Part shown: positions 1 through 64,000 of the stretch, one piece after another
Numbering within the stretch: position 1 is the stretch's first letter
How the letters are laid out: the number at the start of each line of letters is the position of its first letter
Origin: Gamsiella multidivaricata
Lineage: Eukaryota; Mortierellomycota; Mortierellomycetes; Mortierellales; Mortierellaceae
Reading direction: 5' to 3'
Length of the DNA stretch: 64,000 nt
Assembly: GCF_025024155.1 (NCBI RefSeq)
Contig: NW_026251739.1
Location: forward strand, 124,001-188,000
Translations under genes and position numbers: made by a program
The notes under the pieces: generated by a model
The model's database searches: none
What the model saw: the letters and a program-made list of their open reading frames with translations, nothing else
Told to the model about the DNA's origin: nothing

Positions 1-1600
1 GAAAGAGGATCAGCGGCGAGGATGGAAGATGCTGGAAGAGAGAGAGTAAATAAAAGGACTCATCATGTTAGGCAATAACACAATATAATCAATTTAATGC
101 AGGTTTTGACTACGGTGGACTCAGGGCGACAACACAGACGCTTTGTCTGGATGTCAGTGGCCATCAAAGCAGCCTTGACAAACATGGCAAAGGCCCAATG
201 CACAAGAGGAATGAAAACCCGATTGACCGCATAGCAGTAAAATGAATGACATCCTCGTCTTCCTTAGATAACCACCCCCAACCACTCCTGGTACTATTCT
301 CCTTTGTGGAAAGGCACCGGTACCCCGTCTGGGCCATCGTGAGCTCTACACCTCATGTACTTTGAGGAAGTAGTATAGCAACCAGCTTGCAGACAAGCTT
401 GGCAATGTACGTCTATCTGGAATAAAACAAAGGCTGTACCCGTATTTGCCATCCAGGGCGCCAAGGACCCGTTTCTGCTCCAACAGCTACAGTTCCAGCC
501 TGACTGACTTCTGTTGCCAATCTTCCATGCGAATACTTTCTCAAGAACATCTCCCTCCCATATCCATCCCCACATCACTGGTTGCCTTTCTCTTCTTTTT
601 TCTTTTTGCACATGAAGCATCAAAAAGTCCACAAGATAAAATAAACATCAAAAGGTGTTGTTTGCATCCCAAGATGCCACGTCGGGTGCAACAGCCTCCA
701 AATCCTCCACGAGCAAGCAACAAAGTATTGAAAAAGATAGATGGAGATCATAAGGAAACGACGACATCTTCTATTCCGGCGCCGTTTTTTTTTGTCTTCA
801 ACTGTTTAACTCTGAACGCAGTTGTGGTTTATCAAAGCACATCCACCACCGGACCTGAAGAGCGACAATAGGAACGCCAGCAGTAAGGATGAAAGTGCGC
901 TACTTGGCGCATATCAAATTGAAATAAAGAATATGTTACCTACCTGACCTTCGGACAGTGCGATGAGCCGGTGGCTGCGCTGGCTTTTGATGATGACTGT
1001 TGAAGCGTCTGAAGAAAAGAGGACAACGAAAAAACCTCCTTTGACCAATCTAGGGGGGGTTGTTTGTTCAGCAGACGGATGGGTGAGTACAGGCATCACA
1101 GCAGCATTGACAACAACACGTAAAGGATGCATGGTGAAGCAATAAATTCGGGACCGGGCTGGCATCCCCTCCATTATCATGCTCTGCCCCTCCGCACTCT
1201 GGAGTCCATTTCCTTGCCCGTGCTATGGACTTTGCACATGCATCACCTTGGATGACGATAAACAAGAGGATTAAAGGAAGACGATGGGTAGGTGTCCCTC
1301 TGGGTAGCCTATGATGTATACCTACGGTTTGGTCTATTGCTCTTGGCCGATGTTTTCCGGTTTGCGAGCAGCAGAGGCGTGTGTGCGATGCGTCTTCTGG
1401 GTCTGTCTCGACCGTCGGCGTGTAGCGCTGTGGGATGGATATGAAGAAGGAAAAAAGAAAATAAAAGACCGATCTATATAGCTACTCAATAGGTGGATCA
1501 ATTCAATGGCGAGGGGAGTCAAACTAAAACTTGGGGCGAATCAAATTTGGGGAAACGGAAGAGGGAAGAGAGAGAGGAAGGAAAAGAGTGCAGGGAACGG
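1..1600. other. Spacer with no supported gene
   Basis: Only short overlapping open frames occur on both strands and none shows a recognisable domain. On the minus strand, two short stretches (roughly 963-1016 and 818-872) could be spliced through a plausible GT-AG intron into a short C-terminal peptide ending in a TAA. The evidence is too thin to call an exon. Several A/T homopolymers are present. Confidence 0.5.
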
Positions 1601-2340
1601 TCGCGAGCGAGCGCACTCCTCCTCCTTTTATACGAAACTACGCCACTCCGGCCCTCCTCCCTGCCGCCCCCTCCCCTCCCCACAGCCTTCCCCCGGGGGC
1701 ACGTCCAGCGCCGAGGCCCCGCTGTGGACTCGACTGCGGGGCTCGGCTCGCACAGCGCTCCCCAGCAACCAGCACTCCTGCCCCTCACCCGCACCATGAT
1801 CCTCCCCCTCCACCCCCGCAGGAGAGTCCTCCACCGAGAACCGCAACCGTTGCCATCCCAGCCCCCCTTGCCTGGCTCCTAACAGGCCCACGCTCCTCCT
1901 CCAGAGCACCTCCCCGCTTCACCAGTACCCTTCCCCCACTCGCGATGGACTCGTATGGTCACCTACACACCCTCAATCCATATCCCTACCGCTGTCAGGC
2001 ATGAACTTCTTCTTGGCGCTACAATCGGCCGCTAACATCTGTCCCCATCCTCGCACTGTCCACTTTGAACCCCACCGCTCACTCTGCCCAACCTTCACTC
2101 CAACCTCCCATTCTCCTTGCTATCCAGAACTCTCTCGCCGTCCCTGCTCGCAAGCTCAATGAAGCATCAAGAACCGCTCGCTCGATCGTCCCTGGTCTAC
2201 ATCGTATCCAAAGCACTTCCGAGACTTCTTTTGCTCCTTCCCGCATACTGCGAACTGATACGACATGACGTTGCTTTCACGGATGCTGTAGCGCAAGCAA
2301 AGGAAGCAACCCTATACACTCATTCATACTCCTACAGATG
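1601..2340 (+). promoter_or_regulatory. TATA-like site plus pyrimidine-rich leader without a clear ORF
   Basis: A TTTTATA motif near 1626 is followed by about 300 bases that are strongly C/T-rich on the plus strand. The TATA-containing upstream regions of the chitin deacetylase gene (9421) and the unknown gene at 40579 are also C/T-rich. Open frames run through all three plus frames (1493-2004) and look like compositional artefacts, and no coding exon was recognised downstream before 5.2 kb. It could be the promoter and leader of an unrecognised or non-coding transcript. That is inference from composition only. Confidence 0.3.
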
Positions 2341-4760
2341 ATTCTCGAAAGCCCTCTAACCCTCCTTCCCCATTCTTCAGTAGGGTCACAAGGACAGACA
2401 AAGGCAGGCAAACAACACATACCCATACACACACGCATACACAGATACAGTCGTAGCTAGTCCTTATTAGAGTGGAGATAACGTTGTGCTGAAAACGTTG
2501 CCACTTTTTTTGATTTTTTTTCTCCGTGCATATTTTCAGTGAAAAGGAACATACGACGAAGCGCAGCCCCAGAGGGAACGACCGCAGCATGGAGGCAACA
2601 ACGTAGCAAATGACGCTTTTTGGTCGATAAACAACGACCATAAGGTCCTATGCCAAGACCTCCCCTCCCCCTCCGCAAATCTAGGGTTCATCAGCGTACT
2701 ACTGCAGATTGTTCCAAAGGACGAGGTTCTCTTTTATTATACTCGGTGTTGCTGGCATCACGGCTTCTAGATTGCAGCGAGATCCCTCCCTTCCCTTGCC
2801 TTTTTTGCACTTTACTTGCCACATAAAGTTTGCGACAAGCATTAGGGAACGATGGCATGGACGGACATGAAGACCCGGCCAGTAAACAGGACACGAAGGC
2901 GAAATCCGAGGATCGAGGATCGAGGGTCGAGGGCCAAGGGTCAAGGGTCGAGAGGAGGGTTGGACAGCCAAGATCGTTGTCGGCTGTTTCGTTCTCCCTT
3001 CCTTCCCCCTTTCCAAACCGCGGATTACCCCGACTCTCTCCTTCCCTTCATTCATCATCAAGCACAACTCTCTGCTACGCCCATTCTTTCTCCTATCGCG
3101 GCTATGCTCGTACTAAATCCGGTCCGTCGACAGCCTGCTTGTCCGCATCGGTCCGTTTCTGCTGTCTGGTCCTCGTCCTCGTCGGCAGGACCTCCTCCAA
3201 TGTCGATCGACATGCGATACAAATATAGCGGCAGTGAGCCTCGCATCGGTTTCCACACCCGCATGTGAACTCGCATCTGCATCCTCCAACGGTTCCACGG
3301 CACTGAAAGGAGGATCGTTCTGTCTCTACGATTACATCTTCCTCGGCGCATTTTTTATTCAACAAAACGAACAAAAAAAAAAAGGACGATTTGCAAAAGA
3401 AAGAATGAAAGAAAGGAAGAAAAAAGAGTGATTGGACCATCAGCAAAGGATATGCTTGGTCTTACTTGGGGTCATAGCTTGATGGTATTGGGTGATGGAT
3501 GAAGTGAGGCTATTGCTTTTTGTAGGCCTCTGCTTCTTCCTCCAGACCCTGGTACATATCCGGCGAATGGCGACGTTCTAGGCACCCTTTGGAAAATAAA
3601 TATGTATATACATATATAACAAAGTAGTACCACGAAGACCACCCTTCTCCATCGTGTGCTGTGGCAGACATTCACATCGCCACGCGTGCGTTTTGTGCGT
3701 GAGAGAGTGAGCGAGAGAGAGAGAGAAGTGAGCAGGTATGCGGTATCATGAACTGTGCAGTGTATCGAATAAAGAGAGATAGTAAAAAAAAGCGCGGCTC
3801 AGAGGTTCAGAGAGCGAAGCACACCTTACGCGTCTTCTTCAGTCCACTGCTACTGCGTTAAGCGCCTGGGTAGCTAAAGAGTCCGTTACTGTGTCCCTTC
3901 CCAGGAGCTTCTCTTCAACTTCTCCATGTACAGGACAGCATCGTTGGCCTCTTTAGAAAAAGAAACGAAAAGACCTGATTGATCATCGAACAACTTTTTT
4001 TTTCTTCCGTTGCTGCTTCTATATTTGGCGGTTTTTCCTGGTACCCGGTTACAGAACTAAAGGGGCATCCACAGTCAAGGCCCTTGCGCATCCTGCGATC
4101 CCTTAGGCCGCTAGGCGATGATGCTCAATAAGAGGTCCGCTCTCGCTATCGTTCATTTATCCTGCGCTTTTTTTCTTTTTTCAACAATAGTAGAAGATCC
4201 GCGTTCTATTTTACGCCTCGTTCAAAACACTAGAGCAGAGCCCGAAGAGGCTCCACAGATTAGCCAGGTACTCCCCCCCCCCCCCCCCCCCCCCCATCGC
4301 CATCTCTGATGCTCTGGTCATATCCATGAGCGCGAACTACCCTCGCCTTGTCCTCGGTGGTCTCCAATTACGACGATTCTTTCGCACTCCATCTATTTCT
4401 TTTGGTTTCCAACCGTGTTATCAATATTAAAGAAAGCGGTGTGAGTAAAAAAAACGTTGGTTGAACCAAAAAAAAAAAAAAACTGGTTTCTAAACAATGA
4501 GCTGACCTTTTTAGTTTTTCCCAAATGCTCTTCGCAAAAAGCTCTGGGACACAATTTAAGATAAAAGCTCTACCCACGTTTTTTTTTTAACAGGGGCGAA
4601 AAAAACCCCACCCTTCCTCCCTATTCCGGCAGTTACACAACTGCCGAGTGGGAATACCACCGTGGAGTCATCCTTTTTCATCTGTGCTCATGATATAAAT
4701 ATACCAGCAGTGGTCATTCATAATCGTACGCGCAAAAAAGGAAAACGCATCAAAGAAATG

Positions 4761-4793
<33 letters not shown>

Positions 4794-5265
4794 TAGATCG
4801 TTATGGCTCCTGGCTGGACAATACGTGACGCGAGATCATATCAGCATATCCAACGTCTTTCCCACTTCCTCCTCTCCTCTCTTGAAATGACATATATAAC
4901 ATTGTGTCTTTGCGTAAGCTATTTAGTCATCCGTCAACAATCCGTCCATCGCTTGCGTGCATGGTCCGTCATACGGATGGGATGTTTCTTCAAAGAGGGT
5001 TCTTCCCCTGTTGTTTTTTGCGACCCGATTCAAAGAAAAAGGATCTGTACGTGCTGTACGTGAGAACCTGAACTTTGAACGCGTTTTTTCGGGCTATTTC
5101 CCCCCTACGTCATAGAATCAATTATTCTTTTTTTTTCTTCTCTTTCAATACGTTTATTAGTACGAGAATAGATGGGTACAATGCAAATGAATGGTTTTTT
5201 TTATTAGGTGAAAAGAAATGATGCCGAACGCGTCCTTCCTCAAAGACAAATTTTTTTTTTCACAA
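2341..5265. other. Spacer with simple repeats, no supported gene
   Basis: No credible gene was found. Visible structure includes a short 7-bp-period minisatellite at about 2908-2955 (variants of GAGGATC, GAGGGTC and AGGGTCA), GA tracts near 3711 and 4770-4794, and an uninterrupted C tract of more than 20 bases at about 4269-4293. On the minus strand, 3886-3950 follows an AAAG acceptor-like site and reads 20 codons in credible codon use before a TAA. It could be a terminal exon, but no upstream partner was found. The 3' UTR of RCL1 must overlap the right end. Confidence 0.45.
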
Positions 5266-7167
5266 TTAAGTCGTCTTCTTGTTGGTGTTGACATAACCGA
5301 TACCGACGCAAGTCATTACCAGCGTGTCGGGTGCTGCGCCCAAAACTGTCTTGTCCTTATCCGTCTCCTGTGTGATCTTGAACGTTGAGCCGAAGAAGTC
5401 CTGCAAGTCGCGCATATATTGGATTCTGTAGGAGGGGAAAGAACGAATTTATGTAAACGTTCGTCAGTATCCGTAAAATAAAAATAAAAAGGAACAAATA
5501 ACCACTTAGACCATGTATCACCCGGACGAAACAAAAAAAAAGACCGCCAACTTACGTGAATGGGGTCAAATCGCCCACACGCACTTTGCTGACATCGTTT
5601 GGGCCCAATACCATCATCAACAGCACCAATGTCTGTGAGATCGAATCCACACATCCTCCCTTCCGGATCTCTGACAACAACATGCGTGCCGCTTGCAATC
5701 CAATATCCTCGGGTGTCTGACCCGGTCCTCCCGCAAGCTCTGCAGAGTAGAACGCCGATGTCGTCGTCTTTGCCAACAATGAGATGGCGAACCCTGGTGA
5801 GAGACCGGACTTGTCGCCCTGATAATGTACTGCTGCGATGTTGATGTCGTTCACATAGTCGAGCACGCCTCTTGCGGAATCGACCATACGGTTCGAAAAC
5901 TGAGGCGCCACGCGCGTGCAGTAAGCGACGCCACGGATTCGCTTGATACGTCCTTCATCTGTGAACTGAACGGGCTTCAAGCTGCGGACGATCGGGCACC
6001 GGAATATGACCTTGCCTCCTCCGTTTGGTGGCGCTCCACGACTAGGGATCTAGTATGGTATTGAGCAATAAATATAGCACCATGGATCAGGCACTCGATA
6101 CTTGTTATAGTTTTCTGATTTCCTGGTATCGACCCAACGGAAAGAACAATTGCCCGAAAAAAAAAAAAAAACGACCCCATTCCACTTACATCGAGTTCTA
6201 GTCCTTCCTCAATACCAAACTTCTTCAATTGTGGGAGCAAAACTGTACGTATGGTATCAACCTATAAGAACATCAATCAGAAAACCAAGTTAGCGCTTTG
6301 AAAGGGTATCCAATATCCTCAAACAACCTGCTACTCCATTTGCTAGCCCATAATCCGCCTTCCTTGGTGTCAGTATCGAGTCCACCATTCTGACCATCGC
6401 TCAATCCATGGCTTCCTCAGCGCACCAAGAAATCCTGCTCATCCTTGATTTTTTTCTTTTTATTTTTCTGGTCCAAGCACTTACGGAAATGTCGACATTG
6501 TCGTTTGTGATTCCGTTCAAGGTAACATTCATGGGCGCCTTGGAGAAGGGTCCAAGAGCAATAAGGGGCTCCAGGAAATATCCAACGGCTCTGGACGTTC
6601 CACAGTCATGGTACACTTTTCCTCCAACGATCACTCCTGGCTTATAGACGATCGAAGTACCTATGAGAGAGATCAGTTTGCAAAACGATGACGATCAGCC
6701 TGGGTTCACTTTCACATCGATCCAACCAATTGAACCCTCCGTGGTTGTCTCGGTCCTGGGTAGTGCATAACATGAACTTCTAGCGATATTCATGATGGTG
6801 ATATATTCCCAGGCGTTTGGATGTACCTGTATAGCTGATCTCGATCGTAGCTCCGTTGGTGACCTTCTCCAGCAATCTCAGAAAACTAGCCTCGAAATCT
6901 AAAAGATATCCAGTGCGAATAAGTAAGTACAATAATTCTGTAGCCAATTTGCTGTGTGCTTCCTACGCTCCTGGGTAGTGCATGAATTGGTCAATGGCAG
7001 AACACAGGTGTTATGGGACGAAACAACGGCTGAGACTTGCCTCTAAGACCAGGGTTGGCATCGTTTGACCTAATCTTTTCAATCTTCAGAATCTTTCCCG
7101 AGAGCGTCGCAAGGACCAGCCTTTGACGAAAGTAGTTGTGGCCCTCAAACTTGACTATTTTTGACAT
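5266..7167 (-). CDS. RCL1, RNA 3'-terminal phosphate cyclase-like protein
   Basis: Nucleolar protein of the small-subunit processome, needed for early 18S pre-rRNA cleavage. It belongs to the RNA 3'-phosphate cyclase family but to the branch without cyclase chemistry. Six exons on the minus strand (7041-7167, 6827-6898, 6485-6660, 6190-6261, 5556-6049, 5266-5425) sum to 1101 nt, giving 366 residues, essentially the length of yeast Rcl1. Diagnostic stretches include the N-terminal FEGHNYFRQRLVLATLSGK, the central YHDCGTSRAVGYFLEPL, and GGCVDSISQTLVLLMMVLGP followed by DVSKVR near the C-terminus. Intron 1 (6899-7040) begins GCAAGT rather than GT; with it the frame is exactly restored. The other introns are ordinary GT-AG. 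The start ATG opens the conserved N-terminus. The family assignment is firm, and catalytic inactivity is family knowledge. Confidence 0.95.
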
Positions 7168-9420
7168 CTTGAGGCGTGGTATGTATACGTGGATGAAGGG
7201 AATAGGAGGGGAGGAAGCAGCGAAGGGGGGGAGGCCTATGGTGCAAGCAAAGACTGAAGGGCACTTTTTTTTTGTGCAAGCCACAGCTCTTTGTTTATGA
7301 ATTGATCTACGCTTTAAAGTGCTTCGCCGGGGAGGGGGAGAGGGAGAATGGATTCGATAAGCATAAATGCATGAAATTATGTAGTCCTGCCCAATTGCCC
7401 CCAGAGACACGCTTTGGGCTTTGCCAGCGACCTTGCTTTCGACAAAGTGGCTATGACAGGGGTGATATCCAGTCAGGTCCTTCTTCCCGACATGCATCTT
7501 CGGCGCATTGTGGCTAGACATCGAGTTGGACTACTTGCTCAGCCCTTCAACCCGAAGATGTTTATACATTTGTGTCCGGGCTGTGCTAGGATTTTTTCGA
7601 TTGACATTCAGTCGATTCAGTTGGCAAAAAGGGAGCTTCTCATTAAACTAAAAAAAAATAGAGGTATTCAATTGACCATGCTTTCTGCCTTTTCGCGTTC
7701 TGTTGGCGTAAACATTGGTTGCCTCGATTTATTGAGTTCTGTGGTACATTGAGTGAACTGAACGAAAGGAATACATCTGCGTCTTTACGTTGGTTGTCCT
7801 TCAAGGGAGTGATTATACCCTCCTTGAATACATAGATGGTCATATTCATGCCATGATATTTATATATAAAAACCCCTCCACAGCCCACAGCTGCCCAACC
7901 ATGCACCTGGGGACTTCCATGGTCCACCCTACACTCAAGTCCCTGACCATTTTTCGAATACCAGGGAACTGATAAGAAAAAAATTTAAGAGCTGAAGGGT
8001 CCTGTAGTAGCCTAAAGCAGCGTGGCCCCTGACCTGTTTCGTATTTCTGTAACTGGACCGGGGAGAGGAGAGAACCTCAAACAATCCCTCTCGTTCTGGA
8101 CTACCCTATTCGTCGCATAGCCCTAGAGGCTCCGCTGTCAACTTATCGTAGTCGTCATGACCGAGACCTAACCCAGATGACCTGTTTGTTGCGCCGGCTG
8201 TGGGCGGAGCATGGCAGGGCTTGTTCGATTTGCATGTTAACATACGTCTAAAAATACTCTGTACTATACAAATGCATGAATTCATGGACATGAACGTTAC
8301 TGATAAAATTAAATAGGAGGCTGGCAATCTATAGCTTATAACAAACGTATCTACATATCTGCGTAGAAAGACAAGACGGCAATGGCCATTGGGTTCTGTC
8401 AGTTGGAATGTGGTATCGCCGACGAGCGGTGAATTTTTGGCATTGGCTATGGTAGCAAAAGCGTATGATGTTGTGCTCCCAAACACAAAGACGGGAATCG
8501 TTCCACCAAAATGAACGGCTCCCTCCCCCCTCGCTCTCGCCCTCCACCCTCCCTCCACACCATGCCGAGCTTCCCATGGTTCAGCTGTGCGGTTTATGCT
8601 CAGCTCGAAACCGTTTCAAGACGTTTCGCACATGTGCGAACTGTTTGTGGGAAATGGGGTGTATGGGGCCCTTTGTAAGGAGTGCTTCAGCCACTTTTTA
8701 ACGAGCAAAATTATAGACGGCAAACCCAGCTTCAATATGCCCATAATAGTGTTTACCCGGTGAGAGAGGAGGAAGGAAGGAGGAGGGAGGGGGAATGGGC
8801 GGTATTTTTTTTTTTTTTTTTACCTTTCTTTGCGGCTGTCTGTTGTTTAATGCACCCTGTTTAGATTAATTACAGAGCACGTACAGTACATGGACAGCAG
8901 TGTATGCACGACAGACATGCCCACTCAGAACACCCTTTGCTGCTGGACTCGCATCCTCGCAAGGCGATGTGGGCGGAGAGAGATGGCAGGACTGGAGAGG
9001 ATGTTTATATTTAGCAGTGCCTCTGTGCTCAGCAACTCCTAGGATCCATCGTTTTGCTCGGTTTGGTGAGGACGAGGTGTGTTGGATAAGTAGAGAGCAA
9101 TTTGGCGACGAAGGGAGATTAGCGAGTGTGCGTGCAACCTTGAATTTAGGTTAGATGTGTTGGTATCCTATTTTATTACATTTCTCGCACCAGAACGGTC
9201 CAATCCCGAGGAAAGACGAAAAGGTGCATCCTGGGTGCTCTCTATACTCCCCTGGTAAAATAGAATGTCGGGAAAAAAAGAAGCGTGAAAGCAGAGTAGA
9301 AGGCCGCCGTTGCCACTATTCTAAGAAAGAGAGCCCTGTAATAATAATGCAGCAGAGGAGTACCGCTTTCTCCTCCACCTCATCTGTCCTCCACTTGCCC
9401 CCCTCCTTCCTGGCACCGCT
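7168..9420. other. Spacer between RCL1 and chitin deacetylase
   Basis: This 2.2-kb stretch contains the divergent promoters of RCL1 and the chitin deacetylase. The only notable frame is on the minus strand at 8106-8558 (150 codons from a Met), whose last 40 codons have plausible coding composition. No domain is recognisable and the frame overlaps simple purine-rich sequence, so it is not called as a gene. A poly-T tract lies at about 8805-8821. Confidence 0.45.
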
Positions 9421-9429
9421 TTATAAATA
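9421..9429 (+). promoter_or_regulatory. TATA box of the chitin deacetylase gene
   Basis: TTATAAATA lies about 250 bases upstream of the ATG at 9676 and is followed by a C/T-rich leader. Position and composition fit a core promoter with a moderately long 5' UTR. Confidence 0.5.
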
Positions 9430-9675
9430 CCCGGCAAACGGCTCTTCCTCCTTCTTATTCCCCTCCCTTCTTCGTCTTTCCTTTCTGTCACCATCTCTCT
9501 CTCTTCAGCCGTCTCCCTTCCGTGAAAACCACCCTCTTCACACCTCCACCCCTTCCCCCTCTCCTTTCACGGACACAACCCTCGACACCCTATCGACACC
9601 GCTTGAAGAGCATCCACTGCTTCTTGCCCCTTCCTCTCTTTTAACGAAAACAACAACCGCAACCAACTCTTCACC

Positions 9676-11025
9676 ATGGTCAAGGTCACCCTCTCCCTTT
9701 CAGTCCTCCTCTTGGCTGTCGTCGCCGTCAGGGGTCAGTCCACCATTGTCATCGCCGATTACCCCAAAATCAACGAGGTCCCAGACGTCAATTCCGCTCA
9801 GGTCCAGGCCTGGTTGAAGGAGATTGACCTCACTGGCTCCCCCGCCATCCCCAAGCTGACTGCTCCCAAGGGCTCCCCCCCAGACTGCGCCAACCGCACC
9901 CTCACTGCGTAAGTTCTGCTTACCCTTCGTCTCTTTTTTCTTGCTAGACCCATGGAGTATTTGCGAAAATGACAAAGCGTTTGTTTGAAACACCACATAT
10001 TTCTCTCTCTCTCTCGTTCAATAATTGGACCTCCACCCCTTTGTATTTAAAAATGAATTTGCGACCTTCCCCCTTACCTAACAGCAACGTGTATCTTTTA
10101 TTATTTCTTCTCCCGAATTTATTTATAAAGTTGCACCTGGACTTGCGATAACTGTGCGTCTGACGATATCACCGCTTGCGCTGCCGCCAAAACTTGGGGC
10201 CTCACCTTCGATGATGGTCCCTCGACCGAGACCCCCAGACTGTTGGACATGCTCAAGACCCAGAACTTGAAGGCTTCGTTCTTCCTCATCGGCTCCAACG
10301 TCATCCAGTACCCCGCCACTGCCAAGCGTGAACTGGATGAGGGTCACCACTTGGCCTCCCACACCTGGTCTCACACTGCCCTGACCACCCTCTCGAACGA
10401 GCAGATCGTCGCTGAGATGAAGTGGACTGAGAAGGCCGTCATGGCCGCCACTGGTCTGAGACTCAAGTACATGCGTCCCCCATATGGTGATATCAACGAC
10501 CGTGTCCGTTTCGTCCTCAAGAAGCTCGGTTATATCCCCGTTGACTGGACTGGTGATCAGTTCGACACCAACGACTGGAGAATCGGAAGCCCCTTCAACG
10601 GAAAGACCTTCACCCAGGCCGATGCCGTCTCTACCTTCGGTAAGAGCCTCGACACCTACCTCGCTGGCGATACCTCCAAGGGTTTCTACTGCTTGGAGCA
10701 CGATGTCTCCAAGACCGTCGTCGACGCTGCCTTGGTCTTGGTTCCCCTCGGTGTCCAGAAGAAGATCTCCTTCGCTTCCGTCGCCGGCTGCGAGAACGAT
10801 GCTACCCCCTACCAGGCTGGAGGCACTGCCCCCATGCCCACCAGCTCCGTTTCCAGTTCCGCACCTGCAGGTACCAAGCCCACCGGTACCTCCTCCGCTG
10901 GCGGCGCCAGCGGAACCAACGGACCTACCGTCGTTGGTAACAAGAACTCTGCTGCCTCCAAGATCACTTCCATGGGCTTGGTCTCGGCTGTTATTGCCGT
11001 CGCTGCCGGTGCCTTGTATGCATAA
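9676..11025 (+). CDS. GPI-anchored chitin/polysaccharide deacetylase (CE4)
   Basis: Secreted, cell-wall-associated enzyme expected to remove N-acetyl groups from chitin to give chitosan, a major wall polymer in Mucoromycota and Mortierellomycota. Two exons (9676-9908, 10131-11025) encode 375 residues; the 222-nt intron ends TTTATAAAG. Residues 1-21 form a signal peptide. The NodB domain (about 95-290) carries motif 1 TFDDGPS (Asp105/Asp106), motif 2 SHTWSH (metal ligands His155 and His159), motif 3 RPPYGD (193-198), a DWTGDQ motif 4 and a LEHD motif 5. A Ser/Thr/Gly-rich tail from about 315 ends in a hydrophobic C-terminus typical of a GPI-attachment signal. All five CE4 motifs are intact, so activity is expected; the exact polymer substrate is inferred. 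Confidence 0.93.
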
Positions 11026-11591
11026 AGTACAATAGCATGAAGAATAATATCATACCAGTCGTATTTAGTGGCATAGAGTAACAATAAAGACCACACCTAA
11101 AAAAAAGAAAAGAAAACTAAGCAAACTAGTCGAACTACTTACTCGGACTCTTAAAAAAAAAAACGCCGAAGGCTAGGGACGTCTCACCATCAACATGTTT
11201 GTCATCTTTGTTCGGATCGCTTCTGAACAATATACTTCCATTGTGTTTGCTGCGGTGTTTGTGTGCTGTGTTTGTGGAATGTTTCTTTTGTTATTTTTCT
11301 AGAATTAGAGGGCCAGCCGGCCAGGGCTTTCATTGAAAGGAACCTCCCCAAAGAATGTCTCTTTCAGTGTAAAAAAAAAAAAAAAAAAAAAAAAACTGCC
11401 CTTGAGAATTAAAGTACTTGGTTAATGCTTATGACCCTATGCTTATGCCAACAAATAATTATGACTTTGGGAGATGTAAAATGTAAAAATGTGTGCGTAG
11501 CATGGAGAGAAGAAGGACCTCCAATCTCCCCTCCCCTCCTCCTCCGCCTAACTCCTTGGATACAGCATATCTTCGTGCCGTGTGTCCCTTT
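11026..11591. other. Convergent 3' spacer
   Basis: It holds the 3' UTRs of the chitin deacetylase (+) and the unknown gene (-). An AATAAA-like motif (CAATAAAG) near 11081 could be the poly(A) signal of the deacetylase. A poly-A tract of more than 20 bases lies at about 11371-11394. No gene was seen. Confidence 0.5.
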
Positions 11592-13782
11592 TTAAAAACG
11601 CATCGACTCAAAATTGATAGCAAACTCCGAGAACAGGTCGCCCACGGGCGCGATCTCGGGCAAGGTCACGGCCTTGTCGTCCGACGGCACAGCCTCACTC
11701 GCCTCATCCACCATCATCCCCATCTCTTCACAGTCCTTTGCAACATATGCCGGTGGGGGCGGCATCACGGGCGAGTTCCCCAGATGGACCCACGGCGTGG
11801 ACACGGACACGGGCGTGGAAGAGCTGATCTCGGATGACGTCGAGGATGACGACACCGTCTCGGAAGACGCGATGGACGAAGTTGATTCCTGACGCTGCAT
11901 AGTCCTTGCACGCCTCTGAACGTCACTGTGGGTCTGGCTATGACCAGCGAGCGTCGCCGTCGGGTGGTTCTGCAGACTGTGCCATGACGGATGAGACGCC
12001 GGCGTGGGAGACTCTTGGCCGTCTTGGTGATGGTAGCCGTCCGCGAACTCCGATGGAGATCCGCAGACAGGAGAACCAAAGGATCGGAAGTACTGGTGCT
12101 GGAATTGGGCTTTGAGAATGTGGGGCGGGGAAGACTGGTGCGCTTCTAGAAAGGAGTCGCTGCCGATCGAGCCCACAGACGTGTGCATCGATCCGTCCGA
12201 GGATCGATGGGCGTGGTTCGTCTGGTAGTGGTGAGGGACTAATCCGGAAGAAGGTGCGGAGGTTGAGGAAGAGTTCAGCAGAACAGAGGATGCGGCGCGC
12301 ATGGAGCTGACAGCCGTTGCAGATGGCAGATGGTGCTTGAGTTGCTGCTTGTGGTGCATGCGGCGCCGCCATCGGTATCCCTAGAAGGATGTGAAGAGGT
12401 AATGGAGCTTTTTTCTTTAGCAAGAATTACTTCAGAAACGATACCTTTGAATCTCAATAAAGAGGGATACATACCGTATATTGAGCTCCTAGAACCGCGA
12501 ACGCGACCCCAGGCACGACCGCAGCCCAAACTAAGAGAGCTGGCATCATCAAGATCCAAACTACAGCGCCGATCGCCATCGCGCCAAAGGACCCAAATAT
12601 CCAGTAATGCATTCGATGTTCCTTCATATCCTGCCAGTATCCCGGGAATTGCCCCTGCTTGTCCGCAGCAGATGCCCCTGTCCACTTCAAATTTGCGTGT
12701 TGTGCACTCCTGGTTTGAGGGTCGGCGCCTATACCACTATCAGTAGATCTCAGCGACCCACAACCATCCTCCGAGATCTTGTAGCTATAGAGCGTGTCGA
12801 CCTCGCTCTTCTCCAGTAGCCGAGAGGTGTGAGGCGTGAAGATAGCTGTGGGCGTACTCGCAGCCAGCGGACTCCCTATCTCACCACCACTGCTACCATA
12901 GAAGATCGAAATCGGTTTTGGAGACACGGTCCTGGCGAGTTTGGGCCGCGTTACCGCCGCCATGGTCATCGTCATGGCCGAAGGCCACTGCAACGCGCCT
13001 GCAGATGCCGAACCCGTCGCTGGAAGAGAGTGCCGCTTCAGCTCTCTGGCCGTTCTGACAACCGCTGGATTTGAGATCGAGGCTGCTGTTGAGGCTGAGA
13101 AGAACGGTAAGGAGTTACGCTTTCTCGCTGCGAGCGACGCTGGGGTGATCATGGGATCAGAAAGCGAGGGCTTATTGTCTAGAGTAAAGGCACAGACTCC
13201 GTGGTCTGAATGGAAGTAAGGGGGTGGTGGAGGCGAGACTAGGCTATCTCTGCGGGAAGGGGGGTATTGGAATGCCGTCTTTTTGTCCTCGATCATCGAC
13301 AGCGCCATCGTTGTCGAAGGCTTCATGCCGCAGATGCTGCGGGCACGGTCCACATTCTGGCTCCCGGCAGTGTAATGGGCATACTTGCTGATATACGTCT
13401 GCTGGGGCTCGGGCGAGAGCTGCTGTGCTTGCTGTGTGAAGGGGTGGTTTAGGTACAATTGGTAAGTCGATTCGCCTTTGGGCTTGAAGGTCGAGGACCC
13501 GTATTCGCTCAGCCTTTTCCGTTCATCCTTGATAGGATGGTGGGGTGACATGGGCAGTGGGATTTGCGTTTTGAAAGGGTGAGGGGTCATCGTGGCCGAG
13601 ATGGTCTTGTCGGAGCAAGGGGAAGCCAGGTACTGAGAACCATTTCTGGTGAACGAGAAGCTAGACTCCTCTCTGGGTCGGAAGTACCCTGGGGATTCTG
13701 GACTAGTGCTTCTTTCGTCGGGGACCTGAGGCTGCAGAGTAAGCCGTGAGATGTCGATGTGCAGGGTTGAATTGCGGGCCAT
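11592..13782 (-). CDS. Hypothetical Ser/Pro-rich membrane protein
   Basis: Not a family I recognise. Two exons (12475-13782 and 11592-12380) joined by a 94-nt GT-AG intron in phase 0 give 698 residues. Residues 1-385 are Ser/Pro/Thr-rich and probably disordered. Residues about 395-436 form a long hydrophobic block (starting HYWIFGSFGAMAIGAVVW), long enough for one or two closely spaced transmembrane helices. It is followed directly by the basic cluster GYRWRRR and a low-complexity cytosol-type tail rich in His, Ser and Thr. Topology by the positive-inside rule would put the C-terminal tail in the cytosol. The ATG is the first in an open frame and precedes good coding sequence. It is convergent with the chitin deacetylase and divergent from the gene at 15442. 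Function is unknown. Confidence 0.75.
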
Positions 13783-15441
13783 AATGCTTTTATTTTGTCG
13801 CGTTGGTGCAAATGGCTGTAGTAATGGATGTCGCTAAGGATTCAGAGCCGAGAAGAGCGCACGCGTGAATTAAGAGAATGACTAGGGCTAGTTAGTTTCG
13901 ACTGTGAAGAAGGAAAGCGAAAGCGGGCAAAGAAGAAAGACGAGGAGAGCCTGGAAGAAAGAAAATAAAGACGCGTGAGTTCTTTTGGAGAATCTTCAGT
14001 GAGCGGGAGCCCGGTCGGAACCTTCTGCACAGTTCGGCACAGGAAAAGATAGCGAGACAGGGACCAACGATCGCGTCTCTCGCAGCTCCGGCGACTTGAA
14101 CCTCCGGCTGGATCTTTTTTTATTTACAGGAGACGGGGGGAGAGACGGAGTTCTTGTAGCCTGCAGCTGTAGGTTCGCACCATCAAGATCCCTCGCCTGT
14201 CCTCCTCTCGTTTTCTGCATCTATCTTTCTTTGTCACCGCCTGCCCTGGTTCTCCTTGCGCTCGCATGCCCCCTCTCCTAGTCCTTTCTGTCGTCTGTTA
14301 TTGTTCAGAAATAATGGCCCGTCCCTCGCTGCGCGATGGATGCATACACTCATGACCACGCCATCTCTTTTTCCTTGAACACGGGTTGGTGGGGCCCCAA
14401 GCCAGTAGTCGCTCGTGCACATCCGTGGACATACTGCGTCCCTCATCCAGTGAACAATAAAGGAGTTGTCTTGCGTCAATCTCTTTTGCTAGCAAAAAAA
14501 GAGTCCAATACATCCGAGCCCAATGGGAATCCGTCTTGTCCGCACACCGTATCCCTTGGTAAACCCCTTAGAGATTCTCTCTCTTTTTTTTCCCTTTCTT
14601 TCACTCTTCTTCGTCAATGACTGCGTTCATAAGTCTTGAGTATGGAACAGAACGGCGATTGAGTTGTGCTCCGATGTAAACCAAAGTGCAAACGCTCTTC
14701 TCATATACCAGCCCTGAGTCGCATTGCTCCATCTGCGATTGTTTCTTTCTTCAGACTGGATTTGAATACAGCCAGCCCGATCTTCATTGCTGCTTATTCT
14801 CAAAGTGGCAATGATGGGAACACATCGTTGATTTGCCTAGTCCGTAGCTGGCGGGAGGGGAAGGTAATGGTTTAAGTGTCGTAACCCGCATCCAAAACCT
14901 ACGGAAGCCTCATTAAACCCCTTGTCTCCGTCTTATTCTTTTACCCCTACAGCTCAACCTGACAACCCAAAACGAACAATGACGGTGGCGCTCATGATCC
15001 TCGTCTTTACGTACTTTTTTACATTATCGGGACAGAGATTGAGCAGTCGACGCCTCACGTCGCACCATAGAGAACTGTTCCTTACGGAAGGAATACCTAT
15101 GATCAACAGTGCGATACAGCTGCTTGAAATGGCTTGCGCAGGGAGTTGGTAGGATCCGAATGGCGATTATGGGGGAAGTCTACTTCAAGCCTTAATGATC
15201 CAGCTTGATGCTGTAAAAAGAAAATACCCGCATCACTACCGCATGCTGTAATCGCCATCACCTATATGAATACCTTCGCCAAGGTCAGGCTTGCTAGCTG
15301 CCTACCTCTGCTCTGTCCTTCTTTGCCTCGTCCACATTCCCTATATCCTCAAACTACTGTCGGCTTGTAGTCGAGCCATTAAACTCCAATAAACGAATAG
15401 TCGTTTTTTTTTTTTTTTTTTTTTTTTATCGCGCAACAAAC
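13783..15441. other. Divergent spacer
   Basis: It contains the 5' regions of two divergently transcribed genes (11592-13782 minus, 15442-16570 plus). Only short, inconsistent open frames are present. A poly-T tract of about 24 bases (15404-15427) lies just upstream of the ATG at 15442. No RNA gene was seen. Confidence 0.45.
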
Positions 15442-16570
15442 ATGCTCCCAGCTCGATTCAGCCAGCCATTTGCGGAACAAGGACCATATTCGAGCAAAGA
15501 CAAACCTAGAATCACAGAACCATCTTCTGAGAAGGCGGGATCAGAGCAGGACGGAGACCAGCCTTATGGGGTTCGCCGCCTGTTTGGTACACTGATCGTC
15601 GTCTTCTCGTGTGTCCCTACGACCATTTTCCTCGCATGGCTCATTGCTTGGGGAACGGTAATCCTGGTAAGCCAGCTTCTCTCATTATCTTCGTTCCCTC
15701 TGCTGCATAGTATGAGATGCGATAAAGGGCTCATGTAAGCCGGTTGGCTCTTTTATGTCCTCGTCTGAAAGTGCTCATTTCGAAGTCGCCGATGCAGCTC
15801 TTTTCAAGGTTGTTTGCGGGCTTGAATACGTTTTTGTTCTGTTACGCAAATGAAGGAAGCAGGTTTTATTTGTCATCCACGATTTTGGTGTTCGCCTTTG
15901 TACCCCACTTGTTTAAGCCATGCATAGACTATCAGGGGTTTGCATTGGCTACTTTCTACTGCTTCATATGCACGGCGACCGTGTTTGTGCACCATATGAC
16001 ACACTCGAGAGTTTTTTGTTTACAGTTTTGCAACCTTGCAGTCTTTCATCGGCCGCATGCATTCGTTTGTACTCTTTTTCACAGAGGCTTGCCTGATACA
16101 ATCACTAGTACATCTGCACACTGGGGTTTGCGATCAGTATCGCGTCCATCACAGGCCTGTCCATGTTTGTGTACGGTCCCATCTTCTGTCTCTGCGTCGT
16201 CTCTGCGTTCGCGTGCGCGGTCCTCTACAACCTCGGTATATTCCTGATGCACGAGTTCTGGGCCTTCTGGAATTTGGTTCATGCGCTCAAGGATGATCTC
16301 TTTGGTTCGACCACAGGAGCCGAGGGCCCAAACGAAGGATCCTGGGGCGCTACTGATGATGTGCGGTCTCCTCCGCCCTATCTGGCTGATAGACCCCGAG
16401 ATTGGGGTTCTACAAAAGTCCTACAGACCAAGCCGACTCCTGCAACGTCGGTGGCGAGCTCTCATTCTGGGAGTATGACTGGACATGGTGGCCGTAAGAG
16501 TCTTGGAGCGCCGGAACAATCACAACAGCATGTCAGGGCCGAAAGAGTTATACCTTATAAAGCCAGATAG
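15442..16570 (+). CDS. Small multi-pass membrane protein, function unknown
   Basis: Proposed two-exon model: 15442-15666 and about 16111-16570, phase 0, joined across an unusually long intron (about 444 nt) that starts GTAAGC and ends CACTAG. Exon 1 has a polar N-terminus and a hydrophobic segment (LFGTLIVVFSCVPTTIFLAW). Exon 2 continues with two further hydrophobic stretches (FAISIASITGLSMFVYGPIF and CVVSAFACAVLYNLGIFLM) and a polar C-terminal tail. The compact hydrophobic core flanked by polar ends vaguely resembles promethin/LDAF1-type lipid-droplet proteins, but no motif proves it. The 3' exon is well supported by composition. The long intron could hide another small exon, so the 5' half is less certain. 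Confidence 0.55.
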
Positions 16571-19500
16571 CAACTGTTTAGCAGGACCCACGCGTTTCGC
16601 GAGCGAAGGTCATTATCAAGTCCATACTTCGTAGCGCGTCCACCAAAATGGAATTGAAATACAATTGCAGCAGCCATCATAAATGATGTCTGAGATTCTA
16701 TTAATCGTCTCGAATACTCAGCTATTGACAGCGTCGTGATTTTAGAATAACATGCTCTTTGATAGCATGTATCAAGGCATCATAGGCTGCAAGTCATGCT
16801 TCAATCCAGTGGTGCCATGGGATGGGGCGTTGAGAGCAAATGTTTTTTTTCTCTTTTTCTTTTTCAAATTCAACACGAAGGTTAATTAATTAAAAAGTGT
16901 CTAGCAAAAGAGTGAGGGTGGATTGCCACGCGGCATTCGGCATCTTGTTTGGGACCAAGGGAAGCGGAAGATGAACATGGCAATCGGGAGATGGAGGAGT
17001 TATTGCGAGCCGATTGAAGTGCAGAGGAGTATATTGCGTCAGTAATGGACTTTTGATCGATACGACAGACGATGCGGGAGCAAACAACCGAAAGCAAGGT
17101 GGAAGGGAATTGGATGCGGCATAATACAATAGCAAATGAGCTGTTGTTGGTGTTGTGCAACCGAGAATCTGTTGTGGCACAGAACAGAATGTGGGATGCG
17201 CCGGACGAATGTTGCACATGGATCGGGGTAGACATCAGGATATGTTTATTCCGCTCCAGAAGGATGGAGTCTAGGCGATCAATTAAGGAATGGGCAGATA
17301 GACACTCGTTCACGCCAGAGGAGCCAATGTTCTACCTCTGCCTTGAGCTTTACTTCGCAAATGCACACATGTAGAGAACGAGGACGGGGGCGGGGACGAT
17401 GGAAAAAAAAGAGAGGGAAGGAAAAGAGAGGATGAGCAAATTGCTCAGAAGACAGAAAGCGAAAGAGAGAAAAGAGAGCACTCTCGTCCAGTTGCTGTCA
17501 TGGCATCAAGAGTTCATTAAATTACTTGAGGTATTCTTCAGGAACCAATACAGTCCGATGGGCTAGAGTAATGAAGCGTGAAGTATGAACAAACGTACGA
17601 AGACAAGTACCCCCATGGCCCATGGCTCACCTTATCCGCTCTTCCAAAAGGTCAAGGTGTGTTTGGTTGAGTGTGAATGTGTATGTAGTCTATGTGGATG
17701 TCGATGTCGATGCAAATGTGGATGTGGATGTGTGGATATCTCTCTCACTCTCGTTTTCGTTCACTCTCCTTCGTGTTGCAACCATTCCTCCAATCACTGC
17801 AATCCGCAATCATCTCTCCTCATCACACCTTGTCTCCCCCTCCCTCTCACCCTCTCTCACCCTCTTTCGCCTCCATCAACATCAACATCCGCATCCCACT
17901 TCATCTCATCCACAATCCCATCTCTCTCATACACGCACACTGCCCACCTCGAATATCACACCTTTCCCCACTCCAACGTAAGGCGTCCTAAACAAGCCAG
18001 ACCACCCCGCACCCACTCGCCCATCCCCCCTTTTTTTTATATATCCTACTTCCATAAATCCATTTGGACTATGACCAATACGCACTGCCACTCTTCATCC
18101 AACGTGCTGTTTCATCTTCTACAACCACTCAGCACTCAGGAAGATCATTGCCGTTTCTTCTTATCGTCCTACACATTGACCCTCCCACATACCTACCTTC
18201 GTCTTTTGCCTGATCTTGACCTGTGACAGTACGCAAAAGGGCGACGGGACATGCTGATTGGGCATGTCAATCAAAGAGGGGGCACACGCCTGTAACGATC
18301 TTAAGCCATGGCCACCCCTCGTCCCTAAATACCACCCGCAGCTTACTCGTTTTGCGAGGCACCAACTCAAGCCCGATCTAACCAAACAACCTTTCTCTGC
18401 CTTGTCTCATCGGACGCGATAGTCTTTTTCGCAATCGTCGCCCTCTCTTACCTAGTCCATTTGATTGCTGAGATCGATCGAGGTAAAGAAAGTTAACCTA
18501 TACCCCACTGCAGATGCGTCGTATGCAACAACAGCTTCATCCTTTTCCACCTGGTTTATTCTCCACGGCGCGTGGGTTTGGTTTTGTCAACAGTGTGCGA
18601 TCATGATATCGTCTCTGTTATCCTGAGGGTGTCTCAAAAAAGGACAGACGGGTTCTTGTTGGCCTTGGACATCAGCTCTCTTATAGATTTCAGTCCAGGC
18701 CGTTGTGATTTGCGCGCTGTGCCATCACTATAATAGATTCCACCCATGGGCATTCGAAGGACCTGAAGAAAATATGAGCGAGGGGAGAGAATGAGTTTGC
18801 CACCAACCGGCTTTGTTTAGGCCCAACTGCCCCATTCCAGTCATACGGAGTGCAGGATAGAGAAGTTCCAGCGCACCCCTTGCTCTCAACATTTGGCTGC
18901 AGTGGGCCTTGTTCCCTTTTCTCGCATGTCCTTTGCCTTGGCGTCTTTCTTTGCTGCCTCCTGGGTCACTTCCTGGGATACATTTCTAAAGTGTGAAAGA
19001 GGGGGTGAACTCTGTTCGCGGTCGAAGCAGACGCGACTTGTAACTAGGGTGCAAGGGCCACTCCCACCCCAAGCTACGCGTACATACCTTACTCTGCGCA
19101 AATGTCCTGTTCCATTTTTTCTTTTTTTAAATCCCATGATGCACTCACAACTCAATGCATGTTCCTTATGCCGCTGATGCTCATCATGTGTATAAATGTT
19201 AACGGTCGTGTCTCCTGACCCCTTCTGGCCCATCTGGTTATCAACGTGCCTCCTTGGATCAACTTTGTTGCTTTTCTTTCATGTCTCTGTTATTGTCGTC
19301 GCGCTTGAACATGCCTTGTTGCTAGTTTATCCTTGTCCATCTACCTTGCCGGGGGGTTTTTTTGTTGTTGTTTTTTTTTTGTATTTGTTTTTTTTTTCTT
19401 GCTTCTGCATCCATGGTCACCCACCTCCCCCTGGATTCTCTGCGCGCATAAATATCGATTCCAACGCTCTCTTATTCATTTATGCATGGGGCACCGAAGC

Positions 19501-21217
19501 AGGCCACTAACGATATTTTAGTGCGCGACAAGCGATGGTTGATGATTGATGGTCAAAGAAAAAAAAAAGAAAAAGAAAAAAGATGGGAGGGAGAGTGTCA
19601 AATGAATAGAGTTAATTGCTTCGTTCAAGAAGACAACTACGACCGTGGAGTACTATCTCCCTAATGAGGAAGAGCGCCCTCTGGTTCGTTCTGGTTTTGC
19701 TGTTCGTTTGTTTGCTTCTCCTTTGCCCCCTTTTTGCTGTTAGTGGTTGCCGCCTTGTTGGGGTATTAGTATTTTTATTCGTTTAGCTGGCAGCTGTCGT
19801 TCCACTCAGCAGCTCCATTATTCTGTCTAGCAGAAGAAGGGCCGGAAAAAGAAAAAAAGATAGACAGATCTTTAGAACCTTTTTAAATGGTTATGGTGGT
19901 CTGGGCATGCACGGTCCGGACTTGCTCTATTTATTTTGACGTTCTCGACCCCGTTTCCTGGTTGCTTTTACTCTTCACAACTGCATCTGTCTCCCTTCTT
20001 GTTTGCAGAGCATTGCTTTTTCTTTTGGGCCCTGTACCCTCTTAATTTCTCCACATCATCCATCTTCATTGCACGCCTCCTCCCTGTTCGCAATTCCCCA
20101 TTAACATTCACACCCATATTCTGTCCCCTGACACCACATTCTCTAGCCTCGGAAGATCAACAACTACCCCATCTCCACATCTACGCCACTTTCCCGCCCT
20201 ACAAGTAGTTCCAAGACCTCTGTCGACCAAGGTACGCACCACCTGCAATGCAATGCCTACCTGCCACTTCCCGCTCTCGCATTCGCATAAGATCGCCTCC
20301 TTGCTAGCCCCTTCACGAGCGCTTTTGCTCAGTTTCCCTTTATCTCCTTTGAGACCCCATCGGCTCTTCTGTCCTATCAGCATTGGACGCGCTGAAGACT
20401 TCATACCAATAGTTCTCAAGAGATTTTTAGTCCCCACACATTTTTTTTTCTACTTGTCTTTCAACCTTTTTCTGCTGCAATGTATCCAAGCAATTGATCT
20501 GAGGGGACCTTTAAGGGTATCCGGAAGCTTTTCTTTTCTTTTCTTTCTATCTCTTTCTTTCGCTTTTTCTCAGCGTATCTACCGCTGATCACTTGGCTAT
20601 CATTCTTATATCCCACAAGTAAGGTCACTTTACTTGGATCCGTCCCTTCCTCCGCTTGTTATGAAACATCATATTCAGCATGTTTGGACTTCAGCACAGC
20701 CAGTGTGGTTAATATCGCGAATGTCTCGGCATTGCTGTGCTGTCTCTTTCTTTGCTTCTTCAACCGTTCCGGGGGAACCGGGGGCTGAAGAGTACAGTTT
20801 CGATTCCCAAAGGGATGGGGGGTAGCAATTGGTTAATCTGAAACGCGACCCTTCTTTACCCCATTGCTTTTTGTGCCGTCGCACAGCGCTCTATGCACAT
20901 TTCATCATACACTCGCCGCGCACCCACGTCGTTCAATTGCTTGTTCTTTGGCTCCCTTGCTTTTGCTCTCGGCCTTTGTTGCACCAATTAGTCGGTTAAT
21001 CAAACCAAAACTTGGCTTAATATTTTTCAATTAACCGATGCACGCCCACTAACCCCTACTTCTCCTCTCCGGTATACATCTTTCACATCAAATAGATATC
21101 CCATCTCTGTGCTGTTGTCGGTCTACCTCCCTAATTTTAACTCGGTCTCCTCAGACAACACCTTGCAACCGCCCTTCTCTCTCTTCCCTCTCCATCTCTC
21201 TATACAACTAACCGGTC
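16571..21217. other. 4.6-kb spacer, probably including the 5' leader of the G-alpha gene
   Basis: No coding exon was recognised. C/T-rich stretches on the plus strand (17750-18230, 19930-20220, 21050-21210) resemble promoters or leaders. A likely 5' UTR intron for the G-alpha gene runs from a donor near 20232 (AAG then GTACGC) to an acceptor near 21154 (CCTCAG), which would place the transcription start around 19.9-20.2 kb; this is inferred from splice motifs only. The frames at 16882-17313 (-) and 17585-18226 (+) look like compositional artefacts. Confidence 0.4.
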
Positions 21218-21653
21218 ATGGGCTGCTGTATGAGTCAAGACGACAAGGAGAGTCGTAGCCGCAATGAGGCCATTGAAAGCCAGCTCCGAAAAGACCGCAT
21301 GCAGATGCGCAATGAAGTCAAGATGCTGCTGCTCGGTAAGGCGAAGCATTAGGGTTCTCTCAGCTCGTTTTTCGGTTAAACATTCATTTTTCATCAACTC
21401 TAATCTCTTTGATACTCTTGTGAAAATTCGGTAACCATCAACCTAGGCGCCGGAGAGTCTGGAAAGTCAACCATCCTAAAGCAGATGAAGCTGATTCACG
21501 ACGGTGGCTACTCGAAAGAGGAGCGTGAGGCATTCAAAGAGATCATCTTTTCGAATACAGTGCAGAGGTAATTGGAGGACACAAGATCTTAGGGGGGATA
21601 GGGGGATGGGGAGGTTCGACTGGTGGTCCGTGCAAATCTTGTACCACTAGTTC

Positions 21654-21691
<38 letters not shown>

Positions 21692-21720
21692 TTGTGTGTA
21701 TGTGTATGTGTATGTGTATT

Positions 21721-21759
<39 letters not shown>

Positions 21760-22829
21760 GTGTGTGTATGTGTGTGTGTATGTATGTGTAGTGTGTGCAG
21801 GGGGACGAAGTACAACCCTGTTACAAAGGAGCGCACTGAACCGATCTAACTTTCATCCCCGTTACGTTTTTTCAATCCACTTTTTTCTTTAGTATGCGCG
21901 TTATCCTCGAGGCCATGGATAACATGGAGCTGCCGCTGTACCATCCTGCCAACCGCAACTATGCTATCATCATCATGAGTCTGCCTGGTCAGATCGAAGG
22001 CGAGCATATGCCACATGAGGTCGCACTCGCGGTCCAGAACCTGTGGCTCGATCCCAACGTACAACAGGCGTTCCAACGCAGTCGCGAATACCAGCTGAAC
22101 GATTCTGCAAAATAGTACGTGTAAAAAGTGTCCTGCGTCTCGGTCGGTAAAAATGCTTGGATACAACGTCTCATTAACCATGTAAATTCGTTATTCTTTC
22201 ATTTTCATTTTCTTTTTATGTATTCTAGCTACTTTGATTCGATCGATCGGATTGCCAAGCCCAACTATGTCCCCACAGATCAGGACGTGCTTCGGTCACG
22301 CGTCAAGACGACGGGTATTACCGAGACAACCTTCTTGATCGCCGACTTGACCTACCGGATGTTCGATGTCGGTGGACAACGATCGGAGCGTAAGAAGTGG
22401 ATCCACTGCTTCGAGAACGTGACGGCGATCGTGTTCTTGGTGGCGATCTCGGAATACGACCAGCTGTTGCTCGAGGACGAGAACGTGAACCGGATGCAGG
22501 AGGCCCTGGCGCTGTTCGACTCGATCTGCAACTCGCGCTGGTTCGTAAAAACGTCGATTATCCTGTTCCTGAACAAGATCGATCGCTTCAGGGAGAAGTT
22601 GCCGATTTCCCCGATGTGCAAGTACTTCCCGGATTTCGAGGGTGGAGATGACTATGACCAGGCAGCACAGTATATCCTCAACCGGTTCGTGAGCCTGAAC
22701 TTGTCCGAGACCAAGCAGATCTATACCCATTTCACATGTGCGACCGATACCAGTCAAATCAAGTTCGTTATGGCGGCTGTTAGCGATATCATTATCCAGA
22801 CCAACCTGCGGGATTGTGGGTTGTTGTAA
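21218..22829 (+). CDS. Heterotrimeric G-protein alpha subunit
   Basis: Membrane-anchored GTPase that couples seven-transmembrane receptors to downstream signalling. Four exons (21218-21335, 21447-21567, 21893-22114, 22229-22829) sum to 1062 nt, giving 353 residues, the standard fungal length. Gly2 and Cys3 (MGCC) provide the myristoylation and palmitoylation sites. The P-loop GAGESGKST starts at residue 40. Switch I contains RSRVKTTGI with the Arg and Thr needed for catalysis and Mg binding. Switch II is [12 protein letters not shown] with the catalytic Gln. FLNKID and TCATD complete the guanine-binding site. The C-terminus is CGLL, with Cys four from the end as in the Gi-like class. No inactivating change was seen. 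Which fungal G-alpha subgroup it belongs to cannot be settled by eye. The second intron is largely a GT microsatellite. Confidence 0.97.
21651..21790 (+). repeat. GT/GTAT microsatellite in G-alpha intron 2
   Basis: Runs of TGTGTA, GTGTGTATG and related units fill about 140 of the 325 bases of the intron between 21567 and 21893. On the opposite strand it reads as an AC/ATAC repeat. It is likely to vary in length. Confidence 0.9.
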
Positions 22830-23533
22830 AAACACAGAGAAAAAAATACAAACTCCCTCAGCAACAACAACAGACAATCTCCCAAAAAAAAAAAAAAAAA
22901 AAAAAAACCACATCGTAGCACGGTTCATGTTCCCCTTTCTAGTCTTGTCAACTAATACATATACATACACTCATACATCCATACATCTATACGTCGTAAA
23001 TCTGTATCTGTACTTTTTCTTTCGTGCCAGCCTTTGTCTTTTTTTGTTTTTTTTTTTTTTGGTTCCTGTTCATATCGTCTTATGGAACGGATAATTACTA
23101 AAAAGAAGAAAAAATAATCAAGTTCAGACAAACTCGTGCAAAACGCGAAGAGTCCACCAGAACAGCGAGGCAGAGGATCAATAGTTTTGTCCGCACTGAA
23201 TAACACTGAATAAGCAGCCCCACCAAGATAAAAAGGAAAAAAAAAAAAACACTCGGGTTCAGATGAGCAACAGCCTCGAATGTCGCGCACAGCACATTCA
23301 TTCCGCTCCCCTCCCTTCGTTGTCCGAACCTTTCAACAGTTCACAGTAAGAAGAGGTCGCTTTTTTGCTATGATTCGTTATAGCATCGCGTCTATATTCT
23401 TTTCTTTTTATAGCTTTATATGCTGTTACTTTTCTTTTTTCTTTACTATAATTCCTCATACTCAGTCCATCCAGCCCTACGCCCTACGAACGCAGTCTAC
23501 CATAGCCCGTGGCCCAATACAACGCCCCTTCGT
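22830..23533. other. Convergent 3' spacer of G-alpha and the thioesterase gene
   Basis: AT-rich 3' UTR-like sequence with a 23-base A tract near 22885-22907, further A and T runs at 23040-23060 and 23236-23250, and no credible ORF. Confidence 0.5.
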
Positions 23534-25213
23534 TCACATTCCCAAGTTCTTGCGATTCAAATGTGCCAGCTTGGAGCCCTCCTTCCTCCTCCGCTTTCCT
23601 TCGAGGTACAGCATCGACTCTGCATATGTCCTCGGCCAGACCTTGGGCGTCAAATGTCCCTGCCCCTGTTGAGGGTCCGAGAACGTGAACCAGAAGGTGT
23701 TCGTTGTGTCCCTGGTTCCCTTGCGCACATCCAACACATCGGCCTTGACCATCACCTGGAACGAATGGTGCTCCCCGCCCTCGGAGTAGACGATCTGTGA
23801 GTCGAGCGCGAGGAACGTTCCAATGTTGACGGGTTTCCGGAACGAGATCTCGTCTAGGGCCAAGAACGTGGGGCGGTTTTTGATGAACACAGATGCGTTA
23901 CAGAACGCGAGCTCGTATGCGAGTCGCATCAGATATCCACCAAAGATCTAAAGGAAAAAAAAAAAAATCAATGTGTATTTCAACGGCGAAGAGCAAGAAT
24001 GCAGGAATACGTAAAGATCAGTACTTGGTGCCACAGCGCGGCAACATCATCAGTATCAGAGAGAAAGAGAGAGTGAGATTTTTACCTTATTGTGGATGTT
24101 GCGGTCCTGGGGCTGCATGATCTGGATGGCGCTCATCTTCGTGTCTGCCATCCACTCGTCCGTGTCGGGCTTCTTTTCCTTGACATAAGGGTCATCGTAC
24201 TTGGAGTACTCGAGGTACAGATCGTGGATCAGAAAACGCTCCTCCTCCGTGGGTGGACGCTTCGTGAGGGCCTGCTCAGAAGCGAGTCGCTTCCTGGCCT
24301 TGTGGTCCTCACCCATCTGGAAAAGCTTCTTTTCGGGTTCGTTCTGCAGGAGCATCGGGTTGACCTGCGCAGCCTTTCCTGAGAGCGCGTCTCTGGCGAC
24401 CATGGTGAACCGTGCGACCAAGATCGTGTCGCCGTGTTGCTCAGGGTCCTTTGTCGATATCTCTTCCATCTTCATGAAGACTACATGGAAAAGACGAACA
24501 GGGTATTTAAAAAAGCTGTAAGCATTCAAAGCTATCATGTTTCTGTCCTTGAGCCGTCCTGCTTCATGGGTCACAAAACAAGAAGAAGGTGGGCCGTCGT
24601 ACCTTCCATAGAGCTGTATCCGACGTAGGTGACATGTCCTGAGAGACGCAGGTCGCTGATGCTCAACGGCTTCAGGAAATCAATCCTGTCCACCGATGCT
24701 GTGACGATCGTCAGAGGGGCGCTATCCGGATTTCCATCATCGCAGTGCTTGTACGAAATGGCACCCGCCAACGCATCCAAGTCCTCCATGATCTTTCCAT
24801 GTCTACAAAATGTTTGCCATAAGATAGATCAGTAACTTTTTCAACGGACTTCCACTTCGCCCCTCTCCCTTTTCTCATAATAACTACAACAATCAGATTC
24901 TGCATTTACCTAACAGTTCCTCCAAAATTGATGTACTCCTCCAGAAGAGCCTTGTCCTTCCCAAACGGCAGAATGATCTCCGTATACGAGTCCTGCATCT
25001 TCTTCAGGACCAGATCTCTCTTCTGATACTTCTTATCATTGGCCTTTGACTGCGATGAGGAGGATGTCGAGGTTGGCGATCCATGATCCTGAGCGAGCTT
25101 GTCGATCCAGGAAGTAATGGGTCTCACAGTAAAGATCTTGTTCCCAGCTGAGGCCGCGGACGTTGTCGATCCTGCAGGGCACATATCCGGGTGTTCTGTT
25201 CCGGGGCCTTTGT

Positions 25214-25247
<34 letters not shown>

Positions 25248-25814
25248 AAGGCCAAACGTGAGTGTAAAGTTATCAGGGTCTGGAGCGGGAGCCGCTCAGC
25301 TTCCTTTTTTGGAGGAAGGCGAGAACATGAACGCGGACATGAACACGAACACGATACAAATTGAATATGAAAGAGCAAAACGAGCACGGAAAAAGTTTTT
25401 TTTTTTTTCTTGCACTCCATTGGCAATCGAGCCTCAACGCCCAGTCTCACACAATAAAAGAACGAACTACCATAATACAGCGCCTCGATGCCTTCTCTGA
25501 TCGAAACTCAGATGCAGGAGGGGAAAATGAAAGAGACTCATACCTTGGGTCGTAATGACAGTAGGCGTCGATCCATCATGAAGAGATGCACCGAGATGAT
25601 CCAATAGTTCTTTGTCCTTCTTTTCAGCGATCGGGGCTACATATTTGCCTTGGTTGCTTGAAACTGCGTAGTAAAGCGGTTTCTCAGTGTTGAGACATCT
25701 CTTGGATCCTACCGAGACCGCGGTTGATCTGGCAAAGGGTACAGTTACACGCGAGATTCCTGAAGAAGAAGGGGCCCGGTGGAGCGAGCGAGAGATCGTA
25801 GCAAAGCGCTGCAT
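23534..25814 (-). CDS. ACOT9-like mitochondrial acyl-CoA thioesterase
   Basis: Double hot-dog-fold enzyme expected to hydrolyse acyl-CoA to free fatty acid and CoA in mitochondria. Five exons on the minus strand (25544-25814, 24910-25207, 24603-24802, 24086-24480, 23534-23947) sum to 1578 nt, giving 525 residues, within the usual range for ACOT9-type proteins. The N-terminus is basic and Ser-rich with few acidic residues (MQRFATISRSLHRAPSSSG), fitting a mitochondrial presequence. The first hot-dog region carries HGKIMEDLDALAG; the second begins IFGGYLMRLAYELAF, and HNKIFGGYLMR is the family's recurrent hot-dog signature. Intron 1 contains a 30-base T tract (in gene sense) next to its acceptor. 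The family assignment rests on the paired hot-dog signatures; substrate chain length cannot be read from the sequence. Confidence 0.88.
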
Positions 25815-26276
25815 TTTGGGGGAGGGGAAGAGATGAGATATATGAAAAGAAATGCAGGCGATCGGAGATGTTGTACAAGGAGTGTGCAGAAAGTACAGGA
25901 CGGAGGTTTTTTTTCCTTTCTAGAGGGCAAGCGTGGGAAATATTTGGGGTGATGTCTCGATGTCTCGATGTCTCGGGGCGAAAGAAGTGATCAGGAATGA
26001 GACGAGTCCAAAGTGAATGCAGGAATGAATGAGAAAGTCGAAGAAGCGAGAGGGGAGCGCGAAGAGAGAGAAAAATATGTATACACATATAATAATAGGC
26101 CGCTTTATTTCTGTGAGACATGGCAGGATAATGACGAAAGTGACTTGCTGATCCAATTTGGCAGGCCTGCAGCTACACCACATGGTATCAATCACGGCAG
26201 GGCGGCAGAAGGAAGGAAGGATCTATGGCGAAGAACAATATATATCGTCATGCATCCTAGAGCGAAGGCACCGGAG
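25815..26276. other. Spacer between the thioesterase and ZUP1 (tandem, both minus)
   Basis: It contains the promoter and leader of the thioesterase gene and the 3' UTR of ZUP1. A GATGTCTC direct repeat (three copies) lies at 25951-25975. No ORF was supported. Confidence 0.5.
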
Positions 26277-28188
26277 TCAATGAACTCGCGTGCTGCTGAC
26301 CAGTTTACTCTGCTGTGCCTCCTCATCGTTCCACCCAATTGAGAGCGAAGTATTACTCTTGAGGAGCTCCAACACATTTCGCTGTCGATAACCATCCGTA
26401 TCATCGCTCTCATGGTACAGGCCGGAAATGCCAAGCAGCTGGTATTGAGCCTTAAAGGTCCCCACGTGCAGCTTCAGTCGAAATGCCTTGAGTAAATACT
26501 GGGCATCAAGAAGACCTCGCTCAGCCGTTACCTTGGAGCCGAGTGAAGGTGACACCGTCTTTGAGACAGATTCTTCCCGTAGAGTTGGTATGGACCTGTG
26601 AAGCCAGCGACCAGGATCGAACACCAGGAGATCCAGCTCCCCTGTCGTCAAAACCTCGATGCCAATGATCGTACGCGAGTGGCCCTGGTGCTGAATGTAG
26701 AGGGGTGGTTTGGCAGTCTGGATGACCCTCTGATCCGAGTCTTGTTGTAGGTGGCTTGAGAACGACATCAGTTCTGGTGCAGTAAGGGGCGACCATGGTG
26801 GTGTCCGAAAGTAGTTGTAGACTGCTGAGAGCATTGCCGGATGGGTACCATTGGGGCCGGTGGGCATGTGGAAATCGAGTATGCTGCAGCGGATCCCAAG
26901 CGAGCACAAAATTGACCACGCCTCTGTGGTCCCGATCCACTTCCTGGTTCCCCTAACCTTGTGATTCAGCTGCCGTGCACCAGAGAGGTCATAACCCTTC
27001 TCCCATGCAAACTCGAGCTGTTGCTGGAGCTCAGGAATGGTGGGAATAGAGCTGGATATTTGTCTGTCGGTATCATCCCCGATTGTGTCATGGATGGCGT
27101 CCTGGTGAGCAGATGCTTGCTGGACAACGTAGGACAGCATCATTTGAATATTCCGATATCCGCATCCCCATCCTCGGTCTGATTTATCGCTTTGGCAAAA
27201 GGCCACAGACGGGTCTGCAAGATATGCCTGCCTGGTGATGCCCTGCGCTTTTGAAATATCTAGTAGCATTTTCGCCTTCGCAATCAATCCTGGGACCCCA
27301 ACGTCATTGGGTGAGTTAGCAGAAAGAAAAGTGAGTTGCGAAGGCGAAGGCGATGGAGTTCCTATCCTTAATGATCCACTGCCAGTATCTGTCCTTTTAA
27401 CAAATCCATCCATGGTTGTTTGACCACCTTCTTTTGTTTTCTGTACTGGACTCGTGCGCAGGATTGCTGCCTCTGAAGAAGCAGTTCTCGGCTGCTTTTT
27501 GGGTGCGCCTCTAGGATATGACTCTGAAATGTGTGGAAAGTGGCTCCTTGCTCGCTTTCCAGTGGTGTCGTGCCGCGCATGCATATGGCCCTGCGGGGAT
27601 ATTGCGATTCAAAATGTCAGTTGCTTGCGATTTCATCGGCCTCATTCCTATGGTTTTGTAAGAGAGTATGGTCAGGGAGTCATCGCTACCTTGGTAGTGG
27701 AACTCTCTATCCAGCCAGCACCCTGAATTCGCTCCGCAAGATGTCTATCCATGTGTCCTGCCATGGCTTCGATGCTGACTATATGGATGGGGCGTGGGTA
27801 ACACAAGTTATATTATGAACGAGATCAATGGTGGGAGCACTATTGTCATCATTTTTATTCATTAGACCCAACATATCGTGATCAAGCATTCGCTGAACAT
27901 CACTAAGTGCTTACCCATCATACCGCAGCCTGGGGCATCGCACTCAATTGCGAATTGACTGAATAAGGACGAGCCCGTGATCTCAGCATCAGCCTTCCCG
28001 TTGGCAGGTTTGCCTACCTCCTCGCTTGCCCTTTGCGCTGGCTGGATCTCGTCTGCAAAGTGACTCTGAACATGGCTTTCGAATGCGATAATATCTCCGT
28101 AGAACGACTCATGGCACATGGGACAGGAATGGGATTCGCTTCTGTTGCTTGTGCTGGCTGCGGTGTCTTTTCCACTCGATTCCGCCAT
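26277..28188 (-). CDS. ZUP1/ZUFSP-type K63-specific deubiquitinase (peptidase C78)
   Basis: Cysteine peptidase of the UFSP fold that in animals and fission yeast cleaves long K63-linked ubiquitin chains in genome maintenance. Three exons (27915-28188, 27690-27778, 26277-27590) sum to 1677 nt, giving 558 residues. The first zinc finger begins CPMCHESFY near residue 22 and ends HVQSHF. A second C2H2 finger is split by intron 1: Cys-x4-Cys lies in exon 1 (CDAPGC), and the His pair (GHMDRHL) in exon 2, with the canonical 12-residue spacing once spliced. The catalytic domain carries the hallmark DRGWGCGYRNIQMMLSYV (catalytic Cys about 264), then a QGHSRTIIGIE segment supplying His and LLVFDPG supplying Asp. 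The catalytic triad looks complete. The gene is read away from the transposon, whose insertion point is about 100 bases upstream of its ATG. Confidence 0.92.
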
Positions 28189-28291
28189 TGACTATGGTCC
28201 GGCCCCGTTTTGCATGGAGCAGTGTGGAGGATGGGCGAATAAAAACTAGATATTATTTTTGGTGGCGACCCTTTCATTGGCCAGTCGCGAT

Positions 28292-28301
28292 AATTCAGGA
28301 T
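28292..28301 (+). repeat. Left target-site duplication
   Basis: AATTCAGGAT directly abuts the left inverted repeat (one extra G at 28302) and is repeated exactly at 33198-33207 after the right inverted repeat. A 10-bp duplication is within the 8-11 bp range typical of Mutator-like elements. Confidence 0.93.
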
Positions 28302-28302
28302 G

Positions 28303-28329
28303 AAAGTGGCGCAAAATTGGCCAGAAATC
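28303..28329 (+). repeat. Left terminal inverted repeat
   Basis: It begins AAAGTGGCGC and ends TTGGCCAGAAATC. It matches the reverse complement of 33171-33197 at 22 of 27 positions, the differences being four A/T swaps in the middle and one near the inner end. Confidence 0.9.
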
Positions 28330-28819
28330 TAGACTACTACAGATCTGATACAAAATGCGAGCGCAATCCTCACGTGATAACTTGTTTGTTCACACGCACA
28401 TGGTTGAATGAAAAGTGGGAGTCCGGCGAGGAGGAGAGCAGACAGCCGCTTGGTGGACCATCTCCAGGGAAAAGTGGTTTTGAACGAGATGGAGAGAGGA
28501 AGGAGGATAAAATTCATATCGGCCCGTGATCTTGACTAAGAGAGGACCCATCGGACCCGACAGGTTGCGTAGCGGTTTTGGGACCCGGCTCAAGTATTAG
28601 AAACCATGCGACTCAGAATGTGCATCATAGGTATTTGGTTCCTTATTTTACATTAGTTTAGTGGGGGCTTTTTGTTAGCTATCTTTTGATAACTTTCGGC
28701 CGGCTGACAGTCCAAGCCGAGGCTTGGACAATGCAGCCTGTGGCACGCCTGCACGCCTGGGGGGATCTGGCGTCAATAAAAAAAAAAAAAAAAAAAAAAA
28801 AAAGAATGAAAAGTGGGAG
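28330..28819 (-). ncRNA. Candidate Fanzor guide-RNA (fRNA) region
   Basis: In TnpB and many Fanzor loci the guide RNA scaffold lies 3' of the nuclease ORF and ends at the transposon terminus, the guide being read from the flanking host DNA. Here that slot is the roughly 490 bases between the Fanzor stop (28820) and the left inverted repeat. In the minus-strand sense it opens with a run of about 25 T (28779-28803), then GC-rich sequence with a perfect 9-bp-stem inverted repeat (28710-28729) and a tandem AGGCGTGC pair near 28745-28760. No ORF competes. Transcription, processing and structure are unproven; the call is positional inference plus the visible hairpin. Confidence 0.35.
28710..28729. 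repeat. Perfect inverted repeat (hairpin) downstream of the Fanzor ORF
   Basis: GTCCAAGCC and GGCTTGGAC are separated by only two bases, so as RNA it would form a stem of 8-9 base pairs with a tight loop. It lies 91 bases beyond the Fanzor stop codon, in the segment expected to encode guide-RNA scaffold. Confidence 0.85.
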
Positions 28820-31516
28820 TCAACACACCGACGCCTCAGGGACGACTGGCAACGGGTCGACTGATGCCTGGACCACGGGACTGCCAGCGCGGTTGCTACT
28901 CATGGGCGCATCTTCATCCATGGCATCCGACCCTGACGCGTAGAAAACGTCGTCGTGGGCCTTGCGTGCACGTTGCAACGGCTCCTTGTTCTCTGATGGT
29001 CGGGCAGCAGTGTCGGCAGACGAGGGGTCGCTGTTGCTGTTGGGTTGGACGGTCGCGGGTCGGGCGGGGCGCTGGGCCGCGGCACGCGGCTCGGTTGACT
29101 TGAGCACCATCCTCCTACTATTGCCATTGTTGGTGATGGTAGTGGTGCTGGAGGTAGTGCGCTGGATGTTGGTGGATGTTAGCCCCGAACCCATAACGGT
29201 CATCTCAGCACGCATGGCAGGCTTTTTTGTCGCACGACTTTGGCTCTGGCTGGTCGTTCTGCGCTTGATGGCTGCTGGTGTTGGGGCAGTAGCGACCCAG
29301 GATGAGGAAGATCCTGCGGCATCATCGTCGTTGTACTCCATGACCCTCGTCCTCGTCAGGGCTCGATCCATAGGTGATGATGGTTCAGCAGTTGCGGCCT
29401 TCTTGCGGCGTCCGCCTTCCTTTGAGGTAGCCTTGCGCTTTCCGCTACCAGTTGTGCTCCTGCCGTTGCTATTGTTACCGTTGTTGCCGGGTGCCGCGCC
29501 CATAGTGCCTCCATTGGTATTACCGCCACCGCCACCGCCACTGTCGCTGGGGCTACTGCCGCCATTGTTGCCACTCGATACGCTTGTTTGCTCTTCCCAC
29601 GGATAGGTGCCATCAGCGCGCACTGGTTGGAGGTATCGCGGCCGGCCGTTCCCATTGAGGTAGCTGCGGACAATATGGCACATGTTGGCAGCAGCCATGG
29701 CGTCCCGATGGTAGCGTCTTCGGCAATGGCGACAATGGAGACGACGAACGGTGATCCGTCCGATAAAGTTCTCACACCTCGGGCATTTCTGTGAGGTATA
29801 AAATTCGTTGACGCCGATGGAGATGTAGCCGAGGGAACGGGCCTAAAGAAAGAAGAGATTGTTTGTACTGTAAGTATGTTGAAATCACTTTTGAGGCTGC
29901 CCTCAAACATCCAAACAATAAAGAACTCACCATTTGAATGAAATATTTGCTAAAAGTACTATCCAGAGAAGCAAGACCTGCCTTTGTCTGGAACTTGGAG
30001 AGTCCGACGGCGATGACAACGTGGTTGTCGTCAGCTTTCTTAGCGCCAATCGATCCACCAACAGCTTTGAGCAGCGCATTGGCAACCTTGGCGTACTCCT
30101 CCTGCTTGGCCCGTCGGGCGTCCCATGTGTGCTTTTTGAACTGGTAGTTGTTGCCGTTGTAAAAGTTGTTGAGCGCCTCATAGTGCTTCTCGCGATGCTT
30201 GATGTGGCTCGACACGCTCGCCTCAGCACCTTTGAGTGACGGTAAGGTGGACTTTATCTGCTTAATCGTACGCGGCTGGGCTGGCGACGCATCGTCATGT
30301 GTGTCTTCCGTTGAGCCATCCAACGGTCTGTGCTTCTGTGCATCCATCCATCGCCTCAACTTAAAGATGGGTTGCATGACTGCCTTGGTCTTGACAGCTT
30401 GGTTGTGAAAGGCCTCGGGATTCTGCACGCCGTTGGGTCCCGGCTCCGGTTCGAGCAGCAATAAGGATGCACCAACAACGCACGCCTGTCCAAGATCAAG
30501 TCCCAGGACCTTCAGTTTGTTACCCGGGCAGCCAAAGCTGCGCACGATACCCTCGGGCGATCGGACGATGTTGCGGATCTCCGATAGGTAGTAGTCCACG
30601 CCGCCAACGGTGCTCTGCAGCCGAGGCGGGAGCTTGGCCACGCGGTAGCGTCGGTGCCGCACTGATTGCAGCTCACGCAGCTTGAATGCCAGCAGCTGGA
30701 CCTTGTGTCCGTCCGTCTTGATCGAGCCACGCAACAGATAGCCTTTGATGCGGTAGGAAGCAGAGTCAAAGGCCTCGTCTCGCAGGCTGTTGACATGGTC
30801 GAGAATCGCGCGTGGTGGCCATAGCCTGGTGGCTGCGAGAAATCCTCGCTTGCCGCGTTATCTCACGCTGAGGCCCGCTGGATTGACGTCTGCGATGAAG
30901 CTCTTGATGACATGGCCCACCAGGAGGGACTGCTGCGCGTCGACAAGAGCCAGGCCGTTGGCAGGCGGATCACTGAACTGTGCCGCCGCCATCTCTTGCA
31001 GCTTGACCTTGAGCGAGGGTTGTGGCATATAGCCATATAGCATGCTGCCACCGCGTGTATTTAATTAGATCCAGCGAGTCCTATCAATTTACTTAGGCCA
31101 CCGAGTAACATATAATGTTTTCGGTGGATAACTCTTGTTCTCATTGACTCCCGGTTCAAGTATACTTCGCAAGGGTCGATGCCAAAAGAAACTCATCAAC
31201 TCGGGCTCCGAGAAGGTGACATAGCCGATCTCCACGGGTGACAGCGGGCAAATCTTCCAGGAGTGTTGTGTGAGGCGGCTGAGGCGAATAAAGTGCCCTG
31301 CTCTTGCTGCTTCTTTAGCTATAGTGACAACCGGAAAGGCTGTGTTAGCGCCAAAGTGAGCTCCACGAAAAAAAAAAATGGTGTTCATATCATAAATCTG
31401 AGCATGACAAGTACCTTTTGAAGCAGAGTCTTGGTGCCGTTCCGGTAATGTTTCTTGATCTCCACGTTGACTTGGCCAGCAACCGATCTCACCAAATCAG
31501 ACGGCTTGTACTCCAT
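28820..31516 (-). pseudogene. Fanzor RNA-guided nuclease (TnpB homologue), probably disrupted
   Basis: Eukaryotic relative of TnpB/Cas12, expected to be an RNA-guided DNA endonuclease. Proposed exons: 31415-31516, about 31094-31369 (5' limit uncertain), 30858-31044, 29931-30857 and 28820-29842. RuvC-I is VLGLDLGQACVVG (Asp codon 30495-30497). The usual RuvC-II Glu is absent after VVIAVGL; instead VNEFYTSQKC supplies the relocated Glu (29804-29806) known for Fanzors. A CPRC/CRHC zinc ribbon follows, then RuvC-III YHRDAMAAANM (Asp codon 29702-29704). The triad is therefore complete. A roughly 270-residue Ser/Gly/Asn-rich tail follows. Two defects are visible: an in-frame TAA at 30858-30860 between SVR and RGKRG with no workable intron, and no in-phase splice joining exon 1 (MEYKPSDLVRSVAGQ...) to exon 2. 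Exon 3 is reached through a 48-nt intron. It could be a decaying copy or contain an unrecognised intron. Confidence 0.85.
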
Positions 31517-31689
31517 GCCGCCGGCGGACAAGGGCGCTTGCTCCAACAAGCTAAGACTAGAGGAAATGGGTGTCCTTGTGTGTGAGAGGGGGAAGGGGGA
31601 AGGGGGGAGGAGAGAGAGGGCGAAGGTTTTTGGGGAGTCGCGAACAAGACAAAAAGCAAAAAAGGAAAAATGGCAGAGTGGTGTGCATG
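31517..31689. promoter_or_regulatory. Divergent 5' region shared by Fanzor and transposase
   Basis: The Fanzor start (31516) and the first recognisable transposase codons (about 31690) are back to back. The segment between is purine-rich on the plus strand and keeps an open frame upstream of the Fanzor ATG as far as 31693, so the nuclease could start slightly further out. No DDE-domain sequence remains here, so the transposase 5' half has probably been lost at this junction. Confidence 0.4.
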
Positions 31690-33055
31690 CCAAGGTTTAT
31701 GACTGTGCCTTCCACGTTGCACAGCTTTGGGAAAAAAGACTATTCACCGGTCATTCAGTAAGTCGAGAGCATTTTGTCACACCAGTGATTGAATTCATGG
31801 GGCGCCGATACTATCGAACAAACTGATCCTTCTTGACATACTGTTTAGCCTGCTCTGCAAAAAGAGATGAGACCCTTGTTGAATAAGATCCGCTTAACGT
31901 CTAGAAAAGAGGGTGGGGATGGCCAGGATGTGCTCTGGCAACAGTTTCGGGACAGGTATCCCAACGACAGCTTGATCAAGTATTTGCAAAAAAATTGGTT
32001 CACCGTCGACGAGCTGCCTAAATCGGCAGAATATCACAGACAGGTAATATGTGCCCCATGGTACAGGATCGATCGCTCAGTCACGCACTTCAAACTGATA
32101 ACATCACCCTTTCTACCTAGAATCTTCCTGACATCACCACAACCTGCTGGAAAGCTGGCACAAAACGCTCAAGAAGGTCTATTTGCGTCACGAGCGTAAT
32201 GTTCGTCCAGATTTCCTGATGTGGATGCTGGCGGCTGTCATCGAGCTAGACTTCCGTATAACCTACTTCAAGGTCAAGAACAGACTTGAAGCACCCAAAA
32301 TGTCCAAATTCGACAAGGCTAGGCAGGCGAAGGCTCGTGCCCTGTCCATAGATGAGGCCAAGCAAATGGTCACAAGCGAGGTGGAGCTTGGCGAGGTGAG
32401 TATTGGAACCTCGCAGGATGCAGCCGGATTTCTCATGTGAATACTTCAGCATGGATGCTGAACCTTTATTCTTCTCTCTTTACAGATCCGTGTCCGGTCT
32501 TTCAAGACTGTCGACACTCACTACATTGTCAAGATCAAGAGGGACAAGGGCTTGATTGTATCTTGCAGTTGCTTCGACTACATCAGGAACTGGATCCCTT
32601 GCAAGCATATGTACTTGGCAGAACAAGTATTTCGTCCTTACAATGTCGAGGTCCAGCAGGTTCCAGATCAATTTCCGGAGGAGCCAGATGTACCAGAGCC
32701 AGCGTCAGCGGAGCATGACAACTAAAGAGCGCTCGATCAAGAGCTCGATCAGCTTGCCGACAATGTTGAAAAAGAGCTCCAGCAACGCTTTCCCGAAGCA
32801 TGGGAGATCCTAACGGCACAGAGATTCGCGGCAGAGGAGGAGGAAATGCTGAGGCGAGAACAGGAGGCAGCGAATGCAAGGGTGGAGTGCGAGGAGAGAA
32901 TCCAACGCAGCCTCGAACAACCTGCCACTCATGTCAACAAGAGGCTGCGAGTGTGCAAATTGACACAACTTCAAGACTTTACTGGTGCATTGGCAGGTCT
33001 GTGCCATCATGCAAAGGAATTGCATATGCCTAGAGCAGGTCGTGCGTATCAATAA
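31690..33055 (+). pseudogene. Truncated MULE-type transposase with SWIM zinc finger
   Basis: The C-terminal half of a Mutator-like DDE transposase. Segments: about 31690-31757 (VYDCAFHVAQLWEKRLFTG), 31849-32043, 32121-32395 and 32486-33055, joined by GT-AG introns. The third segment reads NLLESWHKTLKKVYLRHE, the conserved region after the DDE core. The last holds the SWIM finger CSCFDYIRNWIPCKH (CxC-x9-CxH). Defects: the DDE catalytic core is missing upstream; the third segment needs a one-base correction near 32140 (ACCACAACCTG where ACCACAAACCTG would keep frame); and a TAA at 32723-32725 interrupts an otherwise open frame that continues for 109 codons. The copy cannot encode a working transposase, so mobilisation would need a full-length relative elsewhere in the genome. 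Confidence 0.85.
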
Positions 33056-33170
33056 AAGTCGCTCTGGCGTCGATGTAGAGTGCCAGGGCGTGATGACAGG
33101 AATGAAGGCGAAGAGCTGGGTGGGACACATTGGCATCAGGCGCAACCCGCAATCCTCGCTGCCTCCTTTG

Positions 33171-33197
33171 GAATTCTGGCCAAAAAAGCGCCACTTT
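33171..33197 (-). repeat. Right terminal inverted repeat
   Basis: It ends GCGCCACTTT immediately before the right target-site duplication. See the left repeat for the match. Confidence 0.9.
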
Positions 33198-33207
33198 AAT
33201 TCAGGAT
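33198..33207 (+). repeat. Right target-site duplication
   Basis: AATTCAGGAT is identical to 28292-28301 and marks the other side of the insertion. Confidence 0.93.
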
Positions 33208-33211
33208 TTGA

Positions 33212-33218
33212 CACGTCA
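33212..33218 (-). promoter_or_regulatory. Candidate unfolded-protein-response element upstream of calnexin
   Basis: The minus strand reads TGACGTG within GCTGACGTGTC, a match to the ACGT-core element bound by Hac1/XBP1-type bZIP factors. It lies about 175 bases upstream of the calnexin ATG, five bases outside the transposon's right target-site duplication. Calnexin is a classical target of the unfolded protein response, so the site is plausible but unproven. Confidence 0.4.
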
Positions 33219-33253
33219 GCGAGGGCGGGCCCCAACCCAACCCAATTGAGTCG

Positions 33254-33264
33254 TATATAATATA
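33254..33264 (+). promoter_or_regulatory. TATA-like element of the calnexin gene
   Basis: TATATAATATA lies about 130 bases upstream of the ATG at 33394 and is followed by a C/T-rich leader. Confidence 0.45.
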
Positions 33265-33393
33265 TCAATATATCGTGGACAATATAAACGTTCCCTTTTG
33301 TTCCTTCGTTTTCTCTTTCCACAACTCATTCCATTGCACCTTCATTCATTTCACAGCTTCAACCGCCCTTGACCACCGTTCTCTTCATTCACA

Positions 33394-35449
33394 ATGACTC
33401 GCATCTCCCTGGGTCTCGTCAGTCTCCTGGCACTGTCCTCGGCCGTGAGCATGGTCTGCGCGCACGAGGGACACGAACACGACCAGACGAAGTTCAACAT
33501 GCCTGGCGACAGAAACTACAGCCCAAAGGACTCTGTCGAACTCCCCGAGTTCAAGGTAAGAGCGCGTGTCAACTGATTCTCCAATACAAGGGCTATCTGA
33601 TGTGCATCTCCAACTATAACACAATCCATATTACTGACATGGCCTGTGCTCTAATTTGCACACCTAATAGCCCACAACGATCAAGGCACCCTTCCTGGAG
33701 CAGTTCGCCCAGAACTGGTCCGGCCGCTGGACTCCAAGCGAGGCCACTAAGAAGACAACCTCTGAGGGCGAAGTCTTCAGCTACGTTGGCAAATGGGCCG
33801 CCGAAGAGCCCACTGTCTACCCTGGCTTCAAGAACGACCTTGGTCTCGTTGCCAAGACTCCGGCCGCTTACCATGCCATTTCAGCTTCACTTCCCGAAGT
33901 TGTTGATAACGAAGACAACACTCTCGTCGTCCAGTAAGTTCATCGGCTGTTCTTTATATTCAAGTTACAACGATACGAACCGATATCAGTCCGCAATTGC
34001 TAATGAATCATTTAAATCGTTAACGTTCAGGTACGAAGTCAAGGCCCAGAATGGACTGGAGTGTGGCGGTGCATACATGAAGCTCCTTACAGATTCTCCT
34101 GAAGGCATCAAGTTCAAGGAGTTCTCTAGTGAGACCCCCTATACCATCATGTTTGGACCCGATAAGTGCGGAAACACGAACAAAGTCCACTTCATCTTCC
34201 GTCACAAGAACCCCATCACCGGAAAGTACGAGGAGAAGCATCTCCAGTCTGCGCCCTTGTCCAAGTTGAACCACTTCAGCAACCTTTACACCTTGATCGT
34301 CAGGTACGTTTACGTGATTGATGCGATTGACGCGGTCCAATCTATTTTACTGAACGTATGAAATGCAAATCATTCTGACCACGGTATTCTACATTTAATA
34401 GACCTGATCAGACCTTTGAGGTCAGAATCAACAATGACATTGCATCTTCAGGATCACTCTTGGAGAACTTCCAGCCTCCCGTCAACCCACCCAAGGAAAT
34501 TGATGATCCCAACGACAAGAAGCCCGATAACTGGGTCGAGGAGGCCAAGATCCCTGATCCTAAGGCAACCAAGCCTGACGACTGGGATGAGGATGCTCCT
34601 GCTCGCATCCTGGATGAAAAGGCCAAGAAGCCACGTAACTGGTTGGAGGATGAGGTGCCCGAGATTCCTGACCCTGAGGCAGTTAAGCCTGAGGACTGGG
34701 ATGACGAGGAGGATGGCGACTGGATCGCGCCATCAATCCCCAACCCCAAGTGCCAAGACAACGGATGCGGCAAGTGGACTCGCCCCTACATCTCCAACCC
34801 TGCTTACAAGGGCAAGTGGACCCCCCCTCTGATCGACAATCCCGACTATAAGGGCCCATGGGCACCTCGCAAGATCCCTAACCCTGGCTTTTATGAGGAT
34901 CTGCACCCCTCCAACTTTGACAAGATTGGAGCTGTTGGATTTGAGATTTGGACGATGCAGAAGGATATCCTGTTCGACAATATTTACATCGGACACTCCA
35001 TTGCTGATGCAGAAGCGTTGGCTGCCGAGACCTGGGAGATCAAATATGCCACGGAGAAGAAGCAGGAGGAGATCGCGAACCCCAAGCCCAAGAGCCATGG
35101 CGGAATTCCCGAGTTCAAAGAGGACCCCGTGGGCTTTGTTGTCGGCCATCTTCGTGATTTTATCGAGCTTGTGCGCGAGGATCCCATGAACGCGATCCAT
35201 AGCCGCCCTGTGGTTGCAGCATCAATTGCAGCGGTTGTCGGTGTTACATTTGGATTGGCCTTGATTATGGTCGGCTTGTTGACGGCGGCACCCAAGACCT
35301 CTGCCAAGGCAGCAGCCAAGGCTAAGAAGACGGATGAGGCGACAGCCGACGACGATGAAGGCTCGAAGATTGTGAACGAGGATGATGCAGAGTTCAAGGA
35401 GGAGCCTATCATCCGCAAGCGCACGACCGTCATTGAGGATGATGAGTAA
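33394..35449 (+). CDS. Calnexin, ER membrane lectin chaperone
   Basis: Binds monoglucosylated N-glycans and retains folding glycoproteins in the endoplasmic reticulum. Four exons (33394-33555, 33671-33933, 34031-34303, 34402-35449) sum to 1746 nt, giving 581 residues, typical for the family. A signal peptide covers residues 1-23. The lectin domain has [28 protein letters not shown] and MFGPDKCG, with the conserved Cys pair. The P-domain arm has four IxDPxxxKPxxW-type repeats, then GxWxPPxIxNPxYKG-type repeats. A transmembrane helix ([20 protein letters not shown]) precedes a cytosolic acidic/basic tail that ends IEDDE, without an HDEL-type signal, as expected for the membrane-bound form. A candidate UPR element and a TATA-like site lie upstream, next to the transposon's right end. 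Confidence 0.97.
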
Positions 35450-35855
35450 ATTGATTTTTACCTCTCATCTTTTTTATTACCTTTATACTCTGTTTTCTAT
35501 CTTCAGTTTTTACTTCCCCTCCCCCCCCTCCCCCATGGCATAATGCGCAGTTCTCTGTGCTATCTTATATCCGATTCAAATAAACACATCAGTTGGCCCC
35601 AAAAGCCCACTCCTTGAATAATATGAAAGATGAACAAAGAAAGGCTTCTTACGAGAATAGGAGGAAGGAATGAAACAGCTGAAACTTGTGCTGGGATAAA
35701 AGGAGAAAACAGAACATCTGCGGCAGATGTGGGCCCACTTTGCAAAATGTAAAAATGTAAGGAGAGAGAATGGCCCTTAATAGCCTTCCCTCATCGCACC
35801 CACCGCAGCTTTTTTTGAAAGCAGGCTGCTCACACATCCACATTCCATCTACATC

Positions 35856-35896
<41 letters not shown>

Positions 35897-35935
35897 CTAC
35901 ACAACAATAACAGCAACAACGACTGCAAAAAAAAC
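35450..35935. repeat. Spacer with AC microsatellite upstream of SDE2
   Basis: A perfect AC dinucleotide run spans 35857-35890. The rest is the calnexin 3' UTR (T-rich, C tracts near 35517-35533) and the SDE2 leader, rich in CAA/ACA before the ATG. No gene was seen. Confidence 0.7.
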
Positions 35936-37147
35936 ATGGAAGCGATCGTCTCTATTTTCGGGTCCAATTCTGTGACCCTCACCTTCCCCGAGTCGTCCTC
36001 GCCCAGTCTTCTGGACCTTAAGCAACAACTCCATGACCTGTACCAGATCCCCATCGAGGACCAACGGATTCAAACCGCGGGTGGATGGCCTCTCTCGACC
36101 GGAAACGATGAGGACGATGATCAGGTCCTTTTGTTTGAGGATGAGTCCTCATTGGAGAAGGCGACACAGATGCGTCTAAAGTGTTTTGGGTTGACGATGC
36201 GGTTGGGGGGTGGTAAGGGAGGCTTTGGGAGCATGCTTCGTGCACAGGGAGGTCGGATGTCTTCACAGAAATCGACCAACACGGACGCGTGTCGGGATCT
36301 GAGCGGCAGACGTATCAAGACTGTGAACGAGGCGAAAAAGTAAGTAAAGCAAGAGTATCCCAGTGTCTTGACAAAGAAAAGAAAAAGAAAAAAAGAAAAA
36401 GAAAGAAGCATGGCATAATTGCGTGCAAAATTTGCAAGCCGACACTTGACTAACTCTGTTGGCACACATCTGTTGTCTTTTTTTTCTTTTTTTTTATTGA
36501 TATGGTGCCTTATAGGATCGCGGAATATGTTCAAAAGGAGCCAGAGCGTCAGAAGGCCAAGAAGGAATCCCTGAAACGCAAGATTGAGGAGAAACTCGAG
36601 CTGGCTGAACGACCGACTAGGAAGCATCGGTTCGAGGATTCGAAATTCTTTGACGAGTCCGAGGAACAGGTCGAGGGTGTGAAGAGCGCAGTTGCGGCTG
36701 CTATCAAGGAGAGCATGAAAGCTGGAGCGACAGGAAAGGCTGTGGATACCAAGGGAAAGGGCAAGGCTAAAGAGACTGTTGTTGTTGCGGAGAAGAAGAA
36801 ATCCGCAAAGTCGTTGGGCATGTGGTAAAGTTCTTGGAGCATAGATTATGCAAGGCGACAGATAATACGGAGGGGCAGAGGTTTCGTTTGCTAAAAGACT
36901 TGTGTATATCCATATCTAATACTTTTGCTTTTTTTTTTTCCGGAATAATAGGGATGATATGTCTGACTACGAGTCGACAGAGAACGAGGAGGATGACGAA
37001 GACAACGAGGACGATGATGATGACGAGGAGGAAGAAGGTGAGAACGAGGATTCGGACGAAGGAAAGGTTCCCAGTGTTGGATCATCTTCATCTTCCTCAG
37101 CATCCAAGTCTACGAAGGCATCCAAGGCCAAGGCCAAGGCCAAGTAA
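35936..37147 (+). CDS. SDE2, splicing / replication-stress regulator
   Basis: Ubiquitin-fold protein that in fission yeast is cut after a GG motif, the C-terminal part then joining spliceosomes; in animals it limits PCNA ubiquitination under replication stress. Three exons (35936-36339, 36516-36824, 36952-37147) sum to 909 nt, giving 302 residues. Residues 1-93 form the N-terminal ubiquitin-like domain. The processing site is [19 protein letters not shown], with Lys94 as the expected new N-terminus. The conserved Sde2 block continues with [15 protein letters not shown] and VNEAKKIAEY. A Lys/Glu-rich coiled region follows. The C-terminus has a long Asp/Glu run and a Ser/Lys/Ala tail. The AC repeat and CAA-rich leader lie immediately upstream of the ATG. 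Confidence 0.93.
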
Positions 37148-40121
37148 TTGACCGGGTATAAGGAACACATTGTTGAAGCAGAATTCATTTGGAACTTGTA
37201 ATACATATCACTACCGACACCAATTGTACTTTAATAAATATTGAGGCTTTCTCAGAAAGAATGCTTTTGAATATTCCTTTTTGCTGACTCTTTGCCCGCA
37301 TGCGTTCGCCGCGTGTCCGCTGGGAGCAACTTTATGCTGCTATGCCATGCCGGTCTTTTGTACGCGTCTAATCCTAGAAAGAATCAATGTACTATAGTTG
37401 GATATTGAGCTGCTTTTTTTTTTTTATCTTCATGCCGCTGTACAGGAGCGTTAGTAAGATCGACCCGATGATAATCCATTGCCGGGGTTTCCTCCTGACC
37501 TGATCGATTTTCCCCGCAAATGACCAAGGGGGAAAGAGCGTTGAAGGTCTTTCGGAACGTGCAATTGGTCAAACTGGGGGACACAAAGGCCACCCCTGAT
37601 TTTTTTAGGATAATGCGTAGACTAGTCACCCGCATACCTACGAATGTTGGACTTTATAATGACGATCGTGTGCTATTTGATCCTGCTTGTTCCCGTTTCT
37701 GGTCCTGGGCCAGTTCTTGTCTCAACCTTTTTTTTGGTCAGAGCCACAAACGTGGTCTTCGGGCTATGTTTTTAATGTTTGATTTCCCCGCAAAAAAAAA
37801 AACTGATGACAGCGTATCGGAACGTGCATAGCCCCCACATAAACTAGATGGGGGGGGGGGGGGAGGGGTTTTTTCCTATGCATCATAGTATGATGGAAAA
37901 AAGCATTGTTCACCAGGGGCAGCTACGCGTCTTCTTTTTTATTATTATTTTTTTTTTCGCGTTCCTCCAAAAGCAGCAATTACACAATCCAGCCCTAGTA
38001 GATAACTATCTTTCCATACCTCTAACAAACCCCTGCAAAATACAAAGACACGCCATTAGAGTCCGTTTTTCTTTTGAAGGGTTTACTTTTCACATGAACA
38101 TAATTGTAAACCGTGTACTGGGATGTATGTACGAGGGCGAGTTGCTTTTATTTCCTGTCCGCCTCTACACAGTTTTCCTATTTCGTTGTCTTTTTTTTTT
38201 TTTTCAACAAGTTGTTCACATACAGCTGATTGGTATCTATGAGTAAGATAGGACAATCAGCATCACTCGCCCTTGCACTGCTGCATAGTCTAGCACGCAC
38301 GCACACACACACACACACGCATACACACGCACATGTGCAGGACGAACATACGACTTTGATTGGTTTTTGGCATAGCATGAGGTGTATATGCTTTATATTT
38401 GCCAACGAGAGCTCAGCTGCAGAAGAAAAAAAAAAAAGAAAAAAAAAAAGACTTGCATGAGATCTTTGGGTCGCCCTTTCCTGATGTTCAGGAACAACGA
38501 AGGATTATCTTTTTTGGTTAATACTAATGGACCTGTGGTTACACTAGCAAGAGAGCGAACATCTGAGCCTGTCTGTGGGCGAGCAGAGTTAGTTGGGCTT
38601 TGGTTTGTAGTTCCCATACTCATTTTTTTTTCCGATTCCTCAGCAAACTCTCCATTGATAGATATAGTCTATGTACGTTGCGTGATGAAAATGGATGGAC
38701 GCAGAGAAATAGACGGTCGTGAACATGCATGGATGCATGGGGTCTAAACAATGATATGTCAGGTGGGAGGACAATGGTTCGGGCTAATGGTATGATTGGC
38801 AGCGTCTTCTTTTTGGAGGAAAAAGGATATTATAGTAAAACGCCGCGTGCGTGCGCGCGCGAGAACAGATGTTCGATGGGACTTTTGAGATTACGCATAT
38901 GAAAAGGTACAGCCAGGTCTATCTGTTTATTCCTTCGATGCATAAAAAAAAAGTAGCAACGCCCCCCCCCCCCCCCCCCCCCCCCCTTCGTCGGTCATCG
39001 TTCTTCGCCCTTTGCCCTTCACCTTCCGCTTTTTTTTTCTTTTTTCGTTTTTCTTTTTTCAGCGAATGTTTTAAACATGTGTCTGCGCCTGCGCAGGGGA
39101 TTGCAAAGTCGTACAGCAGGCCAGTTAAAATGAAGAAGGGTCTTCCTAAAGGCGAAGATGATGATGACAAAAGCTGGACAAAAAGGAAATTGTTGCGAAA
39201 GGCGTGTTTAATAACTTTCTTACAGCGACAGAATCAGCAGAGAGCACGAACGTGTGTACATTACTGCAGGTATGCGACGGAATGTTCGCTGATCTGAGGG
39301 CGGCAGAGGATTTCGATACAGCCAGCATTGCACATCGCATACACTCACATGTATGGAATCTATCTCTAGCGCTCACGTCGGGATCTGATCCGCATGAGCT
39401 GTGCACCGGAAAGTGGAGATCGCAGCTTCGGGGTTTATTTATTAATGGGATGAAGAGGAAAGTGGAGAAGTGGGTGTGTAGATAGACTGAAGACTAGTCT
39501 GCTGGATTTGGATGTGTGATCAGCAGTGCGAAGCAGAGGGAGAGCTGGACGAGGACGGGGGGGGACATCATGGTGCGACCAAGGCTCCCGAGTGGGTGGC
39601 CGTGTGGGTGTGTCTGGGTGTGGCAATATGAAGATGGTGAGCTGAGAGTGAAATATGCGGGCAAGGGGAACAGACTGTTGCCTCGAGTAAGCACTGTCGA
39701 ATAGTAAGCAGGTCGACAGCATAAGCACGAGAGAAGGTTTGGGTGTTGTTTCCTATCAACAGACAACTGCCCGGACAGTGCCGTAGGACAGAAAAAATTA
39801 TTCAGGGTCGGAAACAAAGTCGTTTTCGATTGAATAGGGAATGAATACAGATGGATTCAGAGATATCCCTATTGACGCGATTACAGCGAGACCCTCCGTG
39901 TAATCTGATTGGCGAAGACACCGCTTGCACGCTCCCTTCCCTGCCCCCTCCTGCCCCTCGCACCGTTCTGAAGGAGAGAAAGAGAGAAAGAAAGACTACG
40001 GCACTACGGCACGGAACAGAAGAGGGGGCCCAACCCAACCCTTGCACAAACACAAACACAAACAACACACGCAAACACGGCACACGCACCCACGCAAACA
40101 CGACACACACACACACACACA

Positions 40122-40176
<55 letters not shown>

Positions 40177-40270
40177 TACTCTTCCTACTCTTCCTACTCT
40201 TCCTACTCAGCACACGAGGGAGGACATCCATCCGCATCGCATCCATCGCACCCATTTTTCCTGCGGACGA
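37148..40270. other. 3.1-kb gene-poor spacer rich in homopolymers
   Basis: No ORF with recognisable protein features. Visible structure: a G tract at about 37850-37863, an AC-rich repeat near 38298-38335 and a C tract of more than 20 bases at about 38961-38986. An AC run (about 40105-40122) passes directly into a long CT run (about 40122-40172). The CT run is followed by four copies of a nine-base unit containing CTTCCTACT (to about 40207). The frames at 37520-37831 and 39204-39485 have no supporting features. Confidence 0.45.
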
Positions 40271-40279
40271 TATAAAATA
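40271..40279 (+). promoter_or_regulatory. TATA box upstream of the unknown gene at 40579
   Basis: TATAAAATA lies about 300 bases before the ATG and is followed by a C/T-rich leader that includes a CATT tetranucleotide repeat (about 40431-40458). Confidence 0.5.
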
Positions 40280-40578
40280 CAGCGACCAGCGAGGACAACC
40301 CGGCCAACAAACAACCCGCCAAGCCCACTCTCCCACACACCCTTTTCACTTTTTTTACCTCCACTCAACTCCTCCTCCGGCTCCCCCTTTTCCCGCCCTC
40401 CTCCACCGCTCTTTTCCTCCATCGCTCCTCTTCATTCATTCATTCATTCATTCATTCAGTCTCTGAATCTCACTCCCTTCTTCCTCTTCACACCCCACCC
40501 AGCACTCGACACTCGGCCCTTGGCACTTCTCTGCCGATCCTCTGCCCTCAATCCCTTCGAGCCCAACCACAGCATCCT

Positions 40579-43486
40579 ATGGAAGTCCAGGCTGCCCCCT
40601 CGGTCATGATGCCCTCCTCCTCCTCCGCCACCACCGCCGCAAACATCCTCCACACAAGACTTATCTCCGTCAAGACCGCAACCTCCCTAATGACCATCGG
40701 CCCCGAGAACGATCCCCACCCCTCCTGGACATTCTTCCCTGCCTCGGCCACATACATCCCACACCCCACCTACTCCACTTCCCCCGTCTCCTCCCCGGCG
40801 GCTGCTCCTTCCTCCCCTCCCCGCCACACCTCTCCGCAGCCAGCACATGCCACCAGCAATAACCCGGGAAACAACACCAACAACCACCGTAGAAACAGCA
40901 CCCCTACCTCAACTCCCTCGACACACCACCGTATCCTGGATCACTGCTTCCATGTATCCATCGAGACTCGCCTCAAACAGGCCGAGGCCCAGTACCTTGC
41001 CTCCACACAGGAACAGGCTGTGGAGCAGCAGATCAAGGAGCAAGAAGCGAAGCACCAAACCCCAATGTCGGCTCTGGATCAAGACGACTGGCGTCGTCGC
41101 CAACGCTCACTCGTGGATGAGGCTGTTGTCCTCGGTCGCAAGGGATCGAACGTCGAGGCCATTGTCGATGGTATGTGTGTGTCTATCTGCTTATCTATCT
41201 TGTACTCCCCTCCTCCCATATCCTCTCCACTCCTTGCTTCGTGATGTTCCAGCATCATTATCGCTCCATCTACATCTGGTTTGTTTCTTTGTTGTCTGGT
41301 TTGATTTCTTGTTTTCTTTTTTTCCTTTTTGTTCTGTGTTGATTCTGTTTGTTGGTCGGTCCTTCGCGCTCCGCCCGTGTACTTCTCCACACGTTGTATC
41401 CAGTTTCCGTGTGCTCTCAAAAAAAAATCCGTTTCGCTATCTCCATATCTCCAGCGAATATTTTTACTGTCTCCTTCCGATTCCAGCACCCAACGCGTGC
41501 AAATGCTCCATAAAAGGCAACTATAGACAAAGATCCGGGTCCTTGCATGGTCCACATGAAAATCATCGCGTCATGATACAGCTGCCCTTCATATACTTCA
41601 TGTACCATGGCCCTCCCTCTCCTCCCCCCTACAGATTGCCATCGCTAGTAAACAACGCGACGCGTTGACTCAACAGAGTCATGCCCTGACATTTGTTTAC
41701 TCACAAACATGCAAACATGCAAACATGTCTCTCCCTCCCTCCCTACTTTATCCCATATAGGCATCCTCAGGTCCCATCGCTCCAGTGGCCCACTGCAGAA
41801 CCTGCCCAGGCACTTGAAGCACCGCCTGCACTTGTGCCAGCTGACCTCCATGGTCTTTGGCCGCTTCGATGTCGCATCCTCGACCAACAACTCGGCGGGC
41901 CTTAACATCTACTCGGCTTTCCACTCTCGTCGCCACGGAGCCTCACGTGCGGCCATCCAACGGCACCTCACCAACAACCCAAACGGACAAAAGACACGCA
42001 CCTTCTTTGCTCAACCGATCCAGTCGTCCCCTTACTGCCGTCGCCACCATCGCAGGGACTGTCAACGCACCTGCTGCACCCTCGCCAAGCTCCAGCAACA
42101 ACAACAGCGCGCGTTGGAACAGAAGAAAAAGATGACAAACAACTACTACATGAACAATGTGCGCAAGCCCGAACAACAGCGCGTTGCTGGACTGGTCGAT
42201 ACCATCCCTGCATTCCTACAGTGCTCCGCAATGAGCTACACCGATATTGCCAAGAGCATGGTCGAGAAGGGCGAGGCCAAGGATGTTGCGGAGACTCGGG
42301 TGCTGGAGGGCTGGTACAGGCTTTTGCTGGAGATGATGACCCAGGCTGTGGTGGAGTCGTTCCTTTGCGATGGCGCCATGGGCGTGGAAACTATCCTGGA
42401 TGTCTTTTCTTATGGTGACGAGGCAGAGACTGAGGACGAGCCAAAGCAGGTCGCAGTGGAGGAAAAATCGGGTACAGCTCAGCAAGAGCAGCAGAATATT
42501 GCTCAGGAGAGTAATGGACATGAGCACCAGGATGACATCTTGTTTGTCAAGACTCCCGAATACGAAGCCTTTAAGAAAGCCAAGGACGAGCGTCTCCAAG
42601 AGGTAAGGGATACGGTTCAATTGTTCAATTGATGCATGCCTGATATTTATTTATATATTTTATTGCATTCATGGATAATGATCTTGATGGCTCACACTTT
42701 CTATGTGCTTCTATTTTTCTAGTTCTTGTCCATGAAAGGCGCATCGATGGAGCAGCACTTTGTCAAACTTGCCGCCAAGTATCCCTTGATTGTCTTTGAG
42801 CGCCAAATGACCCATTACATTGCTCGATCTCAGAAACTTCTCGAGGATCCCAAGCTGTCTAGGGTAAGGATATTCGCACTGAATTTATTCTTGACAACTG
42901 TTACCCTAAATCGGCTTTTTGTTGCAAATTACTAATTCTCTATGGTTATCTTTTTTATTTTTAATGTGAATAGAGCGCGGAGGAAATTGGATTCCTTATC
43001 CCTCCTGCTACTGCTGCATATGCAGATGGATCCTTGTCGATGCCAGTCAGTGATGACGAGGACGACGAGATGGAAGAGATCAGTCGTCTGGAGGAGATTA
43101 AGGAGGAGGCGGATGAAATTACAGTCGCCGCCAAGAACGTGGAGGAACGTCCACAACGGGTCCGACACGAAAAAATGAAACTGGCGACGATTACGACGTC
43201 CATGGATGGGGAAGAGGAGCCGGCCAAATTGAGCGAGTACGAGGGTCAACCTCGTCATCTGCCATCGCCTCCACCTTCGATGCATGCAAGCCGATCCAGC
43301 ACGGTGTCGCCGTCGACGACGTCGGTCTCGTATAATGAGGAGGAAGAGTCGATTGCAGAGGCGGCGATGATTTTGATGTCGAACAAGAAGCACAGATACC
43401 CGGAGACTGTGCAGGGATCCAAACCCTATAATGAGGCGGTTGCGACCGAGAAATTGGGACGGGCAGTGAAGAAGATCAAGGTGTGA
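40579..43486 (+). CDS. Conserved-looking hypothetical protein
   Basis: Four exons (40579-41170, 41761-42602, 42723-42863, 42974-43486) sum to 2088 nt, giving 695 residues. I do not recognise the family. Residues 1-120 are Ser/Thr/Pro-rich and probably disordered. A charged helical block (SIETRLKQAEAQYL, then DWRRRQRSLVDEAVVLGRKG) leads into a basic segment (LPRHLKHRLHLCQL, then SRRHGASRAAIQRHL). A middle region (about 315-400) is helical and hydrophobic (AFLQCSAMSYTDIAKSMVEK, then VVESFLCDGAMGVETILDVF). The C-terminal third is Asp/Glu-rich with a coiled segment and ends in a basic KKIKV. The 590-nt first intron is long for this contig, but its junctions (GATG then GTATGT; CATATAG) restore frame. 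A nuclear regulatory role is only a guess. Confidence 0.8.
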
Positions 43487-44339
43487 AATGCACCATGCAC
43501 CATGTACCATGCGCCATGAGCCATGCATTATGGTTCTCTTTCACATGATACTTTTCAAGCATATCCCTTGGATGCTCGCCGGATCCAGCATCCAGCATGG
43601 ATCAGGCACAACCATTCCTACTATCTCTGTCTTGTAGTTTAGATGTATTTATTTTATTATTATTTTTTTCCTTAATGACAATTTTCTTGTGTACTTTTAG
43701 GACGACTTTATACTCATTAAAGTCATTTTTATATTAAAAAAACACCCGGGTTCTTGGGATGAAAATACGGGCAAGACAAAAAGACATGGCGATGAAAGGA
43801 GGTGATCGTATATGGGTGATTGAGGTTCATTCGGTACCCTTTGTGTGGTGTTTGGACGCGCCCCTGACCAATTCACGGATACATGTATGTGGATGAGTGT
43901 GGTGTATGGTGTGTGGTGTGGGTGTTGTGTTGTGGACATGTAGGGCACATCCGTGTGCGTCTATGCGAACGGCGTGTTGTTGTGGCAAATGTTGTTTGGA
44001 TCGGATAACTGGGGGAGTTTTGAGAGCCAAGCAATTCATTTCATGGACAAAGGACAAAGGGCCAAGGGCCAAGGGCAAAGGACATCTCCGAAAAATGAAC
44101 CTCAGTCCGCACGATAGTATTTCCATGTGAATGTTAATGATAAGCGGAGGAGGAGGAGAGGCCTATTTCCCCAGCTTTTGTTTCTCCTCACACCTTTCTT
44201 TTCTTTCTTTTTTTCCCTCGTCCTAATCCTGGATGCCCTTGGATTCATTCCCTTTTTGCATCCACCATCCTATACCACCACCATAGACATAGACCATTCC
44301 ACACATCCCCGCCCCTCAATCCATCCTTCATTTCATCCC
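43487..44339. other. Spacer between the unknown gene and dolichol kinase
   Basis: A short imperfect repeat of CACCATG/CGCCATG-type units follows the stop codon (43490-43535). An AAAGGRCMA-type repeat lies at 44045-44085. An open frame from an ATG at 44127 is continuous with the dolichol kinase ORF, but its translation is dominated by pyrimidine-rich leader sequence. I take the next in-frame ATG (44340) as the start. Confidence 0.5.
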
Positions 44340-47300
44340 ATGGGACATCACAACCGCATCCATTCCTCCGAACACATTGGCTCCTCCTCGCTGTCAGCTG
44401 TAGTCGGCGAGACGCACGACACTCACGAGGCATCCATGATGCAGGACCAACAGCCCATCGGCCACAAGGACGGCCCTGGATATGCGAGCTCAAACAACAG
44501 CACCGGCGCCACCAGCTACGGCACCTCCAACGGCAGCAGAGGGATCGCCGCCCTGACCATGCGCCATCAGCCTTCCCCTTCCTCGGACCACAAAGGTGTC
44601 AAAGACAGCAATATCCATCACTCAACCTATTCACGGACAACAAGACCAAAATCTGCGGATTACTCATACAAGTCCGGAGTCGAGTCGGCGTCCTGGCCTC
44701 CTCCTTCTACAGGTGCAACAGAGTCTCTACAGAACACACCAGAGTTTTTGAAGCTCAGTGGATCGACGACAGCGGGATCGCATGCAGGGCCACCGTCACC
44801 GACCAGAGGGGCTGAGGGAAGAGGAGGAGGACAGAATCACACCAAGGGACTGAGTCCTGCACAGAAGCGGAGGCGGGCGAATCTGATGAGGGTCAGGATC
44901 GAGCGTGGGTTGATGGTCGGGATGGCGATGTTGGCGGGATATCGGATGATGACGCTGGATTACAGCAGTAATGACAATCAGGAGGGGGGGCAGGACAGGT
45001 TTTACGGTAGTCAGGGCCAGATCGAGCAACAGCAGCAGCAGCAGCATTTGCGGCAGGAAACCGTACCAGGTCTGGCGCGGAGTGCGTGGGCATTAGGCGC
45101 AGGTAAGAAGGAGAAGGAGGGGGAGGAGGGGGGGAAGATCTGTTTCTTGATGTTTCAAAGATGCGGTGGCCTTGGAATGCGGAGGGTTATTTGATCCTCT
45201 TTAAGCTTTATGAACAATCTACTCACGGCACCCTTTTTTATTTTTCATTTTTATTTTATTTCTCATTTTTTATTTTTTTTGTGATCCAAAGGGTTCACTT
45301 TGCTGGCATTGGTCCATGCCCTGTTTTTGACCGCACACGACCGTCAACTCCAATTCCCACTCCACAACAAAAACCTGCCGCTGCAGCCCCTTCGCAAACG
45401 ATCCAGTCGATATCTGAACATGAATGGGCCCCAGGCGATTGCGACCGCTGCCGTGGTGGTGGCGGACAGTGATGACGAGAGCGAGGATGACGAGGCGCAT
45501 CAGCGGGATATGGCTGCAGAGATTCAACAGGAGAATCTGTTACAGAATCAGGAATCTACTCATGGTACAAATGGTTGTGGGCCGGTGGACTCTAGCAATA
45601 ATGGAGGGGGCTGGCAGAGTCTTTTCTGTCGATCGGCTGAGAGCGCTGTGCCGCAATGGAGGGTCTGGGGATCGGAGGCCCATTGGTATCGGTAAGCGGT
45701 GTGCTCGTTTTCGTATGAGCTGCGCTGGTCACAGTTCCGAACATGACATTAACGGAGACGTTTTTTTTTTGTTTTTTTTTTTAATAGAAAGGGAGCGGAC
45801 AATGGATCAATCTTCGCCACGATTTTGGTCCCCGTTGTGTTGGCGGCCAAGTTTGTACAGACGGTGAACGACGAAAAGTTCTTGTCCACAGGCGCACACG
45901 GGATCCGCACGGCCGAGGCGGTGCTGTCGAACATGGCATTCTCGCTCATTTTCGGGACATCAATTCTCTTGCACATGCTGCTCTTGAAGGTGTTTGACCA
46001 GATAGGGGCCGGATCAAACCGTCTTCATTACCCATTTCAGCAACAACACCCACGTAAGGACCTTATGGGCGCTGGAAGGAGTACCGTTCTGGAGAACGCC
46101 TTCATGCCACCCATCATGACGACCCCTTCTGCGCCATGGACCTCAATGTCGATGAACAACCTGAGCACGATGACGAATAACAGTTTATACCCAAAGAATA
46201 CCTATCCCTCGCATCGCCAACATCAGGCCATCTCCTCTCCCTCCTCACCGGCTTCACCCTGGCTCTCTGCTGCGTCATCCGCGCCTTCGTCAGTGACACA
46301 GACCGTGGAACAGCCACGGGAGATCCAGGACACGTTCATGTTTTCGACCGACCAACTTCACCACCCGAGTCTACTCATGGGATCCTCAGAGACGGATAAG
46401 TCGAGTGATCGGGAAGAGATCTGGATCATTGCTTTCGGATTCAATGGCGTATATACCTGCCTTGTCACGCTCCTCGCACGGTTTAAATGGATTCCTGGAC
46501 TGGAAAATACGGGGGCCGGGATGGTGATGCTGAACCAGAACCTCTTTCAGATTTTGATGTTTGGATTCGCGTACTTTTATCGCCGGTCGTTCACGTTCGG
46601 GGAGCTGGTGATCCTTGCCCAGGCTGTTACGTTGATGATCCATGAGACGCTACTGATGACCTTTGTGACCCCATCACCGCCCGTCGGCGCTGTGCTGGAG
46701 CACCCGCAGTTCATGTTCCTGTTGACGCTGGTGATGGGCATGTTGCTTGTGGGTGTGTTGCTGACGCCTGTACTGATGTATTGTCGACGACTGGCCCAGA
46801 TGCCAACCAAGGGTGCTAGCGCTACAGCCCTGCAGAAGCGCGAGCTCAAGAAGAAGATCTCGGCCGGCGTAATCTACACGGGACTGGTGGCGATTGTGCT
46901 GGGGGTGATCATGCCGAGATGTGAGCGTGCGTTGGGTCAGAACCCGTTCTTGTGGTTGATTGAGTTTATGCTGATGACAAAGATCTTTACGACAGCGCCG
47001 CAGGAGCTGGAACAGCCGGGTCAGTCGCCGGTTTCGTCAACGTCGTCGTTGTTGGCACCGAATGTGTCGGATGCAAAGTTTGGACTGGAGACGCTGATGG
47101 GAGCGAGGATCGGGTGGAGTCGGTTGGGGCTATGTCTGTACTGGATCCTGGCGGTGGGATGCTCGATCGCGTTCTTTTACTGGATGAACGCGTCGATCCG
47201 GAGGCGGTCGATTATGGGGTCATTGAATAACCGGAGAAAGTACTATCATGCCCTGGCAGTCCTGATGTTCATTCCCGGGTACCTCGCCGATGTAAGTGTG

Positions 47301-48065
47301 CTTGTGTTTTTTTTTCTCTTTCTGCAATGATGATGATATTTTATGAAAGATCGTCGTGGGGTGTGAGCTGATCGTCTAATACCTGTCCTATATTTACTAT
47401 ACTTAAATGCTATGTAGGAGCCTTTCATGCATATTGCGTTCTCTGTTGGTCTTGCAACCCTGATCTTCTTGGAGTACATCCGGTACTTTGCGATCGTACC
47501 GTTCGGCAAGGAGATCCACCTGTTCCTCGTCGGGTTCTTGGATGCGCGCGACGGTGGACCGATTATTCTCAGCCACCTGTACTTGCTTATGGGATGCGCG
47601 ACCCCCGTCTGGTTGGCGGAACAGCATATCCTGGCAGGCCTTTCTGGAATCTTTGCGCTGGGTGTCGGAGATGCGATGGCGTCGATTGTTGGAAAGCGGT
47701 TCGGGAAACATCGGTGGCCCGGGACGATCAAGACGGTCGAGGGGACGGTTGCGTTTGTGGTGAGTGTGATGATGGCAGCGGGGGCTGTGTTTGTGGGGAT
47801 GTGGGTCATGAGCTTTGTGTTTGGTGACACCTCGATGTCCTCGGCTGTGTTGGGCTCCAAGACCGGGTCTGGTAGGACGGTGCCGCCGGCGTCGCTGTTG
47901 TCGTTCTCGACGTGGAATGATTGGTCGGCGGTGAGGTGGACGGTTTGGGGGGTGGTCCGGTATGGGATGGCTGTGTCTGCGGCGGCGATGTTGGAGGCTG
48001 TGTCGGAACAGAACGACAACCTGGTAATCCCGGTGATTATGCTGGCGATGGTTTGGTTGATTTAA
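44340..48065 (+). CDS. Dolichol kinase (Sec59/DOLK)
   Basis: ER multi-pass enzyme that phosphorylates dolichol with CTP to give dolichyl phosphate, the lipid carrier for N-glycosylation, O-mannosylation and GPI synthesis. Four exons (44340-45102, 45292-45691, 45788-47291, 47418-48065) give 1104 residues (1175 if an upstream in-frame ATG at 44127 is used), about twice the yeast length. The extra length is a Ser/Gly/His-rich disordered N-terminus (about residues 1-190) and acidic loops. The C-terminal half has about ten hydrophobic segments. The family-defining CTP-binding stretch GVGDAMASIVGKRFGKHRWP then GTIKTVEGT lies near residues 971-1000. The 44340 start sits in a CCCATGG context. Confidence 0.92.
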
Positions 48066-48478
48066 CAGCGAGAGTGAGAATGAGAACGAGAATGAGAAGG
48101 GAGGAGTGGAAACGGATGCTGTTTTTGCGTATGAAAAAACAATATACAAACAGAGACTTGGCCCAGCGTCTTTGTTCTTTCTTCTCTTCCCTTCTCTTCT
48201 CTTCTCCTCTTGCTGGGCTGTTTATTGTATGATACGAACTATTTTCTGGCACGAATAAACGGTGTACTATTAGAAAGGATGTATTTTTGAGTATGTTGAC
48301 GCGATGGATGCAAATGGACGCGACAAACGCTTTGACGCGTAGCGAGAAATAATGTAACACAAACTGGTTTTCTAGATTCCAACGTTTTTTGGAAGTCAGT
48401 AATTCGCTTTTAGTTTATCTTTTTTTTTTATTTTTATTTTTTTTAATTAATTTAATTTTTTTTTATATCCGGGCGAGA
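48066..48478. other. Convergent 3' spacer
   Basis: The 3' UTRs of dolichol kinase (+) and the bZIP gene (-). A GAGAAYGA-type repeat lies just after the dolichol kinase stop (48069-48100), and a T-rich block at 48418-48465. No gene was seen. Confidence 0.5.
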
Positions 48479-49373
48479 CTACGGCGCTTTCCTTCTTCTC
48501 GGTATCGCCTTTGCAGGACCCTCGGCACCAGCACCTCCGAGCTGCCTACTCATCAACACCGCCGGCGATATCGTCTCCCCACCACCACCACTATTGCCAT
48601 TACTAGCCACTCCTACCAAGCCCCCGGCCCCAAACGCCAGACCCGGAACGAGGGATGATTTACCCTCGAGCAAAACCCTGGACGCATCCTTATCGACGAT
48701 CAACCCCCTCAACCACTTGATTTCCATCTCCAGTTCCTTGACCCTGACCTCGAGAAGCTCGGATTTGGCGGTCATTTCTTTAGCGGTCTTCTCGAGGATC
48801 TGTTCACGGAGTCGTTTCTTTTGACGGAACCGCGCAGAGGCTGCGGTGTTGCGGCGACGCTTGTCTTCTTCTGCAGCGAGCTTGGAAAAGTACTCGGGCT
48901 CGTCCTGCGTGGGCGAGAGGAGGCTGTTGCTGCGGCTTCGGCTTTGGGAGGAGGAGGATGAGGAGGCGGCGGCGGGGTCTTGGTCGTCGGTTTCGACACT
49001 GCCGTCCCTGGCGGCGACAGCGGCAGCGGCAGCGGCGGCGGTGGTGGTGGTGGTGATGATGGAATGAGGGGAGGGGTCGTCTGTGTCCATGGCGGTACAG
49101 CTGTTGTTGGTGGGCGAGGTCGAGTCTTCTTGGCCTTGTTGTTGTTGTTGCTGTTGTTGTTGGAGGAGGAGTTTACGTTCTTCGGCGAGTTCGGATTGGT
49201 ACTCTTCAAGTTCGTTCTCGAGCTGTTGGAGTTTTTCTTCATGTGAGACCAGTAGACGTGACCGAGCCGAGGCCGTGATCCTGTTGGTGTTACTCCCATT
49301 CCCACTCCCACTGCTGCTGCTGTTGGGTTCGAGTTGCTGATGAGGACGTGAGTGTGGGTGCGGATGCGCGTGG

Positions 49374-49422
<49 letters not shown>

Positions 49423-49720
49423 GGTGGTGGTGGTGTGGATGGATCTGGAGGTGGTGAAAGTCGTGTATGACAGTTGGAGAGGGGAGTGGGGATGCGGTGC
49501 TAGGAGTAGTATTGTTATTACTGCCGTTATTGCTGTTGTACGGGTGGAATGGCTGCTGCTGCTGCTGGTGTTGAAGCAGATGGTGCGGTGTACTTGAACC
49601 TGGGCCGTGCTGCTGAGTGTATGCAGGGCGGGGGTGGTGCACGCGAGGATCGTATTGTAATTGCTGTGGTTGATGTTGGGAGATCAAGGTTGTATCGTTG
49701 CTATTGCTATTGCTATTGCT

Positions 49721-49751
<31 letters not shown>

Positions 49752-50635
49752 GATGGGATAGGGTTGCGCTGACGCGATCGTTCCACGAGCGAGAGCGATG
49801 TCCGTGGATCTAAATTTTTTTTTTTTACGAAAATAGAATAGGTGTAGAGTTGAGTTGTCCAAAGTCTCGGTACCCATTCAAATTCACGGGAGAGTGGAAG
49901 ACAGACAGGGAAGCCTCGCGTGTTGTGTGCATGTAGATCTTCTTAACAAACACGGCAACCATGTCGCAAGATAAAGATTGTGTCGTGGTGTGGGGAGAAG
50001 GGCGGATCTACAATACCTTCAGAGCTTGCATCAAGATAGCCGTGGATGGCGTCAAATTGCTGCAAGTGTCGTTGCACATCTGCAGGGTGGTACTGAGGCG
50101 CGTGAGATGGCTGGTGCTGCTGCTGTTGATGATGCAGGTGGTGCTGTTGGTGTTGTTGGTGTAGTTGTTGTGGCAGAGGCTGTTGCTGCAGCACTGCGTA
50201 TGCGTGCGGCGGTTGCGGATGATGCGACCGCTGTTGCTGCTGCTGTTGTTGTTGTAGCTGTTGATTCTGAACAAACTGTTGTTGCTGATACTGAAGCCCC
50301 TGCTGCTGCTGTTGTGCCCGCTGCTGTGCCTGATACTGCTGCTGCTGCCTCTGAGCGATCTTAAGGGCTATCTCGTCCTCGAGATCCTTTTCCGTGGGGT
50401 TATCGAACGTGAATTGTGCACTCGCCCACAGCATTAGATCATCGTCCGGCAAGTTCTGAGGATCATCTTCGTCTTCTTCCGTCGTCGTGATCGGTACTCC
50501 TGGTCCCGATCCTGCCCCTGTCCCTGCTCCTGCTCCTGCTCCAGCTCCTGGTTCAGCTCCGGGTGTGTCCTTGGATGACGGCTGTTGGCTGAACGTGTCG
50601 ATCACGGCCGAATATGGGTTTGGATAGTTTGCCAT
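48479..50635 (-). CDS. bZIP transcription factor with Q/N/H homopeptides
   Basis: Two exons (50017-50635 and 48479-49809), phase 1, sum to 1950 nt, giving 649 residues. The DNA-binding domain is at about 522-577: basic region KRRRNTAASARFRQKKRLRE followed by leucine-zipper heptads. The NTAASARFR sequence is typical of the cys-3/Met4/Gcn4-like fungal bZIPs, so a role in sulphur or amino-acid metabolism is possible but not proven. The rest is low complexity: Gln-rich tracts in exon 1 and, in exon 2, Asn, His, Gln and Ala runs encoded by GTT/GTG/CTG-type trinucleotide repeats. Exon 1 also carries an acidic patch (TTEEDEDDPQNLPDDDLML), a possible activation region. The repeat tracts are prone to length variation. 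The start is the first ATG of a clean frame. Confidence 0.9.
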
Positions 50636-52396
50636 TCACGGTTTATAGAGAGAGAAAAAAAAAAAAAAAAAAAAAAAGGCAAGAGTGGTAAAGAAAACAG
50701 CGTGTGGAGGACACTGTCAAATAAAGTCGAGGATAAAAAAACAAAAGCAGCTAGTTGTTGCCTGGATGCCCTCTGCTCTTTTTTCCTGCTAAAAACCGAC
50801 AACACTTTGCTTCTCGAATGGATGATATCACGAGAAGATGAAGAAACGACGTGAAAGAACAGGTTTGTATTTGAAGGATGGATGCCTTTATACAAGGGGG
50901 GGGGGGGAAATTAATGACAACAAAGAAGAAATATATGGCGACGCTGAGGACTTGAATGATGTTATCTGTTCAGTCCCTGAATCTAATTCTCAGCAGTGCC
51001 GTCCGGTCAAAGTATGGGTGTAACGATCGTGGTTTCAATAGCAGAGAAGCCCAGCTGCTGTGATTACGGCCTTAATGATAACAGTGGGTAATAGAAGAGT
51101 GTACGAGCGAAAAAAGAAAAAGCAAGTGAAGAATGCCAGTGAAAATGCCAGAAAAATAAAATAAAGAACAGAGAGTGCAAATGAGAGTGAACGGCAAGAG
51201 GAATGACGGCGGTTTTATGGACGGCGTGAAGCAACGGATCAGATCGTTGCGGTGCTTTGGTTGTCGTGGATGCTAAAAGTGAGGATACGTTGAACAAGGT
51301 GATGAAAACGGAATGAAGGGTGTAACCATTGGCCACAAAGTGTAATGGAAGGCGAAAGAGAGCGTCCATCCCACGATAGACAAAGAGAATGCACAAAATA
51401 ATCGCACGATGACACGATATTAGAGGGATCTTGTCAATCTTTCTTTGCAGGAAGGAAATGCCACGCATGGCGAGCTACTAGAGAAGGCGAAGAGGCACGA
51501 AGAAAACGAGCTGGACGGGGTGTATATCCGCTATGGGTAAATGGTAACTCACACTTGTAAGAACAAAATAAAATAAAGTCTTCCGTGCTCTGCTCTATTG
51601 ACCAATGGAACTCTGTTTAACACAGATACGGAATGACAATCGACCATTGGCTCGGTGTTTCTCTCTCCCAACTCGCCTTCGTCGACTCCTCTTCTCATGG
51701 AGCAATTGCGCAGGCCCTAGACTACAGCAGTGTCCTTCATGCAGGTCTGGTTACTCCTGTGCAGCACATGGGAGCGTCAAAACACAGTTTGAACTCATCT
51801 TGCAGGTCTTTTTTTCCTCTCAGGCTACCGGCGATAAATGCACAAATGCACATCCATATCCTCAATCGTAAACACTTGAGCCGCGATTAACATACAAGTA
51901 AAAAAAAAAACGCTGTTCTTCCTCATTCCAAATTTGTTCTCCGCGTGCATTTCAGGTTTTCTTCCTCGATCAAAAAAAAAAGTTCGGGCAACTCTGATCC
52001 CATCGCTCCCTCTTCTTTCGTCTTCTGCCATCGGGGCCATAGAAGGTGGGACTAAATGCATGCTTTTTTGCCGTCATTGGATCCGATCGTATGTCAAGGT
52101 TGCAGGGACACCTGCAACGCATAGCACTTGGTATCGATCAAAATCGCAGCCGTCGGTATGGTAGGTTAAACATGAAGGTAAAGAGGAAAGACGTGATGGG
52201 CGACCTTATTTCCTTGATCGCGCTTCATCGGACGAAATCCTGATGACAATAATATTAGTTCAGGCCTTTTGTTCTAACCCCAAAGAACAAAAAATCCGTC
52301 AAACTGTGTTTGGACCACCTTTTTGTTATAATATTTCCTTTAACATGTGCGTGATACTATTTTGTCGTCGCTCTCCCTTAGATCGGTAGTACTACG
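50636..52396. other. Upstream region of the bZIP gene, no supported gene
   Basis: It starts with a tract of about 22 A (50651-50675) in the bZIP leader and a G tract at about 50896-50906. The frames at 50602-50895, 51064-51468 and 51605-51890 lack protein features. Confidence 0.45.
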
Positions 52397-52576
52397 ATGA
52401 CCCTGCCCGTGACACTCGAGATAGTCGGCGTGCATGAAGGCGATGGTATTCGTCATCGATATAAAAGGGTTGACACGATCTGCTCCACTTGCGAGACGAG
52501 GCCATACAAAGCGGATCTGTTCTCAGGAACAGTAACTATCCTGTTGAATAGAGCTCTATTCAATCGATCACTTTGA
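52397..52576 (+). CDS. Small ORF with a CxxC motif, hypothetical
   Basis: A 59-codon frame starting MTLPVTLEIVGVHEGDG and containing TICSTCETRPYKADLFS. Codon use and the CSTC motif make it look more like coding sequence than chance. About 60 bases on, another plus frame (52607-52822) also has Cys pairs (ASCRSCNGYTEKTR). The two could be exons of one small zinc-binding protein, remnants of a larger gene, or coincidence. No splice junction joining them was found. Weak call. Confidence 0.2.
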   Translation: MTLPVTLEIVGVHEGDGIRHRYKRVDTICSTCETRPYKADLFSGTVTILLNRALFNRSL

Positions 52577-53061
52577 ACTTCAAAGTATCAACAGACACTT
52601 TATTGAATGTGCAATAGATTGCATCGAGACTTTCGGGGTCCTCGATTGCACATACAAGTGTTCTCCAATTGCAATGGGCATTCTTCCCGCCCCTTCGGGC
52701 AAAGAGATCAGAAGGGAGCGTCATGCCGTTCATGCAACGGTTACACCGAAAAAACACGGATGAAAACACTAAACAAAATGCGCAAACTTTGTCCAGAATG
52801 GCGTGCTACATTGGCGTGCTGACGACGAGCAGGATCGTTCTCTGCGCCTTCCTCATTTGGACATATCCTGCACAGATTTAAAAGCTTATTCGAAGGCCTC
52901 AAAAACAAACGGTGCGCGATCTGGAGCACGGTTACGTGCGATAAACACTTGCAGTTTCGCGTGGCAAGCGTGTTCGCGGGTCCCAAAACCGTTCTTTTAT
53001 CATGACGAAAGGCTCCTATGATAACATGCAATCAATTTATTTTATTTTTCTTCCTTCTCCA
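52577..53061. other. 3' flank of NOB1
   Basis: It contains the Cys-containing frame mentioned in the previous entry and the NOB1 3' UTR. Nothing else was identified. Confidence 0.4.
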
Positions 53062-54675
53062 CTATCTTCTCCTCCTCAAGGTCTGGTTCTTTTTAACCGC
53101 GTTAGGGTTCCTTTTTCCATATCCAATCACTGGTGCGCCAAAGGGATTCCTGACATCGATCTGGCCTTCGAGCAGACGGGGAACGTAGTCTGGGTCAAAA
53201 GCATCAATCTTCTTTTGCCGCCTCTGGAACTTCATCGACAGCTCATACTCGCGTTGATCCTCCCTTAAAATCAGATCGTTGTTCTTGCGACCGCCCTTGG
53301 GTGCGGGGATCGAGTACTTTGTGCCGCGGAGGTTGTAGACCATATTCTTCTTCAGATAGTACTTCACGTTGCCGTTCTGATCTGTGCTGGTTGATGTGCG
53401 CATCAGGGTAGAGTTTCCACAGCTCGGGCAGAACTTTTTCTCCATATCGGATGTGACCCTATTGTATGAAGATATCGTTATATGTTAGCAATCGCCCCTT
53501 TTATGAGCAGAGACCCCTGTCCAGAGATTTATATCGCTTACTTAGTGCAGGCATGGCAGCGGAGAACCCAGCTCTTGACTTTGCTGATCCGGAGTCCATC
53601 GATCGACAACAGGTTGAGCCCCATCTGTAAAAGCACGTTCTGCATGGCATAATCCCCTGTCGTACAGGCAACTTGCATGAACTGTGGCTGGCGGACCTTC
53701 TTCTTGGACTTCAATGTACCATGGCGCTTGAACTTTTTGACGTTCTCCGGCGTGATCCACTCGCCATCATCATCGTCGTCCTCGTTTCCCTGGCCTTCTA
53801 CCTTTTCTTCGCCCTCATTGACCTCGGCATTTGCAGTGGAGTCCTCTGATGCCTCTACTGATTCAGATGCGGTTACTGTGGTTGAAGATTTGGCTTGCTG
53901 CTCCTCTACTGCAGTTTCGGCTGTTGACATATTATCGAGCTTATCTGTAATGTCCTGCACCTGCACCTCGTCCTCATCTTCATCATCTGATTCCTCCACC
54001 AAAACAGTGTTGCCTTGCTCATTAGTCTCTTGCTGTTCCTGGCCCTCCTTGGTCTGCTCAGTCGACTCGTCCTCCTCAAAATCCCCAGTGATCTCTTTGG
54101 CAGAGTGCTTGGTACGCTTTGGTGGTGCAGGCTTCTTGTTCCCGGCTTGAACATTGGGTCGATGGGGCTCCGTTCGAATACGCTTCATACCGCAGTTTTC
54201 GAGTTCAAGCTGGTAGGTCAAGGCCAAAACACGCAGATCGGTCGCAGACAAGACAGCATAATCACCGGTCTTTCTCGAGAATGCAGCGACTAGGTTTCGA
54301 TTGAGGTTATTAGATTATAATTGGGTGAGCTCACTGGGTCCAGGTACAGATGTCGATGATTATAATACAGGTAGCCGCTTCTGCTTTACCTGCACGAACA
54401 GAGGCCTCGGTTGGGTTGATGACCTGGATATCAAAGGGAAGCATGGCTAGGTCGTTACGAGCCTGTCTGTCTCTGATTTCGTTGAGAACCTCCGGAATGG
54501 TGTAGAACTTGTCCGCCAGAGCTCTCAACTTCATAGCACCTCCTCGCAAGAAGGGGGATGTATCCAGAACCAGATGCACGGCCTTGTCATTGATATCGTC
54601 CGCGGTTAAAAAAGGATTACTATCCGTGGAGGGCGCGACTGCAGCGGGCCCTTGATTCTGCTCGGTTGCTGCCAT
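53062..54675 (-). CDS. NOB1, 20S pre-rRNA D-site endonuclease
   Basis: PIN-domain nuclease that makes the final cut producing the 18S rRNA 3' end in cytoplasmic pre-40S particles. Three exons (54390-54675, 53542-54289, 53062-53458) sum to 1431 nt, giving 476 residues, matching yeast Nob1 in size. The PIN domain starts HLVLDTSPFLRGG (metal-binding Asp) and continues through FYTIPEVLNEIRD and KTGDYAVLSATDLRVLALTY. An acidic linker (about 150-260) precedes EWITPENVKKFKR. The zinc ribbon has CHAC in exon 2 and CPSCGNSTLMR in exon 3. The C-terminal block KYSIPAPKGGRKNNDLILRE is typical of the family. It is divergent from RAD1, whose ATG is 277 bases away. Confidence 0.96.
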
Positions 54676-54952
54676 GGCTGCTGTGTATTTTGCGAAAGGA
54701 GGTAGTTTGGGTTGGCGAAAAAAGAGGAAACGAATGAACGCAGCTGGGAGCAGAGGGTGGACCACTGGGCAACCATTGCTGTTTACTTGGAAAAAAAAAT
54801 GCCTTAACTATTCAAGCCACAGGGCAAACACAGTCCCTCTTTTGCCACCATTTTTGAGAGACGCGTATTTTAGGTTTGTAGTAAGCGACCTACTTTTCTT
54901 TCCTCCAACTCCATTGTCCCTGCACTCTCACCACGCACTCCACAGCATTCAA
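54676..54952. promoter_or_regulatory. Divergent promoter between NOB1 and RAD1
   Basis: Only 277 bases separate the two start codons, so both promoters and leaders must share this segment. No canonical TATA box is visible. An A tract lies at 54790-54798. Confidence 0.6.
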
Positions 54953-56311
54953 ATGTCATCTGAAAACCAGTGGTGAGTGCTTCAACATTAGCCGCTAAGT
55001 TCATGCATCCACCTTTACTTTCATCCTTTCCTCTATCTTGCTGATCGCCTTCTTTTCTCGTTTCCGAAAGCCGTTTCACTGCACGACTGCGAAACGTGCG
55101 ACACCTCGCTGCCGTTATAAAATCCATCCACTTCAAAGACGTAAGGACCTTCGCCATATGCCTCAATTCATTCCGGGCATTACTGTGGCCTTCATGGCTC
55201 CAGGGACTCACGCAGGACTTGCCCTCGACATTCTAGATAGCGACATGCAGGATCTCGCCTGATGGCCTGACCTTCATATTGGAAGAGTCGCGCTGTCTCT
55301 TTGGGCGATGCCTCATACAGAAACAAATCTTTGAAGACTTTAATTTCATGCCCCCGATGACAGACGGTGCACCCTTAAATTCAGAGTCGCAGCAGGAACC
55401 GCGCTTCGTCTCCCAGTCTGGATCCCAGCATGGTTCGAATCAATATTACAGCCAAAGGATGCCTCCCGGATACAGCCCTGACGGAACAGCCAATTTTGGG
55501 ATCAATCTGGCAACCCTACTGAGTTGTCTCAACATGTTCGGAACAGCCGGGTCGTCGAGCATATATACCGGAGATGGCACTGGGGGAGCAATAGGAGGGA
55601 GTCTCAATTCCGGTCCAGTAACAGCCATCAAATTAAGCTACAATGGAACTGGGACCACATTCAATCTCACGTAAGTGGCAAACTGATCAACAGAGAGAGA
55701 AACATGATAGACTCTTGGTGCTCTGCTAATATTTATCTATTGTTCCTGGCTACTCTTAGACTGGAAGACGACGGGGTCGTGACAACTTGTGGGATCCCAA
55801 CCTTTGATCCAGAGCCGCCGGTCGACTTTGAGTTCAACGAGGAAAACCACTCAAAAATTATCATGAAGGTAATGGCAGCCTTTCAGCCCATGATGCTACT
55901 TTTGCGGTAACCTTCAGGAACTGTTGGCTGACATGTTCCTTTTTCTAGGCCCAATGGTTAGAAGAAGGGTTGAGGGACCTGGATGCCACAAGTGATCGCG
56001 TCGTAATCCGGCTTTCACCAGATATCCCACATCTGCGAATCTCAAGTCTGGGGACAATCGAGAACCTGGATGTCAACTACTCGCAGGGCGATGTCATTGA
56101 GACATTTGTCTATCAGTACAATCGGCCAATCGAGATTAGCTATAATTTCTCGCACGTTCTGAATGTCCTTCGTGTGTGCCCCATGGCCACTAAGGCCAAC
56201 ATGGCAATCGACTCCAAGGACTTTATGAGAATCCAGTTTCTCTTGCCAGTTGTAGAGCACAAATACCTTTTCGCAGAATACTCTTTTTCGCCTCTTGAGG
56301 CATTGGATTGA
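54953..56311 (+). CDS. RAD1 checkpoint clamp subunit (9-1-1 complex)
   Basis: PCNA-like subunit of the Rad9-Rad1-Hus1 ring that loads at damaged DNA and activates checkpoint kinases. Five exons (54953-54972, 55071-55140, 55237-55670, 55760-55868, 55949-56311) sum to 996 nt, giving 331 residues, close to fission yeast Rad1 (323). The first exon is only 20 bases. The spliced N-terminus reads CRFTARLRNVRHLAAVIKSI then HFKD, aligning with the family's start; then TFILEESRC, QIFEDFNF, FGINLATLLSCLNMFG and LEDDGVVTTCGI, the canonical clamp-fold landmarks. The name follows S. pombe/human usage; it is not the budding-yeast XPF homologue RAD1. The stop codon is 97 bases from the next ATG. Confidence 0.93.
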
Positions 56312-56407
56312 CCTCAATAAAGAACATTCATCACGTGTAGCCAACTGTTACAAGGTATAAAACCACAGCTGAAAGGAGGGCAACTCTATAGCTTACAACT
56401 TCTCAAT

Positions 56408-58025
56408 ATGAAGGACAACACATCGAACGAAGGCAGGTCTTGGTCGGGTGGAAGACCAGTATTCAACGGACGCAGGCTCGCGAAGAAAAACTTACTTTGG
56501 CTAATGAACATTCACTTTGGAAATAGATGATTCGAATCTCCTGGTGATTGTGTTGGACACAAACCCATTCGAATGGGAGCACCCTTCGGCGCCACTAAAA
56601 CTCAACGAAGCGCTCCAGCATATCCTCGCCTTCATGAACGCACACCTTGCTGGGCGGCACGATAACAAATTGGCAGTCATTGCAAGCCATGTTGGCGTCA
56701 GGTATGTGGAAACAAGGATCAAAGCGGGCTCCCCCTTCGAATAGGAACCGGATTTGGGCCAATACTTATTTGTCAATATCCTTCTATACAGCAAGTTTTT
56801 ATACCCAACATTGAATGAGACAGCACCAGGAAGCAAAGTACAGACAAAGAAGGATGCCAATGTCTATCAGGTGTTCAAAGTTGTGGATGACGCCGTCAGA
56901 TCAGGAATCGCAAAGTTGTTACAGAATCCACGCCCAACATTGGAAGAGAAGGACCTCGGATCTTCCAAGATTGCCGCCTCGTTATCACTTGGACTCTGCT
57001 GTAAGTCTTCTGGACGAGATAGGAATAACAGTTGTCTGCGCTTACAAGCGTATTGCCCTCCACTGGAAATGGTCGCTCACTTTTTTGCGTTGTCTATAGA
57101 TATCAATCAGGCACTCAAATCGGACGGGATGGGGCATGTTAAACCTAGGATCTTGGTCTTGACAGTATCACCAGACTCTTCTTCGGATTATATCCCCATC
57201 ATGAACTGCATTTTTTCGGCTCAAAAAGCTGTAAGTTTACCGAGAGCTGCGCCTGAGGAGGGTCATTGAAGTCGATTGCCACCAAATTCTGATATATTTA
57301 TCAATATGTTTTGTACTAGGATATTCCCATCGATGTGTGCAAATTTTGGGGCGAAGACGCGGTCTTTCTTCAGCAAGCTGCGCATATTACCGAGGGTATT
57401 TACCTGAGGCCGAATGATCCACGCGGTCTCTTGCAGATTCTCATGGTATGATTCCGCGACGATTGCAAAGTCTTTTTCGCCTAAGATTTGGCCTTTCGAT
57501 GTACTGGTTATAGCCTGCTAATATGCATGTGCCTCTATACATGCTGCTTAGTTTTCATTTTTGCCAGACATGTATTCGAGGAACTATCTGTACCTGCCAG
57601 GCCAGGACCAGGTCGACTTCCGAGCAGCATGCTTCTGCCACAAGAAGATTGTCGATATTGGATACGTGTGTTCTGTGTGTCTCTCAAGTATGTGGTGATA
57701 ACCCCTCAGTTGGATATGGTTTTATGGTGAAGCTATGACTTATTTTTTGCATCTATTTGATCTGGTCTAGTTTTCTGCGGCTTCTCTCCTGTCTGTTCGA
57801 CGTGCAGGTTTGTGTGCTTTTGAGATGCATACTCGTAGGGATCATGAAGTTGGTGTGGTATGGGCGTCTAACAACCAAGACTCTTTTACACGGAATAGGA
57901 CCAAGTTTGCGTTCCAGCCTTTGCTCTCATCCGCAAGAAGGTTGGGTGCAAAATCAGCCGCATCTAATCCCGGCTCCCCGAGGTCGAGTACGCCAAGCAC
58001 ACCAATGCCTTCTGCAGCTACATAG
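56408..58025 (+). CDS. TFB4 / p34, TFIIH core subunit
   Basis: Structural VWA-domain subunit of TFIIH, needed for RNA polymerase II initiation and nucleotide-excision repair. Eight exons: 56408-56432, 56527-56701, 56792-57000, 57100-57230, 57320-57445, 57552-57687, 57771-57807, 57899-58025; 966 nt, 321 residues. The VWA start is [14 protein letters not shown], then [12 protein letters not shown] and [24 protein letters not shown] and [10 protein letters not shown] follow. The C-terminal zinc module is [24 protein letters not shown] and CSTC, as in human p34. The first exon is short and its donor is uncertain: either a GC donor (GAAG then GCAGGT at 56433) or a weak GT donor at about 56448; both restore frame. 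Exon 6 must begin after CTTAG at 57551 to keep FSFLPD. Confidence 0.92.
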
Positions 58026-58161
58026 AGTATTTCAAAATAAACTCGAGTGCATCAGTGTAATTTGGTGGCGCCGTGTTCAAACTGGTCACGGCTATTTTAT
58101 TTTAAGATACGTGCATGCATGCATAGTACCTCTCATTCATTCACAATTTGACTTTAGCAGG

Positions 58162-59382
58162 ATGGAATCGCCCGTACTCTCCCAGCACGATGACCTTGAC
58201 GGTGTCGAGCGGAAGAAGGAGAAAGTCCTTCCAAAGATTCAGCGAGAAAAAATAGTAGTGACACATCAACAGCATACCGCGGAGGAAGAACCAGTGTCTT
58301 TGCAAAGACAGACCTTATCTTTCTCGCTTATTGACACCTCTGTCCTTTTGCATAGATATTCTGTATCGACCTGGATCTTTCTATGGACGAATGCTTCATG
58401 GTGGGCGACAAGATGAAGTGAGTGGTAGTTCACAACTGTTGCGTACCCAGGACTTCCTCGTAATGTTGGAACAGCATTGACCGTTCAATCACGCCATGTC
58501 TTTTAGCGACACAAGGATCAACAGAACAAAGCAGCTTTTGAAGTGGTTCATCGAGCAAAAGACGAGCTGGAATTCTGGACACGAGTTTGCAGTCATGATA
58601 CTGGGCGAGAGGGCAGTTTGGGTACGTTATCGACAAATACCATGTCGGACGTGCTACAATCCAAAGATGTATCATCTTTTAACAACTCGCTGCATTTCAT
58701 CAACTTCTCTCATCAGCACATGGACTTCACTTCGGACACGATGCTGCTATCTCACGTCATCGATGAGCTCTATACAATGGGGAAGTTTACTGCGTTCAGT
58801 AAGAATGATGGAACCTAAACAGTGATCGTTGCCACTGCCATCGAAATTGGTACTTTAATGTCTCACAGAGTCTTTCTTTTATCCTGCACAAGTGTAGATT
58901 CCACCAGCTTATTCAAAGAAATGTATGTGGCAGCATGCGATGCACGAGAGAAAACAATATAGGGTTGTCTGGCCTGCGAGTCGCACGTATTTACCATCCC
59001 TGCCTCAACTTCACTCACCCAAAGATTAGAGCACGCAAATCTGGATGAAGACGATGGATCTATCATTCGTGCTATTATGATCTATACACGCTCAGACGTG
59101 TTGCCAAGTATGCCGGACCGCGAGGTAATGGCATCTGAAGTGGTGTACAAAATCAGGTCTCTGATATCAGCAGGCTGCAAGCTGATACCTCACCCAATTA
59201 TTTTTCTAGGTCCTGGACGTGCTATACTCGAGTCGAAGGTTCTATTACGATTGCATCTACATTCACCTTAAGGCTGCAGAGGTTCCCGGGCCGATCAAAC
59301 CTCAGGTATTGCTTGCCTGCTCTCGGTAGACGATGCAATTGCTCTAAGAAAGCGAGCAATCACGACTCATGACTGACCTATC

Positions 59383-59413
<31 letters not shown>

Positions 59414-59999
59414 CTGCTTTGCACAGCATGTGTACGATAGGTTGACAGAAATGGAGGACCAACGATCACCTGGATACTATTACGAACTCACTCGACTCTT
59501 GAAAAAGTTCGCCACAGCAATGGGAGAGCTCTTGGCGCACCCCCGTGTGCGGCCAATACAGGATGATCTGATGTCGAAAATGCCCCCACCGCCAAGTGTG
59601 AAGCGACTGGAAGATATGGCACTAAAACAGCAACTACAGCAGGAACAGCCACGCAACTACCCTCAGCAGACGCCTTCAGCTCCCGTCAGAACAACTATTC
59701 CAGTGGCACACAAGAGCCCTGAGAAAACTGCAGGTGTTTCCAGTCAAAAGTCGGGCGGCGTTTTTGGAAACCCCAGCTCAGATCCATCTTCATCATCGAC
59801 TCTTGTAGCGCCCAGCTCTGTTTCTTCGCCTTTTATGTCGGCAGCGGAGCGAGAACGATCAAACCCATCATCGCGTGTAAAGGCTGATATGCCCCATGCG
59901 GGTTCTACATCGGGTCCAGGGTCACCCACGGGCTCTGGGGTGGGATCAGCGACAGCATCTGGGAGCGGAACAGGCATGGACGATGCGATTTTAATCTGA
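58162..59999 (+). CDS. BABAM1/MERIT40-like protein with an apparent frameshift
   Basis: VWA-like scaffold of the BRISC and BRCA1-A deubiquitinase complexes. Exons: 58162-58254, 58356-58417, 58507-58798 (with a break), 59030-59124, 59210-59305, 59427-59999; about 403 residues if frame is corrected. Landmarks are EKIIFCIDLDLSMDE after splicing (the family's ICLDLSEEM region), SGHEFAVMILGERAVW, then LSTNTMSDVLQSKDVSSFN, RAIMIYTRSDVLPS, FYYDCIYIHLK, and a helical MGELLAHPRVRPIQDDL. Between GERAVW and LSTNTM (about 58619-58630) the frame shifts by one base with no usable intron. Either the gene is mutated, the assembly has an indel, or splicing is unusual. The C-terminal 150 residues are Ser/Pro/Gly-rich. 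It starts 137 bases after the TFB4 stop. Confidence 0.78.
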
Positions 60000-60728
60000 A
60001 GCAGAACGGCAGCTGGAGCTCCACATAGGTCGTTGGTGAGAATAAAGGTTCCATTGATTGTGATGTGTTGCATGCTGAATGGCACAGTACCAAGAGCGTG
60101 CGAAGAAGCAAAACGTCTTACTATATCATGCTGTAAAGAGGAACGTCGGGCGGTGAACTTTAGTATTCGAGTCAGTGCTGCGCATGATGGGGTAAACTTT
60201 TTGATTCGCTGCCTGCTGCGTTTGTCTTGGAACGGTGCCTGATGTATGCGGGGTTACACGATAGCATTCCTGCTGCGGTTCACATGGTTTCCCTTTAGTG
60301 GTGCCATAGCTAAAAAAAAAAAATCAATAAATCTAAATGGAGACGGTCGGGAGCCAAATAGGTCCTTTTTTTGAGCTAAATAAGCGCTCGTGGTTAGTGT
60401 TCTATCAGCTGGGTGCTCCTTATCAGATCCAACTTCTGCTGAAACAGGAAGTGGGGCCAAAAAAAAATATACTTTTCAGAGCAATCGCTTATCAGATCCT
60501 AAGCCATCCGAATGTTCCGTCCACACCTCACGAAAAATGGGTCACTTCGCCCGCCTTCCTTCTTAATCATTCTTTCCTCCAATTGACTGCACACATCCTC
60601 ATCTCTTTTTCTTTCTTTCGCTCACCCAACTCTCCCTCCTTGCTTTTCTCGCTCCTTCCCTTTTCCTCGCAGACATAAACTCGTCTCATATATACTTTTC
60701 GTTTCCTCAATCTAATAAGAAAACACAC
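60000..60728. other. Promoter region of phytochelatin synthase
   Basis: A 730-base spacer holding the BABAM1 3' UTR and the phytochelatin synthase promoter. The 150 bases before the ATG are C/T-rich. A TATATATAC stretch lies near 60690, about 40 bases upstream of the start codon. No ORF was supported. Confidence 0.5.
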
Positions 60729-62902
60729 ATGGCCACCAATTGCACCCGGCTCGCCACCAAGAAGGCAATGGCTCGCACCCTTTCGTCCAATTGCCGCTTC
60801 TATCAGGGTGGACCACATTCTCTCGCCCGACAGTCGTGTGGATGCCACATCTATCTTCGCCAGAGGACACTCGCCTCACCCTCAAGAGCATTCTTCTCCA
60901 CATGTGCAAAATCATTAAAGCCAACGACCAGCTCACCGATGGCAGCACCTGCAGTCTCGTCCCCTCGCTCAGCACACTCAATAGCTGCACAAAAGACATC
61001 TGTGTCTAGCTCCAATACTGCTCATTCGGCTGTTGCAGCTGCAGCTGCAGCAGTAGCATCAAATCGCCCGCTGAACTCCCTGCCATTCTCATACGATCCC
61101 ACTGGACTCTCTGCACAGGCAGTCAAGAAGCCTTCTTGCGACAACATCAACCTCAAGAACTCTTTCTACCGCCGCAAGCTACCTGAGCATTTGGTCAGTT
61201 TTACGAGTCCCGAGGGGAAGCAACTCTTCAGGGAAATGCTCGAAGAAGGCTATGGTAAGCAGATTTGCATTCGAAACGTGCGCAGGTCTTTAATTGTGTC
61301 TTCATGTCCGTGCATCGCAGCCCGTGCATAGCATCTCAACGGTCTTCTTTTTTTTCGAATTGGTGCACAATAGGCGAAGGATACTTTTCCCTCGTGGGAA
61401 ACTTTACAACACAGAGCGAACCAGCATTCTGTGGACCTAGTTCATTAGCAATGGTGCTCAATTCACTGGAGGTCGACCCGCAGCGGCAATGGAAGGGCGC
61501 TTGGAGATGGTATAGCGACGAACTGCTCGAGTGCTGTGCACCAGTGGATCAAGTTAAGGCCAAGGGAATCACATTCAATCAGTTTGCGTGTCTGAGCAAG
61601 TGCCATTGCGACGTTCAGGTGCGTCGAGCGAACCAAGTATCGTTGGAACAGTTCAAGCAAGACTTGGAGATGGTCTGCAGTCGAGATGATATCCATATGG
61701 TAGTGTCGTTCTCAAGGAAGGCCCTGGGCCAGACTGGCGACGGTCACTTTAGGTAAGCCAAGGCCGCATTGCTATGGCAGCTTGTTGCCGCACTGTATAT
61801 GCACTGTATGTATGCATTTCCCTAACTTTTTTTTGTGTGTGTGCTCTATCAATCATATCTGTTTAGTCCAATCGGCGGATATGTGCCTAAGGCAGGAATG
61901 GTACTGGTGCTAGACACGGCGAGATTCAAGTATCCTTCGTACTTTGTCTCGGTGGAGCGTCTATACAAGTCTCTGTTCCCCATCGATGTCGAGACAGGTG
62001 CCTCGCGTGGCTACTTCCTTCTGTCCGCCAACCCCGATCAGCCTGCCATTTCGCTGTGCAAGATTCCAAAGTCATCTACTGCACCTAGCTCCTCATCTTA
62101 CACTACCGCCACCACTACCAGTCCGGCCTCGACAGCAGCAGCGAACCTGGACGCTGCCACGAAGGACCTTCAGAAACTGAATATCGATACTGCGGCCGCG
62201 CCCTCAGCTCAGGATATCATTCGCAATGCCAGCAACACCTCAACACCCATCCCCACCACTGCTGGACCATACCCGACTACTACAACTACTACTGTTTCAG
62301 GTTGTACATCCACAGTAGGCGCCACTAATCCAGCGGCCAACACGATCGACGCCAAGATGAGTTGGACATCGCTTGCACAGACGTTCTGCAAGGATTTGCC
62401 CAGTCGCATTCAGACCGAGAACCCACAGACTCTTGACCACATGGTGTCTGTTGTCCTTCAGGGGGTTCCTCGTGAATATGCGTTCTGGATCAGTCAGCAA
62501 CAGGCGCATCGTCTCCGGGATACGAGCGAATTGATTGACTCTATCAAATCAACGGAGCTGTATACCCTCGTCTCTTCAGCATTCCCAGCACCGGTCACAG
62601 CTGACGGTCTCGATTTGAATTCGCAAGAGGCAAGGTTGGCAAGACAGCAGCACGAGGGAGCTCTGGTGTTTGGTACACTGTTCCTGATGAGTTCTCCGAG
62701 CACGCTGTTCCTCACCTTGCCTGTTGAGGTATCGAAACAATTTGAGGAACTGCGAGGGGCGGCACTGGGCGACGAGGGACAGAAGCATGGTCAGCATCGT
62801 GTTCTCAAGGAGGAAGTGGAGAGGATGCGCTCTGGGGTCGTCGAGCTCGTGAACAGCTTCTGTTGCTGTGGCACCAAGACCGTAGATATTGCTGAGAAGT
62901 GA
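60729..62902 (+). CDS. Phytochelatin synthase (glutathione gamma-glutamylcysteinyltransferase)
   Basis: Papain-fold (clan CA, family C83) transpeptidase that joins glutathione units into metal-binding phytochelatins, giving cadmium/arsenic tolerance and zinc homeostasis. Three exons (60729-61254, 61374-61752, 61867-62902) sum to 1941 nt, giving 646 residues. The catalytic triad is present: Cys195 in FCGPSSLAMVLN, His300 in GDGHFSPIGGY, Asp318 in VLDTARFKYP; Cys-His and His-Asp distances (105 and 18) match plant enzymes (106 and 18). An N-terminal extension of about 110 residues, rich in Arg, Ser and Ala with few acids, looks like a mitochondrial presequence plus linker. A Thr/Ser/Ala-rich insert (about 355-460) separates the catalytic and C-terminal domains. 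The tail has the Cys cluster FCCCG, in line with a regulatory metal-sensing C-terminus. Confidence 0.94.
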
Positions 62903-63411
62903 AGTAGACCTATGGAATGAACTTCCTTTTGCCGCCTTACCTTTAGATGTAGACTAGACTATGCAGTGCTTTCCCAGATAAGCTGCTGCTTGTAATAATG
63001 TACCCCCCAACCTATCCTTCGCCCCAAAACAGCTATGATGTGTACAAGAGTCGACGTCGAACAAGAACATGCTTTTACAGACAAAGTACCCCAGGACGTT
63101 GCCCAATGCCTAATTTTACTAATTTGCTCTCTTTCTTTCTCTGCTTTCACTACAAAATGTCCCCCTGTCAGCCTTTGCGCTGCTTCTCAGCATAAACAAA
63201 AACAGTGCCGGGCTGCTCTTATGAAACAAAAAAGCCATGTCAAAGGAATACTTTGGTATATTAGTATTTTATTAGAATATGTACAGTATGCTCCTCTGAG
63301 AAGGCTTCGTTTCCGGATGTGCATGGCAAAGGCGCATTGAGAACAGGACTCTGAGAGACGCGAGGGGATTAAGAAAATGCACTGGAAAAAAAAAAGGAAC
63401 GCCGATCCCTC
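62903..63411. other. Convergent 3' spacer
   Basis: The 3' UTRs of phytochelatin synthase (+) and the partial gene (-). No ORF has features, and no RNA gene was seen. Confidence 0.5.
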
Positions 63412-64000
63412 TTAGGCTCTCCAGGACGCCGGGAAGAGGCGCCGGAACGGATTCGCGCCATTGCTCGTTCCTTGCTCTCGCAGTCCACCGTTTCTAAGCG
63501 AGTTTCGGGTCCGCACATGCTCTAGGTCCTCCACCCAGTCCATTATGTCGTCTAGTCCATTGACGTCCCTCTCCTCCTCCTCCTCCTCCTCCTCCTCCTC
63601 CTCCTCCTCCAGCCAGTCATCCAGGGCAGTCCATCGCTCTCTAGGACCATCCTCGGAAGCTGCGTTGTGTGCAGAACCGGGTCCCAACCGAGAGGTCTGC
63701 CCAAATCCGTGCCAGAGACTACCGTGTCCGTAACCATCATCATCACTGTCGCTGTCTTGGTCTTCTTCTTCCATGATGCCTTCACCAGGAGCGGTAGCAA
63801 CACCCTCAGCGAAGATTCCCTCGTCGCGGTCCTCGTCCTCGTCAAATAGATCCTGGGCGCGGTAGAGGGGTTCGATCACAATGGGCTCGACATCGTCCGA
63901 GTCCCGGTCCTCCTCCTCGTCTCCGAAATCCTCGTCGTCCGTGTCCTGTACCGGCTCTAAGTCATGGCTAGCATCGTCATCGCCGCCATCGCCGCCATCA
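63412..64000 (-). CDS. 3' part of an acidic hypothetical protein (runs off window)
   Basis: The frame is open from the window edge to a stop at 63412, giving at least 195 residues; the start lies beyond 64000. The visible part is extremely acidic: Asp/Glu-rich blocks, a Glu run encoded by a CTC/GAG trinucleotide repeat (63567-63609), and short hydrophobic spots (TALDDWLEEE, DDIMDWVEDLEHV). It ends NPFRRLFPASWRA. No family is recognisable from this part. Confidence 0.7.
   Translation of the reverse strand, partial: DGGDGGDDDASHDLEPVQDTDDEDFGDEEEDRDSDDVEPIVIEPLYRAQDLFDEDEDRDEGIFAEGVATAPGEGIMEEEDQDSDSDDDGYGHGSLWHGFGQTSRLGPGSAHNAASEDGPRERWTALDDWLEEEEEEEEEEEEERDVNGLDDIMDWVEDLEHVRTRNSLRNGGLREQGTSNGANPFRRLFPASWRA

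Follow-up and report, generated by a model that had tools for sequence, protein, structure and literature searches.

Do a Fanzor nuclease gene and the remnant of a MULE transposase gene, lying side by side between two host genes of the soil fungus Gamsiella multidivaricata (Mortierellomycota), belong to one transposon, and what would the nuclease contribute to it? The window analyzed here is a stretch of 64,000 nt (C106:124001-188000; NW_026251739.1, forward strand) from a 37.5-Mb genome in 180 contigs. Within it, the candidate element has a minus-strand Peptidase C78 gene on one side and a plus-strand gene of the calreticulin/calnexin family on the other; their probable start codons, placed by eye, are ~0.1 kb and ~0.2 kb away, respectively. 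With the element occupying the interval between these start codons (28189-33393), the promoter region shared by the divergent C78 peptidase and calnexin-type genes may have been altered.

The initial annotation described a complete unit in which a perfect 10-bp duplication flanks 27-bp inverted repeats enclosing exactly two divergent genes. The duplication, AATTCAGGAT, is indeed present at both ends (28292-28301 and 33198-33207), with no further occurrence in the window; two matches were also obtained in 5 of 100 shuffles, so that the direct repeat alone is weak evidence. Directly inside it, the inverted repeats are present but imperfect, with 22 of 28 positions matching between the left, Fanzor-side end (28302-28329, plus strand) and the right, transposase-side end (33170-33197, minus strand); by comparison, when a 10-kb stretch was shuffled 300 times with dinucleotide composition preserved, end pairs adjoining a perfect 9-bp repeat matched at 18/28 positions at most. 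Because the duplications of relatives are 9 bp long, we infer that the true target-site duplication is ATTCAGGAT (28293-28301 and 33199-33207) and that the tenth base (28292 and 33198) matches by chance. Thus, the window contains a duplication of about 9 bp (9-10 bp) adjoining terminal inverted repeats, as expected of MULEs. The core of these repeats has no genome sites beyond the two ends of the element itself; when 3 mismatches are allowed, four extra sites appear, each with 3, compared with one site in the control. No second DNA-level copy of the coding parts was found in the genome either. The locus had been put forward as the type copy of a Fanzor-bearing Mutator family, a proposal that we discarded, given the single-copy coding parts and the end repeats that do not recur.

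On the minus strand, the last exon of a Fanzor1 gene (28820-29842, with the stop codon at 28820-28822) encodes NEFYTS, a C4 zinc finger, HRD, and a long low-complexity tail, and the TNB (Cas12f1-like) domain PF07282 matches on 29597-29842 with 46 bits against a cut-off of 26.3. A GT-AG intron (29843-29930), read from the sequence, separates it from the core exon (29931-31013), which was placed by tblastn with homologues (the closest protein being P0001, 68% identical) and carries the first catalytic Asp in GLDLGQ (30486-30503). Further upstream, tblastn located coding sequence at 31170-31352 (with P0013 and P0014) and, at 31412-31558, a remnant of the linker preceding Fanzor in fuller relatives (with P0067; 44% identity, E 1.6e-6), both likewise on the minus strand. 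Judged from these coordinates, the gene fits the Fanzor1 motif D-X(125,275)-[TS][TS]-X-X-C4 finger-X(5,50)-RD (PMC3627910) through GLDLGQ, 203 residues, TSQK, CPRC...CRHC, RRRYH, and RD. A profile built from 16 partial Fanzors retrieved no Fanzor from the PDB by sequence, but fold comparison did find the Fanzor fold. The reading frame is interrupted by a premature TAA in the core exon (30858-30860) and by a nested repeat (31014-31169), and the window Fanzor is a Fanzor1 pseudogene.

The description of the content as exactly two genes was accurate for the Fanzor (minus) and the SWIM-type transposase (plus) but missed a truncated LINE, a dispersed repeat, and the linker remnant. Directly behind the Fanzor stop codon lies a 380-bp, 5'-truncated LINE 3' end with poly(A) (28424-28803, plus strand), framed by its own 18-bp direct repeats (28406-28423 and 28804-28821). 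It has at least 35 further genome matches, and because longer copies continue further 5', we read it as a truncated LINE end and dropped its classification as a SINE. No duplications of 8 bp or more were found around 17 other LINE copies, whose 5' ends lie elsewhere, which accounts for this result. The LINE and one copy of its duplication make up 398 of the 518 nt between the Fanzor stop codon and the element end, a distance of 26-392 nt in 17 relatives (16 places, with C97 counted twice; 18 of 20 examined Fanzor-side ends were measurable). In addition, about 296 residues follow HRD in the window Fanzor (28822-29696, the low-complexity tail), versus 14-136 in the 17 relatives. The second insertion, a short dispersed repeat of ~155 bp (31014-31169) within the Fanzor coding sequence, through which homologues continue without a break, has 8 further genome matches, with 85-87% identity over about 150 bp. 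Finally, a purine-rich segment between the gene remnants (31559-31691) is a probable internal-deletion junction, its counterpart in relatives comprising the XPG-like and transposase 5' parts. Because the 5' ends of the two genes point toward one another, one deletion would explain both losses; the window copy probably lost both 5' halves in this way and appears to have decayed further afterward. Such a copy could move only with help in trans.

The transposase remnant on the plus strand (31692-32725) retains FHVAQLWE and NLLESWHK motifs and a SWIM finger (PF04434 on 32486-32722; 20.9 bits, cut-off 19.6), which exceeds the cut-off in L063 and L064 as well. A C-terminal SWIM finger is typical of many MULEs. 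In the reading frames of the window, the stretches holding the first two catalytic Asp of the DDE core are missing, and what remains is the C-terminal part of a SWIM-type transposase. The unit that had been called complete is therefore one transposon unit bounded by its duplication and ends, but with both genes broken; the initial annotation had overlooked its nested insertions, the fact that the Fanzor is a pseudogene, and, in fuller relatives, the XPG-like nuclease. A full-length relative with a DDE transposase had been suggested as a target; a protein search with the C47 reading returned eight proteins, including P0100, of 724 residues, the core of which matches IS256 (E 1.6e-11) and Pfam MULE (E 3.8e-4), although both matches are under the curated cut-offs. 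Its SWIM match exceeds the cut-off, and these matches, in conjunction with the 9-bp duplications, support assignment of the transposase to the MULE/IS256 class (Mutator/IS256 superfamily); the subthreshold scores nevertheless count against our reading of the element. The predicted structure of P0100 was poor (pLDDT 48.1) and was left out of the evidence. A genome search with Pfam MULE yielded only eight sites, with no Fanzor-linked C-terminus among them; profile comparison with three of these was not significant, and the joined transposase reading had no Pfam MULE match. As a separate observation, in P0106 of Mortierella sp. GBAus27b, the transposase C-terminus continues, by eye, into a Fanzor-like stretch (LESQIPSL, FY motif), which may represent a fusion or a gene-prediction chimera.

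The genome harbors numerous relatives. The Fanzor query gave 164 matches, and the 150 listed ones merge into at least 101 loci (same-strand matches within 1.5 kb joined) in this one 37.5-Mb fungal genome; the transposase C-terminus gave 52 matches in 44 loci and the XPG-like query 102 in 89, part of which are probably host FEN1/RAD2-type genes. Some of these loci arose by recent copying and so do not count as independent. For most listed matches, identity to the window Fanzor protein is only about 35-60%, and several subfamilies contain near-identical copies (up to 99.8%), indicating recent activity. Counting the listed Fanzor matches, 20 of the 44 MULE loci have a Fanzor no more than 10 kb away, in divergent orientation at 19 and convergent at one, compared with ~5.6% of random positions, an expectation computed for the 10-kb case, and 51 of the 89 XPG loci are within 6 kb of a Fanzor, 48 of them upstream on the same strand. 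Viewed from the 101 listed Fanzor loci, 50 have an XPG partner, 23 a MULE partner, 13 both, and 41 neither. The last number counts against our explanation, as does the lack of a nearby Fanzor, among the listed matches, at 24 of the 44 MULE and 38 of the 89 XPG loci. Because so many MULE loci stand apart from a Fanzor, transposases may spread without one, and this would suit a scenario in which MULEs merely captured the Fanzor and XPG-like genes, with neither aiding spread or persistence; capture of Fanzor1 by several transposon superfamilies, described in the available part of PMC3627910, is also in line with it. However, divergent subfamilies retain the parts in the same order and orientation, and we consider the passenger scenario unlikely, for a further reason given below with the fusion proteins.

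The initial suggestion to look for further copies with intact duplications proved productive: four other copies are flanked by direct repeats. In C137, a 5,757-bp element containing a Fanzor and a transposase that, although longer, is broken lies between copies of GCTCAGCTT, a 9-bp duplication beside similar ends; the absence of an XPG match there counts against our explanation. In C13, GTACGAGTG surrounds a 4,778-bp segment that matches Fanzor and XPG and in which no transposase match was found. The C131 copy, 6,392 bp between copies of TGGTCGGTC, contains a Fanzor, a transposase C-terminus, and a nested Tc5/pogo-type element (L063:3667-6687) that has two open frames and is bounded by terminal repeats of 163 bp with 100% complementarity, and in C93, ACAAGCGCT (12 bases shared) encloses 7,947 bp with matches to Fanzor, transposase, and XPG. 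For C131 and C93, copy comparison gave the Fanzor-side end, and the opposite end was set by the repeat itself; both elements terminate in CAGACTAC[CT] and show no clear inverted repeat. A scan for duplication-flanked ends succeeded for the window and L064 and, by the same method, gave none for L063, L065, L066, L067, and L068, L063 (C131) being settled later by copy comparison. L065 and L066, 98% identical, have no adjacent duplication, which again tells against our explanation; in L066, a second GTCACCGAA is displaced by a few bases. The check proposed with the initial annotation, recurrence of the inverted repeats together with these genes, thus comes out negative for the subfamily of the window and positive for the wider family. 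Independently, TGACGTA occurs ~28 bp inside the Fanzor-side end in 15 of 21 rows of relatives, two of which are not true ends, and is one base off in four more; it is not present in the window element. RNA folding of five ends gave z values of -1.75, 0.44, -1.77, and -2.24, and 0.43 for the window, showing no structured RNA that is consistent among the Fanzor-side ends, another point against our explanation, and Rfam at gathering thresholds had no match within the window.

Could the window nevertheless be a composite of two unrelated transposon remnants caught between fortuitous repeats? Its terminal repeats do not recur and both genes are fragments, as such an origin would entail, but the ends and duplication were equalled in 0 of 300 shuffles, and the same divergent pair recurs elsewhere with longer transposases and 9-bp duplications, making this origin extremely improbable. 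The pairing of a Fanzor with a MULE transposase remnant in one unit, as first annotated, is therefore upheld, and we identify the unit as a Fanzor-carrying MULE-class element with great confidence.

In fuller relatives, an XPG-family (EXO1/FEN1-like) nuclease appears, by sequence, to be joined to Fanzor1 through a linker. This XPG part, absent from the window, has the XPG nuclease fold in relatives, and seven annotated proteins from several genera span the XPG-like and Fanzor parts, with a common linker and order. XPG_I reaches 25.0 bits in L067 (cut-off 24.9), and among the eight proteins of the fusion search, one exceeds the cut-off (P0081, 26.0 bits, lacking TNB), three are below it, and four have no match at E 0.01, a distribution that weighs against our explanation. 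The XPG-like part might instead be a separate neighboring gene, the fusions being gene-prediction artefacts: introns and stops separate the two parts in the Gamsiella copies, and among precomputed and scanned Pfam hits, XPG_I over the cut-off is never found together with TNB in one protein. Against this stand the seven spanning proteins with their shared linker and order, and we judge separate genes to be improbable, somewhat more so than passenger status. When six fusion proteins were aligned, the invariant positions included D851 (LD-GQ motif), the residues of NE..YTS, and acidic sites of the XPG part, which speaks against mere passengers. The acidic positions TEAD and DSD, invariant in alignment A2, presumably correspond to the FEN1 active site.

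Taken together, we favor as probable the reading that the window unit, present in a single copy, has decayed and undergone an internal deletion, and that it belongs to a lineage of Mutator/IS256-class (MULE) transposons from Mortierellomycota that operates as follows. A full member would encode a MULE transposase (DNA-binding part, DDE core, and SWIM finger) and, divergently, a large protein consisting of the XPG-family (EXO1/FEN1-like) nuclease, linker, and Fanzor1. The transposase would excise and reinsert the element, generating the 9-bp duplications. By extension from TnpB biology and from the anatomy of the elements, Fanzor would bind RNA derived from its own 3' end and the element terminus, with the flank as guide, and cut the copy of the site without the element; repair from the chromatid still carrying the element would then restore it. 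The XPG-like part would resect or trim 5' ends, favoring homologous repair. By analogy, we give guided cutting of the empty site about an even chance, and resection by the XPG-like part is put forward more tentatively. Equally tentative is the idea that Mortierellomycota MULEs encode a one-protein cut-and-resect machine, in which Fanzor1 breaks the empty site and the fused EXO1-like 5' nuclease resects.

Fanzor1 has been known since 2013 from the MuDr-type elements ROr-4, PBl-3, and MCi-4 (Rhizopus, Phycomyces, and Mucor), which have 9-bp duplications and, in the available part of the report, no encoded MuDr transposase (Bao and Jurka 2013, PMC3627910). As far as that part goes, these elements and the window have in common Fanzor1 between Mutator-type ends, 9-bp duplications, and early-diverging fungal hosts, whereas in Gamsiella the transposase and Fanzor share a unit, an XPG-like nuclease being a further component in fuller relatives. 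The accessible text on the solved Fanzor1 structures PpFz, SpuFz, and GtFz shows no XPG-like domain, unlike the fuller relatives, and PpFz instead carries a cyclophilin-binding insertion (PMC11423790). EXO1 and FEN1 are XPG/Rad2 nucleases, and here such a nuclease appears linked or fused to Fanzor inside a transposon. The mode proposed here is the one described for TnpB of IS200/IS605, a guided cut at the element-free site followed by repair from the element copy (PMC10432273, as far as available), but TnpB is partnered by TnpA rather than a MULE-type DDE transposase. In the open-licence PMC literature, we found no paper joining Fanzor with XPG or with Mortierell*, nor one on a Mortierella Mutator-like transposon. 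Thus, a transposase within a Fanzor1 unit and the Fanzor-XPG join in fuller relatives appear to be new relative to the available part of the 2013 report.

The available portion of a 2023 Nature paper called the role of Fanzor for transposons unknown and described S. punctatus elements with no transposase between their inverted repeats (PMC10432273). This role now becomes testable, because Fanzor, transposase, ends, and duplications can be defined in single elements of subfamilies with recent copies. If the proposal is true, cut-and-resect would amount to TnpB-like homing with its own repair-pathway switch, homologous repair copying the transposon back. If Fanzor is naturally fused to an EXO1/FEN1-like nuclease, this domain architecture would be new and may offer a route to steer repair after a guided cut.
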